Positions 1 through 37,759 of a stretch of DNA of 37,759 nucleotides are shown here, one piece after another. Location: the IMG/VR virus record IMGVR_UViG_3300022540_000168, positions 1-37,759 of that record; one strand, written 5' to 3'. Positions within the stretch are counted from its first letter, which is position 1; each line of letters begins with the position of its first letter. Both the position numbers and the translations under genes were made by a program. This stretch comes from a virus. The notes under the pieces were generated by a model. The model saw only the letters and a list, made by a program, of their open reading frames with translations. It ran no database searches and was not told the DNA's origin.

Positions 1-886
1 ACAGGGGGATTCCCATGCCAACCATATAGTCAAGCAGGCAAAAGAAAGGGCAAAGAAGACGAGAGACATCTCTGGCCAGAAATGCTTAGAGCAATTCGAG
101 AAATTCAACCGAGCTTCGTTGTGGGCGAAAATGTTTATGGACTCGTTAATTGGAACGGGGGGGGTGGTATTCGACGAAGTGCAATCTGACTTGGAAAATG
201 AAGGCTACGAAGTCCAACCGGTTATACTTCCAGCTTGTAGCACGAATGCGCCCCATAGAAGAGATCGAGTCTGGTTTGTTGCAAACTCCAAGCACAATGG
301 AAATATCAGAGAGTCCAGAGCAAATGAGAAAGCGGGCCAAAAAGAACAAATACAAGAATGGAACAAAGTACAACGGATTAAAAAGTCAGTTAGACCACGA
401 CCCGAAATGGAGTCACTTATTACCGACACCGACAACACAGGAAGCGGAAAGCGATTGCGAACTAACGGAGACAGGACGGAGGAAAACGAAGGACGGAAAG
501 GACAGCCACAGCCTGAATTTGGGAAGGATGTCAAAAATGGGGATGTTACCGACACCAAGAGCAGCAGCAAGAGGGAATTGCAGCAACGACAGAAAGAAGG
601 GAAATCTGGAGGACAAAATAGCGGAAATAATGTTGCCAACACCACAGGCAGCGGACGGATTCAAGACAACAAGCAACAGCAACCAAGAGAATTTGAACAT
701 GCTTGCACCGGTTGGGAGCAATTCCCAACTCAATCCCCAATTTGTATCAGAAATGATGGGATTTCCGACAGATTGGACGGAATTACCTTTCCAAAGTGGA
801 GAAGTGAATCTATAAAAGGATATGGCAATGCGATAGTTCCACAGGTAGCATTAGAGATTTTTAAAGCATTAGAACAAACAATATGA
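1..886 (+). CDS. C5-cytosine DNA methyltransferase, C-terminal part, interrupted by a +1 shift in a G tract
   Basis: Continuation of the gene that starts at 37539 and crosses the contig ends. Positions 1-156 encode GGFPCQ (motif IV, catalytic Cys) and [11 protein letters not shown] (motif VI, ENV). At the G8 run 157-164 this frame runs into TGA at 187-189. One G fewer joins it to the frame that is open to 886, which carries [10 protein letters not shown] (motif VIII) and, near the end, [15 protein letters not shown] (motif X). The repaired protein would be about 360 residues, usual for a phage Dcm-type enzyme. The region between motifs VIII and X, where target recognition normally lies, is polar and repetitive with DTDNTG/VANTTG-like blocks. 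GC is about 49% at 481-660 against 22% at 1081-1140, so it may be imported. It probably methylates cytosine to protect phage DNA from host restriction. Enzyme family certain; expression state depends on the G tract. Confidence 0.9.
2..23. repeat. Terminal direct repeat, left copy
   Basis: Bases 2-23 are identical to 37738-37759 (22 bp). The base before differs: A at position 1, G at 37737. The repeat lies in the methyltransferase PCQ motif, and the reading frame is continuous across the joined ends. This fits assembly overlap of a circular or terminally redundant genome rather than a biological repeat within a linear molecule. Confidence 0.85.
150..815 (+). CDS. Alternative-frame ORF overprinted on the methyltransferase (LPTP-repeat protein)
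   Basis: A 221-codon frame opens just after a TAA at 147-149 (a TTG at 150 is the first possible start) and lies entirely within the methyltransferase. It has internal order: four spaced blocks LLQTPST, LLPTPTT, MLPTPRA and MLPTPQA (starting near 276, 417, 543 and 630), and a C-terminal block [21 protein letters not shown]-like in content, split here as [12 protein letters not shown] and DWTELPF. Each LPTP block lies over a (T/A)DT- or VAN-type block of the canonical frame. It could be reached as a fusion to the methyltransferase N-terminus if the G tract were 6 or 9 long. From memory, LPTP-rich proteins of this kind recur in phage and metagenomic data, which would argue for real coding; I cannot check that here. 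It may instead be a compositional shadow. Confidence 0.45.
157..164 (+). repeat. G8 homopolymer tract inside the methyltransferase gene
   Basis: Eight consecutive G between the codons for VNWN and VVFDEV. With 7 G (or 10, 4) the upstream methyltransferase frame enters the canonical C-terminal frame ending at 886. With 6 or 9 G it enters the alternative frame ending at 815. With 8 G it stops at 189. Such tracts vary by slipped-strand mispairing in phase-variable genes, and they are also a common site of sequencing error. The sequence alone cannot separate these explanations. Confidence 0.85.
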
Positions 887-1236
887 ATATACAAAGCGAA
901 TTATGGGAAAAACCTGTATTACCTGCAGACATAGTATATACTCCTGACTATGTGTCAAAACAAATAATTAATTTCCTTAATCCAAAAGGAATATGTTTAG
1001 ACCCATGTAAAGGTGACGGGGCATTTTATAAGTACTTACCTAAAGGCTTAGATTATTGTGAAATAAGGGAAGGTAAAGACTTCTTTAATTATAATAAAAA
1101 GGTAAATTGGGTAATAGGCAATCCACCTTATTCTATTTTTGAAGAGTTTTTAAGAAAGGGGTTTGAGATTTCTGACAATGTGAGCTACTTAGTACCAACA
1201 AACAAAGTATTTCAACGTCAAATAATACCAAACTAA
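883..1236 (+). CDS. N6-adenine DNA methyltransferase, C-terminally short
   Basis: The start overlaps the stop of the C5-methyltransferase (ATGA at 883-886), so the two are translationally coupled. Residues 40-46 DPCKGDG form the AdoMet-binding motif I and residues 80-83 NPPY the catalytic motif IV of N6-adenine methyltransferases. The protein is 117 residues; related phage enzymes are, as far as I recall, near 180-220, and it ends abruptly after PTNKVFQRQ, where the family normally continues. The stop lies in a small inverted repeat (ACTAAAA 1232-1238 / TTTTAGT 1260-1266). It may be a truncated remnant or an enzyme with a minimal C-terminus. Activity is uncertain. Confidence 0.8.
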   Translation: MNIQSELWEKPVLPADIVYTPDYVSKQIINFLNPKGICLDPCKGDGAFYKYLPKGLDYCEIREGKDFFNYNKKVNWVIGNPPYSIFEEFLRKGFEISDNVSYLVPTNKVFQRQIIPN

Positions 1237-1321
1237 AAGGCGTTGAGGTACGAAATGTATTTTAGTGACTATTATCACACGTTTTAATGTGTGGTGCGTG
1301 GGGAACGAAAATTTTAAAACT
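1237..1321. other. Intergenic hairpin region after the N6-methyltransferase
   Basis: Contains an inverted repeat ACTAAAA/TTTTAGT (1232-1238/1260-1266) that includes the upstream stop codon, and a second hairpin CACAC-GTTTTAAT-GTGTG at 1276-1293. The 12-mer CGTTTTAATGTG (1280-1291) occurs again at 4532-4543, also in the loop region of a hairpin that follows an accessory gene. There is no good promoter match. Confidence 0.45.
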
Positions 1322-1795
1322 ATGAAACGAGAAATTACAGCAAGAGGAATGATAACCGAAAACAACGAATTCAAGATATACGAATCGGAGTATTTCAAGG
1401 GTAAGGTTATTAATAATTTCAAAGGGAAGAAAATTAGAATCATTGTTGAGGAAGAAGAAAACTATGTGTCGTTACCTCAATTAAAATATTATTTCGGTGT
1501 CATGGTGCAAGGAATAGTAGACCATTATTTAGAAGGTGGTGTTAAGGTGTCAAAAACTGAAATAGATTATTTGCTTAGAGACAACTTTTTATATGAAGAA
1601 ATAGTTGATTTAATCACAGGAGAAATTAAAAAAAGACCCATGGCATTAAATAGCAGGGAAACGAAAGTAGGAACAAAAAGAATGATGGTTTTTTTTGAAG
1701 ACGTAATGCAATGGGCTAGTGAAGAAATAGGTTTATACATTCCAGAGCCAAATGAAAATGTCCGAAACTATGGTTTGGAAGAACCGATTAAATAG
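1322..1795 (+). CDS. NinB-like recombination-associated protein (tentative)
   Basis: 157 residues from ATG 1322, preceded by the A/T-rich stretch typical of Bacteroidota starts; the longer reading from 1265 would run through a hairpin and is unlikely. The N-terminus (MKREITARGMITENNEF) and the central block YYFGVMVQGIVDHYLEGG resemble small phage proteins of NinB/YbcN type, which act with single-strand annealing proteins on single-stranded DNA in recombination. The C-terminus is EEIGLYIPEPNE. The assignment rests on recollected family style and on the NinG-like gene nearby. It could be another small phage DNA-binding protein. Confidence 0.5.
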   Translation: MKREITARGMITENNEFKIYESEYFKGKVINNFKGKKIRIIVEEEENYVSLPQLKYYFGVMVQGIVDHYLEGGVKVSKTEIDYLLRDNFLYEEIVDLITGEIKKRPMALNSRETKVGTKRMMVFFEDVMQWASEEIGLYIPEPNENVRNYGLEEPIK

Positions 1796-1804
1796 TTACC
1801 TTTG
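1774..1804 (+). promoter_or_regulatory. Bacteroidota-type promoter
   Basis: TTTG at 1774-1777, a 19-base spacer, then TACCTTTG at 1797-1804, a perfect match to the -33 TTTG / -7 TAnnTTTG consensus of Bacteroidota sigma-A. It overlaps the end of the NinB-like gene and would transcribe the leader and homing endonuclease downstream. Confidence 0.75.
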
Positions 1805-1829
1805 TTTTGGTGTTGGGGCTTATAATCCC

Positions 1830-1880
1830 ATGCAAAAGGCTTAACTAACGTGCCTGCACCTTTTATCTTCAAACGTTAGT
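1830..1880 (+). ncRNA. Candidate pseudoknot leader upstream of the homing endonuclease
   Basis: Stem 1 can pair TGCA (1831-1834) plus GGC (1838-1840) with GCCTGCA (1852-1858). Stem 2 pairs ACTAACG (1844-1850) with CGTTAGT (1874-1880). The 5' arm of stem 2 lies in the loop of stem 1, which gives an H-type pseudoknot. The leader before the replication genes (34094-34162) has the same order, the same CTGCA and TTCAAAC words, and different stem-2 bases that still pair. Function is unknown: riboswitch, protein-binding leader or chance. Confidence 0.4.
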
Positions 1881-1899
1881 AAAAATAAAGGTTAGTATT

Positions 1900-2421
1900 A
1901 TGAAAGAATTATATTGTTTTTTACCAAAATTAGAAGAGTGGAGAGACATTCCCGGGTACAAAGGATTTTATCAAGTATCAGATTATGGAAGGGTTAAAAG
2001 TCTGCCAAGAAAAGGGGTATTAAAAAAGAGGATTTTAAAACCATATTTCAGTACTCATGGTTATTTAATGGTTGGATTAATAAAAAACAATAAAAGAGAA
2101 ACAATTAAGGTTCACCAATTAGTAGCAATGGCTTTTTTAGACCATAAAAGATGTGGTCATAAAATAGTAGTTGATCACAATAATAATGATAGGATAAATA
2201 ATTGTCTTTATAACATTCAATTAGTAACTAGTAGGGAAAACGCATCAAAGGATAAGAAATTAGGCACAAGTAAGTTTACAGGTGTTTCTTTCCATAAACA
2301 TAGAAATAAATTTAGGGCTAGAATTTATATTAGTGGAAAATGTAAATTTCTGGGTTATTTCGAAGACGAAAAAGAAGCGTCGCAAGCATATCAAACAGCG
2401 TTAAAATCAATAAGTAAATAA
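1900..2421 (+). CDS. NUMOD4-HNH-AP2 homing endonuclease
   Basis: 173 residues in three recognisable parts. NUMOD4 is at about 13-37 (EEWRDIPGYKGFYQVSDYGR, followed by VKSL). An HNH nuclease core is at about 75-115, with HQLVAMAFL, VVDHNNNDRINN and NIQLVTSREN. An AP2-like DNA-binding domain is at about 122-170 (TGVSFHKHRNKFRARI, then LGYFEDEKEASQAY). Such free-standing enzymes cut DNA and spread their own gene among phages; they do not serve the host phage directly. It sits alone behind its own promoter and a structured leader, consistent with a mobile insertion. The start follows an A/T-rich leader with no Shine-Dalgarno sequence. Confidence 0.95.
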   Translation: MKELYCFLPKLEEWRDIPGYKGFYQVSDYGRVKSLPRKGVLKKRILKPYFSTHGYLMVGLIKNNKRETIKVHQLVAMAFLDHKRCGHKIVVDHNNNDRINNCLYNIQLVTSRENASKDKKLGTSKFTGVSFHKHRNKFRARIYISGKCKFLGYFEDEKEASQAYQTALKSISK

Positions 2422-2448
2422 TTTAATAACTAATAAAAACAGAAAAGT

Positions 2449-3024
2449 ATGGCAAAAATAAGTTTCAAAAGTGAAAAAGAATTCACTCTTAACAGCGTTA
2501 AGTTTAAAAGTAAAGGCGGTTTGTTGATCGAGTATCAAATGCAGACAGGTAACGGTTCTATTGTCGATTGCAGTTTAGATACAAACGAAGAGGCACACCC
2601 GGACTTGATGGATTTAATCGATCAGATGAAAGAACCAATTATATTTTGTGCAAATGGACTTGCAGGGGTTAATGTATTATTAGGTAAGAAGATGATATTA
2701 GACCAAAAAATCAAAGATTCTGCAATTAAGGAATTGAAAAAGGATTTACTTAGTGCAATGTTTGATGACGTTCGTATTCATGGCGTACATTTCTATCACA
2801 TAAACGATGGAATGAAAGTTAAGATTACAGGCGGTTTTGACAGTCCTTTAGGATATGCAGCAATCAATACACCTCAAATTGGATTCCAAGAGATTAAACA
2901 CGGATTCGAGGAAGCACTTGAGAAAACACTTGAAACACTTCAAAATGAGGTTTACAAGTACATTGCAGATAATAAAAGGGCGCAGTTAGATATGTTTGAT
3001 GAAGACAATCAAGAAGCAGCTTAA
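2449..3024 (+). CDS. Conserved phage protein of unknown function
   Basis: 191 residues, soluble, mixed alpha/beta, with no motif I can tie to an activity. The middle segment HPDLMDLIDQMKEPI and the C-terminal helix ending in AQLDMFDEDN recall uncharacterised proteins common in Bacteroidota phages, often near recombination genes. The acidic C-terminal tail (DMFDEDNQEAA) is reminiscent of single-strand DNA-binding partners but is not diagnostic. It stands between the homing endonuclease and the NinG-like gene and is followed by a G5/C5 hairpin. Confidence 0.75.
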   Translation: MAKISFKSEKEFTLNSVKFKSKGGLLIEYQMQTGNGSIVDCSLDTNEEAHPDLMDLIDQMKEPIIFCANGLAGVNVLLGKKMILDQKIKDSAIKELKKDLLSAMFDDVRIHGVHFYHINDGMKVKITGGFDSPLGYAAINTPQIGFQEIKHGFEEALEKTLETLQNEVYKYIADNKRAQLDMFDEDNQEAA

Positions 3025-3031
3025 TTTTAAC

Positions 3032-3050
3032 AGGGGGTTAATAGCCCCCT
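3032..3050 (+). terminator. GC hairpin, terminator-like
   Basis: AGGGGG (3032-3037), a 7-base loop, CCCCCT (3045-3050), then TTAATTT. The stem is strong but the T tract is weak, so termination may be partial. It separates the genes at 2449 and 3064. Confidence 0.5.
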
Positions 3051-3063
3051 TAATTTAAACAAC

Positions 3064-3555
3064 ATGGGAGCAATAAAAAATAAAAAGGGCGTATGTCCAG
3101 AATGTAATAATGAAGAAGAGAAAACGCTTATTGGTGGAAAATGTAATTATCATTATTGGAAGCACCGCAAAGAGATTAACGCTGCTAAAAGAGGGACAGA
3201 AAGAAAGGTTAGAAATAATAAACCGATCAAACATCGATCAACAAAAGGGCAAAAGGTTGCTACAGAAGATGTAAAATTCTTTCATGAAATTTGGAATGAA
3301 AGAAATAAACATTCAGAAATAAGTGGTGAGTTTTTAGGGAATGATTACAATCCTGTATTTATGAGCCACATTTTAACAAAAGGAGCATATCCAAAATTTA
3401 GGCATTTGAAAGAAAATATACTTTTGATGACACACAACGAACATGATTCGTGGGAATTTAGAGACAGAACGACACCAATGTTTAAGAAGAAATTCAAAAG
3501 GGCTTTGTATATCCAAGACAAATTGAAAAAGAAATACTATGAAAAGACTACTTAA
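3064..3555 (+). CDS. NinG/Rap-like or HNH-type recombination nuclease
   Basis: 163 residues. The N-terminus has a CPEC zinc-knuckle half (residues 11-14) and a later CNYHYWKHR, so one metal site is likely. The middle has FFHEIWNERNKHSEISGEFL, and then MSHILTKGAYPKFRHLKENI and LLMTHNEHDSWE, which look like a beta-beta-alpha metal nuclease core (H...N...H). This matches phage NinG (lambda Rap) proteins, which act on recombination intermediates. The NinB-like gene at 1322 supports a recombination role. It could also be a generic HNH endonuclease. The C-terminus is basic (KKKFKRALYIQDKLKKKYYEK). Confidence 0.65.
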   Translation: MGAIKNKKGVCPECNNEEEKTLIGGKCNYHYWKHRKEINAAKRGTERKVRNNKPIKHRSTKGQKVATEDVKFFHEIWNERNKHSEISGEFLGNDYNPVFMSHILTKGAYPKFRHLKENILLMTHNEHDSWEFRDRTTPMFKKKFKRALYIQDKLKKKYYEKTT

Positions 3556-3706
3556 AACAATCAGAGACTTCATAGGAATAACAGCATTTGTTTTCTTAGG
3601 GTTGTCAATAATTTGCTCAACATTCGCATTTGGCAACTTAGAGTACTTGTGTGGAGCGTTTGGGATTGCAATGTTTATTGGGTTTATATTAGCATTTAAT
3701 GAATAA
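3539..3706 (+). CDS. Small two-helix membrane protein
   Basis: 55 residues, overlapping the end of the NinG-like gene by 17 bases (ATG at 3539). A basic start MKRLLKTIRD is followed by two hydrophobic segments, about 11-31 (FIGITAFVFLGLSIICSTFA) and 41-53 (FGIAMFIGFILAF), joined by a short loop with one Cys. It is likely an inner-membrane protein. The function is unknown; superinfection exclusion or a lysis accessory role are possible for such phage products, but nothing here decides it. Confidence 0.65.
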   Translation: MKRLLKTIRDFIGITAFVFLGLSIICSTFAFGNLEYLCGAFGIAMFIGFILAFNE

Positions 3707-3786
3707 TGTATTAGGCTAAAGAAAGTAAATAACCCTTGTGTGTGGTGGGGATTAAATAACCATATAACAAATAAATGTAAAATAAA

Positions 3787-3981
3787 ATGCAAACAGTAAA
3801 CGAAGAAGTAAAAGAGTATTTAGACGAATACTTTGAAAATGTAAGAAAGACAGAGAAAGGATTTAAAATTAATATCAAACAGTTAAACAAAAGCGATTTA
3901 ATGCTAATTGACTGTATTCCTGCAAACGTGGACGTAGTAATAAAAAGGTCTGGAGCAGGTTTAGTAGTAATTTTAGAGTAA
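3787..3981 (+). CDS. Small hypothetical protein
   Basis: 64 residues, acidic N-terminus (MQTVNEEVKEYLDEYFENV), then a short beta-like domain ending in GAGLVVILE. No known motif. It starts after an 80-base gap and precedes a long structured intergenic region. Low complexity is absent and the codon use resembles its neighbours, so it is probably a real early or accessory gene. Confidence 0.6.
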   Translation: MQTVNEEVKEYLDEYFENVRKTEKGFKINIKQLNKSDLMLIDCIPANVDVVIKRSGAGLVVILE

Positions 3982-4143
3982 CTACGGTGCGATGGTAAGG
4001 GTTAATTATTTTCTTTTAGCTCTTATTGTCGCTCGTTTTTCGGTTACGGAGTAATGAACGACAATGATGAGTATAAAGGCTTTTTTAATTGCCTTTTATA
4101 CAATGTTAGTTGTCTGTATTTTTTAATTTAAAACGAGGGAATA
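3982..4143. other. Structured intergenic region with hairpins
   Basis: Contains ATTGTCG...CGACAAT arms (in 4024-4065) and a long stem GTATAAAGGC (4071-4080) / GCCTTTTATAC (4091-4101) with a 10-base T-rich loop and one bulged base. The flanks AACTAC near 3980 and GTTAGTT near 4105-4111 form an imperfect outer pair. No ORF or promoter match was recognised. It could be a terminator, or a cassette-type recombination hairpin like those after neighbouring accessory genes. Confidence 0.4.
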
Positions 4144-4515
4144 ATGAGAATAATAATAGTAGGAGTACATAATAAAACAGGGATAGCCCCATTGTGTAGC
4201 ACAACTAAAAGCGGAAAACTGATAGATAGAATTTCGGAAAAACTACCAATACCAATAGAAAAAACGAACCTATTTAATTGTGATTATGTACCAACAAAAG
4301 AGGATAAAGCAAAGTACATTGATGAATGGTATTGGACACAATTACCTACAAAAGACGATGTAATTGTATTGCTTGGTGGTATAGTTCATAAAAACTTTAG
4401 AGAAATGAAAAGTAATATAATTAAAATCAAACACCCTGCTTCACAATGGAGTCATAAGAATATGAATAACTATGTAGAAAGTGCGGTGGAAGAAATTAAA
4501 AAATATTGCAACTAA
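4144..4515 (+). CDS. Uracil-DNA-glycosylase-superfamily-like protein (tentative)
   Basis: 123 residues. The N-terminal strand and loop MRIIIVGVHNKTGIAPL followed by SGKLID resembles the first motif of glycosylase-fold proteins (GxxP...G). VIVLLGGIVHKNF resembles the central strand, and IKIKHPASQW the C-terminal HP(S/A) motif that grips DNA. It is shorter than family 4 enzymes (about 200), so it would be a minimal member. If right, it might act on uracil or modified bases in DNA, in line with the neighbouring methyltransferases. The stop codon lies within a nested inverted repeat. Confidence 0.45.
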   Translation: MRIIIVGVHNKTGIAPLCSTTKSGKLIDRISEKLPIPIEKTNLFNCDYVPTKEDKAKYIDEWYWTQLPTKDDVIVLLGGIVHKNFREMKSNIIKIKHPASQWSHKNMNNYVESAVEEIKKYCN

Positions 4516-4560
4516 CACCAGTGCAAACCATCGTTTTAATGTGGTTTTACATAGTGTTAA
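4511..4560. repeat. Nested inverted repeat after the glycosylase-like gene
   Basis: Outer arms TAACAC (4513-4518) / GTGTTA (4554-4559), inner arms AAACCA (4525-4530) / TGGTTT (4542-4547), with 6-base unpaired spacers on each side and an 11-base loop. The layout (outer arm, spacer, inner arm, loop, inner arm, spacer, outer arm) is that of an integron attC hairpin, though shorter and without a matching integrase gene in the window. It may be only a transcription terminator without a T tract. Confidence 0.4.
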
Positions 4561-4583
4561 AAGAGTGATTAAAAAAAAGAATT

Positions 4584-4880
4584 ATGAAAGATTTTAAAAA
4601 GGATTTTAAAGCGTGGTTTAACGAAAATCACCCATCATATATAAGCCTGGCAAATCATTGGTTTAGAAGTTTACCAAGTTCAATGCAATGGGGTGTTTAT
4701 GTGGATTTCTTTAATAGTGTAGGGATATATATATTAGTAGGTAATGAATTTAAAGATAACAATTATTACACCGTATGGTATGAAGAACTAAAAAATATAG
4801 AAGGATCTTACATAAAAACCCTCCAAGAAGCAAGAGAGCAAGCACTTGAAAAAGCAATAGATTTGTATAACCAAAAATAA
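4584..4880 (+). CDS. Conserved phage hypothetical protein
   Basis: 98 residues. Begins MKDFKKDFKAWFNENHP and contains SLPSSMQWGVYVDFFNSVGI, aromatic stretches, and a C-terminal helix KTLQEAREQALEKAIDLYN. Proteins with a central MQWGVYxDFxxS block occur, to my recollection, in many Bacteroidota phages without known function. The start follows an A-rich stretch with no Shine-Dalgarno sequence. Confidence 0.75.
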   Translation: MKDFKKDFKAWFNENHPSYISLANHWFRSLPSSMQWGVYVDFFNSVGIYILVGNEFKDNNYYTVWYEELKNIEGSYIKTLQEAREQALEKAIDLYNQK

Positions 4881-4899
4881 AAGCGTACATTCGTAAACT

Positions 4900-5163
4900 A
4901 TGGAAGCAAAAACAATAACAAAACACGTATTAAAATTCCCAATTTACATGCTTAGAGCATATTTTGGAGGGTGCATAAACAAAGGACTTTTTATAATTGA
5001 GTTGTTACTAACATTATTGTTGGTAGCACTACATTACACAACCCCTGGAGGGCTAATTGAAAACTACTTTGGAATGATTATTTTAGTTTTCACAACTGCA
5101 ATATGGATGTTCCATTTAATAATGACTATTCCAAATCTTGTCAAGAAAGAAACATACCGTTAA
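4900..5163 (+). CDS. Two-helix membrane protein
   Basis: 87 residues with a short basic N-terminus, a hydrophobic segment at about 29-45 (LFIIELLLTLLLVALHY), a loop with PGG, and a second segment at about 57-76 (FGMIILVFTTAIWMFHLIM). It is placed immediately before the terminase genes, with its stop one base before the next start codon (5165). Its location in the membrane is clear; its role is not. It could be a holin-like or superinfection protein, but it is far from the lysis cassette. Confidence 0.7.
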   Translation: MEAKTITKHVLKFPIYMLRAYFGGCINKGLFIIELLLTLLLVALHYTTPGGLIENYFGMIILVFTTAIWMFHLIMTIPNLVKKETYR

Positions 5164-5164
5164 A

Positions 5165-5593
5165 ATGGCATATTCAGAAAAACAAACAAACAAGGCAAAA
5201 GAATTAATCCTTTGTAAAATATCTGAAGGGGAAAGCCTAAAAAGCATTTTAGAAGAAAACGAAGCAACGCCCTCAAGACCAATTGTTTACCAATGGTTAA
5301 ATGAAGATCACAAATATTTCGACAAAGAATTCTTTAACAACTATGTACGTGCGCGAGAAGATAGCGCAGATTTAGACGCTGAAAAGGTGCAGGAAATAGC
5401 AGACAAGACATTGAAAGGTGAGTACAAGCCAGAAGCTGCAAGAGTTGCTTTAGATGCTTACAAGTGGAATGCAGGGAAAAAGAAGCCTAAGAAATATGGT
5501 AACAACATGGACATAACAACGTTGGGCGAAAAGATAACGGGGGGAACTGTAATCATACAATCTGAAGGGGAAAGCCCAGAGATAACGGACTAA
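5165..5593 (+). CDS. terS: Terminase small subunit
   Basis: 142 residues from ATG 5165 (an upstream TTG at 5138 would overlap the previous gene and is rejected). The N-terminal half is a helix-turn-helix (LKSILEENEATPSRPIVYQW), which in this family binds the packaging site. The second half has FNNYVRAREDSADLDAEKV and ARVALDAYKWNAGKKKPKKY, the usual DARKW..KLKPKKYG ending of TerS proteins from P22-like and many Bacteroidota phages. It partners the large subunit at 5701 in DNA recognition. Confidence 0.85.
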   Translation: MAYSEKQTNKAKELILCKISEGESLKSILEENEATPSRPIVYQWLNEDHKYFDKEFFNNYVRAREDSADLDAEKVQEIADKTLKGEYKPEAARVALDAYKWNAGKKKPKKYGNNMDITTLGEKITGGTVIIQSEGESPEITD

Positions 5594-5617
5594 ATATAAT
5601 TATTCATATAAAACTGA

Positions 5618-5704
5618 ATGAATACAAATAAGCGTTTAAAAAGAGTAGTAAAGGATTTTACCACGCTAAGACAAAGTATTAAAAGTTGTAATATTCTAAT
5701 ATGA
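5618..5704 (+). CDS. Very small ORF between the terminase genes
   Basis: 28 codons (MNTNKRLKRVVKDFTTLRQ...), very basic, whose stop overlaps the terminase large-subunit start in an ATGA (5701-5704). The overlap suggests translational coupling, and the gap would otherwise be 107 bases. It may be a real micro-gene or only a leader that carries ribosomes to the terL start. No homology can be claimed. Confidence 0.4.
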   Translation: MNTNKRLKRVVKDFTTLRQSIKSCNILI

Positions 5705-6915
5705 TACCATTTAAAACCTCTAAAGTATTTGAACACAACTATAACTATCCACAAGGGAAAACACTATCTATAAATCAAGGAGGCACTTCAAGCGGAAAAA
5801 CATATTCAATACTCCAAGTGTTATTTATAAAGCTATTTGAATACCCAAAAACAAAAGCGTTAACAATAGGTCAGGACATACCAAATCTAAAAGAGGGAGC
5901 TTTATATGATGCGGAACAAATAGTTGATACAAGTGAATTCATTAGATCAATACTTTTACACTTCAACAAATCAGATAGGGAATATTATTTTGCAAATGGT
6001 TCTCGTTTAAAGTTCACATCATTTAAAAACGGACAGGATGCAAAGAATGGTAAAAGGGAATTTTCATTCTTTAATGAAATCAATGGTATTTCATACAATG
6101 TATTCAAAGAGATATACCAAAGAACATCAATGCATACGTGGTGCGACTTCAATCCTACGAGTGAATTTTGGATGCATGAGAAAGCAATAATTAACAGACC
6201 AAAATCGAGGTTTATAAAATCAACATACAAAAACAATCCTTTTGTATCAGAAATAATAAAGGAGCAAATATTGTCATACGAACCTACAGCAGAGAATCAA
6301 AAGAACAATACAGCAGATCAATATCTTTGGGATGTGTACGGACTTGGAAACATGGGAATACTTGAGGGTGTTTTGTTTCCTAAAAACGAATTAAACTATT
6401 ACGACCCTAAAAGTATTAAGATTGAAGACATTGAACATTTCTTTGCTTATGTAGATATTGCAGATACAGGAGAAGACGACCATTGCTGTATTGTTTCTGG
6501 AAACATCGGAGCAAGCATTTACATACTTGATATTGTTTATACAAAAAAATCAGTAGAGGACAATTTGAAAATGACAGCGGAGTTACTCAACAAATACACA
6601 CCAGAATATTGTCAGGTTGAGATTAATATGGGAGGCACTATGTACCCAATTCTTTTACGTAAATTATTAACCAAAACAACCATACTTCCAATACGTTCTA
6701 AGACAAATAAGAAAACAAGAATATATTCAATATCATCACAGATAAAAAAATATTGTTACTTTTGTAATGATTACAACGAAAAAGATGGTTACAAACCCTT
6801 TATGAAAAACCTATTTGAATATAAAAAAGACGGAAGCAGTAAACATGATGACGCTCCAGATTCAATAGCAGGACTAACCACTTACATTACAAAACATTTA
6901 AATCATCTATACTAA
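5701..6915 (+). CDS. terL: Terminase large subunit
   Basis: 404 residues. Residues 27-34 GGTSSGKT form the Walker A loop, and FSFFNEING (about 120) the Walker B strand with the catalytic Glu. The C-terminal nuclease has YVDIADTGEDDH (about 248-259) and KHDDAPDSIAGL near 384-395, the acidic residues of the RNase H-like fold. It is an ATP-driven motor that translocates DNA into the prohead and cuts the concatemer. Its length is typical of terminase_3/terminase_6 proteins. The stop overlaps the portal start (TAATG at 6913). Confidence 0.95.
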   Translation: MIPFKTSKVFEHNYNYPQGKTLSINQGGTSSGKTYSILQVLFIKLFEYPKTKALTIGQDIPNLKEGALYDAEQIVDTSEFIRSILLHFNKSDREYYFANGSRLKFTSFKNGQDAKNGKREFSFFNEINGISYNVFKEIYQRTSMHTWCDFNPTSEFWMHEKAIINRPKSRFIKSTYKNNPFVSEIIKEQILSYEPTAENQKNNTADQYLWDVYGLGNMGILEGVLFPKNELNYYDPKSIKIEDIEHFFAYVDIADTGEDDHCCIVSGNIGASIYILDIVYTKKSVEDNLKMTAELLNKYTPEYCQVEINMGGTMYPILLRKLLTKTTILPIRSKTNKKTRIYSISSQIKKYCYFCNDYNEKDGYKPFMKNLFEYKKDGSSKHDDAPDSIAGLTTYITKHLNHLY

Positions 6916-8129
6916 TGGCAAATTGGCAAAAGTTCACAAATACATTCTTTCCTACTAAACTAATTAGATTCTTTACCGGACAAAGAAATTGGAGTGGAAA
7001 CATATTGAATGAACGTGAAGCAGTTTGGATTGATGTAAAGGATGCTTGGAAAGTTTATTGTACAATACCACATTTAACATTAACGCTAAACATGAAAGCG
7101 GAAATGTTATCTAACATGCGCCTTACAATTGTAGATAAAGAAGGCAACGAAGTAGAAGGACATGAAGAGCAATTAAAGTTCTTAAATATGCCAAATCCAT
7201 TACAATCATTTAAAGAATGGATTAGTCAATTATCAATAATGGAAGACCTTTATGGGAACGGATTTATATATCCATTGATTGCAAGTAGATTACAAACCGT
7301 ACCAAAAGCAATGTGGAATCTTCCAAGTGGTTCAATGAAGATTAATAAAACAGGTAAGTTGTTTGATCAATATGAGAAAGACAAGATTATCAAGAACTAT
7401 GAAATGGACATAAACGGAACTGTTAGATTGTTTAAACCAAATGAGGTTTGGCATACGAACAACAACGATAGTCCAGAATACTTTAAAGGTGCTTCAAAAC
7501 TTGAGCCAATAAGAAAAAACTTATCAAACATAGATGCAGTATTAAAAACGGCTAATGTATTGTATGCTGAACGTGGGGGAATATTTATGTTTAGTCATGA
7601 CTCTAAAGGAGAAATGGGAGCTATTCCGTTAAGCAACGAAGAGAAAGCAGTAATTGAAAAACAATATAGAGAAGATTATGGGATACACGAAGGACAAAAA
7701 AGATTCATAATTACAAAAGCATCTATGAAAGCCACACCAATTAGCTTTCCAATAAAAGACTTAATGATGTTTGAAGAGTTGGAAAGTGATTTTGGTGTTA
7801 TACTTGGCATGTACGGAATGGATAGGGATTTATTCCCATCTACCAAAGGGGCTACAAATGAGAACAAGGAGCAAGCAACAAAGCTTACCTATCAAAATAC
7901 AATACAACCTGCAGCAGATGATAAAGCAAGAGTATTAACGGACATATTAAAACTAAATGATAAGGGATTAAGATTAAAAGCTTCATTCGATCACCTGCCT
8001 GTATTCCAAGAAGACGAACAGAAAAGAGCTCAGGTTAATAAAACCAATTCAGAGACAGCAAAAGCATACAGAGAATTAGGTATGTCAGATGAAAAAATTG
8101 AGGAATTATTGGGAATTAGTTTTAAATAA
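6915..8129 (+). CDS. Portal protein (HK97-type)
   Basis: 404 residues. Features of the HK97-like portal family: an N-terminal stretch before VYCTIPHLTLTLNMKAEMLS, a wing region with MEDLYGNGFIYPL, then FKPNEVWHTNN and SNIDAVLKTANVLYAERGG (the crown-proximal helices), and a C-terminal GATNENKEQATKLTYQNTIQ block. It forms the dodecameric ring at the capsid vertex through which DNA enters. It follows the terminase by overlap and precedes the protease, the standard order. A strong promoter for the capsid genes lies in its last codons. Confidence 0.92.
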   Translation: MANWQKFTNTFFPTKLIRFFTGQRNWSGNILNEREAVWIDVKDAWKVYCTIPHLTLTLNMKAEMLSNMRLTIVDKEGNEVEGHEEQLKFLNMPNPLQSFKEWISQLSIMEDLYGNGFIYPLIASRLQTVPKAMWNLPSGSMKINKTGKLFDQYEKDKIIKNYEMDINGTVRLFKPNEVWHTNNNDSPEYFKGASKLEPIRKNLSNIDAVLKTANVLYAERGGIFMFSHDSKGEMGAIPLSNEEKAVIEKQYREDYGIHEGQKRFIITKASMKATPISFPIKDLMMFEELESDFGVILGMYGMDRDLFPSTKGATNENKEQATKLTYQNTIQPAADDKARVLTDILKLNDKGLRLKASFDHLPVFQEDEQKRAQVNKTNSETAKAYRELGMSDEKIEELLGISFK

Positions 8130-8138
8130 CTACATTTG
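8109..8138 (+). promoter_or_regulatory. Bacteroidota-type promoter for protease and capsid genes
   Basis: TTG at 8109-8111, exactly 19 bases, then TACATTTG at 8131-8138, inside and just after the portal stop codon. Only about 5 bases separate it from the ATG at 8144, so a transcript starting near the usual +1 would be nearly leaderless for the first small gene. It would provide extra transcription of the capsid genes. Confidence 0.65.
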
Positions 8139-8143
8139 TGTAG

Positions 8144-8248
8144 ATGAAAGCTGAAGAAAAGAATAAGAAAGTTGACAAAGAAGCCCTTAAAAAGTCCATT
8201 ACGGATAAAAAAAGGATAGTTAAAAACACAGAAACAGTTTTGAAATGA
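8144..8248 (+). CDS. Small basic protein between portal and protease
   Basis: 34 residues (MKAEEKNKKVDKEALKKS...NTETVLK), a charged single helix. Its stop overlaps the protease start (ATGA at 8245-8248), so it is likely to be translated. Similar short Lys-rich ORFs occur, as I recall, at this position in other Bacteroidota siphoviruses. The function is unknown; a role in head assembly is an inference from position only. Confidence 0.6.
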   Translation: MKAEEKNKKVDKEALKKSITDKKRIVKNTETVLK

Positions 8249-9069
8249 GAATAAAAACACCAAAGTTCGACAATAAGAAAGACCTCTTTGATTATTTAAC
8301 TAAAAACAAAGAGAGTTTAATCAAGCAAAAAAAGTCAATGCCTATTTTTGGTGAGGTTAGTACTATTGGAGTGAGTAAAATCAAAACAAAAGCAACTACA
8401 ATTAAAAACGAACACGGTGAAGAGGTAGAAAACGAAGACGTTATCCGGGTTAAAGTTGTAGCAAATACAGCTAATTGGATTGATTCACACATGGACATGC
8501 TTTTACCTGGTTGTTGGGATAAGTCAATTGCAGAAAGAAAGGCGTGGATTCCTCACTTACACGATCACATACACAAGTTAGATGCAAAGGTTGGTGATGT
8601 AATTGACATCATGGGAACAACACTTTCATATTCTGAATTAGGATTGGATGGTTCTGGAAGTACAGAGTCTTTAGTATTCATTACGGATATAATGAAGTCT
8701 TTCAATGAGCAGATATTTAACCAATACAAGGCAGGTAAAATAAACCAACATTCTATTGGGTTACAATATGTTAAACTTGATTTAGCAATTAACGATGAGG
8801 ATAGCGAAAAAGAATTAGAGTTCTGGGATAAATATTATCCACAAGTTATTAACAAGGACGTTGCGGATGAACGTGGGTTCTTTTGGGTAGTGCAAGAAAT
8901 TAAACTACTTGAGAATAGTGCTGTATTATTTGGAAGTAACGAACTAACACCTACACTTGAAACAGAATCGAAAATCACTAAAGAAAAAGAGTCGGGTGAA
9001 ACCACTCCAGAAGGTAAGTCGAAAGAAGAGGAAGAACAAGAAGGTTGGGACGTGAAAGCATATTTATAA
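8245..9069 (+). CDS. Prohead maturation protease (S78/HK97-type)
   Basis: 274 residues. The N-terminal part holds VVANTANWIDSHMDMLLPGC, then IPHLHDHIHKL with the likely catalytic His, and INQHSIGLQYVKL with the likely catalytic Ser, the His/Ser order of HK97 prohead proteases. The C-terminal 45 residues are acidic and low-complexity (Lys/Glu), which may be a scaffold-like or self-cleaved tail. It trims the capsid protein delta region during maturation. It sits directly before the major capsid gene. Confidence 0.85.
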   Translation: MRIKTPKFDNKKDLFDYLTKNKESLIKQKKSMPIFGEVSTIGVSKIKTKATTIKNEHGEEVENEDVIRVKVVANTANWIDSHMDMLLPGCWDKSIAERKAWIPHLHDHIHKLDAKVGDVIDIMGTTLSYSELGLDGSGSTESLVFITDIMKSFNEQIFNQYKAGKINQHSIGLQYVKLDLAINDEDSEKELEFWDKYYPQVINKDVADERGFFWVVQEIKLLENSAVLFGSNELTPTLETESKITKEKESGETTPEGKSKEEEEQEGWDVKAYL

Positions 9070-9084
9070 TTTAACAAAAGAAAA

Positions 9085-10587
9085 ATGAAAAAGATTAGTA
9101 AAAATTTAATTATGACAACGCTCTTTGCAGTGTTGTTTGGCGTAGTAGTCGGTGCAGGAATGCAGGATGAAATGTTTGGAATGGTAGCAGGTAGTGTATC
9201 GTTCTTAGGAGGTTCAGCGATGAGCTTACAACCGTTTATGGAAATGGGAGTGTTCAACACATTCTCTTGGGTTGGAACAAGTGGTGAGTTTGTAAAGTTA
9301 GATGCTGATGCCATAATGAAGTTGTCTAAAGAAGATGGCCCTAAATACATGAAGGCATTACATGATTACGCATTAGCAGAAACAGCATTTGTAAAAGAAC
9401 TTGCAGAGAATCAACAAAAGACTATTGATGAGTTTAAAGAAACCTTGAAGGATTATGATACTGTAAAGGAAGAAGTGATTCAATTGACTTTAGCATTAAA
9501 AGCAATTAGTGAAGACCCACAAGATATAAACATTAAGGAAACTAACCTTACTAAATTCGTTAAGTCGGAAGAAGTATTGAATAGGTTAAAAACAAAATCT
9601 GCAGGTTTTAATGAATTGCAATTAAAGGTTGAACAATTATTTGCACACACGAAAGCAGCAGCAGTAATGTCAGTAAATGGAACGGCTTTACCTTCTACTG
9701 CTAACATAATTGGAGCAGACGGTTACTCTACACTTGTAGGTAATTATGTAGATCAAAATTTGGGTATGACTCCAAAGCCTCAAAATTTCATATTAGGATT
9801 AGTAAATGTAATTACTGCTCCAGGTACTGAAAATATTTGGTGGTCTGAAAGACAAAACGAAGAAGGTGACGCACAATTTATTGGCGAGGGTGATTTGAAG
9901 CCTTTAATTGATGGTGAGTGGATTACTAAGAAGGAAGACATCAAAGAGGTTGCAGAGCATTGGAAAATGACCAACCGATTAATGAAACATGCACCTTCTG
10001 TAGTGAATAACTTTAGAACTCATGCAGACGAATTGGTTGAGCAAAAAATTGATACAGAAGTATTAACAGGTGATGGTCTTGGAGACAACATGACAGGTAT
10101 TGCCACGGCTGCATCTGCATTTATCGTACCAACACAACTTGCTTTGTTTTACAGGGATGCAAATATCTTTGATGCTATTTGTGCGGTTGCTGTATCTGTA
10201 GAGCTTGCAAACTTCACGGCGGAAGTTGTTGTGTTAAACACAGTTTGGAAAGCACGTATGAAAGCGTTAAAAAATACTGATGGTGATTACATCATGCCTC
10301 CATTTGTAACGCCTGACGGCAACGAGGTTGCAGGATTGAGAGTTGTATTTTCAAACAAAGTAGATGACACTAAAATGTTATTAGGTGATTTAAGAAAATT
10401 CAATGTAGTATTTGCAGAAAACATTGAGTTTGCAGAAGGATTTGAAGACAAAGATTTCACTAAGAACATGACTTCTTTTAAATTAGAAGCTTTCCTAGGT
10501 AGTTACTTGAAAAGTACTGATGCAGGTTCTATCATCTATGATGATATTGCAACGATACTTACAGCAATTGACGATCCTTTGTTGTAA
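9085..10587 (+). CDS. Major capsid protein (HK97 fold) with hydrophobic N-terminal extension and delta domain
   Basis: 500 residues. Residues about 8-48 are hydrophobic and glycine-rich (IMTTLFAVLFGVVVGAG, then MVAGSVSFLGGSAM), which is unusual for a capsid protein. Residues about 75-150 are a charged coiled coil like the HK97 delta scaffold, expected to be cut off by the protease upstream. The HK97-like shell domain follows from about 195 (AVMSVNGTALPSTANIIGAD) to the end, with EHWKMTNRLMKHAP and AGLRVVFSNKV as typical strands. It assembles the shell. A strong terminator with a UUCG loop follows. Confidence 0.85.
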   Translation: MKKISKNLIMTTLFAVLFGVVVGAGMQDEMFGMVAGSVSFLGGSAMSLQPFMEMGVFNTFSWVGTSGEFVKLDADAIMKLSKEDGPKYMKALHDYALAETAFVKELAENQQKTIDEFKETLKDYDTVKEEVIQLTLALKAISEDPQDINIKETNLTKFVKSEEVLNRLKTKSAGFNELQLKVEQLFAHTKAAAVMSVNGTALPSTANIIGADGYSTLVGNYVDQNLGMTPKPQNFILGLVNVITAPGTENIWWSERQNEEGDAQFIGEGDLKPLIDGEWITKKEDIKEVAEHWKMTNRLMKHAPSVVNNFRTHADELVEQKIDTEVLTGDGLGDNMTGIATAASAFIVPTQLALFYRDANIFDAICAVAVSVELANFTAEVVVLNTVWKARMKALKNTDGDYIMPPFVTPDGNEVAGLRVVFSNKVDDTKMLLGDLRKFNVVFAENIEFAEGFEDKDFTKNMTSFKLEAFLGSYLKSTDAGSIIYDDIATILTAIDDPLL

Positions 10588-10600
10588 AAACTATTTAAAT

Positions 10601-10630
10601 GGAAACGTCTTCGGGCGTTTCCTATTTTTT
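10601..10630 (+). terminator. Rho-independent terminator after the capsid gene
   Basis: GGAAACGTC (10601-10609), TTCG tetraloop, GGCGTTTCC (10614-10622) with one G-T pair, followed by TATTTTTT. It lies between the major capsid gene and the next structural gene, so it would reduce transcription past the capsid gene. Confidence 0.85.
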
Positions 10631-10649
10631 AACTATTAATAATAAAACC

Positions 10650-11135
10650 ATGTCGGAAGATAAAGAAAAAACTAAAGAAGAGTTAGCTAAAGAAGCTCAA
10701 GCAGAAGCGAAATTAGCGGAAGCACAATCTAAAAAAGCAGAAGCAGAAGCGAAAAAAGAAGAAGCAGAAGCATTGAAAGCAATGGCAGAAGCTGAAAAGG
10801 CTAAAGCATTATCTGAAAAAGCAGAGTCAGAAGCAAAGACTGCTAAAGCATTAGCTGCAAAAGAAAAAATTGAGAATGCTGAAGATGAAGAAGGCAATCC
10901 AGAAATCAACAAAGATGCTGTTGATACGAAAGAAGTAGTAATGGATAGCAAAAAAATGTTGAAGCAAGCAGCAAATGACAAATTAAAGATTAAAAGATCT
11001 ACTCGAATGAAGCTTGAGGTTATAAAAGACACCAAGTATTACAAGAAAGGTCAAATCATCGAGCCTCACGAGGTTGTTGGTAAAGCTTTAGTAAAGGCTA
11101 AGGTTGCAAAGGCTTACAAGTCTGACGAAGATTAA
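10650..11135 (+). CDS. Head-associated protein with long Ala/Glu/Lys helix
   Basis: 161 residues from ATG 10650 (an upstream start at 10599 would be inside the terminator). Residues about 8-90 are an almost uninterrupted Ala/Glu/Lys helix with heptad-like repeats (KAEAEAKKEEAEALKAMAEA), probably a coiled coil or single helix. The C-terminal 50 residues form a small domain with LEVIKDTKYYKKGQIIEPHE, similar to short proteins found next to capsid genes in other phages. It is likely a minor head or decoration protein. The exact role is not visible. Confidence 0.7.
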   Translation: MSEDKEKTKEELAKEAQAEAKLAEAQSKKAEAEAKKEEAEALKAMAEAEKAKALSEKAESEAKTAKALAAKEKIENAEDEEGNPEINKDAVDTKEVVMDSKKMLKQAANDKLKIKRSTRMKLEVIKDTKYYKKGQIIEPHEVVGKALVKAKVAKAYKSDED

Positions 11136-11137
11136 AA

Positions 11138-11653
11138 ATGATTATACTTCAAACAACAGATTTTGAAGAGGGGTTTTATAAAATCCCAAGTGATCAATTC
11201 ACGCAAGGGGAGATTCAGGAGGCAATAGACACCTACGAACAATCTTCCCTTGCTTGTTTATTAGGTGTTGATCTTGCTAATACATTCGTTGCAAATTTAT
11301 TGAACGGTGAACCACAAGATCAAATTTACAAAGACATATACGATGCTTTTGTAAGAGAAATAAATGATTGTAAAATAGTTAGTCAAGGAATTAAAAACTA
11401 TTTGAAAGGGATTATTTATTGGCAAGTGATGAGGGATAAGAATTACACATCTACCGAAAGTGGTAATGTAGTAATGGCAAATGAAAATTCGGAGTTATTA
11501 GATTTCGAGAATAACGAAAGAATTAGTGAAAGAAGATTTAATGTTTCAAAGTTTACGGCTGACGCAATTCAGTTTTACATTTGTGACAATTTAGATATAT
11601 ACCCAGAATATAATGGGGAAACGGTTAAAATTAAATATAGCATACTACTATGA
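11138..11653 (+). CDS. Probable head-tail connector protein
   Basis: 171 residues, mainly helical, with EEGFYKIPSDQFTQGEIQEAI and the helix EQSSLACLLGVDLANTF near the N-terminus, the style of head-completion/adaptor proteins that bind beneath the portal. Its place after the capsid genes supports this. The stop overlaps the next start (ATGAG at 11650). Similar unnamed proteins are common in Bacteroidota phages. Assignment by style and position. Confidence 0.6.
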   Translation: MIILQTTDFEEGFYKIPSDQFTQGEIQEAIDTYEQSSLACLLGVDLANTFVANLLNGEPQDQIYKDIYDAFVREINDCKIVSQGIKNYLKGIIYWQVMRDKNYTSTESGNVVMANENSELLDFENNERISERRFNVSKFTADAIQFYICDNLDIYPEYNGETVKIKYSILL

Positions 11654-12009
11654 GTACAGGAGAAAAATTAGTGCCATTATTAGTTGGAGGAAGTCCAAGC
11701 ATTGACGCAACTATTCAAACATCAACGGAAAAAAGTGATTATGGAAGAAGTTATAAGTGGTCAGTAACGGCTAAGAAAATTGGAACAGATGGAAACCCCA
11801 TAGTTCATATTGAAGCAAGTAACAACGGTGTTGATTGGGTACGACCTTATGTTGATGTTGATGGTAATGAAATTATCTGGACGCTTGACGATGCTACAAA
11901 CAACAGTATTTTTGATGAAGTTTTCCCATTCGATCAATTTAGATTAACAACCGAACCAAACGGAAACACGACAGGAACAGTTGAATATGAATTGTGTTTA
12001 CATTTTTGA
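11650..12009 (+). CDS. Beta-rich structural protein, paralogue A
   Basis: 119 residues, predicted beta-sandwich. The block TDGNPIVHIEASNNGVDWVR is shared in form with the protein at 12425 (TDGNPTIEIQGSNDGINWVN), and both end with a TEPNGNTTGTVEYEL / TIPNGTTTGTLGYVI strand pair. Both are 119 residues, so they are tandem paralogues. Such proteins may decorate the head or form part of a fibre. The function is inferred from position in the head region only. Confidence 0.7.
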   Translation: MSTGEKLVPLLVGGSPSIDATIQTSTEKSDYGRSYKWSVTAKKIGTDGNPIVHIEASNNGVDWVRPYVDVDGNEIIWTLDDATNNSIFDEVFPFDQFRLTTEPNGNTTGTVEYELCLHF

Positions 12010-12023
12010 TTAATCCATAAAGT

Positions 12024-12419
12024 ATGAATTTAGATTTAAGATTATATAGGTTAAACGCAGGCGGTGGCGGTGGAGGTGCTTTACCTTACAAGATTTACAG
12101 TGCTTTCTTAACTCAATCAGGTACTAATGCACCTGTTGCAACAGTTGTACAAAATACTTTTGGAGGTGTTCTTGTTTGGACACGTGATGGAATTGGATCA
12201 TATACAGTAACTTTATTAAATGCGTTTACTAATGGTAAAACATCAATAATGTTTAGTATTAGAAAACAACAGTCAGGAGGTTTTACAAAAGCCTTCTATT
12301 ATGGTGGTTTTACCGATATAAATTCATTATTTACAGGAACAATTGATTCTGTTGGTGGTGAATCTGAATCAGATAATATGTATGATAAATCTTTTATAGA
12401 AATTAGAGTTTATCCATAA
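12024..12419 (+). CDS. Fibre-like structural protein with Gly linker
   Basis: 131 residues. A short N-terminal strand MNLDLRLYRLNA is followed by a run of six Gly (residues 13-18) and a beta domain with YKIYSAFLTQSGTNAPVATV and GGVLVWTRDGIGSYTVTLLN. The SGTNAPVATV...NTFGGVLVW pattern recurs, in my recollection, at the ends of Bacteroidota phage fibres. It is likely a virion surface protein. Located between the two 119-residue paralogues. Confidence 0.65.
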   Translation: MNLDLRLYRLNAGGGGGGALPYKIYSAFLTQSGTNAPVATVVQNTFGGVLVWTRDGIGSYTVTLLNAFTNGKTSIMFSIRKQQSGGFTKAFYYGGFTDINSLFTGTIDSVGGESESDNMYDKSFIEIRVYP

Positions 12420-12424
12420 AAATA

Positions 12425-12784
12425 ATGGTTAGTGAAGATGTTCTTGAAGTAAATGATAATATTGTAATAGATGCAAGTGTAAATACTGTTACCGATGCTT
12501 TAGAAATCAATAGGCTATTAGATTACTCTATTGTTTTAACTAAAGATTCTACAGATGGTAATCCTACAATTGAAATACAAGGTTCTAATGATGGTATAAA
12601 TTGGGTTAATCCATATCTTGAAGATGATGGAGTAACGCCTTTGGCAATGGATTTAAATGATGTTTCTAATTCAGTACGAGATACAGGAAAGTGGGTTTTT
12701 AAATTCATAAGAGTTTCTACTATTCCGAACGGCACAACAACAGGAACATTAGGTTATGTTATTACTTATGTAAATGGTTTATAA
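12425..12784 (+). CDS. Beta-rich structural protein, paralogue B
   Basis: 119 residues, clear paralogue of the protein at 11650: TDGNPTIEIQGSNDGINWVN and the terminal strand pair with PNGTTTGTLGYV match in order and spacing, while the N-terminal 35 residues differ. Its stop overlaps the start of the large fibre gene (TAATG at 12782). A role in the same multimeric virion structure is likely. A duplication inside this phage or an ancestor best explains the pair. Confidence 0.7.
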   Translation: MVSEDVLEVNDNIVIDASVNTVTDALEINRLLDYSIVLTKDSTDGNPTIEIQGSNDGINWVNPYLEDDGVTPLAMDLNDVSNSVRDTGKWVFKFIRVSTIPNGTTTGTLGYVITYVNGL

Positions 12785-13980
12785 TGAATAAGGATTTAAC
12801 ATACAATAAAACTAAAACAGGTAGTGGTGGAATATCTGAAGCCCCTATTGATGGAACACCGTATGTTCGAGAAAATGCAGGTTGGGTTTCAGAATCAACA
12901 GGTGGTATTCCTTCTGACCAAGCAGGCGTACAAGTCAAAAAGAATAGTTCTTTGGTGGTTACATCTACACCTACATTTGTAGACTTTGATGCAGTTGATG
13001 TTGAAAATATACCTACAGAAGTTAATTGGGACATTGGAAATCCTGAAAGAATTACAGCAATAGTCGGTGGTTTATATCAAGTAGGAGCCTCAATAAATGC
13101 AGACAATGGAAGCAATACAAATGAAGTTCTATTATTAGAATTGTTTTTAAATGGTATAGCAACAGGAGAAACAATTGAAACGAATATAATAAAAAATGGG
13201 GGTGCATCAATAAATCCAACTAGGTTAGTAGAGTTAAATGATGGCGATTACATTTCTTTTAAGGTAAACCAAACAACAGGTAGTGGAGACATTACAATAA
13301 ACGGAAATTCAAAATTATCTTTATTAAAGTTACAAGGAGAAAAAGGAGATACAGGAAATACAGGAGCAGGAGCAAACATAATAATTCAGAAAGACGATGT
13401 TGCTATTGGAACAGTTACATCTACATTAAATTTTGAAGGAACAAATATTACTTCAGCAGTTGATGAGGGGAGTGGAAAAACAACGATAACAATAGAAGAT
13501 GGTTGGAAACCAAATAGTGTTCCATTAGGTTCTGTTTTATCAAGTGGTGCTACATTCTTTGTGAATGGTGGTGCAGGTGTGTATTTATCGTTTAGTGGTA
13601 CAGCAGATGATAGTATGTTATTTAACGATTCCCTTTCTAAGGGTGGAAATATGTATGATGGTTCAGATTTGAAACTAAAATTACATTGGAGACTTAGTAT
13701 AGACGGTGGTGTTGGAGATACGGTTGGGTGGATTGTTGATTATGCTATTTTAAAAGATGGCGATAATGCAACCACAACAATAACGACAATAGCACAAAAC
13801 AATATTGATGTTAGCGGAGAATTGCAGGACATATTGTTTGAAACTACATTAGGACTAATGGATGGTGTTGCAAATGGAGAAATGATTATGCTTACATTAA
13901 TAAGAAATTCAACAGGAGCAGGAGCAGATTCATTTAGTGGTAATGCTGAAATAATAGGACTTGAATTAGTAAAAGTATAG
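12784..13980 (+). CDS. Fibre protein with collagen-like and C1q/TNF-like parts
   Basis: 398 residues. The N-terminus has APIDGTPYVRENAGWVSES, a motif common at phage fibre ends. Residues about 50-180 form a jelly-roll-like domain (ITAIVGGLYQVGASI, then LSLLKL). A short collagen-like stretch GEKGDTGNTGAGA follows, and a C-terminal beta domain ends in ADSFSGNAEIIGLELVKV. It is likely a trimeric surface fibre for host binding. Position between connector and tail genes suggests head fibres, though tail fibres cannot be excluded. Confidence 0.75.
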   Translation: MNKDLTYNKTKTGSGGISEAPIDGTPYVRENAGWVSESTGGIPSDQAGVQVKKNSSLVVTSTPTFVDFDAVDVENIPTEVNWDIGNPERITAIVGGLYQVGASINADNGSNTNEVLLLELFLNGIATGETIETNIIKNGGASINPTRLVELNDGDYISFKVNQTTGSGDITINGNSKLSLLKLQGEKGDTGNTGAGANIIIQKDDVAIGTVTSTLNFEGTNITSAVDEGSGKTTITIEDGWKPNSVPLGSVLSSGATFFVNGGAGVYLSFSGTADDSMLFNDSLSKGGNMYDGSDLKLKLHWRLSIDGGVGDTVGWIVDYAILKDGDNATTTITTIAQNNIDVSGELQDILFETTLGLMDGVANGEMIMLTLIRNSTGAGADSFSGNAEIIGLELVKV

Positions 13981-13982
13981 CT

Positions 13983-14162
13983 ATGATAGAAAAAGAACCA
14001 CAGAACAATGAAGAATGGAGATCTTTTAAATACAAAAGATATGCAGACCCAATAATGTTTTCAGCACAAGCATACGAGAGAGAAGGAAATCAGACAAAAG
14101 CAGACATTCAATGGGCATTGTGGGAAACAAAAAAGGCTGAAATAAGGTTATCACATCCATAA
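13983..14162 (+). CDS. Small hypothetical protein after the fibre gene
   Basis: 59 residues (MIEKEPQNNEEWRSFKYKRYADP...), charged, with Trp and Tyr residues and a C-terminal helix DIQWALWETKKAEIRL. Starts 2 bases after the fibre stop and ends 9 bases before the next start, which makes it a tightly packed gene. No family recognised. It is probably virion-associated or an assembly factor by context. Confidence 0.65.
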   Translation: MIEKEPQNNEEWRSFKYKRYADPIMFSAQAYEREGNQTKADIQWALWETKKAEIRLSHP

Positions 14163-14171
14163 AAAAATAAA

Positions 14172-14888
14172 ATGATTCAAACAGTAGACATAATAGGTGA
14201 TTTAGTTTCTCAAATTGATACAACAATTGATGTTACTAATGTTCAAGTCTTAGGTGATGATACTTATAAACTGACTGTTTGCAACACATCATATTTAAAT
14301 ACTAAGTTTTCGTGGGAAATTGAAGAGGACAAAACAGCGATTGTAACAGCTTTTGTATTCAATGAGTCAGTAACTATTAAAGTGGTTGGTTTCGTTCCAA
14401 CAGAGCAGATATATACGCTTCCAATGGTTAATTATTTTCATGGAACAATAAACGCTATATTCTCAAAAGATGAAAGAGCTAATATTAAGTGGCAGTCTGG
14501 TAAAAAATACCCTTTTGTCTATCTATTAGAAAGGATGATTGAAAAACTTGATAAAAGACCAAGTAGTATCATAGACCGTGAAAGCCCCTTAAAGATGTTT
14601 TTCTTAACAAATTTTGACAAAGGAAAAGCAAAAACAAACCACCAATACGAAGAAATCATTAAACCGATGTCGAACGTATTAGAAAAATTCATACTTTTGT
14701 TAGAAGAAAACGAAAAGATAGCCGATCTTGAAGACCTTGATATTACCAATTACGTTGAATTTGGAACGTATATAGATACAAGCGGAAACATAAAGAACAT
14801 TACGGGTGAAGCTGTAAGTGGACAAGGTTTAGAAGGAAGAGTAAAAATTTTAAAAGACTATAATTGTAAGAACAATGGATGTATGTAA
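14172..14888 (+). CDS. Tail-region conserved hypothetical protein
   Basis: 238 residues. N-terminal beta strands (YKLTVCNTSYLNTKFSWEI, then VTIKVVGFVP), middle YPFVYLLERMIEKL followed by ESPLKMFFLTNFDKG, and a C-terminus with NCKNNGCM. Located between the fibre and tail tube genes, where tail-completion or terminator proteins usually lie, but no motif decides. It overlaps the tail protein start by 14 bases. Confidence 0.7.
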   Translation: MIQTVDIIGDLVSQIDTTIDVTNVQVLGDDTYKLTVCNTSYLNTKFSWEIEEDKTAIVTAFVFNESVTIKVVGFVPTEQIYTLPMVNYFHGTINAIFSKDERANIKWQSGKKYPFVYLLERMIEKLDKRPSSIIDRESPLKMFFLTNFDKGKAKTNHQYEEIIKPMSNVLEKFILLLEENEKIADLEDLDITNYVEFGTYIDTSGNIKNITGEAVSGQGLEGRVKILKDYNCKNNGCM

Positions 14889-15810
14889 ATGTACCGGTAA
14901 CAGAATGGGAAACACCGGAGTTCCTGGAGGGGCTAAACCATATGGTAAAACAATAGGATTATTTTTTGTACCTACATTTGCGAATGATGGATCAAGAAAT
15001 AGAATAGATTGTTCAGTAGATTTTGACGATGCTTATATACTTGCACGTTTGAATGACCCAGACCCATCAAAAAGATGGTATCCTGTTATGAACTTGAAGA
15101 ACGTTGCACAGCCAAAAGCTGACCCTGTTACTCAATCAATTGGTGATGGTACTGAATTCTTTATTGAAGAAGGAATTAGAAGTTTTTCTACTGAAATATT
15201 CAAGGATGCTGTTACTCAATATTTAGGGAAACTTAAACAAGGTGGATGCGCTTCATTGTCTGTTTTCAAAATAGATAATTGTGGACAACCACAAGGAGAA
15301 GAAAACACACCTGGTTTCTTAGACCCAATTTTGTTAGCAGATGAAACATTCAATGCTTTCATGCAATTTGCTACAGATACAACTATCCAAAGCATCATAA
15401 TGAATTTCCAATTTGATAAATTGGTTAGGGATGAGGCTTTGAGATACATTAGTGCTGAATCTATTGTTCCGGACTTGAGAAAAGTTACAGGATTAATTGA
15501 TTTGACAGGAACAACTTCAGCAGTTACTACATTGGGGGCAACTGTAACAATAGTAACTGATTACGGAACTTGTGGGGCTGCAATACCGTTTAAGTCTGGA
15601 GTTCAAGCAGACTTCGTGGATAACGCTGATACACCTTCAACTGTTTACAATGTAACAGATGATACTTCTATTCCTGTAACAGTTGATGTTACAAATGCTA
15701 AAACAGGTGCATATGTATTAACTCATGCTGCTTTAATTGCAAAAGACATTGAAGTTAGATTACGGAAAGATGGTTTTGAAATGGTTGTTGCAAAATACAC
15801 TACACCTTAA
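14875..15810 (+). CDS. Probable major tail (tube) protein
   Basis: 311 residues. Begins with a Cys-rich segment (MDVCKCTGNRMGNTG), then KTIGLFFVPTF, DPDPSKRWYPVMNLKNV and GTEFFIEEGIRSFSTEIF, in the style of tail tube proteins of Bacteroidota siphoviruses. The C-terminal about 100 residues have immunoglobulin-like strands (TPSTVYNVTDDTSIPVTVDV), as in tail proteins with an added surface domain. Its place just before the tail chaperone and tape measure region fits. Moderately sure. Confidence 0.7.
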   Translation: MDVCKCTGNRMGNTGVPGGAKPYGKTIGLFFVPTFANDGSRNRIDCSVDFDDAYILARLNDPDPSKRWYPVMNLKNVAQPKADPVTQSIGDGTEFFIEEGIRSFSTEIFKDAVTQYLGKLKQGGCASLSVFKIDNCGQPQGEENTPGFLDPILLADETFNAFMQFATDTTIQSIIMNFQFDKLVRDEALRYISAESIVPDLRKVTGLIDLTGTTSAVTTLGATVTIVTDYGTCGAAIPFKSGVQADFVDNADTPSTVYNVTDDTSIPVTVDVTNAKTGAYVLTHAALIAKDIEVRLRKDGFEMVVAKYTTP

Positions 15811-15820
15811 TAGTTAGATT

Positions 15821-15979
15821 ATGAATAAAAAAGAAAACAAAGGAAGTGTGATAGTAGGAAATGTACACTATCATGAAGACCACATAAAAGACAAAGAAAC
15901 CTTTAAAAGTATCTTTGGAAATAAAAAAGATTGGGAAGACCGATATAAAAAAGTGGTTGCTGCAAAAAAGAAACTATAA
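15821..15979 (+). CDS. Small hypothetical protein in the tail module
   Basis: 52 residues, basic (MNKKENKGSVIVGNVHYHED...KKVVAAKKKL). It starts 10 bases after the tail tube stop and ends about 30 bases before a strong terminator at 16010. A position between tube and chaperone genes is common for short tail genes, but I recognise no family. Confidence 0.6.
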   Translation: MNKKENKGSVIVGNVHYHEDHIKDKETFKSIFGNKKDWEDRYKKVVAAKKKL

Positions 15980-16009
15980 GAGTTTATTATTTAATGTTTA
16001 GTTAATTAT

Positions 16010-16037
16010 AAAAAGCACCATTTGTAGTGCTTTTTTT
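16010..16037 (+). terminator. Rho-independent terminator in the tail module
   Basis: AAAAAGCAC (16010-16018), 8-base loop, GTGCTTTTT (16027-16035) with a T run to 16037. It lies between the small gene at 15821 and the gene at 16042, five bases before the ATG, so it would lower transcription into the tape measure operon. Because the stem ends in A/T pairs it may work on both strands. Confidence 0.75.
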
Positions 16038-16041
16038 GTTT

Positions 16042-16488
16042 ATGGAAGAACTGATTGATATATTAGAAAAATTTACAAAGCTTGATTCAGACAAATTATT
16101 GTTCAAGGTATATGAACAGTCAGGATTTCAAAGATTTGTTATTGACTTAAATACTGAAGATCAATTACGATTAGGACTTGACGCAGAAGGTAATTTATTG
16201 AGGGATTATGCTTCTGAAGAGTATTCGTTTTTCAAGGAAAGTATATCAGGAAGAAAAGCACCATTTGGAATTGTTGATTTATTTGTTTCTGGGAAACTAT
16301 ACAGAACTTGGAAGATGAACCCGTTAAAAGATGGTTTTGAATTGATTGCACAAACTGACTTATATGGTAGAGATTTCAATGATATATATGGGGGTGTGAT
16401 TGGCATATCAGATGAGAATATAGAAAATTTAATTACATTTGTAGAAGAAGATTTACTAAATATGTTAAATAAGGGATTAGGATTGTGA
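16042..16488 (+). CDS. Tail-module conserved hypothetical protein
   Basis: 148 residues from ATG 16042, just after the terminator (the GTG at 16027 lies in the terminator stem). Contains YSFFKESISGRKAPFGIVDL and SGKLYRTWKMNPLKDGF, blocks I recall from unnamed tail-assembly proteins of Bacteroidota phages. Its stop overlaps the GTG start of the next gene (GTGA at 16485-16488). Likely a tail assembly or completion protein. Confidence 0.65.
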   Translation: MEELIDILEKFTKLDSDKLLFKVYEQSGFQRFVIDLNTEDQLRLGLDAEGNLLRDYASEEYSFFKESISGRKAPFGIVDLFVSGKLYRTWKMNPLKDGFELIAQTDLYGRDFNDIYGGVIGISDENIENLITFVEEDLLNMLNKGLGL

Positions 16489-16952
16489 GATATTATGATA
16501 GTTTAGATAGTTTGCCAATACATAATTGGTGGAAAGTTGAAGAAACCGGAGACTTAGGATATATTCTATTGAACAAACCTTCAATAGAAATTTTCAAGGA
16601 AGATGAATTGGTTAAAGTACTTGAAAAACTAAACAATGAATTCATAAATAACCACAGCAAGGACAATGATGATTTCAAATTGTTAGTAAGTCTTAAAGAA
16701 GATTATGTAATTGCCAGAGTAAATGCAATAACAGAAAAGGACTTAGATCAAGAAATGAAAGCTGACTTATTAGACTTGAGAATAATAGGAATGGAAAGCG
16801 GAAATGATTCTGATTTGAGTAAAGCAGATTTGATACATATTATTGAAACTTCAAAAGGTTATGAAATAGACACAAAAACAATGAGTGTAAATAAGTTTCA
16901 TGACATATTAAATTCTATAATGAAAGAACATGGCAAAGCAAAAAATAAGTAA
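16485..16952 (+). CDS. Tail assembly chaperone-like protein
   Basis: 155 residues from a GTG start overlapping the previous stop. The opening RYYDSLDSLPIHNWWKVEET is, as I recall, conserved in small proteins directly before the tape measure gene in Bacteroidota phages, the place of tail chaperones. The C-terminal third is helical (KADLIHIIETSKG). It overlaps the tape measure start by 23 bases. No G-type slippery site for a chaperone frameshift was found. Confidence 0.65.
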   Translation: MRYYDSLDSLPIHNWWKVEETGDLGYILLNKPSIEIFKEDELVKVLEKLNNEFINNHSKDNDDFKLLVSLKEDYVIARVNAITEKDLDQEMKADLLDLRIIGMESGNDSDLSKADLIHIIETSKGYEIDTKTMSVNKFHDILNSIMKEHGKAKNK

Positions 16953-19900
16953 CGAACGTATAGTAAGTAGTGATTTATTTGTCAAGCAAGTAGAAACAGC
17001 TAAGAAGTTTTTAATTGTTCTGGAGGACATCAATAAAGAGGTAGAAGATTCTGCAAGAGTTTTTGGTGAAATGGTTAAAGGACTAAAGGCAACAGGAAAA
17101 ACAGCAGAAGATATTAACCTGGTTGAAGAAGCATTTACAAATCTTAAAAAAGTTGAGAAAGAATTAATTGAAATTGCTGAAAAGGAAAAAAAGATAAAAG
17201 AAAGTCTTTTAGATGCTGAAAAACAATTGTCGAAGCAAAGGATTAAAGAAGTAAAATTAGCAAAACAGATAAAAGACACCACAGAAGGAAGGGTTGATGA
17301 AGAAATAAAACTTCGTTTAGAGTTACAAAAATCAAAGAAAGAACGAAAAGATCAATTATTAGTCGAAGGTGAGTTTTTAGATGCATACCAAAAGGCTTCA
17401 AAACGATTAATAAAAGTACGTAAAGACCAAAAGAACCTTTCAACACAACAGAAATTAGGTGTTAAATTAACTAAGGCACAAGAAAAGTCCTTGAAAGACC
17501 TTAATGATGAGCTTCAAGACTTAGACAAGACGTTAAAGGAAGTTGATGCAGAAGCAGGGCAATTCCAAAGAAATGTTGGAAACTATCCTGAAACAACAGG
17601 AAAGGCAAAGGCAGCATTTTCTTCATTAAGTGGTTTTTTACTTGGAACATTGGTAGGAGCTTTTACTAAGTCCAGAGAAACATCAAGAGAATTCCAAATA
17701 TTATTAGAGCAAGTTGGTAGTGTTGCCAGAACGGTTGTAACAGGGTTGGTTACATTATTTAAAAACAAATTGATACCTACAAGTAATAATTTCTTTTTAA
17801 CAATAAAAAAGAATAAATTAGAGGTGCAATTATTCTTTAAAGAATTAGTACCAGAAGTATTAAGGAGTGGTAAAGACAAAAAAGCAATTGAAGATTTAAA
17901 CAAGGCGGTTAATGGACTTGCAACCGATATTATAGAAAACAGAAAGAAAATAGCAGCAACTAAAAACCCATTAAGTGAAGAGGAGCTAAAAAAGGCAACA
18001 GATGCTGTAGAGGAAAACCTAAAAGTAATAAGAGAGTTGGCACTTGCAGAAGCAAAATTAGCAGACAACAGGGAAAGACTTGGAGTCGAAATAGAAAGAG
18101 TAAGAAGTAATGAAGAAACATTTCAAGCAACAGCAGACGATACTACACTATCATTTCAGAAACAAGCAGAAGCGTTGGAGCAAGCATTGAAATTTAGAAC
18201 TGAAAGATTAGCATTAGAACAACAATTAGCAGATGAAGAACTTAGAATATCGATTGCACGAGTAAATATTAATCTAAGAGAAAAAGGATTAGCAGAAATC
18301 AGAAATGTAGAAGAGGCAAAACGGTTAGATTTATTTAAAGAGTTTGATAAAGCTGACAAAATTCAGCAACAAAATTTAACCGCATTAGCAGAAAGTATTA
18401 AGAAAGTTGAAGCAATTGAAGGTGATGTAGCAAGTGCCAAGCAACAAAGAGACAAGCAGTCAAGAGAAATTGCAAGAGATAAGTTTGAGCAAGATTTAGA
18501 TTTTGCTTTGGATATTTCAGACAGACAAAAAGCAATTAATGAAACATTGATTGCTTCTGACCAACAAACGGTAGACGAAAAATTCAAGACACTTGTTAAA
18601 ACAGAACAATTATTAGAAAGCTCTTTTGATAATCAAATAAAATTAACTGAAAAATTTATTTCAGAATCATTAGAAAGTCAAGGAAAAGGACAAGAAGAAA
18701 TTGCAGATATTTTATCTAAAATAAATATAAGAACATTATCTGAATTAGAAGACGAAGAAGATATTAGAGAAAGACTATTAGAGTCTGGAGAGGTTGACGA
18801 AATTACACAGAACAGAATACGTGAAATAATAATCGAACGTAAAGCAGCCTTACAAGATGTTGCAGATTTACAAGAGCAAGTTACCCAACAGGCAATTGAA
18901 GAAAGCAGAACAAGGGACGAAGCGGAACAAGCACTATTGCAACAACGTAAAGACATAGCGGTAACTATTTCTAAAGACAAAACAGATGCAAGAATCAAGG
19001 ATTTTGAAGAGGAAGAAAATTTTAACCAAAAGGCATTTGATGATTCTATTGATTTAATCAAGGAACAGCAAAAAAAGGAAATTGAAGCGGTTAGTCTTAA
19101 AAACGCTATTCTATTAGAGAGCGCAGCAGATAGCGCAGATGATATGAAGAGAATAGTTGAAAATGAAGAAGAAGAAATACGTCAAATAAAAAAGAAATCA
19201 TTAGAATCACAATTAGAGCTACAAAAAACAGCAGACGAAAAACGCCAAGAACAAATACAAGAAAACGCAGAAGCAGTAAATGAAATACTTCAATTATTGG
19301 AGGACAAACAAAGAGAAAGGTTTGAGCAACGAATTGATGGATTCGACAAAGAGATTGAAGCAAGCAAGAACAGGGAAAGCGCATTACGTGAAATAGTAAA
19401 GACAGGAATAGTTGATGCAGATAAAAACCTCGCGTTTGAGCAACGTAAACAGGCGGAGCTACAGAAAGAGAAGGAGAAAGAACAAAAACGTCAGGAGCGT
19501 AGGGAATTGGGCTTCACAGCGTTAAAGACTTACACGGCTAAAGTTGAGTCTGGAGATAAGAACGCATTACAGAATACAGTTAAAGATGTCACATTGTTAT
19601 TAGCTGCAATAAATAGTCTTAGCGGTTTTATAGAAGGAACAGAAAAAGTATCTGACAGCATGAACCCAACATTAAACACAGGAACAGATGATTATGTTGC
19701 AAGATTTGACGGTGATGAAAGAATAGTAAATCCAAGTCAAAACAAAAGATTAAAGGGTATTAGTAATGAAAACGTTGTTCGTATTGTTGAGAAATTCAGA
19801 AATGGTGAGTTATCAAATGGAATCGACACCAAAATATTACAAGTTCCTTACCAATCTAATGAAGATTTAAAGGGTAAGTTTGACGAGTTAATAAACAAGG

Positions 19901-20031
19901 TAGAGAACTTACCTAAAAACATGCCTCATGGAAAAATTAATTATGATGAGTTAGCACATGCAATGGTATCTACAACGTCTATACAAAATAAAATATTACG
20001 TGAGCATAAAAAAATAGGTGACATATGGTAA
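16930..20031 (+). CDS. Tape measure protein
   Basis: 1033 residues, the longest helical protein in the window. Extended coiled coil at about 30-215 and 345-860, rich in Glu, Lys and Gln, with a hydrophobic region at about 225-300 (LSGFLLGTLVGAFTKS and later segments), the typical tape measure layout. The C-terminus is globular (TDDYVARFDGDERIVNPSQN, a motif often seen at tape measure ends). The length predicts a tail of roughly 150 nm by the usual 1.5 angstrom per residue rule. It sets tail length and may enter the host envelope with DNA. Confidence 0.9.
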   Translation: MAKQKISNERIVSSDLFVKQVETAKKFLIVLEDINKEVEDSARVFGEMVKGLKATGKTAEDINLVEEAFTNLKKVEKELIEIAEKEKKIKESLLDAEKQLSKQRIKEVKLAKQIKDTTEGRVDEEIKLRLELQKSKKERKDQLLVEGEFLDAYQKASKRLIKVRKDQKNLSTQQKLGVKLTKAQEKSLKDLNDELQDLDKTLKEVDAEAGQFQRNVGNYPETTGKAKAAFSSLSGFLLGTLVGAFTKSRETSREFQILLEQVGSVARTVVTGLVTLFKNKLIPTSNNFFLTIKKNKLEVQLFFKELVPEVLRSGKDKKAIEDLNKAVNGLATDIIENRKKIAATKNPLSEEELKKATDAVEENLKVIRELALAEAKLADNRERLGVEIERVRSNEETFQATADDTTLSFQKQAEALEQALKFRTERLALEQQLADEELRISIARVNINLREKGLAEIRNVEEAKRLDLFKEFDKADKIQQQNLTALAESIKKVEAIEGDVASAKQQRDKQSREIARDKFEQDLDFALDISDRQKAINETLIASDQQTVDEKFKTLVKTEQLLESSFDNQIKLTEKFISESLESQGKGQEEIADILSKINIRTLSELEDEEDIRERLLESGEVDEITQNRIREIIIERKAALQDVADLQEQVTQQAIEESRTRDEAEQALLQQRKDIAVTISKDKTDARIKDFEEEENFNQKAFDDSIDLIKEQQKKEIEAVSLKNAILLESAADSADDMKRIVENEEEEIRQIKKKSLESQLELQKTADEKRQEQIQENAEAVNEILQLLEDKQRERFEQRIDGFDKEIEASKNRESALREIVKTGIVDADKNLAFEQRKQAELQKEKEKEQKRQERRELGFTALKTYTAKVESGDKNALQNTVKDVTLLLAAINSLSGFIEGTEKVSDSMNPTLNTGTDDYVARFDGDERIVNPSQNKRLKGISNENVVRIVEKFRNGELSNGIDTKILQVPYQSNEDLKGKFDELINKVENLPKNMPHGKINYDELAHAMVSTTSIQNKILREHKKIGDIW

Positions 20032-21749
20032 TACCAATATTCAGAATAGGAGGAATTGAAGTAAATGCCCCAGAAAATTGGCAATCAATTCAAATACTTG
20101 CAACGTTTGATAATTCAAGCGTACAGGCAAATATTAGTACGTCTGAATTTATCTTTGTAAACGCAGAAGCAAAATTGATTAGAGATTATATTGCAGGTGG
20201 CGTTGGTTTAAATACAAACGGAATTTTTGAGGGGCTATCTTTCGAGATTGAAATGCAAGATGATAATAATGATTTGCAAGTATTTAGTGGTTATCTAAAC
20301 TTCAATACATACGAAGAAATTAGTCCTGTAATGGTAAAGTGTTCTGTAAAAAAAGATAATGGACTGACAGGCTTAAAAGAAAGGAGTGCGGCAAATTCTT
20401 TTGGTTATTTAGAAAGTATTGGTGTTATAACAGATGCAGACTATGTGGATGTACCTTATTTAGTAGAAAAATTAAGCATAGAAGGAGACATGGCAATTGT
20501 TAGTTTATCTATTTTTATGATGACAATGATGCTTCAGGACTTAATAAAAGAAAATGTAAAGGACGCAAAATTAATTATAGCTCTTACTGCTCAAGCAGCG
20601 CCAGGAAGTGTAGCATCAAGTACATTTTACACAATATCAACAGCAATAGCGAATTTTACGTTTACGGCTATAGCGTTAATACAGCTATACAAATTAATTA
20701 ATAGGCTTTTAGTTTTACTTATTCCACCAATAAGAAAACATAAAGGCATGAGATTAAGAAGGATGTTAGAAATAGCCTCTGATTATTTAGGCTTTGAATT
20801 AGAGTCTAATATTAGTCACCTTGATACAGTAATATTTCTACCAAGTAAGCCGTTCGATGATAAACCAATAGCAAAAGGAATACCAAACTCAACTGATTTC
20901 GGTTATCAATTATCAGAAATATTTGAGTTATGCAACAATTTATTTAATTCAAAAATACAATTAACAGATGGTGTTTTGAATATGTATAGTTTAAACGATT
21001 CGTTTTGGATTAAAGACAGTCCATATAGAATACCATCAACATTAGATGAGAAAATAAAATATAACAATGCAGATTTTAAAGCACGTACATTTTTAGCTTT
21101 TAATACAGATGGACAAGAGGATTGGACTATAGATAATTTTGAAGGGACAAATTATGAAATAATAGTAACTCCAATTCAAGAGACAGACAGGAATAAGAAT
21201 TTAATGAGTGGATTGGGTGAGCCGTCATTTCCTTTGTGCTTAGGTTCTCCAAAGGATGGATTTAACGGATTAGAAAATTTATTTTTAGAATTATTAACAG
21301 GGTTTGATGGTTTAATTAATTTCTTTGGAGGAAATTCTAACTCGTCAAATCTAATAGGACAACGATTAGAAACATTAAAGGTTAGCCAAAAGAATCATTC
21401 AGTTGCCAAATTGTTATATATGGTTGAAAGTTCTAATGGGTTAAAAATACCATTAGACAACAGAGATTTTTGGAGCGCAAAAGTATTGTGGGATGATTAC
21501 CACAATTACAATTCATTTGTTAGTAATAATTTTGGAGGTCAAAGAAGATTGTTTGATGAAAGAAAAAGGGCTTTTGGATTTGGTGATTTATTACAAACGA
21601 TAGATGATTCATTTTGTAAAACAGCAGAAGATGAAGACGCAAAAATAGAATCCATAAAATGGCAATTCGATAAAGACTTTGCTATAATGGATTATTGGAC
21701 ACCATTTGTTTATACAGAAAATTTAAAGGAAACATTTATTGAAGGCTAA
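20025..21749 (+). CDS. Distal tail / baseplate protein
   Basis: 574 residues, overlapping the tape measure by 7 bases. The N-terminal 130 residues look like a tail-tip protein (RIGGIEVNAPENWQSIQI, then ANISTSEFIFVN). Residues about 155-240 hold unusually hydrophobic segments (AIVSLSIFMMTMMLQDLI and FTFTAIALIQLYKLINRLLV), odd for a soluble virion protein. The rest is mixed. Position after the tape measure supports a baseplate hub role. No enzymatic motif seen. Confidence 0.65.
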   Translation: MVIPIFRIGGIEVNAPENWQSIQILATFDNSSVQANISTSEFIFVNAEAKLIRDYIAGGVGLNTNGIFEGLSFEIEMQDDNNDLQVFSGYLNFNTYEEISPVMVKCSVKKDNGLTGLKERSAANSFGYLESIGVITDADYVDVPYLVEKLSIEGDMAIVSLSIFMMTMMLQDLIKENVKDAKLIIALTAQAAPGSVASSTFYTISTAIANFTFTAIALIQLYKLINRLLVLLIPPIRKHKGMRLRRMLEIASDYLGFELESNISHLDTVIFLPSKPFDDKPIAKGIPNSTDFGYQLSEIFELCNNLFNSKIQLTDGVLNMYSLNDSFWIKDSPYRIPSTLDEKIKYNNADFKARTFLAFNTDGQEDWTIDNFEGTNYEIIVTPIQETDRNKNLMSGLGEPSFPLCLGSPKDGFNGLENLFLELLTGFDGLINFFGGNSNSSNLIGQRLETLKVSQKNHSVAKLLYMVESSNGLKIPLDNRDFWSAKVLWDDYHNYNSFVSNNFGGQRRLFDERKRAFGFGDLLQTIDDSFCKTAEDEDAKIESIKWQFDKDFAIMDYWTPFVYTENLKETFIEG

Positions 21750-21973
21750 TGAATATACAAGAACAATTTGAAGAGTTGACAAAATCTTTGGGAGATCAAC
21801 AAAAGATTATAAACCAATCGATAAGCAAACTACCAACGGAACAAAAAAAAGTACTTAGTGGTATGATGAGCGAATTAAATAATGCGTTTAAGAAAAAAGA
21901 TGTAAATTTGTTAAACAATCTATTCGAAAAAGTAACAAAAATAGCTGAAAATGAAAGTAAGGTTTCTAAGTAA
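21749..21973 (+). CDS. Small helical tail protein
   Basis: 74 residues, almost wholly helical and charged (MNIQEQFEELTKSLGDQQ... LSGMMSELNNAFKKKD), a likely short coiled coil. The start overlaps the previous stop (TAATG at 21747). It overlaps the next gene by 23 bases. Probably a baseplate or assembly factor by position. Confidence 0.65.
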   Translation: MNIQEQFEELTKSLGDQQKIINQSISKLPTEQKKVLSGMMSELNNAFKKKDVNLLNNLFEKVTKIAENESKVSK

Positions 21974-22889
21974 TACAAACCCAATAGCAACAAAGGGGCT
22001 TGCTACAATGATAGAAAGCAGCGTTATTGTTAGAGCAGATAAAAAGGATGAGCCAGAACCATTTGCAACATTCAACATAAACAATTATGATTGCTGTTAT
22101 GAAGAAATTGCATTAGCTGAATTAGATCCAAACGAAGATAGAAATTGGAAAAGCGACAAAAGTTCTTTTCTTTTTGGATTGAGTTTATCAACAGATACGG
22201 TTGCAATCGAATTGTGGAGTGGTAAAACTAAGATTGCAGACTTAAATAATAATATACTTGGAACTTATTTTCCTGCAAGTTATTTTCCAGACCAATTAAA
22301 GATTGGGTTTTTAGTAGAATGGAAAAAGGTACTTGATGTTCATGGGCCAGGAAGATACTTTATAAAAGCAGATAGGGAAATAATAAACAGAAATAGTGTT
22401 TTAGAAAGTCATGTTTATAGACTAATGCCTTATAATGAATTCATTGCAGATGGAACAGTGAGGTTTCAAATTTTCTCTTCTGGTTATATTGAAGGAGGGA
22501 TTAGTTATCTTGGTTTTGAATGGGAACACATGATACGATTGAAGGGGAAGTTTTGGACTCCTGACCCAAATTTAGAAACAGACACGTATTTAACGCCTGC
22601 ACCTGCACGACAAATAACACAAATACAGGATAGTGTAATAACTGATTATGAATTTCAGAGCAAAGCAATACCTGTATCAATTTGGAAGCCTTTAATTTAT
22701 GATAGGATTTTAGGTAATAAAATTATAGTATCTGATTATAACCTGTTTAATTCAGATAGGTACAGGGATTTCGAAGTCTATCCAAAAGAAATAAAAGAAT
22801 TAAAGCCCGGAAATAGAACAGCTAACATGACACTTAAATTAGGCTTTACAGATAAGGTGCAGAACATAATTAAAAGAAATTTTGAATAA
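21951..22889 (+). CDS. Baseplate/tail-tip protein
   Basis: 312 residues, mainly beta (MKVRFLSNTNPIATKGLA, LSTDTVAIELWSGKTKIADL, SGYIEGGISYLGFEWEHMI). No catalytic motif recognised. Overlap with both neighbours (the stop shares a base with the next ATG at 22889) places it in the tail-tip operon. It may connect the hub to the large receptor-binding protein downstream. Confidence 0.6.
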   Translation: MKVRFLSNTNPIATKGLATMIESSVIVRADKKDEPEPFATFNINNYDCCYEEIALAELDPNEDRNWKSDKSSFLFGLSLSTDTVAIELWSGKTKIADLNNNILGTYFPASYFPDQLKIGFLVEWKKVLDVHGPGRYFIKADREIINRNSVLESHVYRLMPYNEFIADGTVRFQIFSSGYIEGGISYLGFEWEHMIRLKGKFWTPDPNLETDTYLTPAPARQITQIQDSVITDYEFQSKAIPVSIWKPLIYDRILGNKIIVSDYNLFNSDRYRDFEVYPKEIKELKPGNRTANMTLKLGFTDKVQNIIKRNFE

Positions 22890-25800
22890 TGAATTTTACA
22901 ATTGAAAGTTTAAAGTGGCTAAATGAAACACGTAATGGAAGTAATTTTCTAACAGACACAGGAAATACAACTGTTAATTTTAAGGCTAATGCAGGGGAAA
23001 GGGTAAAGGCAATCACAATCTTCACATATAACAGCGTTATTAGATTTAACAGTATTGAAAACTTTATAGCTTTTGATATTAAAACAACAACAATTGAAGT
23101 TTTGTCTGGTGATTTTTTCAGCTTAGGTTTTCGTGTAGGTGACGAAATAGAAATTTATGATAACCAAACTAATAAATTAAAAGCTCATGTAACATTAGAT
23201 ACAATTTCTTCAAATGGATTTATAGCAAACATAACTAGTTTAGGAACATTAAAAGAGGGTATTTATAATGATGGTGAAATAAGAAATTTAACAGAATTTA
23301 AAAAATTTCAATTTACATTTGATACTGAAGCAGATATAAGCGGTTTACGATCAAGCTTCAATGTGTTCAACGCTATACAAATGTATTATAATGATGACGA
23401 GGTTGGAACAGGTGGTGTGAGAAGTACTGCATTTGTAGACTTCATTCCAAGAGTACCAACTAATTGGGATTCTGGAAGCTTTAGAATGAGGTATGTAGAT
23501 AATCCAGACGACTATACACAAAGGTTTGAGATTGAACATATATTTATTGTTACTCCATATCATTTACAGGGCTATGTTTACGATCCATTTACAAGGCCAG
23601 ACGAGTATAAAAACGGAACATTAGCGTATAGATATTTAATAAATAACATTGAAGACTCGTTTATAAACTTTAGAGAAATAGGGAGTTATGATGCTGTTGG
23701 TTCGGTTGGTTGGTTTAATGAAAACTTTAATGGAGGGACTAATATTTATTCATTAGATAGTATTAGTTATTTTGATGTTACTAATTCAAAAACAATTAGT
23801 GGTATTGATGCAAGATTCACAACAAGGGTAACGGCTGTAATTAAAGGAGAATTTGTAGCAACAGAGCCATTGACTGTTTACCATAGTAAAAAGCCAACAT
23901 CAACTGAATATACAAACGAAAATTCAAGTTATAATGATACATGGGTATTTGAAAGTTTAAGGAATGAAATTGGTGCTGCTTCAAATAGTAACACAATCAT
24001 AAACAATCTTTCTATTAACTTGGATAGTGGTACGCAAATAACCGTACAATTTGATTGTATCTATTCAGGCAATGAAGAAATAAGGACAAACGATGGTTAC
24101 ATTTTATACTTTGGAATTGAAAAAGCAAGTTTAACAGCGGAAGCAAGCAATAGAGTAAACCTATTAATTGACTCAAATAAGTATGTTGCGCTAAATGATG
24201 AAAATGATTTGTTTTTTCTTGACACTTACAAGACTTACAACCATGTTCAAAACTTTGGTGTTGATACTCCAAATACGGACTATGAAGGATATATTGAAGA
24301 TGGTATTCTTTTAGATTTTCAATTCAGATTAAAGAATGGTGAGAAGTCTCCTAAGATTGGAAATAAAAAAGATAATTTTGATGAACTATCTATTCAATTA
24401 GTTGCATACAACACTTCCGATGGTTCAATGTTTAAGATTACCAGGGAGGAACATTTTAGACCAAAAACGAATGATATTAAAAAGGATGGTTCTTGGATTT
24501 ATCCGATTGATTGGTTTACACAATGGCAAAGTTATCGTTTCCTGTTAAACTCAGCAGACCAATTTAATAAGTCACAATTAACTTCTCCAACAATTACAAG
24601 CGATATAGAATATATTTCTAATGATGGAACATATGGAACGTATAGAGCAAGGATTGGTATTAAAGTTGATTGGCAATTATACAGGAGATTAAATGAAAAC
24701 ATTAGTAACAAGCGTATTGATAGTAAAATATTAGATGATTACCATGAGAATTTTTTACATGTAGATGCATTTGATTTTGGTGATGTAAAAGACCAGGGTT
24801 TATTTGGTAATACTTCAGAACCTCATGGTGGGTATAATAAAAAGATAGATAAGTATAAAGCAGGTTCGTGGATTATTAGACCAATGCTGCAAATCAAAAA
24901 AGAAAATTTATTATCTTCAGATGAAACAACCTTTGTGTATTTAATGCCAGAATGGAAACTATATGATTATGATAGTAATTCAACATATACAGGAGACACA
25001 AAAACACTTGATTTAGATGATAATGATTTAGCAGGTTCTTTAATATTTGGTGAGGACAATAAAATTATAATTACGCTTGACGATGGAAGTATAAAAACAG
25101 ATATTGCAAACTTTGAAGGTATAATTAGAATACAAAGAAAAACAGATCCATTGTATCAAATACATGAACTATCTACATTTAGAGAAACTTATGAAGGTAA
25201 TATTCTAAAAGGTTACGGAGCAGGAGGTGATAAGGTGGAAAAAAGTTTGGTTGCAGATAAATATACAATGACATGCTTATTAGAGGGGGCAAAACTAATT
25301 GAAGGTGTTGACTACAGAATAACAGGAAGGTTGTATGACATTGAAGTTCCTTATAACCCCGTGACAGATGCAAACCTAGTCGCGTGGTATGATGCTTCTG
25401 GGCTTATTACAAACACAAATAATTCTTTTGGTGTTGTAAGTGCGTTGAATGAAGTGAGTGTATGGAAAAACTTAAAAACAGACAATAATTATGATTTAGC
25501 GAATTTGACATTAGCACAACAACCGATTTTTGATAACGTAAATTTTAAATTAGATTTTGATGGTGTTGTAGATTATTTACTTTGGACTGATAATAATCTT
25601 AATTCAGAATGGACTATTTTTGTAGTTGTTGAAATGACATCAGATGTTAAAGCAAATATGTTTAATGTTAGGAGGGAAAATTTAGGACTTGAACCATATT
25701 TAAAAAGTAATATTTTCATGTTCCAAGGTGAAGATGGTAGTAATTTACCGGTTGGTCAAATGGATGGTTATGATGACTCTGAATCTTTGGAACAAGTGTT

Positions 25801-26110
25801 CGAGCCTAATTCAACTGTTGGTTCTGGTAATAAAGTGGTCTTGCAATATAGCATTAAATACAATGGTGATTGGTATATAAAGGTGAACGATGTGCGTATT
25901 GATACGCCTAATGATACTATGGGAACATATGACATACCTGCAACAAACAGTTTATTTTTAGGCGGTGATGGTAGGGTTGATATTGGAACACCAAACCTTC
26001 AAAATGCTTATGTAGGACATTTTCACGAAATGTTAATTTATCCAAATCAAGATGTTAGTGCTAAAGAAACTTCAATACATGATTATTTAAAAGCAAAATG
26101 GGGAATTTAA
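22889..26110 (+). CDS. Large tail-tip/receptor-binding protein with C-terminal LamG-like domain
   Basis: 1073 residues. The first 800 residues are long beta-rich repeats without a clear family. From about 830 there is VTDANLVAWYDASGLI, then KNLKTDNNYDLANLTLAQQP, FDGVVDYLLW and WTIFVVVEM, the layout of concanavalin/LamG-like carbohydrate-binding domains. It is the largest virion protein and the likely host receptor binder. The last codons overlap the next gene by 13 bases. Confidence 0.75.
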   Translation: MNFTIESLKWLNETRNGSNFLTDTGNTTVNFKANAGERVKAITIFTYNSVIRFNSIENFIAFDIKTTTIEVLSGDFFSLGFRVGDEIEIYDNQTNKLKAHVTLDTISSNGFIANITSLGTLKEGIYNDGEIRNLTEFKKFQFTFDTEADISGLRSSFNVFNAIQMYYNDDEVGTGGVRSTAFVDFIPRVPTNWDSGSFRMRYVDNPDDYTQRFEIEHIFIVTPYHLQGYVYDPFTRPDEYKNGTLAYRYLINNIEDSFINFREIGSYDAVGSVGWFNENFNGGTNIYSLDSISYFDVTNSKTISGIDARFTTRVTAVIKGEFVATEPLTVYHSKKPTSTEYTNENSSYNDTWVFESLRNEIGAASNSNTIINNLSINLDSGTQITVQFDCIYSGNEEIRTNDGYILYFGIEKASLTAEASNRVNLLIDSNKYVALNDENDLFFLDTYKTYNHVQNFGVDTPNTDYEGYIEDGILLDFQFRLKNGEKSPKIGNKKDNFDELSIQLVAYNTSDGSMFKITREEHFRPKTNDIKKDGSWIYPIDWFTQWQSYRFLLNSADQFNKSQLTSPTITSDIEYISNDGTYGTYRARIGIKVDWQLYRRLNENISNKRIDSKILDDYHENFLHVDAFDFGDVKDQGLFGNTSEPHGGYNKKIDKYKAGSWIIRPMLQIKKENLLSSDETTFVYLMPEWKLYDYDSNSTYTGDTKTLDLDDNDLAGSLIFGEDNKIIITLDDGSIKTDIANFEGIIRIQRKTDPLYQIHELSTFRETYEGNILKGYGAGGDKVEKSLVADKYTMTCLLEGAKLIEGVDYRITGRLYDIEVPYNPVTDANLVAWYDASGLITNTNNSFGVVSALNEVSVWKNLKTDNNYDLANLTLAQQPIFDNVNFKLDFDGVVDYLLWTDNNLNSEWTIFVVVEMTSDVKANMFNVRRENLGLEPYLKSNIFMFQGEDGSNLPVGQMDGYDDSESLEQVFEPNSTVGSGNKVVLQYSIKYNGDWYIKVNDVRIDTPNDTMGTYDIPATNSLFLGGDGRVDIGTPNLQNAYVGHFHEMLIYPNQDVSAKETSIHDYLKAKWGI

Positions 26111-26298
26111 AAAAGAAAGCATTTATTACAGAGATTGAACAAGAAGCAATTGATTTTGTTTCTAAGTTTGATGAAAATGTAACAGGATATTCATATAATG
26201 GTACAGAGTATATTGTAATAGTTAGAATAGTGGACAGTCATTTTTTGACACAAACAGAACGTGAGTTATTAGTGGAAATTCCTAAAGACTTTTTTTAG
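26098..26298 (+). CDS. Small hypothetical protein
   Basis: 66 residues, mixed alpha/beta (NLKKKAFITEIEQEAIDFV, then GYSYNGTEYIVIVRIVDSHF). It starts inside the end of the receptor-binding gene and is followed by the lysis genes. No family recognised; a virion or lysis accessory role is only a guess from position. Confidence 0.6.
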   Translation: MGNLKKKAFITEIEQEAIDFVSKFDENVTGYSYNGTEYIVIVRIVDSHFLTQTERELLVEIPKDFF

Positions 26299-26323
26299 TA
26301 AAAAAAACTTAACATTAATTAAT

Positions 26324-26635
26324 ATGAACGCAACAAATATAACATTAGAGATAACAACGGTAGTGTCTGTTGTTGGAACAGTGGTAACACTTCTAACTTT
26401 TTGGTTTAAAATGGAAAATAAAATGAATCTACAAAATCAAAAGATTGAACATTTGGAAGCCCAAGACATAACGACTCATAGAAGAATTGACTCTTTAAAA
26501 TCTGAAATGGTTAAAAATACAGAATCATTAACAGAAAAATACGAGAACATTTCGAGTGGTGTAACTGATTTAAAAATTGAAATGGAGAAAAACAAAGGTG
26601 AGATACTTGCGGCTATTGAGAAAATAAAGAAGTGA
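26324..26635 (+). CDS. Membrane-anchored coiled-coil protein of the lysis cassette (XhlA-like)
   Basis: 103 residues. One hydrophobic segment at about 8-28 (LEITTVVSVVGTVVTLLTFW) then a coiled coil to the end (QKIEHLEAQDITTHRRID, EKYENISSGVTDLKIEMEK). This layout is that of XhlA-type proteins that assist holins; spanin-like function is an alternative. The start of the next gene overlaps its stop (GTGATGA at 26632). Confidence 0.65.
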   Translation: MNATNITLEITTVVSVVGTVVTLLTFWFKMENKMNLQNQKIEHLEAQDITTHRRIDSLKSEMVKNTESLTEKYENISSGVTDLKIEMEKNKGEILAAIEKIKK

Positions 26636-26865
26636 TGAGACAGACAAACAGCCCAAAAACAAACCTTACAACAAAGATTGGTATCTTCTTTGTGGTGAGT
26701 GCTTTTATCATAATAGTACTTGATATGTATTTCAGCACATTAAACACATATACATTTGATCTAACAACAAAGCATATAATGTATGGTTCTGGAGCAGGCT
26801 TATTATTAATAATACTTCCAGAAGATACATTGGTTGAAATAATTAAAAAATACTTAAAGAAATAG
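26635..26865 (+). CDS. Small holin-like membrane protein
   Basis: 76 residues from ATG 26635 (GTG at 26632 is also possible). Hydrophobic segments at about 16-33 (IGIFFVVSAFIIIVLDMY) and 49-60 (GSGAGLLLIILP), basic C-terminus KKYLKK. Two-helix proteins at this place are usually holins or antiholins. It lies between the coiled-coil protein and the 3-TM holin. Confidence 0.65.
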   Translation: MRQTNSPKTNLTTKIGIFFVVSAFIIIVLDMYFSTLNTYTFDLTTKHIMYGSGAGLLLIILPEDTLVEIIKKYLKK

Positions 26866-26867
26866 AC

Positions 26868-27305
26868 ATGAGCATATTCGCAAAAATTATAGGAAGTGGA
26901 GCGGTTGAAAAAATAACAAATGCCGTTGGTAATGTGATTGACAAAACAAGTACTTCAGACGAAGAGAAACTAACCTTGAAAAATGATTTAACAAGTATTG
27001 TAATGAACAACCTTGTTTCAATAATCGAAGCCCAGAAAGAAGTTATCATTCAAGAAATGAAAGGTAATTGGTTGCAAAAATCTTGGAGACCAATAATGAT
27101 GTTGACATTTGGCGTAATACTCGTTTGTAAGTGGTTTGGATGGACAGACCAAAACATTGATATATCTTTAGAAAAAGAACTAATGGGAATTATTAAATTA
27201 GGTCTAGGGGGTTATGTTATGGGGAGAAGTGTTGAAAAGATTGCAAAAGAAGTAACAAAAAATGTAGATTTACCATTCATTAAGAAAAAAAACAGAGAAT
27301 TATGA
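26868..27305 (+). CDS. Holin, 3TM family
   Basis: 145 residues. The N-terminus is amphipathic (AKIIGSGAVEKITNAVGNVI). The block QEMKGNWLQKSWRPIMMLTF followed by GVILVCKWFGW is the hallmark of the three-TM holin family (GTA-release type), and a further hydrophobic stretch LMGIIKLGLGGYVMGRSVEK follows. It makes the membrane lesion that lets the endolysin out or starts lysis. It overlaps the endolysin start (TTATGA at 27300). Confidence 0.85.
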   Translation: MSIFAKIIGSGAVEKITNAVGNVIDKTSTSDEEKLTLKNDLTSIVMNNLVSIIEAQKEVIIQEMKGNWLQKSWRPIMMLTFGVILVCKWFGWTDQNIDISLEKELMGIIKLGLGGYVMGRSVEKIAKEVTKNVDLPFIKKKNREL

Positions 27306-27832
27306 GCGTAAACTTTGAGAATGCAGTTAAGAAAGTCATTGAAATGGAGGGTGGCTATAATGACATTAAAGAAGACAGAGGGGGTGCAACAAACTATGGT
27401 ATTAGTTTAAATTTCCTAAGAGCAAATGGCGAAGATATTGACGGCGACGGCGACGTTGATTGGGTTGATGTAAAAAACCTTAAAGAAATCGAAGCTAAAC
27501 AATTGTATAGGGAATACTTTTGGAATCCGCTATATGACGGACTAGAAAGGGCTGTTTCTGAGAAGGTTTTTACAGTAGGTGTTAATATGGGCGCAAGAGT
27601 AGGAGTTAAGCTATTACAGAGAGCCTTAAACGGAATAGGGTTTAAATTAGTTGAGGACGGAATTATTGGAGAAGCTACAATATCAGCGACAAAGAGAACA
27701 ACAACTGAAAAGATATTAATTCACTTTGTAGATGTTCAATTAGATTACTACATCAATATAGTTAAAAGACGACCTGAACAAATAAAGTTTTTGAGAGGTT
27801 GGAAAAATAGAGCGATGGAGTGTATCAAGTAA
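27302..27832 (+). CDS. Endolysin, GH108 N-acetylmuramidase with EF-hand-like insert
   Basis: 176 residues. EMEGGYNDIKEDRGGATNYG (residues 14-33) holds the GH108 catalytic Glu (E16). Residues 45-56 (DIDGDGDVDWVD) match a calcium-binding EF-hand/dockerin loop with Asp at 1, 3, 5, 7, 9 and 12 and Gly at 6. The C-terminal half is the peptidoglycan-binding part typical of GH108 proteins (GARVGVKLLQRALNGIG, FLRGWKNRAMECI). It cuts cell-wall glycan at lysis and ends the late operon. Confidence 0.92.
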   Translation: MSVNFENAVKKVIEMEGGYNDIKEDRGGATNYGISLNFLRANGEDIDGDGDVDWVDVKNLKEIEAKQLYREYFWNPLYDGLERAVSEKVFTVGVNMGARVGVKLLQRALNGIGFKLVEDGIIGEATISATKRTTTEKILIHFVDVQLDYYINIVKRRPEQIKFLRGWKNRAMECIK

Positions 27833-27868
27833 AAGAGTTGTAAACAATTAAACCGCTTCCATGGTTTG

Positions 27869-27897
27869 CCCTTGCGTTAATTCGTGAGGGTTTTTTT
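27869..27897 (+). terminator. Strong terminator closing the late operon
   Basis: CCCTTGCG (27869-27876), loop TTAATT, CGTGAGGG (27883-27890) with two G-T pairs, then seven T (27891-27897). It separates the endolysin from the early promoter at 27951. Confidence 0.85.
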
Positions 27898-27950
27898 GTG
27901 AAATTTTTAGAATAACGAAAAAATAATTGCAAAATAATACAATCATTTCA

Positions 27951-27980
27951 TTGTTATTAAATACAATTGTTTTATATTTG
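27951..27980 (+). promoter_or_regulatory. Early promoter, Bacteroidota type
   Basis: TTG (27951-27953), 19 bases, TATATTTG (27973-27980), in a very AT-rich intergenic region after the late terminator and 23 bases before ATG 28003. It should drive the early genes from 28003 on. The XRE-type protein at 28346 could bind here, but no operator repeat was recognised. Confidence 0.75.
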
Positions 27981-28002
27981 TATTGAACATTAAGAAAGAA
28001 AT

Positions 28003-28344
28003 ATGAAAGTAGAGGAATTTAGAATAGGGAATTTAGCACAAGACCAAGAAGGTAACTTATTGAAAGTTGTTGAATTATCATTAGAAAACAAAGTAGTTTT
28101 CAGCGTAATTGACAGATCAAAATATCCTCTAAAGGATGGTTGGAAAGCAGAACCAAAACCAATAACCACTGATACTATAAAAAATTGGCAATCAGCGTAT
28201 TTCTTAAAATATGTATTTGATTTGCCACACAAGAAAGGTTGGTATATGAATTTCGATACTAACAGAAGTAACCAAATAAAATACGTACATCAATTACAAA
28301 ACCTATACTTTGCATTGGAAGGAAAAGAATTAATTATAAAATAA
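28003..28344 (+). CDS. Conserved phage hypothetical protein (first early gene)
   Basis: 113 residues. Starts MKVEEFRIGNLAQDQEGNLL and ends with YVHQLQNLYFALEGKELIIK. The RIGN opening and the KYVHQLQNLYFAL(E/T)G ending recur, in my recollection, in many Bacteroidota phages and prophages without known function. It is the first gene behind the early promoter. Confidence 0.8.
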   Translation: MKVEEFRIGNLAQDQEGNLLKVVELSLENKVVFSVIDRSKYPLKDGWKAEPKPITTDTIKNWQSAYFLKYVFDLPHKKGWYMNFDTNRSNQIKYVHQLQNLYFALEGKELIIK

Positions 28345-28345
28345 C

Positions 28346-28549
28346 ATGAACAACGAACAAATATTAACTCAAATCAAGGGTAAAATGGATTCATTAAAAA
28401 TGAGTCAAAAAACCTTGTCAGAAGAAACTTTAATTGACAGAGGCGCTATCTCAAGGGTGTTAAACGGTTCTCACAATTGGACACGTGACACCATGGTTAG
28501 AATATTGGAGGCTCTTGAATTAAACGAACTTATTAACCTTTTGAAATAA
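28346..28549 (+). CDS. XRE/Cro-type helix-turn-helix regulator
   Basis: 67 residues, essentially only a DNA-binding domain: MSQKTLSEETLIDRGAISRV has helix 2, turn and recognition helix of the XRE/Cro fold, followed by LNGSHNWTRDTMVRILEALE. Small Cro-like proteins typically repress phage promoters. It lies second in the early operon. A lysogeny repressor partner and an integrase were not found, so a Cro-like timing role is more likely than a lysogeny switch. Confidence 0.85.
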   Translation: MNNEQILTQIKGKMDSLKMSQKTLSEETLIDRGAISRVLNGSHNWTRDTMVRILEALELNELINLLK

Positions 28550-28836
28550 TGGAATTAAAAGAAAAAATAACACTATCATCATTGCTTGAATGTAGTGAGA
28601 CCGAAATCATTTTTTTAGATGAAAATGATATTGAGTACAGAATTGAAGATGTACACACATTGTTTTTAGGGCTAAGCAAAACGGAAGATATTATTGACGA
28701 GCAGATAATGGATGCAATGGAATTTATGTCAATCGAGGACTTTTTAAAAGAGTTCAAGACAGAGTTTATTGACATAATGATTTTGTACGCTCAATTTTAT
28801 CCAGAGTATTTAATAATGTTATCAACTAAAATTTAA
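28549..28836 (+). CDS. Early hypothetical protein, acidic
   Basis: 95 residues, acidic, alpha-helical towards the C-terminus (IIDEQIMDAMEFMSIEDFL, then FIDIMILYAQFYPEYLI). The start shares a base with the previous stop (TAATG at 28547), indicating coupling. No motif recognised. Small acidic early proteins are often inhibitors of host enzymes, which is a general possibility only. Confidence 0.65.
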   Translation: MELKEKITLSSLLECSETEIIFLDENDIEYRIEDVHTLFLGLSKTEDIIDEQIMDAMEFMSIEDFLKEFKTEFIDIMILYAQFYPEYLIMLSTKI

Positions 28837-28841
28837 GGATT

Positions 28842-29027
28842 ATGGACAACAATAAAATAAGCAATATAGTTTTTGGGGGTGTAGATACAAAAGACTTTCC
28901 AGACTTCTGCGATGCGTACATTGAGAGTGCAGACTATGATGGTTTAGAAATGAACCAAAATGAATTAGACACTATCAATGAAGACGGTGAGTTTGTTTAT
29001 GACAAATTAATGGAACATTTATATTAA
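28842..29027 (+). CDS. Early hypothetical protein, small and acidic
   Basis: 61 residues, strongly acidic (MDNNKISNIVFGGVDTKDFP, DFCDAYIESADYDG, EDGEFVYDKLMEHLY). No domain recognised. Tight spacing with both neighbours and an A/T-rich upstream support a real gene. Confidence 0.65.
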   Translation: MDNNKISNIVFGGVDTKDFPDFCDAYIESADYDGLEMNQNELDTINEDGEFVYDKLMEHLY

Positions 29028-29031
29028 GAAT

Positions 29032-29223
29032 ATGAGAACAATAGAAAAACAACAACTAATCGAGCATCTAAGGGATGAGATAGTAAAGGCAAATTCAAAG
29101 AACATTGTAAAAGATGATTACGAAACTAAGTCATTTTGGAAGGGATATGCAAGTGCTTTAGAAAGCACGATATTTGACTTAGAAAATGAATTGGTAGAAC
29201 TTAAAAATTTACAAATAAAATAA
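29032..29223 (+). CDS. Early hypothetical protein, helical
   Basis: 63 residues, helical and charged (MRTIEKQQLIEHLRDEIVKA...ESTIFDLENELVELKNLQIK), probably a short coiled coil. It lies 7 bases before the RecT-like gene. No family recognised; it may be a partner of the recombination proteins by position. Confidence 0.65.
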   Translation: MRTIEKQQLIEHLRDEIVKANSKNIVKDDYETKSFWKGYASALESTIFDLENELVELKNLQIK

Positions 29224-29230
29224 AAACAAC

Positions 29231-30013
29231 ATGGAAGCGATTAAAACAGGGTTAAAAGGCTACGATAAATCAAAAATAGATATTTACATAGCATATTTAA
29301 AAAGATTAAAAGGAGAGAAAAAAGGCAAAAAATTTGCAAATACATGGTTTGGGAAAGTACCCAATGAAATATATATATCAGTATTTAAAATAGTATATGC
29401 TACAGGCTTAAATATAGACGGCGAAACAGTATCATTAGACTTTGACGAAAAACTAGAAATAATATATGATTATCATGCATATCAAAATAAGCTACTAATT
29501 GCACATCCTGAGTCAGTACTAGACTTTCAAGTGGTTTACAAAGGCGATACGTTCTCATTCGCAAAGGATTCTGGAAAAGTAACGTACATGCATGAAATAG
29601 ATAACCCATTTGCGAAGAAAAAGGAAATAATAGGAGCTTATGGAGTAATCAAAAACAATCGAGGTGAGTTCATTGAATTTTTAAACAGAGAAGAGATTGA
29701 CAAGTTAAAAAACGTGTCCAACATAAAGGAAACGTGGGATATTTGGGAAAGTAGATTCGTTTTAAAATCTATAATCAAAAGAATGTGTAAGGCTTATTTC
29801 AATGATATAACTCATGAAATAGATATTATAGACAATGAGTCAAACGAACCAGAGAACGCACTGATTGAAAACCCTATTCAAAAAAAAATCAAGGCAGCCA
29901 AGACAGAAAAAGCAGTAAACAAAATCTATAAAGAAAACATTGAAGAAATAGAGGACAAAAAAGCCTTTATTCAAATGTGTACAGATAGAAAAACCGAAAT
30001 CAAAAAAGCATGA
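29231..30013 (+). CDS. recT: RecT-family single-strand annealing protein
   Basis: 260 residues. The core blocks are NEIYISVFKIVYATGLNIDG, LIAHPESVLDFQVVYKGDTF, IIGAYGVIKNNRGEFIEFLN and ETWDIWESRFVLKSIIKRMC, the RecT signature including the GAYGV strand and the TWxxWxxRxxLKSxIKR helix. RecT-type proteins anneal single strands made by the phage exonuclease. It overlaps the exonuclease gene (ATGA at 30010), the usual pairing. The C-terminal 50 residues are charged and helical. Confidence 0.9.
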   Translation: MEAIKTGLKGYDKSKIDIYIAYLKRLKGEKKGKKFANTWFGKVPNEIYISVFKIVYATGLNIDGETVSLDFDEKLEIIYDYHAYQNKLLIAHPESVLDFQVVYKGDTFSFAKDSGKVTYMHEIDNPFAKKKEIIGAYGVIKNNRGEFIEFLNREEIDKLKNVSNIKETWDIWESRFVLKSIIKRMCKAYFNDITHEIDIIDNESNEPENALIENPIQKKIKAAKTEKAVNKIYKENIEEIEDKKAFIQMCTDRKTEIKKA

Positions 30014-30612
30014 TTACTATTTATGATTTTGAGCAGGGTTCTCCAGAGTGGAACAAAGCTAGAGAAGGGAATTTGACAGGATCTAATGCAACGCCAATCG
30101 GAGCAAACGGAAAAGGATTAGAAACCTATTGTAAGGATATAGCAATGGAACTAGTGGGTATTAAAATAGATAGATATTCAGGTTGGGACATGAAGCGAGG
30201 GGACGAATTAGAACCATTTGGGACAATGGCTTACGAACTAGAAAAAGAAGTAGCAATAAGACTAGTTGGAGGCTGTACTAATTCAAAATTCAAGGACGTT
30301 TGGGTGAGTCCAGACGGATTAATCGGAGAGGACGGAGGCATTGAAATGAAAGCGAGAAACGAAAAAAAGCATTTTGCGTTAATTACAGGAGACACTTCAG
30401 AAATTCCATTTAATCAAATACAAATGTGCCTAATGATTACAGAAAGGAAATATTGGGATTTTTTATCATTCAACCCAAATGTTAGCAAGCCTCTTTTCAT
30501 AAAAAGAATATATCCAGACCCAGCGTATCATGAAAAACTAAAAGCAGGATTATACAGAGGAAATAAATTAATTAAACAGTACACGGAAGAGTACAACAAC
30601 TTTAAAAACTAA
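30010..30612 (+). CDS. YqaJ/lambda-type 5'-3' exonuclease
   Basis: 200 residues. GSNATPIGANGKG near the N-terminus and the metal-binding centre SPDG (Asp102) with IEMKAR (Glu112, Lys114) match the D...ExK active site of YqaJ/lambda exonuclease nucleases; FNQIQMCLMITERKYW follows as usual. It resects double-strand ends and works with the RecT protein encoded just before it. Length is normal for the family. Confidence 0.92.
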   Translation: MITIYDFEQGSPEWNKAREGNLTGSNATPIGANGKGLETYCKDIAMELVGIKIDRYSGWDMKRGDELEPFGTMAYELEKEVAIRLVGGCTNSKFKDVWVSPDGLIGEDGGIEMKARNEKKHFALITGDTSEIPFNQIQMCLMITERKYWDFLSFNPNVSKPLFIKRIYPDPAYHEKLKAGLYRGNKLIKQYTEEYNNFKN

Positions 30613-30616
30613 AATC

Positions 30617-31168
30617 ATGGAAAAAGAAATATTAATTACTGATTTAGAAACAACAGGTTGGTCAACTACCAAAAACAAAATAGTTGAGGTTGGTATTGTA
30701 AAACTCAATATAGAAACAGGAGAAAAAGAAATTTTATTTGATAAGGTTGTGAAACCAGAAGGATTAACATTTAAGGAAATTTCAGAATCTTGGATTGTAG
30801 AAAATGGATATATGAGTATAAGCGAAATAGACAAGGCTGAAAGCTTAGAAAGTAATTTAGTTGAAATTCAATCTATAATAAACAAATACACATTAGGGAT
30901 AACAGCATTCAATAACCCGTTTGATTTTAGATTTTTAGAAGCAGCAGGAATTAGGTTGCCTAAAAAATTGGAATGCCCAATGAAATTAAGCAGGGGTATT
31001 TGTGCAATTCAAGGGAAAAGAGGAATTAAAAATCCAAGTGTACAAGAGGCGTGGGATTTCTTCTTTCCAAATACGAATTATATTGAAAAGCACCGTGGAG
31101 CAGATGATGCATTTCATGAATCTGACATTGTATATGAATTAATCAAACGAGGAATCTTTAAAGTTTAA
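30617..31168 (+). CDS. DnaQ-like 3'-5' exonuclease (DEDDh)
   Basis: 183 residues. TDLETTGW (Asp9, Glu11) is exonuclease motif I, FNNPFDFRFLE motif II, and HRGADDAFHESDIVYEL motif III with His and Asp. This is the DEDDh proofreading-type fold, and here it stands alone without a DNA polymerase. It likely trims DNA or RNA in replication or recombination. No polymerase gene was found in the window, so host polymerase must replicate the phage. Confidence 0.88.
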   Translation: MEKEILITDLETTGWSTTKNKIVEVGIVKLNIETGEKEILFDKVVKPEGLTFKEISESWIVENGYMSISEIDKAESLESNLVEIQSIINKYTLGITAFNNPFDFRFLEAAGIRLPKKLECPMKLSRGICAIQGKRGIKNPSVQEAWDFFFPNTNYIEKHRGADDAFHESDIVYELIKRGIFKV

Positions 31169-31172
31169 AATT

Positions 31173-31616
31173 ATGAAATTAGAATTAAAACACTTAGCAC
31201 CTTATTTGCCTTATGGGTTGAACATAGGTCAATTTGATAACGGATTTATGTTTGAATTAGAAATGGTAATTGACTATAAAAAATTGAAGCGAGGAAATTA
31301 CGTAAATATTGATTATGTAGATGGAGTTAAATATAAACCAATACTAAGACCATTATCAGACTTGACAAAAGAGATTGAGCATAATGGAGAAAAGTTTATT
31401 CCTTGTAAACAATTAGCCAAAGGAGAACATTTTCCAAATACGTATAGTTTCAAAATAGAAATTGATACATTAAATGTTGTTGGTTATTATACTCCTGAAA
31501 GTTGGTTGCCTTTAGTAAGTCATTATGAATTGTGGGAAAAACTATTTGAATGGCACTTTGACGTTTTCGGACTAATTGAAAAAGGATTAGCAATAGACAT
31601 TAACACTTTAAAATAA
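31173..31616 (+). CDS. Conserved phage hypothetical protein
   Basis: 147 residues. N-terminal KHLAPYLPYGLNIGQFDNG, then KPILRPLSDLTKEIEHNGEK and C-terminal SHYELWEKLFEWHFDVFGLI. The KPILRPLSDL and HFDVFGLIE blocks are, from memory, found in uncharacterised proteins of very many Bacteroidota phages. No catalytic motif is visible. It lies in the recombination and replication operon. Confidence 0.8.
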   Translation: MKLELKHLAPYLPYGLNIGQFDNGFMFELEMVIDYKKLKRGNYVNIDYVDGVKYKPILRPLSDLTKEIEHNGEKFIPCKQLAKGEHFPNTYSFKIEIDTLNVVGYYTPESWLPLVSHYELWEKLFEWHFDVFGLIEKGLAIDINTLK

Positions 31617-31620
31617 AATT

Positions 31621-31861
31621 ATGGAAGCGATTAACACAAAAGATTGGAATGATGCAAAGAATCTTCCAGAAACGAAAAGATTGGACAGACAATGACGGCA
31701 AAGGAGGAAAGGAAAAGTTTTGGAGTGACCAATCGGAGCTTTGTTTGGTAGAATGTCATGAAGGTATTCAAGTTGGAAAGTATAGTGCTAAGTATAAGCA
31801 ATGGAGTAATGAATACATTGGTAGTCTGGAGCATGTAACTAAGTGGAAATATTTAAAATAG
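31621..31861 (+). pseudogene. Frameshifted small conserved gene
   Basis: The ATG at 31621, in the regular spacing of this operon, opens MEAINTKDWNDAKNLPETK and stops after 24 codons (TGA at 31693-31695). One base fewer in the A4 run of CGAAAAGAT (around 31674-31681) would join it to the frame that continues KDWTDNDGKGGKEKFWSDQS to 31861, giving about 79 residues. The downstream part (ELCLVECHEGIQVGKYSAKY) looks like a real compact domain. Either a sequencing indel or a recent loss. Confidence 0.6.
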
Positions 31862-31865
31862 AACT

Positions 31866-32195
31866 ATGCAAACATTACATTTGAATCTAAAAAAGAAGTG
31901 GTTTGACATGATTTTATCAAACCAAAAGAAAGAAGAGTACAGAGAAATAAAACCTTATTGGAAAGAAAGACTTAGTCATTTATTTCCTCAAGAATTTAAA
32001 GGAGAAACATATTACCCAATGGTAGATACTATCACGTTTTCCAATGGATTTGCAAAAAAAAGACCTCAAATAATTGTTGAGTTTAAAGGAATATCTAAAG
32101 GTAAAGGAAATGTAAATTGGGGAGCGGAAGCAAACAAGGAATATTTTGTATTAAAATTAGGTAAAGTAATAATGGGTAAAAACATAATATATTAG
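31866..32195 (+). CDS. ASCH/PUA-like domain protein
   Basis: 109 residues. LNLKKKWFDMILSNQKKEEY followed by REIKPYWKERL is the opening of small ASCH-domain proteins found in phages; the later block VEFKGISKG and FVLKLGKVI complete the beta-barrel. ASCH/PUA-like folds bind RNA or modified nucleotides. Its task is not known, though RNA modification or binding is the usual suggestion. Confidence 0.8.
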   Translation: MQTLHLNLKKKWFDMILSNQKKEEYREIKPYWKERLSHLFPQEFKGETYYPMVDTITFSNGFAKKRPQIIVEFKGISKGKGNVNWGAEANKEYFVLKLGKVIMGKNIIY

Positions 32196-32199
32196 AACT

Positions 32200-32583
32200 A
32201 TGGCTACAAAATCACAAGTGAAAACACTAAAGGACAAAGACAACGAGGTTGTAAGATTGTCCACAAAGGAAAAGGTTTATAGTTTCTACAAAGAGAACAG
32301 AGAGGGCTACACGATACGAGAAGCCGCAAAGTTAATGGGTTTGCCATATCGAGTTGTTCAGCCTCGTACATCGGAGTTAATTAAATCGACATTGTTAATT
32401 GAGTGTGGAGAAAGAATTGAGAACAAACAGCCAAACAGTATTCTTAAAATAAATAGAACTCCAAATCTTTTTGGATATGGTAATAAAAGCAAGTTTCAAT
32501 TGTTGAAAATGGCAGTTGAGAAATGCACAGAATTGCATGTAAGAGAGGCAATTTTAGATGAGTTTGAAAGATTAAGTAAATAA
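32200..32583 (+). CDS. Winged-helix DNA-binding protein
   Basis: 127 residues. Residues about 22-62 (STKEKVYSFYKENREGYTI, REAAKLMGLPYRVVQPRTSE) form a helix-turn-helix with a following wing (LLIECGERIENKQPNSILKI), as in small winged-helix regulators. The C-terminal helix TELHVREAILDEFERL could be a dimerisation element. It may control later promoters or take part in replication; nothing in the sequence decides. Confidence 0.7.
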   Translation: MATKSQVKTLKDKDNEVVRLSTKEKVYSFYKENREGYTIREAAKLMGLPYRVVQPRTSELIKSTLLIECGERIENKQPNSILKINRTPNLFGYGNKSKFQLLKMAVEKCTELHVREAILDEFERLSK

Positions 32584-32589
32584 GAAATT

Positions 32590-32880
32590 ATGGAACAAGG
32601 GTATAAAGTTTACTTGAACGGTAAAGAAATAGAAGGTAATAATTTTTCTTTCAAAGAAATAGGAGTTGATTTAAAGAACAGGTTAATTAAATTTCCTAAA
32701 AACAAACATGACATTCATATTTCTGAATTAAAATTATGTGACGATACGAGTAGAATGATTCAAAAATACATTGCTAATGGAAGCAAAAAAAGAAGATTAC
32801 CTAGAAAACTAAAGAAAAAATTAGTAAAGATTTTCGGATTTTGGGAAGTGTTCTTAGATATAAAAGTAATAGGAATTTAA
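32590..32880 (+). CDS. Small basic hypothetical protein
   Basis: 96 residues. MEQGYKVYLNGKEIEGNNFS looks like a beta hairpin. The C-terminal part is very basic (KKRRLPRKLKKKLVKIFGFW), which suggests nucleic-acid contact. No family recognised. A 49-base gap follows it before the next gene. Confidence 0.6.
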   Translation: MEQGYKVYLNGKEIEGNNFSFKEIGVDLKNRLIKFPKNKHDIHISELKLCDDTSRMIQKYIANGSKKRRLPRKLKKKLVKIFGFWEVFLDIKVIGI

Positions 32881-32929
32881 ATAAAAGGTTAAGCTCCACC
32901 AAATTTAAAGAGGGCATAAATTAAACAAA

Positions 32930-34054
32930 ATGGAAGTAGTAAAAATTGATCCCAAAGAATACGGATTAGAAGAAAAGAATGTAGCAAAAATTGAAGAAGC
33001 ATTCACACCGAAAATAATTGAACGTGATGGACTTGAAAAAGTTTATGAGCAATTAATAACACAAGAGCTTAGTATTGAAACTTGTTATGAAGCAGGAGAA
33101 CTTAGAAAGAAGTTGATGAAGGTAAGAACAGGAATTTCAAAAATACACAAAACCCAAAAGTCTTACTTTTTAGCGGCAGGAAGGTTTGTTGATGCATGGA
33201 AAAACAAAGAGATTCTACCAATTACTCAAATGGAAGATAAGTTGTCTGAAATGGAAAAGCATTTTGAATTGATTGAAGAAAAAAGAATTCAAGGTGTTCA
33301 AGAAGCAAGAGTAGAAGAGTTGTCCAAATACGTAGACGATGCAAACGAAAGAGAACTTGGAACAATGGATGAAGATGTTTGGAAAGCGTATATTTCTACA
33401 AAAAAGAGAGACTACGATGACAGAATTGCAGCAGAAAAGAAAGCTAAGGAAGACAGGATTGAAGAAGAACGAAAAGCAAATTTATATAAAGAGCGAAAAG
33501 AGTTACTTGCACCATTCTGGACATTCTTAAAAGGCGATCAACCAAGTATAGATTTTGGTGAGTTAGACGAAAAGAGTTTTAAAATAATCCTTACAGAAGT
33601 AAAGCAAGCTAAATTGTTATACGATGAAAAGCAGGAGGAAATCAGAAAGGAGAATGAGCAATTAAAAAAGGAAGCTGAAGAAAGGGAACGTTTGGCAGAA
33701 GTTGAAAAAGAAAAACGTGAAAAAGAAGAGTCCAAACGTCTGGAGAAAGAACGCAAGGAAAAGAAAAAGCAAGAAGATAAATTGAAAGTTGAGCGTGAAG
33801 AAAAAGAGCGTTTGGAAAATGAATTGAAAGCCAAAGAGGAAGCAGAACAAAAAGCCAAAGAGGAAAAAGAAGAAAGGGAACGTTTGGCAGAATTAGCACC
33901 TGACAAAGATAAATTGCTTAGTGCAATTAAAAACCTAAATTTTGAAATGCCTAAATTAGAAAGCCAAAATGCAATTGATATTCATCTTTCTATTGAAGAG
34001 GAATTTGAAGGATTTGTAAAGTGGGCAAACAATGAGGTTGCAAAACTGAAATAA
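32930..34054 (+). CDS. Coiled-coil phage recombination-module protein (DUF1351-like)
   Basis: 374 residues. N-terminal domain to about 130 (KVRTGISKIHKTQKSYFLAA, GRFVDAWKNKEIL), then a long charged coiled coil at about 225-320 with repeats such as KREKEESKRLEKERKEKKK, and a small C-terminal domain. The TGISKIHKTQKSxFLxxGRF block is typical of proteins found next to RecT-type genes in Bacteroidota phages (DUF1351-like). A role in annealing or nuclease control is inferred from that linkage. Confidence 0.75.
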   Translation: MEVVKIDPKEYGLEEKNVAKIEEAFTPKIIERDGLEKVYEQLITQELSIETCYEAGELRKKLMKVRTGISKIHKTQKSYFLAAGRFVDAWKNKEILPITQMEDKLSEMEKHFELIEEKRIQGVQEARVEELSKYVDDANERELGTMDEDVWKAYISTKKRDYDDRIAAEKKAKEDRIEEERKANLYKERKELLAPFWTFLKGDQPSIDFGELDEKSFKIILTEVKQAKLLYDEKQEEIRKENEQLKKEAEERERLAEVEKEKREKEESKRLEKERKEKKKQEDKLKVEREEKERLENELKAKEEAEQKAKEEKEERERLAELAPDKDKLLSAIKNLNFEMPKLESQNAIDIHLSIEEEFEGFVKWANNEVAKLK

Positions 34055-34067
34055 AGTATTACCTTTG
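34037..34067 (+). promoter_or_regulatory. Bacteroidota-type promoter for the replication module
   Basis: GTTG at 34037-34040, 19 bases, TACCTTTG at 34060-34067. The core TTACCTTTGTTTT is identical to that of the promoter at 1774-1804. It overlaps the stop region of the coiled-coil gene and starts a leader of about 100 bases before ATG 34173. Confidence 0.75.
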
Positions 34068-34093
34068 TTTTACATATCAGAATAAAACAGATC

Positions 34094-34167
34094 ATGCAGG
34101 GTCTATTTATCATAACACATTTAAGAACCAAGGGGGCGACTGCATTCAAACCCGAGGTTCTTTTTTT
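34094..34167 (+). ncRNA. Candidate pseudoknot leader with terminator-like stem before the replication genes
   Basis: Stem 1 pairs ATGCAG (34094-34099) plus TC (34102-34103) with GACTGCAT (34138-34145). Stem 2 pairs AAGAACC (34123-34129) with GGTTCTT (34156-34162), and T's run to 34167. The 5' arm of stem 2 lies in the loop of stem 1, as in the leader at 1830-1880. Stem 2 with its T tract could also act as a terminator, which would make this an attenuator controlling the initiator and helicase genes. The ligand or protein is unknown. Confidence 0.45.
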
Positions 34168-34172
34168 AATTT

Positions 34173-34529
34173 ATGAGAACAGTTAACAAACCATATTATA
34201 TTTGTGACCATTGTAATAAAAAATACTTTCGTCAACATGCTTGTGAAAAACATGAACCAATATGTTTAAAGAATCCAATTAACCTAAACGCTTGTGATGG
34301 TTGTAAGCATTTAGAATGTCATGAAAAGACAATTGAAATAGAAACATTCGAAACTCTTCAAAAGATAAACAGTCATTTTTTTGAATGTAAAAAGCTAAAG
34401 AAAATGATGTATCCCTATGTTGCTAAAAAGAGAAATTTACCTCTAAGGTTTCCAGAGGATTTTCATGGACAAGAACAAATGCCAAATAAATGTAAAGAAT
34501 TTCGTTCATTTTTTGATTTAAGAACATGA
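34173..34529 (+). CDS. Zinc-finger protein of the replication module
   Basis: 118 residues with many Cys and His: YYICDHCNKKYFRQHACEKH (a C2H2-like finger, CxxC...HxxxxxH), CLKNP, then NACDGCKHLECHEK and FFECKKLKKMM. Two metal sites are likely. Similar two-cluster proteins lie next to replication genes in other Bacteroidota phages, as I recall. It overlaps the initiator start by 4 bases (ATGA at 34526). Possibly a DNA-binding accessory factor. Confidence 0.7.
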   Translation: MRTVNKPYYICDHCNKKYFRQHACEKHEPICLKNPINLNACDGCKHLECHEKTIEIETFETLQKINSHFFECKKLKKMMYPYVAKKRNLPLRFPEDFHGQEQMPNKCKEFRSFFDLRT

Positions 34530-35224
34530 GATTCAACACATTAATTAATAACGTAAAATGTAAGGAGTGGGGACTTAATTCAAGTCAAGGTGCATTGTTT
34601 GACATTCTCAATCAATTGTCTTCTTGGGCAAAGGAAGAAATAATACAAGGAAAAGTTTTTTATCACATTTCAAGACACAAAGTTATAAGTGAAATACCTT
34701 TATTCTATTCGAAACCAGACACGGTGTATAGACATTTCAAAATATTAAGGGAAAAGGGTTTGGTTAACTACAACCAAGTAAAAAGAAAAGATTATATTAG
34801 GCTTACTGATAAAGGGAAAACTTGGAACTCGGATTCCAACCCGTCTAAACTCGGAAATAAAAGTGTTTTAAACTCGGAAATGAACCCGACAAATAATAAT
34901 ACAAGTAATAATAATACTAACATAAAGCAAGAATGTGAATGGTTTATTTTATATCTAAATAGAATACTTAAAAAAAGTTATAGAAAAGCTAACGCACATA
35001 AATTGAAACAACGATTAAAAACATTCACAATGGTTGAAATCAAGCAAGCGATTTTTAGCGCATCTAAGAGTCAATATCACATAGACGAGGGCTTTCGTTA
35101 TCTTACACCTGAATACTTCACAAGGAGTGATGAAACAATAGACAAATGGCTAAATGCTCCAAAGCCTAACAATAGCAAACAGCCCAAAGGATTGATGGAT
35201 GATATGGATAACCCAAGAGCATGA
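34526..35224 (+). CDS. Replication initiator / helicase loader (winged helix + phg_2220_C-like)
   Basis: 232 residues. N-terminal winged helix (about 1-95): SQGALFDILNQLSSWAKEEI and TVYRHFKILREKGLVNYNQV, a DNA-binding fold. Linker about 100-135 is Ser/Asn/Thr-rich (PTNNNTSNNNTN). The C-terminal domain has WFILYLNRILKKSYRKANAH and PEYFTRSDETIDKWLNA, typical of phage replication proteins of phg_2220_C type that recruit the helicase. The DnaB gene overlaps it (ATGA at 35221). The linker DNA holds three iteron-like repeats. Confidence 0.8.
   Translation: MRFNTLINNVKCKEWGLNSSQGALFDILNQLSSWAKEEIIQGKVFYHISRHKVISEIPLFYSKPDTVYRHFKILREKGLVNYNQVKRKDYIRLTDKGKTWNSDSNPSKLGNKSVLNSEMNPTNNNTSNNNTNIKQECEWFILYLNRILKKSYRKANAHKLKQRLKTFTMVEIKQAIFSASKSQYHIDEGFRYLTPEYFTRSDETIDKWLNAPKPNNSKQPKGLMDDMDNPRA
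34826..34925 (+). other. Candidate replication origin (iterons plus AT-rich stretch) inside the initiator gene
   Basis: AACTCGGA occurs at 34826-34833, 34848-34855 and 34871-34878, at 22 and 23 base intervals (about two helical turns). Copies 1 and 3 continue with N4-AACCCG. Immediately downstream, 34887-34925 is AT-rich with AATAATAATA repeats. This is the arrangement of the lambda origin inside gene O. It encodes the low-complexity linker of the initiator. Confidence 0.5.
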
Positions 35225-36591
35225 GTAATAAAAAAGACATAGGACGTTTACCAAAACAAGATTTACAGATTGAGGAAGCTGTATTGGGTGCAATACTTTT
35301 ATATCCAAGAGCTGTTCAAACAGCAATAACAACTCTACGACCAGAGTGTTTTTATTCAGAAGCTAACAGATTAATTTATGATTCAATATTTGAACTTTGG
35401 GAATCAAGTAAACCAATTGACATTTTAACTGTTACCCAACAATTACGAAGTACAGGAAATTTAGAAAATAGTGGTGGAGCATATCATGTATCAATGATTA
35501 CTTCAAAAGTAAGTGCAGATGATAATTTAGTGTATCATATTACATTGTTACGTCAATTTTGGGTATCGAGAGAAATAGCAAAAATAACTACTGAAGGTTT
35601 AGAAAAAAGTTACGAGGAAGAAATAGAGTCTTTAGATTTATTGCAAAAATTGATGCAAAAATTTGAAAGACTAAACGGTTATTTGTCCTCACTTGGCAAA
35701 CGAGACATAAGCGATCACGCTAAAGAATTAAGAGAGCAAATAGTAAAGGCACAAGAAAGTAAAGGTGAACTTGTAGGGATAGACACAGGATTTACAACAT
35801 TAAACAATAAACTTGGAGGTTTTCAAAAACCTGATTTGATAATTGTTGCAGCACGTCCAGGAATGGGAAAGACTGCAATGTTAGTTTCAAGTTTGAGACA
35901 TCAATTAAAATTAGGTAAGAGGGTTGCGGTTTTTTCATTAGAAATGAAAGGAAGGCAATTACTAGGTAGGTTAGTTGCTCAAGAAAGCGGAATATCATTT
36001 ACAGACATAACAAGGGGTAAGCTAAGAGGTGACCAAGTATTAGCAGTTGATAACTATATTGCTAAATTCTCAACCGAAAACTTATTTATAGACGATCAAG
36101 CTAGAATAAATCCTACAGAGGTAAAAGGAAAGTTATTAGATTTTAAGCCAGACATTGTTTATATCGACTACATACAATTGATGTCAGGAACAGAAAAGAG
36201 ATATGGAAATCGCGAAGCTGAAGTAAGCGACATCTCGAGAAGATTAAAAGAGATTGCAAAGGAATTGGACATTCCTGTAATTGCATTGGCACAACTAAGC
36301 AGAGCAGTTGAAACAAGGGGTGGAAACAAAGTACCTAAATTGGCAGACCTTAGAGAGTCTGGAAGTATTGAGCAAGATGCAGACGTTGTAATTCTTTTGT
36401 ATAGACCTGAATATTACGGAATAAAAAAACATAACGGAAATCATTTAGAGGAAGGTGAAAGTTATTTTATTGTTGCCAAACATCGTAATGGCCCAGACGG
36501 AAAATGTAAAGTGAGATTTGATAAGGAAACAATGTTATTTAAGAATTTTGAGGAAGAACCAAATATAGAAAGTGGGGACGCTCCATTTTAA
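35221..36591 (+). CDS. dnaB: Replicative DNA helicase (DnaB family)
   Basis: 456 residues. N-terminal domain DLQIEEAVLGAILLYPRAVQ and helices to about 160. The RecA-like ATPase has ARPGMGKTAMLVSSLRHQLK (Walker A at about 215-222), FSLEMKGRQLLGRLVAQESG, DIVYIDYIQLMSG (Walker B) and VIALAQLSRAVETRGGNKVP, then DLRESGSIEQDADVVILLYR. All motifs of an active hexameric helicase are present. It unwinds phage DNA at the fork, loaded by the initiator encoded upstream. Confidence 0.97.
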   Translation: MSNKKDIGRLPKQDLQIEEAVLGAILLYPRAVQTAITTLRPECFYSEANRLIYDSIFELWESSKPIDILTVTQQLRSTGNLENSGGAYHVSMITSKVSADDNLVYHITLLRQFWVSREIAKITTEGLEKSYEEEIESLDLLQKLMQKFERLNGYLSSLGKRDISDHAKELREQIVKAQESKGELVGIDTGFTTLNNKLGGFQKPDLIIVAARPGMGKTAMLVSSLRHQLKLGKRVAVFSLEMKGRQLLGRLVAQESGISFTDITRGKLRGDQVLAVDNYIAKFSTENLFIDDQARINPTEVKGKLLDFKPDIVYIDYIQLMSGTEKRYGNREAEVSDISRRLKEIAKELDIPVIALAQLSRAVETRGGNKVPKLADLRESGSIEQDADVVILLYRPEYYGIKKHNGNHLEEGESYFIVAKHRNGPDGKCKVRFDKETMLFKNFEEEPNIESGDAPF

Positions 36592-36601
36592 CGAAACAAT
36601 T

Positions 36602-36814
36602 ATGAACAAAATATTAATATATTGTATAGGATGTAAAAAGTCATACAACGTAAATAGAGAAAACGAAATACCAAACAATGTAATTTCATTAGAATGCAAT
36701 TGGTGTCCTTCTTGCGAAGATTCAGCAGAAGATGACTATGAAGAAAAATACATTTACGAGCCTAAAGAAGATGTTATAAATGTAGCACCAAATCAATTAA
36801 AATTAGAACTATGA
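36602..36814 (+). CDS. Small zinc-ribbon-like protein
   Basis: 70 residues from ATG 36602 (an upstream in-frame ATG at 36572 lies within the helicase gene and is less likely). CIGCKKSYNV and CNWCPSCEDS give three CxxC-type pairs, so a zinc ribbon is likely, with an acidic second half (EDDYEEKYIYEPKED). It overlaps the next gene by 4 bases. Function unknown. Confidence 0.7.
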   Translation: MNKILIYCIGCKKSYNVNRENEIPNNVISLECNWCPSCEDSAEDDYEEKYIYEPKEDVINVAPNQLKLEL

Positions 36815-37029
36815 ATAATGAACAAATGAAATTTGAAATGGAACAAGCAGAAACGTTAATGGGAGGTGTGAATAAAAAGTCTGGACAACTCGTAGAAACG
36901 AAGACAGGTATTGTTGGTAGAACTTATAATCATGAGGAACTAATAAACGGCAAAATGAGGGTTTACACTTCAAAAGGAAATATGATGTGTGACCCATCAA
37001 CACTTAAACTAAAAGGATTTATTGACTAA
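36811..37029 (+). CDS. Small hypothetical protein
   Basis: 72 residues. MNNEQMKFEMEQAETLMGGV, then IVGRTYNHEELINGKMRVYT and a short beta end. Starts in the ATGA overlap with the previous stop, so translation is likely coupled. The GRTYNHEELINGKMRVY block suggests a small beta domain; no family recognised. Confidence 0.65.
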   Translation: MNNEQMKFEMEQAETLMGGVNKKSGQLVETKTGIVGRTYNHEELINGKMRVYTSKGNMMCDPSTLKLKGFID

Positions 37030-37044
37030 AAAAAATATAAAATT

Positions 37045-37296
37045 ATGAAACCATTACATTTTAAAGAAGCACAAATTGAGTTAAAAAAACCATCTTCAAT
37101 GACAGATGAAGAATGCGGTAGTCTTTGGGTGCATAGAACTGAAAACAATGAGTGTATATCTCTTTGGACTACATCATTTTGGGAAAGATTAAAATTTCTA
37201 TTTCATGGGAAATTATGGATTGGAATACTTAGCGGACAAACTCAACCTCCTATTTGGTTGGATATGCAAAAAACAATGTTTACTAAGCCAAAATAA
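37045..37296 (+). CDS. Conserved small phage protein
   Basis: 83 residues. Begins MKPLHFKEAQIELKKPSSMT and contains SLWTTSFWERLKFLFHGKLW and SGQTQPPIWL. The W..SFxERL+xLFxGK(I/L)W core is, as I recall, common to small proteins in many phages infecting various bacteria. The function is unknown. It ends one base before the next start codon. Confidence 0.75.
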   Translation: MKPLHFKEAQIELKKPSSMTDEECGSLWVHRTENNECISLWTTSFWERLKFLFHGKLWIGILSGQTQPPIWLDMQKTMFTKPK

Positions 37297-37542
37297 ATGA
37301 AACTTGGCGAAATAGTATATTGCAACCTCCATTTATCCACAATAAAAGATAAAAGGAAACCAAAAAAACCTATTGAAAAGGTAATCATAAAAGAAGTGGT
37401 TTTTGCTTATCCTTATTCTGGAGCAATTAAAGTTCTAAAAGAGGGGCATACATTATTACAAAGAAATAGGATAAAAGTAGACATGAACATTGATCGAGTG
37501 GAAATAATAAAGAGATTGGGATTTAAAAACAAAGGACAATGA
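37297..37542 (+). CDS. Small basic hypothetical protein
   Basis: 81 residues, basic, beta-like start (MKLGEIVYCNLHLSTIKDKR), IKEVVFAYPYSGAIKVLKEG in the middle. Its stop overlaps the methyltransferase start (ATGA at 37539-37542), placing it in one operon with the methyltransferases. No family recognised. Confidence 0.65.
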   Translation: MKLGEIVYCNLHLSTIKDKRKPKKPIEKVIIKEVVFAYPYSGAIKVLKEGHTLLQRNRIKVDMNIDRVEIIKRLGFKNKGQ

Positions 37543-37759
37543 GGCACGGATCGTTATTTTCTGGAATAGGTGGTTTTGATTTAGCAGCTCAATGGATGGG
37601 TTGGTCTAATGAGTTTCATTGTGAATGGAATGATTTTGGACAAAAGATTTTAAAGTATTATTGGCCTAAAGCAATAAGTTATGAAGACATCACAAAAACA
37701 GATTTCACTATTTGGCGAGGAAAAATTGACATTCTCGCAGGGGGATTCCCATGCCAACC
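37539..37759 (+). CDS. C5-cytosine DNA methyltransferase, N-terminal part (runs off the window end)
   Basis: 73 codons from ATG 37539 to the window end. SLFSGIGGFDLAAQWMGW (residues 5-22) is motif I, the AdoMet site. WNDFGQKIL is in the place of motif II/III, and DILAGGFPCQ (residues 64-73) is motif IV with the catalytic Cys72. The frame continues directly at window position 22 if the ends are joined, which supports circularity. At window position 1 the codon is ACA (Thr) where this end has GCA (Ala). The rest of the enzyme is described at 1-886. Confidence 0.95.
   Translation, partial: MRHGSLFSGIGGFDLAAQWMGWSNEFHCEWNDFGQKILKYYWPKAISYEDITKTDFTIWRGKIDILAGGFPCQ
37738..37759. repeat. Terminal direct repeat, right copy
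   Basis: Identical to bases 2-23 over 22 bp; see the left copy. The base before (G at 37737) differs from position 1 (A). Most simply an assembly overlap of a circular map. Confidence 0.85.

Follow-up and report, generated by a model that had tools for sequence, protein, structure and literature searches.

Lee, Kam and Shaw reportedly found in 1995 that the β gene of the EcoHK31I methyltransferase lies in another frame inside its α gene, and we know of no G tract in that system. M.EcoHK31I (target YGGCCR) is made as two polypeptides, a small one that bears motif IX and a large one that bears motifs I–VIII and X and to which the predicted target recognition domain is assigned (PMC3404938). The same account presents M.AquI (CYCGRG) as a naturally split C5 methyltransferase (PMC3404938); its small subunit contains motif IX, motif X and one half of the variable region. 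In poly-G phase-variable bacterial methyltransferases, such as those of Helicobacter pylori, tract length sets the reading frame (PMC12003011), and hypermutable poly-G tracts have been described in Campylobacter phage genes (PMC8540345, citing a 2021 report). A two-polypeptide C5 methyltransferase (PMC3404938), poly-G switching of bacterial methylases (PMC12003011) and poly-G switching in Campylobacter phages (PMC8540345) are each known in kind. In the open-licence literature, we found no description of a second gene that overlaps a phage C5 methyltransferase gene, nor of a switch placed in dual-coding DNA so that both subunits are broken by it.

The stretch of DNA analysed here (the window) is a viral record of 37,759 bases with 33% G+C, identified as a phage by gene matches to terminase, portal, major head and DnaB-like helicase. 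Its last 22 bases (37738–37759) are repeated directly at 2–23 on the plus strand, which, judged from the letters, is the mark of closed or terminally redundant phage genome ends. Because the record ends overlap, a methylase gene on the plus strand, here called α, begins with ATG 37539 and spans the record end. Its first part (37539–37759) matches phrog_363, TIGR00675 and, from position 1, an α profile built from relatives; it continues in frame 1 over 2–156, with the PCQ and ENV motifs and matches to PF00145, phrog_363 and the α profile. The C-terminal part lies in frame 2 at 161–886 (stop at 884–886), matches PF00145, phrog_363 and positions 118–341 of the α profile, and carries motif VIII (HRRDR) and motif X (GNAIVP). 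PF00145 therefore matches both halves, and this Dcm-type similarity, together with PCQ, ENV, RxR and motif X, identifies α as a C5-cytosine DNA methyltransferase. Between the halves lies the G8 tract at 157–164, GGGGGGGG, the sole G/C run longer than 6 in the window. As the initial annotation had read directly, the frame entering the tract stops at 189 (the α stop, as written, is at 187–189), and frames 2 and 3 remain open to 886 and 815, respectively. The gene immediately downstream (883–1236) matches only positions 210–320 of the 458 in phrog_799, a DNA methyltransferase family, and for that reason looks truncated.

The long frame 3 had been taken for an alternative methylase tail. We tried this as its primary role and rejected it, since frame 2, upstream of the tract, supplies its N-terminal half and relatives keep both frames intact; the frame is instead the C-terminal part of a second gene, here called β. 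From a probable start at ATG 37681, the first part of β (37681–37759, plus strand, +1 relative to α) covers positions 1–73 of a β profile, likewise built from relatives. It continues to the tract over 2–156 in frame 2, overlapping α, with matches to the β profile and to phrog_1008 positions 44–88 (E 0.014), and resumes in frame 3 at 162–815 (stop at 813–815), where it matches phrog_1008 positions 94–283 (E 7e-18) and β profile positions 71–300. This C-terminal part contains LPTP repeats and a motif-IX-like stretch of 17 residues. When the profiles were run on the joined region, the α profile extended from 1 to the tract and then over 118–341 one base on (jump at 155–163), and the β profile covered 1–73 and then 71–300 with a one-base step (jump at 156–163). 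Both therefore step at the tract and in the same direction, as two overlapping genes would that are broken together by one surplus G: in the window, the tract at 157–164 (plus strand, covered by both frames) is one base out of phase for α and β alike.

Relatives were collected by searching viral contigs with frame 3 of the window, and the best 80 of 297 were kept. Among these, α crosses the tract site without a shift in 80/80, and β is open over 234–375 codons in 78/80, the exceptions (L069 and L070) having one stop in β; the third frame is full of stops. Since the third positions of α are the second positions of β codons, fourfold sites of α report on β. Across 51 α sequences (1275 pairs), fourfold third-position differences amount to 58–60% before β (α codons 1–40), fall to 19% at codons 111–130 and to 5.6% at codons 236–255, the motif-IX region, and return to 53% after the end of β (codons 277–290). 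Such conservation is the sequence signature of selection on β. When 16 α genes were shuffled among synonymous codons, the observed length of the +1 open reading frame was met in 0/1000 shuffles for 15 of them and in 1/1000 for the other. An ATG lies 27–47 codons ahead of a conserved cysteine motif in 55 of 56 β sequences, the remaining one being cut by the contig end. The nested β frame recurs in phages of Bacteroides, Paenibacillus, Lactobacillus, Escherichia, Acinetobacter, Mycobacterium and Synechococcus, the records of which list one gene or two separate genes; isolates sometimes have the pair annotated as two overlapping genes, as in Paenibacillus phage Tadhana and in Escherichia phage K1G, with its 'Mte8-like' gene.

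Some results sit less comfortably with this account. Outside the motif-IX region, the ABMM1 and K1G groups show a weaker and uneven third-base constraint, which counts against our main explanation: the dip reaches 0.045 at codons 251–275 in the former, with values up to 0.62 elsewhere inside the +1 open reading frame, and 0.25 in the motif-IX region of the latter, with values up to 0.68 elsewhere. Modelled alone, β gave no confident fold (pLDDT 54, pTM 0.22); its profile matched no PDB sequence up to E 10, and β yielded nothing over the cut-off against Pfam and NCBIfam.

The distribution of motif IX between the two frames is complementary. A motif-IX pattern, written as a regular expression, was scanned in the α, +1 and +2 frames of four sets: the β-query set and three fetched with α queries (K1G α, ABMM1 α and genome loci). 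It occurs in the +1 open reading frame in 77/80, 77/80, 76/80 and 72/80 of these sets, respectively, and in frame in α in 0/80, 0/80, 1/80 and 3/80. In streptococcal-type enzymes, the pattern is found in frame in 64/79 and in the +1 open reading frame in 0/79. The best β match to monomeric enzymes aligns the two motif-IX stretches (16 residues against LTPRECWRLQGFPDW) in a weak profile match (E 0.06), and a broader mixed β alignment gave no meaningful match to monomeric-enzyme profiles. The streptococcal-type enzymes were rejected as an unqualified negative control, since a +1 open reading frame of about 140–200 codons is present there as well, with reduced third-base change (0.22–0.43 over most of the frame, compared with 0.62–0.69 downstream), so that this set controls for motif IX only and not for the absence of an overlapping frame. 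In these enzymes with in-frame motif IX (L256–L334), the +1 frame ends in (C)SLSDILEExVDEKYFLS, and that of one member has a family of its own, phrog_16143, and matches phrog_1008 weakly. A staggered split is seen in Mycobacterium phage Rifter (L088): the first gene ends after motif VIII, and the second, overlapping +1 gene holds a motif-IX-like stretch and a motif-X-like end, an arrangement nearer that of M.AquI.

The second gene lies in another frame of the first, as is reported for M.EcoHK31I, which is a bacterial restriction-modification enzyme, unlike the phage gene described here. Poly-G phase variation in Campylobacter phages concerns receptor-binding proteins, unlike the methyltransferase and dual-coding DNA of this locus. 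The division of motifs may also resemble that of M.EcoHK31I, with α lacking motif IX and β carrying a motif-IX-like stretch, a likeness of layout from which we infer that α and β may pair as the M.EcoHK31I polypeptides do. The α of one relative (L082) models as the large domain of M.HhaI (164 columns, E 8e-14 for the best match); residues 166–261, at the place of the small domain in an ordinary enzyme, are predicted to be unfolded. In this respect the locus would differ from M.EcoHK31I, the predicted target-recognition part of which is placed on the large polypeptide (PMC3404938), whereas the matching part of α is the one that models as unfolded. M.AquI is similarly a C5 methyltransferase in two polypeptides (PMC3404938), but motif X, which sits on its small subunit, stays in α here. 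The phrog_363/phrog_1008 pairs of Tadhana and K1G share the nested layout, the nested gene there matching phrog_1008; their records state no relation between the two genes, and, unlike the window, the parts of these pairs that were looked at contain no G run of at least 7. As in the Helicobacter pylori methyltransferases (PMC12003011), the frame is set by the length of a G tract inside a methylase gene, but those are bacterial genes with a single coding frame, whereas the tract described here is shared by two overlapping genes of a phage.

We favour, with somewhat better than even confidence, the view that a phage C5 methyltransferase is coded twice over, that α and β pair, and that the G tract acts as an on/off switch of the whole enzyme. 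In this model, α would provide the catalytic domain, with motifs I–VIII and X, from one frame, and β (phrog_1008), presumed to be translated, would provide the motif-IX-like segment from the +1 frame, between about α codon 48 and a point shortly before the α end. Both products would assemble into the enzyme, in analogy to the M.EcoHK31I polypeptides. A tract length in phase would leave both subunits whole. One G more would cut α short and run the N-terminal part of β into the C-terminal part of α, the state of the window, and one G fewer would run the N-terminal part of α into the C-terminal part of β. Because the tract is long and variable in a group of relatives, it is probably a slipped-strand on/off switch for the whole enzyme.

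The homologous site was readable in 77 of the best 80 loci of the β-query family; its longest G run measures 3 in 64 of them, 2 in three, 4 in three, 5 in three, 6 in two and 10 in two. Homologues without the tract and with varied codons, which the initial annotation had named as a refuting result, make up most of this set (the 64 loci with 3 G at most), and the two with G10 depart from it. Scans for a long G run at the site yielded 17 contigs and, with a wider pattern of at least 7 G, 52 including those 17, all with G7–G12 at exactly the tract site and none being the window itself. Judged by the α frame on both sides of the tract, 36 keep the phase, 13 fall in minus one and 2 share the plus-one state of the window, the remaining contig being without upstream sequence. 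After removal of one of each near-identical pair, 45 lineages remained: 33 in phase, 9 minus one, 2 plus one and 1 unscored. The in-phase share (33/44) exceeds one third (p 2e-8, for rows that are not independent), which would be expected of a favoured in-phase state from which departures are short-lived or tolerated. In the minus-one phase, which corresponds to the 6 or 9 G of the initial annotation, the N-terminal part of α enters the β frame, and five such contigs are open to the β stop. All 15 out-of-phase contigs have their half-frames open (in two, the contig end truncates the upstream part) and retain motif X, and 13 of the 15 retain the motif-IX pattern.

Length differences separate very similar sequences. 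A plus-one G11 (L466) and two in-phase G10 tracts (L452 and L460) are flanked by DNA with 3 mismatches in 300 bases upstream and 0 in 150 downstream; G12 and G11 (L449 and L451) differ by 1 mismatch in 45 upstream and 0 in 150 downstream, and G10 and G11 (L441 and L463) by 1 in 104 and 1 in 150. A tree of 70 rows, of which 44 are scored and 26 have no tract, requires at least 10 changes of phase state. Tract length agrees in 7/7 near-identical contig pairs (at least 99.6% identity), four of them out of phase (L426/L427, L432/L435, L448/L467 and L438/L443), which speaks against random miscounts, with the caveat that some datasets may share a sample; as none of the seven differs in length, there is also no sign that the switching rate is high. 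Outside the methylase, the 52 tract contigs hold 3 G/C runs of at least 9 in 353 kb at 34% G+C. In the relatives, then, a coding region contains a repeat tract that varies in length among closely related sequences and shifts the frame accordingly, as is looked for in contingency genes. It is probable that tract length does switch at this site within the family, with effect on both subunits; such switching may be reversible.

Further tracts were encountered in related contigs. Four ABMM1-type contigs (L415–L418, the same as L193, L246 and L231 plus one more) have a second G-tract site at about α codon 26, with G12, G15, G15 and G11 in one shared flank; in L231 (G11), the α frame before this tract is not continued in the rest. 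A poly-C tract of 8, 8, 9 and 10 lies in the leader of L017, L019, L028 and L041, about 10 bases before the α ATG, and is possibly a length-variable control element. Three contigs (L443, L444 and L460) carry additional G tracts (G11, G12 and G9) 3.5–3.9 kb downstream of the methylase tract, in L460 inside a 245-codon open reading frame and in L443 at the start of a 209-codon one.

For the window itself, the strongest alternative is that the eighth G arose as an error in sequencing or assembly, or comes from a minority read, and that the phage has 7 G and makes α and β; we rate this not far short of an even chance. It is in keeping with the unshifted α of all 80 closest relatives (best 80 of 297), most of which lack the long tract, and with the otherwise undamaged state of both genes. 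On the tree, moreover, the window methylase groups with relatives without a long tract, and a relative with G7 (L440) is in phase; that the relatives on the window's branch mostly lack such a tract also counts against our main explanation. Against an error stands the behaviour of the site elsewhere, where out-of-phase lengths are common (15 of 51 scored contigs) and reproducible between near-identical contigs. No second copy of the window phage with another tract length was found. The eighth G may be natural or an error; the way the site behaves in relatives inclines us slightly towards a natural one.

The tract might do more than turn the enzyme on and off. In a three-way arrangement, which we regard as unlikely, the in-phase state would give the two-subunit enzyme, minus one a fusion of the N-terminal part of α with the C-terminal part of β that has a function of its own (a new specificity, an inhibitor or a non-methylating binder), and plus one neither subunit; if this were true, a single slip would reset both enzyme partners and make a third protein. 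Somewhat less probable still is that slippage on the G run, by RNA polymerase or the ribosome, yields α, β and the fusion from one DNA length, with changes in the DNA being secondary. Slippage can arise at long homopolymers, as is generally known, and out-of-phase lineages persist with every half-frame open, both of which suit that idea. It fits poorly with the relatives, most of which have no tract and keep both frames intact, so that slippage is unneeded, and with the preference for in-phase lengths in 33 of 44 lineages. Slippage at long homopolymers is the subject of a review (PMC5009743).

The initial annotation had proposed that tract length selects among three C-termini. That length varies and sets the following frame was borne out, all three phases being present among the 52 contigs (36, 13 and 2); the second frame as an alternative tail was not. 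In its full form, with a choice between working enzymes that differ in their C-termini, the proposal appears distinctly improbable. The minus-one state, in which the open reading frame extends to the β stop, does occur in 13 of 51 scored contigs and outnumbers plus one (9 versus 2 lineages, p 0.065), but the resulting fusion lacks motifs VIII and X and the β N-terminus, and β stands as its own gene in tract-less relatives. A fixed one-base insertion that killed the gene and left a pseudogene would account for the broken frames as written, yet we consider it very improbable: apart from the tract, the window and 15/15 out-of-phase contigs have all four half-frames open, motif X is retained throughout the latter, and no decay is visible. 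Least credible of all is that the +1 frame is not a gene and stays open through α codon usage only: it is long over motifs IV–VIII in streptococcal-type enzymes as well, but third-base constraint is confined within the β limits with both flanks relaxed, synonymous shuffles rarely reach its length (at most 1/1000), the motif-IX pattern is placed complementarily (in frame or in +1), and β is annotated separately in isolates.

Before a one-base change at sites of this kind is called a pseudogene or an alternative tail, its effect on both frames should accordingly be examined. The nested β frame, the tract aside, provides a large natural collection in which the evolution of two proteins within shared DNA can be studied. 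If the two-subunit switch that we favour is right, a slipped-strand event in doubly coding DNA would turn off both subunits of a modification enzyme at once. The phage population would then contain genomes with and without the mark and so be hedged against both kinds of host, those that cut marked DNA and those that cut unmarked DNA.

Follow-up and report, generated by a model that had tools for sequence, protein, structure and literature searches.

Bacillus phages SPR, phi3T, and rho11 encode multispecific C5 methyltransferases, which have arrays of ~40-residue modules between motifs VIII and IX. These enzymes are single chains from a single frame, and they are not known to have LPTP anchors. 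Other C5 methyltransferases consist of two polypeptides. Of these, M.EcoHK31I is the closest described enzyme to ours, and Lee, Kam and Shaw reportedly found in 1995 that the gene for its small chain lies inside the gene for its large chain, in another frame. In both M.EcoHK31I and M.EaeI, the large chain has motifs I-VIII and X and the small chain has motif IX (PMC3404938). The target-recognition domain of M.EcoHK31I is predicted to be on the large chain, and this source describes no multi-module array (PMC3404938). In M.AquI, the alpha chain has motifs I-VIII, and the beta chain has the distal recognition region along with motifs IX and X (PMC3404938).

We studied a window of 37,759 nucleotides (positions 1 to 37,759 of viral record IMGVR_UViG_3300022540_000168), which contains a C5-cytosine methyltransferase gene with a second gene nested in its +1 frame. 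The coding layout is like that of M.EcoHK31I in that motif IX is separate and motifs I-VIII and X are together. Unlike M.EcoHK31I, the nested chain has shuffled recognition modules as well as motif IX, and the corresponding stretch of the large chain is unconstrained. M.AquI, in contrast, is not nested, and its motif X is on the beta chain, while in the window, motif X belongs to the host chain. Below, we refer to the methyltransferase frame as the host or catalytic frame (its predicted product is alpha) and to the nested frame as the LPTP frame (its predicted product is beta).

The program-made list of open reading frames with their translations has an ORF of 221 codons at 150-815 on the plus strand, at +1 to the methyltransferase frame, as the original prediction said. 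Its ordered C-terminal ending of 13 residues is there as well, at 753-791, and the LPTP blocks do lie over a second series of motifs in the host frame (VANS, ITDTD, VTDT, and VANT). The claim that 481-660 is unusually GC-rich also holds up: 89 of these 180 bases are G or C, and only 0.3% of the 180-nt segments of the window are as high. (The GC content is 46% at 150-815 and 32.8% for the window.) Four LPTP blocks were claimed, and we do see recurring blocks at 279, 420, 546, and 633, but the block at 279 reads LQTP and only the other three are LPTP. The "canonical frame" at 2-886 turned out to be a chimera: motifs IV-VI are in frame 1 (1-156), and the frame is then shifted by a run of 8 G at 157-164.

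A comparison with relatives indicates that this run shifts both frames. If there were 7 G at 157-164, then the catalytic and LPTP frames would both be continuous, and the 8 G in the window break both. The frameshifted copy in the window may be a dead gene, or it may reflect slippage or a sequencing error. The G tract after ENV varies in relatives as well: 9 G in L148 and L150 (near 2990) shift the frames, as the window's 8 G do, and 10 G in L017 and L023 are in frame. In L148 and L150, motifs IV-VI read through the tract directly into the LPTP frame. This variation could be due to slippage (that is, phase variation) or to sequencing errors.

The gene also crosses the ends of the contig. Bases 2-23 are identical to 37738-37759, and because the contig ends overlap by these 22 nt, the methyltransferase gene is whole across the junction. 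(The record is classed as linear, and it is probably a complete, circularly permuted genome, as its ends overlap and a gene spans the junction.) All of the features of the locus are on the plus strand. The catalytic ORF begins with the ATG at 37539 (MRHGSLFSGIGG...), includes motif I, continues to 37759, and resumes at base 24. Bases 1-156 in frame 1 run from motif IV (GGFPCQP) to ENV (Pfam DNA_methylase, 3.4e-17), and after the G tract, the ORF continues in frame 2 at 164-886, with two motifs flanking an unconstrained linker (phrog_363, 7.5e-19). The nested ORF begins with the ATG at 37681, which is conserved in relatives, continues to 37759, and resumes at base 24 in frame 2. Bases 1-156, read in frame 2, encode the N-terminal part of beta; after the G tract, the ORF proceeds in frame 3 from 165 to its stop at 815 (phrog_1008 family, 6.9e-18). 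The four anchored modules, which we predict to be target-recognition modules, are at 279-728. Once the junction is closed and the tract is set to 7 G, motifs I, IV (PCQ), VI (ENV), VIII, and X are all in the host frame. Motif IX has its place between the recognition region and motif X, but it is in the nested frame (729-791). The +1 ORF is then 290 codons long, whereas 5,000 trials of synonymous shuffling in the catalytic frame gave 102 codons on average and at most 254 (p = 0.0002).

We also note two neighbors of the locus. At 883-1236, there is a 117-residue fragment of an N6-type methyltransferase, which matches positions 210-320 of 458 of phrog_799, ends early after YLVPTNKVFQRQIIPN, and looks truncated. 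At 1900-2421, near the methyltransferase genes, there is a gene like those of NUMOD4/HNH-type homing endonucleases, with an AP2-like stretch.

Profile searches with each frame separately, which the original prediction had proposed, gave different families: the catalytic frame is a C5 methyltransferase (Pfam DNA_methylase and phrog_363), and the LPTP frame belongs to phrog_1008. In scans of viral contigs, the LPTP frame had 297 relatives and the catalytic frame had 499, and both frames were recognizable in every phage locus that we examined. Among annotated phages, the LPTP frame is at +1 to a methyltransferase in phages of Paenibacillus, Bacteroides, Synechococcus, Acinetobacter, Salmonella, Stenotrophomonas, Lacticaseibacillus, Rhodobacter, Mycobacterium, and Arthrobacter. 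For example, gp50 of Paenibacillus phage Diva belongs to the same family as the nested frame and is annotated as "g49 internal gene." A scan of bacterial genomes with a profile of the LPTP modules and motif IX gave 75 loci. Of these, 50 have a nested LPTP frame at +1 with motif X in the catalytic frame, and 10 have a catalytic ORF that stops early. Another 11, all from Actinomycetota, encode a single protein in which EWMMGxPxGW and motif X share the frame of the catalytic motifs, in most cases with LPTP modules lying between these motifs. (The pattern that we used did not find a catalytic motif in the remaining 4 of the 75.) Wherever the motifs are out of frame, in phages or bacteria of the Bacteroidota, Bacillota, Pseudomonadota, and Actinomycetota, in cyanophages, and in others, the offset is always +1. 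We looked for standalone LPTP proteins that are free of overlap, and each example that we checked turned out to lie at +1 over a catalytic frame or to be the continuation of one.

Selection acts on both frames. In 123 of 124 distinct loci, the +1 frame has no stops from motif IV to its own terminator, versus about 757 (400 + 257 + 100) expected from synonymous shuffles of the catalytic frame. The host frame has no stops in the same stretch either, versus about 1,358 (471 + 754 + 133) expected from shuffles of the LPTP frame; because an open catalytic frame was a condition of entry, which excluded 9 of 165 full-span loci, this zero is valid for the remaining loci. The rates at which relatives differ at catalytic codon positions 1/2/3 are.182/.131/.476 before the overlap,.190/.112/.361 over motifs IV-VIII,.424/.148/.103 in the target-recognition array,.283/.116/.165 at the C-terminal end of the overlap, and.230/.173/.432 after the overlap (where.432 is from few codons). 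A repeat with separate bacterial and other phage loci gave.420/.192/.185 in the array and.168/.159/.484 after it. By these rates, the array evolves as if the LPTP frame were its only coding frame, and the catalytic frame is merely free of stops there. Four-fold sites differ at rates of.60 before,.19 in, and.56 after the C-terminal overlap, so the synonymous sites of the host frame are constrained in the overlap. At the protein level, conservation in the array is.80 for the LPTP frame, versus.51 for the host frame and.53 for the untranslated third frame; the identity of modules by frame is biased, as the clusters were defined on the beta protein, so it is the DNA-based rates that carry the argument. 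The original prediction suggested that the two frames are overprinted and both conserved. These results support an overprinted pair, with both frames open and under selection, but in the specificity array, sequence conservation is in the LPTP frame only. Neither outcome that the original prediction named as contrary to overprinting was seen: homologues lack stops in the second frame, and host-frame synonymous sites are constrained.

The relatives with other layouts imply what the LPTP frame is. Pfam DNA_methylase spans a single-chain actinobacterial protein from end to end, and the AlphaFold model of one such protein (pTM 0.71) matches M.HhaI with a Z score of 21.5. The profile of this protein aligns LSPxxxEWMMGWPxGW with LHPRECARVMGYPDSY of M.HhaI, which is its motif IX, and motif IX of the window's beta frame aligns to the same residues. 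(Aligned separately, motif IX scores 2.3 bits against M.HhaI, which is weak when taken alone.) Comparisons of the nested and single-chain profiles gave probabilities of 94.0% and 97.7%. Furthermore, in actinophages LHTSCC (gp81/gp80), SchoolBus (gp6/gp5), and Jamun (gp39/gp40), the first ORF stops just past motif VIII, and the LPTP ORF has modules, motif IX, and motif X. This split form matches the layout of M.AquI. Given these single-chain and actinophage relatives, we conclude from sequence that the LPTP frame is the predicted target-recognition array plus motif IX and that the host frame supplies motifs I-VIII and X. In other words, rather than a novel protein with no link to the methyltransferase, the second frame is recognizably one half of that enzyme. 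For beta alone, the AlphaFold model was poor (pLDDT 61, pTM 0.29), and Foldseek with that model found no fold; when profiles of the nested proteins were searched against PDB sequences, nothing useful came up. The module stretch is disordered in the single-chain model as well.

We think it very probable that the locus encodes a two-polypeptide C5-cytosine DNA methyltransferase, with its subunits in overlapping frames and its targets set by modules. The nesting, the selection on two frames, the separate start with its ribosome-binding signal, the homology to the recognition region and motif IX of single-chain enzymes, and the shuffling of modules are all evident in the sequences. From these, we propose that the host frame yields alpha, with motifs I-VIII and X and an unconstrained linker between VIII and X, and that the nested +1 frame, from its own start, yields beta, an array of ~40-residue LPTP modules that ends in motif IX. 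Alpha and beta would assemble into one methyltransferase, and the pair would methylate DNA at sites chosen by the modules, with one target for each. Phages would exchange modules, probably to escape different host restriction enzymes.

One alternative is that the LPTP frame follows passively from the codon usage of an otherwise ordinary methyltransferase gene, so that its relatives are mispredicted antiphase ORFs. It is true that adjacent conserved motifs can force similarity in an overlapping frame, that families such as phrog_1008 may be labeled by transfer only, and that neither Pfam nor NCBIfam has a family for the LPTP protein. Nevertheless, the stop counts, the codon-position rates, the four-fold sites, the start codon, and the Shine-Dalgarno sites (below) are all contrary to this idea. 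The frame that looks passive within the array is the host frame, and actinophages keep the LPTP frame as the sole frame, with motif X. This explanation has almost no chance of being right, and we consider it already refuted by the position-specific rates: the LPTP frame at 150-815 is a real gene, nested at +1 within that of a C5-cytosine methyltransferase. Given that beta is a real nested protein, it might still do something other than serve as a methyltransferase subunit, such as counter-defense against host restriction enzymes. An inhibitor of many restriction enzymes could also have shuffled modules, no fold can be assigned confidently to beta alone, and relatives of its N-terminal part are known only within the family. 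But the same modules and motif IX occur in the same order inside single-chain C5 methyltransferases, and in actinophages, motif X is on beta, so we view a separate role for beta as very unlikely.

Another explanation is one long enzyme instead of two chains, with the LPTP array fused to motifs I-VIII through programmed ribosomal frameshifting. The actinophage ORFs overlap only partly, as frameshift pairs do; single-chain versions exist; and some genes have poly-G tracts just past motif VI, including the 9-G tracts of L148 and L150. However, under frameshifting, the nested frame would not need to stay open over motifs IV-VIII or to have an ATG and a Shine-Dalgarno site of its own, and the host frame would not need to stay open across the array, yet all of these are kept. 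The nested ATG is retained in 95 of 119 loci, versus 46.9 +/- 4.9 expected, and it arises from several different pairs of catalytic-frame codons. In Firmicutes genomes and phages, Shine-Dalgarno sites are present at 13 of 15 first nested starts, versus 36 of 334 later in-frame starts (p = 1.5e-10). Bacteroidota-type genes often lack a Shine-Dalgarno site, and none is evident at the nested ATG of the window. Also, the nested form would require a second shift to reach motif X. The kept ATG and Shine-Dalgarno site favor independent initiation over frameshifting. Frameshifting is possible for the partly overlapping actinophage form, but it leaves the nested form unexplained, and overall, we think it unlikely.

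If beta is the recognition subunit, then its modules should determine which sites are methylated. Most nested proteins have 1-6 modules, with a median length of 39 residues. Single-linkage clustering of the modules was dropped, as it chained through the LPTP anchor; instead, we used a stricter clustering with the anchor removed. This gave 42 module families that are in at least 3 loci, and 38 of the 42 are found at more than one position in the array. There are 147 distinct arrays among 159 loci. So the modules form an interchangeable recognition array, as in the multispecific phage C5 methyltransferases. Fifteen families are shared by several of the phage, bacterial +1, split, and single-chain sets, and for one of them, the copy in Microbacterium L186 is at +1 and the copy in L190 is in frame. 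Four single-chain actinobacterial proteins (L187, L189, L193, and L196) have ADT/TDA-type stretches that resemble out-of-frame modules. These stretches adjoin the in-frame LPTP modules or take their place, as though the single-chain enzyme had arisen from a nested gene by a frameshift. A further reading is that there is a mobile library of ~40-residue DNA-recognition modules, common to phages and to bacterial phyla and stored out of frame in the catalytic gene of their own enzyme. Each module would specify one methylation target, a phage would rewrite its methylation pattern by swapping modules of the nested frame, and the host frame would need only to be free of stops. We would give this reading an even chance of being correct.

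We also came across a related clade with a stop codon inside motif IV. In these 25 viral contigs (L264-L288, four of which are also L010, L092, L100, and L101), the motif is encoded by GGNTTYCCN-TAACTN-TGYCARCC, with an in-frame TAA and a CTN codon exactly between the proline and the catalytic cysteine (GGFP*LCQP). Downstream of the TAA, the catalytic frame is open, through motif X in 22 of the 25 contigs, and the constraint in the catalytic phase is kept (.197/.152/.458) at DNA identities down to 56%. Possible explanations include readthrough, bypass, or another kind of recoding. We did not find a suppressor tRNA in 17 contigs of this clade.

We did not find a paper that describes this overlap of methyltransferase frames (coverage of the literature was incomplete). 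What is apparently new is how widespread the arrangement is, along with its three related layouts, the modular array in a nested frame that is shuffled among phages and phyla, and a host frame that stays open in the array without being constrained. Long gene overlaps in which half of an enzyme is encoded out of frame within the gene for that enzyme have been rarities; in the large methyltransferase family described here, which has phage and bacterial members, this is the general arrangement. The nested arrangement is why databases contain LPTP-type proteins that lie antiphase to methyltransferases or that are themselves named methyltransferases. For example, phrog_1008 is called "DNA methyltransferase"; it is the family of the nested frame, it is listed without a defined role, and the catalytic motifs are absent from the nested protein. 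Our results suggest that, for such genes, a specificity predicted from the annotated frame would come from the wrong protein. The nested frames would instead offer a library of recognition modules whose targets could be read by methylome sequencing.
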